Positions 1 to 6,164 of a DNA stretch of 6,164 nucleotides are shown here, one piece after another. How positions within the stretch are numbered: position 1 is the first letter of the stretch; the number at the start of each line of letters is the position of its first letter. The notes below the pieces were generated by a model, which was not told where the DNA came from, made no database searches, and saw only the letters and a program-made list of their open reading frames with translations. The DNA is taken from NCBI GenBank assembly GCA_016209155.1, contig JACQWU010000099.1:1-6164 (forward strand), written 5' to 3'. Position numbers and translations under genes: made by a program. The DNA comes from Candidatus Desantisiibacteriota bacterium (lineage in GTDB: Bacteria; JACRDZ01).

Positions 1-610
1 AACGGGAAATCGCCATTTGTATTAAAAATGCGGCAATAGGAGCTAAAATCATAACCAGGATAGAAGCAATCGGATTAGAATCATTTTCTTTGTCATTTCT
101 TCCCATCCCGCCGAACATCATACCCCATCTTGCCATGGAAGCCAGCATAGATATAGCCCCAGCTATTGTAGCAACAATACTTGAGATTAAAGTATCATGG
201 TTTTTTATATGAGCAAGTTCATGCGCAATAACACCTTTTAATTCATCATTACTCAATAAATTTAAAATCCCATTCGTTACAGCAACAGCAGCATGTTCAG
301 GATTTCTTCCGGTTGCAAAAGCATTTGGAGAGGAATCATTAATAATATATATTTTCGGCATTGGCATCATTGCTCTTTTTGATACTTCCATTACAACATT
401 AAATAAATGAGGAGCCTCATTTTCATTTATCTGTTTTGCATTATACATTTTTAAAATTATTTTATCAGAGAACCACCAGCTGCCAAAATTTAGTACACAG
501 GCAAAAACAAATGCCATGACCATACCGCCTCTCCCGCCTAAAGCACCGCCTGTTATAACAAGTAAAACTGTTAAAATTGATAATAATAACGCAGTTTTTA
601 TACTATTCAT
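1..610 (-). CDS. htpX: HtpX-like membrane zinc metalloprotease (M48), C-terminus cut by window edge
   Basis: HtpX is an inner-membrane, zinc-dependent endopeptidase with a cytosolic active site that degrades misfolded membrane proteins. Translating the minus strand from ATG at 610 gives 203 open codons to the window edge; bacterial HtpX proteins are usually about 280-300 residues, so roughly 80 are missing. Two hydrophobic segments lie at about residues 6-20 and 30-47. A conserved stretch SPNAFATGRNPEHAAVAVT (94-112) precedes the zinc-binding motif HELAH at 130-134 (bases 209-223; His130 and His134 bind zinc, Glu131 is the catalytic base). Further hydrophobic segments follow at about 141-160 and 187-201. 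The visible part ends in AISR; in the family the third zinc ligand (Glu) comes a few residues later, just outside the window. A strong AGGAGG (623-628) lies 12 nt before the ATG, slightly far but with no better start. The gene follows the glycosylase gene by 27 bp and is probably co-transcribed with it. Assignment is firm; the C-terminus is unseen. Confidence 0.95.
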   Translation of the reverse strand, partial: MNSIKTALLLSILTVLLVITGGALGGRGGMVMAFVFACVLNFGSWWFSDKIILKMYNAKQINENEAPHLFNVVMEVSKRAMMPMPKIYIINDSSPNAFATGRNPEHAAVAVTNGILNLLSNDELKGVIAHELAHIKNHDTLISSIVATIAGAISMLASMARWGMMFGGMGRNDKENDSNPIASILVMILAPIAAFLIQMAISR

Positions 611-637
611 AATATAAACTACCCTCCTGTTTTCTAC

Positions 638-1315
638 TTATTTAAATATCTCTCCCGTTTCTTTACACCATAATATTAAATCAAGATGTTCCATCGGGAT
701 TTTAATTTTTTCGGCAAATTTCCTCATTTTAATTTCCATATTAAGGTAATTTTTGATAGATATAGAATCCGGTATTTTTTTTATTATATCAGCATACTTT
801 AAATTTTTCAATATATGCCTGTCAATAATCGCAAGATTTTCACCCTTGCCGATATTTCGCAAAAAATGACTTGCTTCTTTAAATCCAATCCCTTTAACAT
901 TTTTAACTATCCACTCTCTTAATTTATAATTGTCATTAAATTGCATAATTTCATATTTTATAGATATCTTATTTTTTTTTGTAAATACTTTCCTTGCATT
1001 TACAATATATTCTGCTTTTTTATTTCTAAATCTTACAATATTTAATTCCTTTGAAATTTCATTTTTAGACCCATTCAATATTAAATCTTTTTTAATAAGT
1101 CTTTGCACAGCGCTCCATGAGGATTTTGCCTTTGATTGCGGTGTCAGAAGACAGAAAACAAGTTCAATGAAAATCTCAGTATCAGAACCATATTTCCATA
1201 AATTTTTAAAATCATCCAGCTTTTTTTGGACATCTTCCTTTTTTGTATAATAAATTTCTTGAATATCTTTTACTAAATTTAGATTTCCATCAATTGAATT
1301 ATTATATATTTTCAC
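638..1315 (-). CDS. ogg: Archaeal-type 8-oxoguanine DNA glycosylase/AP lyase (Ogg2 family, HhH-GPD)
   Basis: This enzyme excises 8-oxoguanine from DNA and nicks the abasic site (base-excision repair). The 225-residue product is full length for the Ogg2 family, whose best-known members are archaeal (Methanocaldococcus, Sulfolobus), with some in bacteria. Family signatures are ELVFCLLTPQSKAKSSW at 51-67, the helix-hairpin-helix VKGIGFKEASHFLRNIG at 140-156, AIIDRHIL at 162-169 and the C-terminal LILWCKETGEIFK at 213-225. By family comparison Lys146 is the Schiff-base nucleophile and Asp165 the catalytic aspartate. There is no N-terminal TBP-like domain as in Ogg1 and no iron-sulfur cysteine cluster as in EndoIII/MutY. 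The start is GTG (1313-1315), chosen because AAAGGA (1324-1329) lies 8 nt upstream and no early in-frame ATG exists. It is the first gene of a probable two-gene operon with htpX. The very lysine-rich composition fits the AT-rich genome. The exact substrate is inferred from family. Confidence 0.93.
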   Translation of the reverse strand: MKIYNNSIDGNLNLVKDIQEIYYTKKEDVQKKLDDFKNLWKYGSDTEIFIELVFCLLTPQSKAKSSWSAVQRLIKKDLILNGSKNEISKELNIVRFRNKKAEYIVNARKVFTKKNKISIKYEIMQFNDNYKLREWIVKNVKGIGFKEASHFLRNIGKGENLAIIDRHILKNLKYADIIKKIPDSISIKNYLNMEIKMRKFAEKIKIPMEHLDLILWCKETGEIFK

Positions 1316-1323
1316 AAATCTTA

Positions 1324-1329
1324 TCCTTT
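1324..1329 (-). promoter_or_regulatory. Ribosome binding site deciding the GTG start of ogg
   Basis: AAAGGA on the minus strand, 8 nt before GTG at 1315. It supports the GTG start rather than a downstream codon; the first codons contain no ATG. Confidence 0.7.
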
Positions 1330-1340
1330 ATATTGTGATT

Positions 1341-1369
1341 ATTTTAGTCATAAAATCTATTTAGGTCAA
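1341..1369 (-). promoter_or_regulatory. Sigma70-type promoter for ogg-htpX
   Basis: On the minus strand, -35 TTGACC (1364-1369) is separated by exactly 17 nt from -10 TAAAAT (1341-1346). Transcription would start near 1334, giving a leader of about 19 nt that carries the AAAGGA ribosome site. The position immediately upstream of the first gene of the leftward pair fits. It is assigned from consensus match only. Confidence 0.65.
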
Positions 1370-1410
1370 ATAAAATAGTGTTTTACAAGGAAATTTATTG
1401 CCAATTTAGG

Positions 1411-1439
1411 TTGACAATAATATAGCAATTTAGTATTAT
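1411..1439 (+). promoter_or_regulatory. Strong sigma70-type promoter for the TPR-ATPase/tRNA/PHP/TPR cluster
   Basis: A perfect -35 TTGACA (1411-1416) is followed after 17 nt by -10 TATTAT (1434-1439). The predicted start is about 1446, with a leader of roughly 33 nt before ATG 1479. It is back-to-back with the leftward ogg promoter, with about 41 bp between the two -35 boxes, so a regulator bound between them could affect both directions. It is the only convincing promoter seen upstream of the tRNA and downstream genes, so it probably serves them too. Confidence 0.72.
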
Positions 1440-1460
1440 CATAGTTTAAATTTCTATGAT
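1438..1460. repeat. Perfect 7-bp inverted repeat over the -10/start region (candidate operator or leader hairpin)
   Basis: ATCATAG (1438-1444) and CTATGAT (1454-1460) are exact reverse complements separated by 9 AT-only bases. The left arm begins inside the -10 hexamer and the right arm lies in the early leader. That places it where a repressor dimer would block transcription. As RNA the hairpin would be weak and probably incomplete at the 5' side, so an operator is the likelier reading. In AT-rich DNA a 7-bp palindrome can occur by chance. Confidence 0.35.
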
Positions 1461-1478
1461 TCGGGGACTCTAAATAAA

Positions 1479-4400
1479 ATGGTTAATAAAGATAAATTAT
1501 TTAAAAATGCCAGTGAATATTATCAGCAGGGGAAATGGGATAAAGCTGTTGATATATACAAAAAAATATTAAAAACAGATCCTGATAATATTCAGGTTTT
1601 TAATATGCTGGGAGATGTTTATGTAAATAAAAATGACATGGATAAAGCTTATGAAGAATACAAAAAAGCTGCTGATGCATTTGAAAATCAGGGATTACTA
1701 AATAAAGCTATAGCAATAAATAAAAAAATTTTGAGAATACAACCGGATTCTATTGATATTTATTTTAAATTAGCTGACCTTTACACTCAGCTTGGACTTA
1801 TCGGGGAAGCCAATGAACATTATCTAAAAATTGCGGATATTTATTCGCAGGAAAAGAAAATAGACAAACTTCTGGATATTTATAAAAAAATAGTAGACCT
1901 TAATCCAAAAAATATAATAATACGCCAGCGGCTTGTAAAAATGTATTTAAATGAAAATATGAAAGAGCAGGCAGCAAAAGAATATTTAGAAATAGCAGAT
2001 AAATACAAAGAAATTAATCAGGCTGACAATGCCATTTCTATGCTTGAAAATGCTAAAAATGAATTGCCGGAATATATTGAAATAAACCGTATGCTGGGGA
2101 GCCTGTACCGTGATAAAAACAATCCTGAAAAAGCACTTACGGAGATACAAAAAATACTGCTAAAAAATCCTCTGGATAAGAATGCTTTTATTGAATCCGG
2201 GAAAATGTATAAAACTCTGGGGAAATTCGATGATCTTATTTCACTGTATGAAAATTTTTTAAAAAATTCTACCGGTGAAAATGAATTAAAAAAAGAATTA
2301 CTTTCACTATATTTAGAAAAAAATATTTTAAACAAAACAGAAAATATTTTAAAAGAATTTCTTGAACAAGATAAAAACAACATAGACCTGCATACTCAGT
2401 TATTAGATATTTTACAAAAACAAAATAAAGAAGAAGAAGTTTTCAAGGAACATGAAATCCTGGCTAAATTATATTTGCAAAATAAGGAGCTTGATAAAGC
2501 AAAGTTTTTTTTTGAATATATTCTTAAAAAAGACCCTGAAAATTTATATTATTTACAATCTTATTCTGAAATCTGTGAATTATTAAAAGACAAAGAAAAA
2601 GCCGTTGAATGTTATTTGCATATTGCCGAGATAAAAGACAAAATCGGGGAAAAGGATGAAGCTGTTAAATATTATCAAAAAATAGTGCGGATTAATCCTG
2701 ATCAAATTGAATTGCTTTTTAAGCTGGTGAATATTTATAAAAATCAAAAAAAATTCAATGAAGCTATAGAAAACTTAAAAATTATAATAGATAAAAAACC
2801 TGATGATTTAAATGCATTAAAAAAACTCGGGGAAATATTTTTTGAATCAAATAAATATGAAGAAGCAAGGGAAATATATTTAAAAATATTAACTCTTTCA
2901 CCTGATAATAAAACACATGAAATATTAGCAGAAATATATCTTCATGAAAACAAGATTGATAAAGCTACCGATGAGTTAAAAAATATTCTTGAATCAGACC
3001 CCGGGAACATTGAAATAAGGAGCAGACTTTCTGAATTAAAACTGCTTTCATTCCCGCAAAAACCGGAAAAAACACAGGAATCTGAAAGTACTGCTGCTAC
3101 ATATTTAAAAAAAGAAATAAAAGACCTTAATATTGATACTAAAAAAACTGTAAAAGCTGATAAAGAGTTTGAAATTCCCATGGAAACTATTATGAATTAC
3201 CTAAGGGAAGCTAAACTCAGAGTATCACATAAACAAATTGAACTGGCGGTGGAGCTATATATAAAAATATTAAAACTGGATTTTGAAAATGAAGAATCAC
3301 ATGTAATGCTGAAAGAACTTGTATCAGATGACAGATATCTGAAAATCATAGATGATATAAAAAATAAAAAAGAAGAGATTTTTAAACAAAAAGCCAAAGG
3401 GATTATTGAAAGGCCGCAATTCCTTGAAGAAGATGAAGAAAAAGAAACAGATGCGCTTAAAATCATTTTAAAGGAATTTAAAAGCGGAATAACAGAATAT
3501 GTAGAGGAAGAAGATTTTGAAAATCATTATAATCTGGGAATTGCATATAAAGAAACAGGTCTTCTGGACGAAGCAATAGAAGAATTTAAAATTGCCGCAA
3601 ATAAAGAAGAAAATATTGTACAGTGTTATGGAATACTGGGAATATGTTATATGGAAAAAGGGATATATGGTTATGAGGAATTCTATGGATTAAATGAGTC
3701 TCCTTTCTCAAATGCACCTGAAAGTAAATTTTATTTTGAGACTAATCAACATGCAGAAGCAATGAAACGTTTGTTTTTTGCAATAGATACGATGAAAGGA
3801 TTAGCCGTAGTGCTTGGTGATATTGGGACAGGAAAGACCACTCTTGCACGTAAAGTGCTTGATAGACTTCAAACTGAAAAATACGAAGCTGCCTTACTTA
3901 TAATTGTGCATAAAGCTATAACTGCCGAATGGATTTTACGCAAAATCGCTCAGCAGCTTGGGGTTGAGAATCCTTCTAATGAAAAAGTTCATCTGCTGGA
4001 TCAACTATTTAAACAATTATTAAAAATAGATGAAATGGGTAAAAAAGCTGTAGTATTAATTGACGAAGCTAATATGCTTGAAAACAAAGAAATCATGGAA
4101 GAATTCAGAGGGCTTTTAAATCTCGAGCTTCCCGGTAAAAAATTGCTTTCATTAATTTTAATCGGTTTGCCCGAATTAGATGAGCATTTAAAATTGGATG
4201 AACCATTAAGACAAAGGGTTGCCGTTAAATTTACTTTGCGCTCTCTCTCTTTAAATATCGCGGCTGAATATATAAAACACAGATTGAAAATTGCAGGGAT
4301 AGAGAATCCTGAAAGAATATTCAATGATGAGGCTATAGTTGCAATTTATAAATATTCAAACGGGATACCGCGTTTAATAAATACAATCTGCGATAATGCT

Positions 4401-4538
4401 TTATTTGAAAGTTTTCTTATTAAAAAATTATCGATTAATAAAGAATTAATTAAAACTGTATCTTTTGACCTGGGATTAAATGTTGGTTTGAAAGAAGATA
4501 AAAATAATGAAATTTGTGGTAGTGATAGGCGGGTGTAG
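1479..4538 (+). CDS. TPR superhelix fused to ExeA/GspA-type AAA+ ATPase
   Basis: A 1019-residue cytosolic protein with no signal peptide or membrane span. Residues 4-522 are tandem TPRs in register, mixing 34-residue units with 54-residue units in which adjacent TPRs share a helix. A charged linker (about 523-565) and a helical region (566-670) follow, then one more TPR (679-712) and half of another (713-730). The AAA+ domain starts directly at GYEEFYGLNESPF (731-743). It has Walker A GDIGTGKTT (780-788, Lys786), Walker B VVLIDEA (858-864, Asp862-Glu863), RQRV (911-914, possible arginine finger) and a sensor-2-like GIPRLIN (962-968). This is the ExeA/GspA/MshM ATPase family, which powers or guides assembly of secretins and pili through the wall. 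The ExeA membrane span and peptidoglycan-binding domain are absent. The leader has only a weak GGGGA (1463-1467) 11 nt before ATG. The 3' end overlaps tRNA-Gly by 10 nt. A scaffold-ATPase for an envelope complex is inferred; the partner is unknown. Confidence 0.9.
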   Translation: MVNKDKLFKNASEYYQQGKWDKAVDIYKKILKTDPDNIQVFNMLGDVYVNKNDMDKAYEEYKKAADAFENQGLLNKAIAINKKILRIQPDSIDIYFKLADLYTQLGLIGEANEHYLKIADIYSQEKKIDKLLDIYKKIVDLNPKNIIIRQRLVKMYLNENMKEQAAKEYLEIADKYKEINQADNAISMLENAKNELPEYIEINRMLGSLYRDKNNPEKALTEIQKILLKNPLDKNAFIESGKMYKTLGKFDDLISLYENFLKNSTGENELKKELLSLYLEKNILNKTENILKEFLEQDKNNIDLHTQLLDILQKQNKEEEVFKEHEILAKLYLQNKELDKAKFFFEYILKKDPENLYYLQSYSEICELLKDKEKAVECYLHIAEIKDKIGEKDEAVKYYQKIVRINPDQIELLFKLVNIYKNQKKFNEAIENLKIIIDKKPDDLNALKKLGEIFFESNKYEEAREIYLKILTLSPDNKTHEILAEIYLHENKIDKATDELKNILESDPGNIEIRSRLSELKLLSFPQKPEKTQESESTAATYLKKEIKDLNIDTKKTVKADKEFEIPMETIMNYLREAKLRVSHKQIELAVELYIKILKLDFENEESHVMLKELVSDDRYLKIIDDIKNKKEEIFKQKAKGIIERPQFLEEDEEKETDALKIILKEFKSGITEYVEEEDFENHYNLGIAYKETGLLDEAIEEFKIAANKEENIVQCYGILGICYMEKGIYGYEEFYGLNESPFSNAPESKFYFETNQHAEAMKRLFFAIDTMKGLAVVLGDIGTGKTTLARKVLDRLQTEKYEAALLIIVHKAITAEWILRKIAQQLGVENPSNEKVHLLDQLFKQLLKIDEMGKKAVVLIDEANMLENKEIMEEFRGLLNLELPGKKLLSLILIGLPELDEHLKLDEPLRQRVAVKFTLRSLSLNIAAEYIKHRLKIAGIENPERIFNDEAIVAIYKYSNGIPRLINTICDNALFESFLIKKLSINKELIKTVSFDLGLNVGLKEDKNNEICGSDRRV

Positions 4539-4603
4539 TTCAGCGGTAGAACGCAAGCTTCCCAAGCTTGATGTCGAGGGTTCGACTCCCTTCACCCGCT
4601 CCA
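4529..4603 (+). tRNA. tRNA-Gly (anticodon CCC), CCA encoded
   Basis: A full cloverleaf can be drawn. The acceptor GCGGGTG (4529-4535) pairs with CACCCGC (4593-4599). U8-A9 is followed by a D arm with stem GTTC/GAAC. The anticodon stem CAAGC/GCTTG (4554-4558/4566-4570) encloses the loop TTCCCAA with anticodon CCC at 4561-4563. The variable loop has 5 nt. The T arm is GAGGG/CCCTT with loop TTCGACT, containing one G-U pair. Discriminator U4600 is followed by genomic CCA (4601-4603). It closely resembles E. coli tRNA-Gly(CCC) as known. It reads GGG codons. The first 10 bases overlap the end of the upstream protein gene, and no separate promoter is evident, so it is probably released from the operon transcript by RNase P and 3' nucleases. 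Confidence 0.97.
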
Positions 4604-4616
4604 ATATTAACTTTAT

Positions 4617-4621
4617 AAGGA
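4617..4621 (+). promoter_or_regulatory. Ribosome binding site of the PHP gene
   Basis: AAGGA lies 7 nt before ATG 4629 and only 13 nt after the CCA end of tRNA-Gly. After tRNA 3' processing the remaining PHP messenger would have a leader of about 25 nt that still contains this site. Confidence 0.7.
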
Positions 4622-4628
4622 TTGTTTT

Positions 4629-5282
4629 ATGATAGATTTTCATACACATACATTATTTAGCGATGGAGATCTGCTGCCGTCTGAATTGATTCAAAGAGCC
4701 AAAATTAAAGGCTATAAGGCAATCGGGATTACTGATCATGTTGATGAATCTAACATTGAAGATGTTGTTTTAAAAATTACAAAATTTTCAAGGGAAATTA
4801 ATAAATTAAATGAAATTTATGTAATACCGGGAGTTGAGATTACGCATGTCACTATAATATTTATTTCCAATTTAGTTAAAAAGGCAAGAAAACTCGGTGC
4901 AAAGCTTGTAATTGTACACGGAGAAACGATTGCAGAACCGGTTGCAAAAGGAACAAATATGGAAGCCCTAAAATCAGATATCGATATCCTGGCTCATCCG
5001 GGACTTATCAGTATTGATGAAGTTAAACTGGCAAAAGAAAAAGATATTTATTTAGAATTAACAACAAGAAGAGGACATTCTTATACAAACGGACACGTAT
5101 TAAAATTATCAAAAAAGATAGGGGCAAAGATAGTTATTAATAACGATGCTCACCTGCCGGAGGATTTATTACCGGAAGAATTTATTAAAAAAATAGCTTT
5201 AGGATCAGGTATGGACAATAATGATTTTCAAAAGGCTTTAATAAACGCATCAAATTTACTAAAAAAAATTAAGAACATTTAA
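4629..5282 (+). CDS. PHP-domain metal-dependent phosphoesterase (histidinol-phosphatase-like)
   Basis: A 217-residue soluble protein consisting of a single PHP domain, a distorted TIM barrel with a trinuclear metal site that hydrolyses phosphoesters. All nine expected metal ligands are visible: His5 and His7 (DFHTHT), Asp12, His37 (TDH), Glu70 (PGVE), His97 (VHGE), His123 (AHPG), Asp173 and His175 (NDAH). Other conserved landmarks are PVAKGTNMEAL (104-114) and TNGHVLKL (153-160). The stretch after Glu70 reads THVTIIFIS, where relatives as I recall them carry a proline-rich turn (THVPP). The length and frame are intact. It resembles proteins labelled histidinol-phosphatase or PHP-domain proteins, but no histidine gene is nearby, so the substrate is unknown. 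It starts 25 nt after the tRNA CCA and ends 20 nt before the membrane TPR gene, so it sits inside the same probable operon. It could act on a phosphorylated metabolite, a nucleotide or a surface-polymer precursor; the sequence does not decide. Confidence 0.9.
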   Translation: MIDFHTHTLFSDGDLLPSELIQRAKIKGYKAIGITDHVDESNIEDVVLKITKFSREINKLNEIYVIPGVEITHVTIIFISNLVKKARKLGAKLVIVHGETIAEPVAKGTNMEALKSDIDILAHPGLISIDEVKLAKEKDIYLELTTRRGHSYTNGHVLKLSKKIGAKIVINNDAHLPEDLLPEEFIKKIALGSGMDNNDFQKALINASNLLKKIKNI

Positions 5283-5292
5283 ATTTTAAATC

Positions 5293-5298
5293 AGGAGG
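5293..5298 (+). promoter_or_regulatory. Strong Shine-Dalgarno AGGAGG for the membrane TPR gene
   Basis: AGGAGG, extended to AGGAGGT, lies 4 nt before ATG 5303. The spacing is short but acceptable. It is the strongest ribosome site on the rightward strand. The next in-frame ATG (codon 9, 5327) would lie 28 nt away, so 5303 is preferred. Confidence 0.7.
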
Positions 5299-5302
5299 TA
5301 TT

Positions 5303-5947
5303 ATGTCATTAAAAAAATACAGAACAATGGGTAACGCAGATGAAAAATCTTTTTTTGATTTTTTTAAAAAAAATTTTAAAATATTAATCATTTGCGGAGG
5401 TTTTTTATTTTTATTATTAATTTTTATAATTGGATATAGCTCATATAATGAGAAAATAAAAGATGAAAGTCTTAAAATTTTTGAGGAAACAATTAAACCT
5501 TATCATGAGATATTGGTTAAAAACGATAAAAAAAGCCTAAAGGAAATGACAATTAGGGCAAACGGTTCATTTTCAAAAATCAAGGATGATAATATAAAAA
5601 CTTTAAGTTCGCTATATATGGGAAATTTTTCTATTGATTTAAATGAATTCAAAGATGCCATTAAATATTATGAAGAATTCACCAAAAAAAGTGATGATAA
5701 ATTTTTGCATATAATAACACGGCTGAATCAGGGATTAGCTTATGAAGAATTAAAATTATATCCTCAGGCTTTAGAATGTTTTCAAAAAGCGCTGCAAATT
5801 TCAGAACCTAATTTTTTAAAAAATGAACTGAATATGGCAATAGCCAGATGTTATGAAAAAACAGGGAAAATAGATCAAGCTAAAATTATTTACAAAAATT
5901 TAGCCGATTCCGAAGAAGCTAAATATCGATTAAAAAATCTTCCGTAG
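5303..5947 (+). CDS. Single-span membrane protein with periplasmic TPRs (YfgM/TPR_21-like)
   Basis: A 214-residue protein with a short charged N-terminal tail (1-26), one very hydrophobic segment at about 27-45 rich in Ile, Leu and Phe, and a soluble lysine-rich C-terminal domain. The N-tail is positive, which predicts an inside tail and an outside (periplasmic) C-terminus. After a helical stretch (about 48-95), TPR motifs are seen at about 98-131, 136-169 (LNQGLAYEELKLYPQALECF) and 172-204 (MAIARCYEKTGKIDQAKIIY). Size and layout match the YfgM-type family: anchored proteins that in E. coli associate with the SecYEG translocon and periplasmic chaperones. Sequence identity to YfgM itself cannot be judged here. 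It is the last gene of the cluster started at 1479, 20 nt after the PHP gene, and could be the membrane partner of the cytosolic TPR-ATPase. That is inference from order only. Confidence 0.8.
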   Translation: MSLKKYRTMGNADEKSFFDFFKKNFKILIICGGFLFLLLIFIIGYSSYNEKIKDESLKIFEETIKPYHEILVKNDKKSLKEMTIRANGSFSKIKDDNIKTLSSLYMGNFSIDLNEFKDAIKYYEEFTKKSDDKFLHIITRLNQGLAYEELKLYPQALECFQKALQISEPNFLKNELNMAIARCYEKTGKIDQAKIIYKNLADSEEAKYRLKNLP

Positions 5948-5961
5948 TATTTTTATCAAAA

Positions 5962-5999
5962 TTTTATCCTTAAATATTTTTAAATCTAAAAGGATGAGA
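5962..5999 (+). terminator. Weak hairpin downstream of the cluster (possible terminator or 3' end stabiliser)
   Basis: Bases 5962-5971 can pair with 5990-5999 as a 10-bp stem with two G-U pairs, centred on ATCCTT/AAGGAT, around an 18-nt AT-rich loop. No uridine run follows (the next bases are TAAAATAATA), so it is not a textbook intrinsic terminator. It is nevertheless the only stem containing G-C pairs in the 145 nt between the TPR gene and the next start. Confidence 0.25.
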
Positions 6000-6047
6000 A
6001 TAAAATAATATTATAAATATTCAATAATATAAAATATTTATACAACT

Positions 6048-6075
6048 TTGGCAGAAATTCATATAATATTATAAT
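6048..6075 (+). promoter_or_regulatory. Sigma70-like promoter before the last partial gene
   Basis: -35 TTGGCA (6048-6053), a 16-nt spacer, then a perfect -10 TATAAT (6070-6075). The start would fall near 6082, only about 11 nt before ATG 6093. A second TATAAT at 6062-6067 is too close to the -35 to pair with it. The very AT-rich context raises the chance of a fortuitous -10. Confidence 0.45.
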
Positions 6076-6092
6076 TATCTTCATATACAAAA

Positions 6093-6164
6093 ATGAAAAT
6101 GTTAAATTGTAGAATTCTAAAAAAACTATTAATACTTGCTTTAATGTTAATAATCATAATATTT
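6093..6164 (+). CDS. Start of a probable exported protein, cut by window end
   Basis: Twenty-four open codons run from ATG 6093 to the last base. The peptide has a short N-terminal region with Lys2, Arg7, Lys10 and Lys11, followed by an almost unbroken run of Leu, Ile, Ala, Met and Phe (12-24), the shape of a signal peptide or membrane anchor. No signal-peptidase site is reached. There is no clear Shine-Dalgarno before either ATG 6093 or ATG 6099, but a promoter-like site lies just upstream. The function cannot be told. A chance ORF in AT-rich DNA remains possible, since AT-rich codons favour hydrophobic residues. Confidence 0.45.
   Translation, partial: MKMLNCRILKKLLILALMLIIIIF

Follow-up and report, generated by a model that had tools for sequence, protein, structure and literature searches.

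A TAG inside a tRNA-Gly(CCC) gene as the stop codon of a bacterial TPR-ATPase gene

The TPR-ATPase gene and the tRNA that contains its stop codon

The window, meaning the whole stretch of 6,164 nt analysed here, comes from a draft genome of 3.08 Mb (79% complete, 352 contigs). On its forward strand it carries a gene for a TPR-ATPase of 1019 aa (1479..4538, read from the ATG at 1479). The sole tRNA gene of the window, a tRNA-Gly(CCC) with an encoded CCA, was placed at 4529..4603 on the same strand by ARAGORN and Rfam (70.8 bits, E 1.8e-14 in Rfam). As proposed in the initial annotation, 10 nt (4529..4538, + strand) are common to both genes and the TAG stop codon of the protein gene at 4536..4538 lies within the tRNA; ORF, ARAGORN and Rfam coordinates all confirm this. 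The reading frame ends ...GAT AGG CGG GTG TAG, and since the acceptor stem of the tRNA is complete (7 bp, GCGGGUG/CACCCGC), the TAG is equivalent to U8-A9-G10. What is found here is a real protein gene with its stop codon inside a sound tRNA gene on the same strand. The next gene past the tRNA encodes a PHP-domain phosphatase of the PRK06361 type (4629..5282, +), followed by a TPR membrane protein gene that likely belongs to the same operon (5303..5947, +). In genome G001 these two genes, in the same order, also come after a tRNA-Gly(CCC).

The reality of the protein gene is seen in its TPR repeats and in an AAA_22 domain at residues 773-903 (Pfam), an SgmX-like TPR part being joined to an AAA_22 ATPase of the ExeA / PEP-CTERM-ATPase type. 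The ATPase part (3660..4535, +) is 51-61% identical to free-standing ATPases of other phyla. Two more specific identities were rejected. The match to SgmX, a type IV pili formation protein (NF052243), reaches 167.8 bits over residues 3-262 against a cut-off of 1800 and is a resemblance only. The closest named model for the ATPase part, the XrtA/PEP-CTERM-associated ATPase TIGR03015, scores 203.2 bits over residues 732-998 against a cut-off of 324.5, so that the domain type is shared but not the equivalog assignment. The in-frame fusion of the two parts lies just past '...EKGIY' (window 3640-3700). In G017 and G067 the TPR and ATPase parts are separate adjoining genes, and a TPR relative in G002 runs on beyond the fusion point without any ATPase.

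The C-terminal end of the protein had been described as a conserved domain ending near residue 1000, followed by 19 residues of run-on tail. The domain end holds approximately, the match to TIGR03015 stopping exactly at residue 998, the leucine of DLGL, which leaves 21 residues (4473..4535, +) instead of 19. The run-on character of this tail is rejected on its length, which lies within the range of orthologues, and on its coding-like codon use. Among 80 orthologues, 2-194 residues follow the same leucine. Codon use in the tail is at the 60th percentile of coding windows, and none of 455 stop-free intergenic windows is as high, in an intergenic sample of just 4.5 kb with overlapping windows.

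Other overlaps in the genome and the neighbourhood in relatives

A TAG inside a tRNA is ordinary. It occupies positions 8-10 in 21 of 28 RNA genes of this genome and in 100 of 221 elsewhere, so an ORF that runs into such a tRNA in the matching frame will always end there. A genuine gene that runs into a tRNA is uncommon. Among the 28 RNA genes, which were those with sufficient upstream DNA and were tested individually, 3 are entered by a real gene, compared to 0 of 118 in three genomes of the same phylum (Fisher p=0.006, or p=0.02 if one spurious ORF that touches a tRNA by 1 base in a same-phylum tRNA array is counted). At the 221 RNA genes from elsewhere, all candidate ORFs of at least 90 aa were judged spurious by reading of the peptide alone. 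Apparent overlaps at L024 (tRNA-Gly), L166 and L167 (tmRNA), L229, and the tRNA arrays of L020 and L027 were rejected, as they read like spurious ORFs crossing tRNA arrays or GC-rich DNA. The ends of coding sequences crowd tRNAs in this phylum, with gaps of 0-11 nt in 4/4 genomes. A limited literature search for bacterial CDS/tRNA stop overlaps returned no direct precedent and so speaks only weakly for their absence.

The two further overlaps of the genome have the same orientation. The zapA gene (G000:C352, L103), whose product has a complete Pfam ZapA domain (E 1e-20, residues 11-96 of 102), ends ...AAG CTG GGG CAG TAG, where the TAG is U8-A9-G10 of a tRNA-Ala(CGC) on the same strand. An apparent metF lies downstream of this pair. 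The other is a CooC/MinD-like ATPase gene (G000:C256, L110, L164; Pfam CbiA, E 4e-19) that stops at a TAG formed by nt 35-37 of the tmRNA on the same strand. Within its reading frame, 33 nt upstream of the tmRNA, a promoter-like TTGACT-17-TAAAAT is present, and the tmRNA can therefore be made independently.

The history of the overlap can be read from relatives of the ATPase. In genome contigs these were recovered with an alignment as query; the window protein alone gave no matches in that search. A same-strand tRNA-Gly lies downstream of a related ATPase gene in 13 of 80 named loci from other phyla (L227-L306). The same holds for G017, the one genome representing its phylum, where the tRNA is again tRNA-Gly(CCC). 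The anticodon is CCC in Deltaproteobacteria, Thermodesulfovibrionia, Nitrospiria and one Proteobacteria MAG, and GCC in FCPU426, Goldbacteria and two MAGs labelled Proteobacteria and Methylomirabilis. In all 13 loci and in G017 the ATPase stop is located ahead of the tRNA, at spacings from 0 to about 2,000 nt (about 25 nt in G017, 107 in Thermodesulfovibrionia, 89-154 in FCPU426 and 100 in Goldbacteria). The shortest is seen in CP070770, where the TAA of the ATPase gene directly abuts tRNA-Gly(CCC) (L255, CP070770.1, 4108-4111); an RNase P cut there would leave a message with the stop codon as its final three bases. In G002, of the same phylum, the TPR relative without ATPase ends 57 nt ahead of a tRNA-Gly(CCC). 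Since relatives with the same neighbours stop ahead of the tRNA, the overlap is derived. The suggestion that an original stop was lost and that the tRNA now supplies one is thereby upheld.

Judging from its spread across distant phyla, the adjacency of ATPase and tRNA-Gly is old, with independent arrivals of tRNA-Gly in the neighbourhood of the ATPase gene as a possible alternative. The simplest history is an old order of TPR gene, ATPase gene and tRNA-Gly, in which the TPR and ATPase genes would here have been fused and the spacer and stop lost. The ATPase gene and its tRNA-Gly thus form an unexpectedly old pairing of protein and tRNA; the TPR partner of the ATPase is SgmX-like.

Transcription and the probable fate of the message

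Promoter-like sites were scored out of 12 against a sigma-70-type consensus within 110 nt upstream, a measure by which non-consensus promoters would be missed. By consensus match only, a promoter-like TTGACA-17-TATTAT (11 of 12; 1411..1439, +) is situated upstream of the TPR-ATPase gene, about 40 nt from its start. Strong TTGACA-type sites, scoring at least 10 of 12, precede ten RNA genes of the genome. The best score ahead of tRNA-Gly(CCC) is 7.5 and that of tRNA-Ala(CGC) is 9.0, both within the coding background of 5.5-9.5, and no terminator-like site was found between the TPR-ATPase gene and its tRNA. The lack of a site above background, compared to the ten RNA genes with a strong match, fits a single shared transcript without proving it. 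The shared transcript supposed in the initial annotation is accordingly rated likely on promoter evidence.

The type of tRNA may also bear on this. Both overlapped tRNAs, Gly-CCC and Ala-CGC, belong to the C34 types. C34 tRNAs can be backed up by U34 tRNAs, which perhaps relaxes the need for an independent promoter. Across G000-G003, C34 tRNAs are nearer than other tRNAs to the same-strand gene upstream. This also holds when arrays are left aside by comparing only tRNAs without another tRNA within 400 nt upstream (28 vs 59 tRNAs, p=0.003), in a grouping that was chosen after two cases had been seen. This closeness is a lead to the reason for the overlap. Low demand for the tRNA was rejected as the full reason: GGG accounts for 24 of 79 Gly codons in the window genes and is not rare, so low demand is at most part of it.

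The explanation that is considered probable, if not strongly so, is that the spacer and stop eroded until the ATPase gene ended on the TAG of the tRNA, that one transcript covers both genes, and that RNase P turns it into a non-stop message whose ribosomes are rescued. The ancestral neighbourhood of TPR gene, ATPase gene and tRNA-Gly would have become compacted until the ATPase gene had lost its own stop and spacer, an erosion that could be tolerated since tRNAs have a TAG of their own. The single transcript would begin upstream of the TPR-ATPase gene. Ribosomes arriving before processing would terminate normally at the UAG of the tRNA. RNase P, expected from the tRNA 5' end to cut at 4528..4529 (+ strand), two bases into codon 1017 (AG|G), would then release the tRNA and leave a non-stop mRNA ending ...GAU-AG. 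For later ribosomes on the cut message, rescue would come from tmRNA-SmpB or an ArfB-like factor. On this view, each transcript would serve first for protein and afterwards yield a tRNA and a dying message.

Genes for the proposed rescue are present. The genome holds a tmRNA with the tag ANQELALAA, SmpB (E 8e-63), the release factors RF1/RF2, and a third, small RF-1-domain protein resembling ArfB. This last protein has a GGQ motif and a basic tail; the models it fits best are those of release factors and include ArfB, which stays below cut-off. Set against the favoured explanation are the draft state of the genome, which leaves room for a one-base error, and a cluster of stops in the +2 frame right before the tRNA. 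Also, as GGG is not rare, read-through may supply less expression than tRNA-Gly(CCC) needs.

A minor possibility is that the overlap has no consequence, with a tRNA promoter inside the ATPase gene, transcripts that are mostly separate and a shared TAG that merely saves space. The promoter-like site in the CooC-like frame ahead of the tmRNA provides a model for this arrangement in the same genome. However, the best promoter score of tRNA-Gly(CCC) does not leave the coding background, and the absence of a terminator-like site between the genes also argues against separation.

A sequence or assembly error is improbable. It would require the loss of one base from the tail sequence, perhaps from the A-run at 4500-4504, and a real stop TAA-TGA ahead of the tRNA; one extra base would indeed bring a TAA at 4505-4507 and a TGA at 4508-4510 into frame. 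In the shifted frame 5 of the 8 codons right before the tRNA are stops, the densest such cluster of the TPR-ATPase ORF, so a one-base deletion, whether real or an artefact, could have shifted an older stop out of frame. On the other side, such off-frame stops are frequent in the ORF, at 15% of codons, the codons past the A-run stand in the present frame at the 54th percentile of coding windows, a level reached by 2% of intergenic windows, and two other genes of the genome likewise end within RNA genes.

An evolved switch, in which TPR-ATPase output depends on how RNase P cleavage and translation are balanced and rescue tagging limits the protein, is permitted by the overlap geometry, by the rescue genes and by an arrangement common to three genes of one genome, but it is very improbable, as relatives with the same neighbours retain a stop ahead of the tRNA, so that the overlap is not conserved, and no evident function is common to the three genes.

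Returning to spacer and stop erosion, the overlap is most likely tolerated compaction more than an evolved switch, and compaction of this kind would most likely set tRNA maturation against message integrity. A wider reading is improbable: that several genes here gave their stops to RNA genes, RNA maturation makes non-stop mRNAs of their messages and rescue is a routine part of their expression, with the tmRNA case coupling tmRNA maturation to demand for tmRNA.

Significance and comparison with known systems

By these sequence comparisons, the overlap is real, uncommon and derived, and is one of three in the genome. If the transcript is shared, non-stop messages would be a routine side product of maturing tRNAs in this bacterium, and the locus would be a natural, predictable substrate for testing the competition between RNase P, termination and ribosome rescue. 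A TAG at U8-A9-G10 occurs in roughly half or more of the RNA genes that were examined and can terminate genes whose own stop has been lost. Many annotation pipelines trim or drop coding sequences that overlap RNA genes, and CDS ends beside tRNAs are therefore easily mis-annotated.

In animal mitochondria, polyadenylation completes incomplete stop codons. According to two reviews, protein and tRNA genes abut or overlap there, and the 3' ends of neighbouring mRNAs are created when the tRNA is excised (PMC4394434, PMC6056719). The present locus resembles this tRNA punctuation in that a protein gene and a tRNA gene overlap and excision of the tRNA would make the mRNA 3' end; it differs in that the whole UAG sits inside the tRNA and would be removed by the cut. 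Mixed mRNA-tRNA operons are also known in Escherichia coli, where secG-leuU and thrU-tufB give common transcripts that are cut by RNases. Protein and tRNA on one transcript are predicted here as well, whereas in those operons the stop lies outside the tRNA and processing leaves a complete message. Trans-translation by tmRNA-SmpB (PMC3985003) is what would be expected to happen to ribosomes on the cut message, and both of its components are encoded in the genome. Unlike the usual non-stop mRNAs, which arise from damage or decay, those of this locus would be made by normal tRNA maturation.
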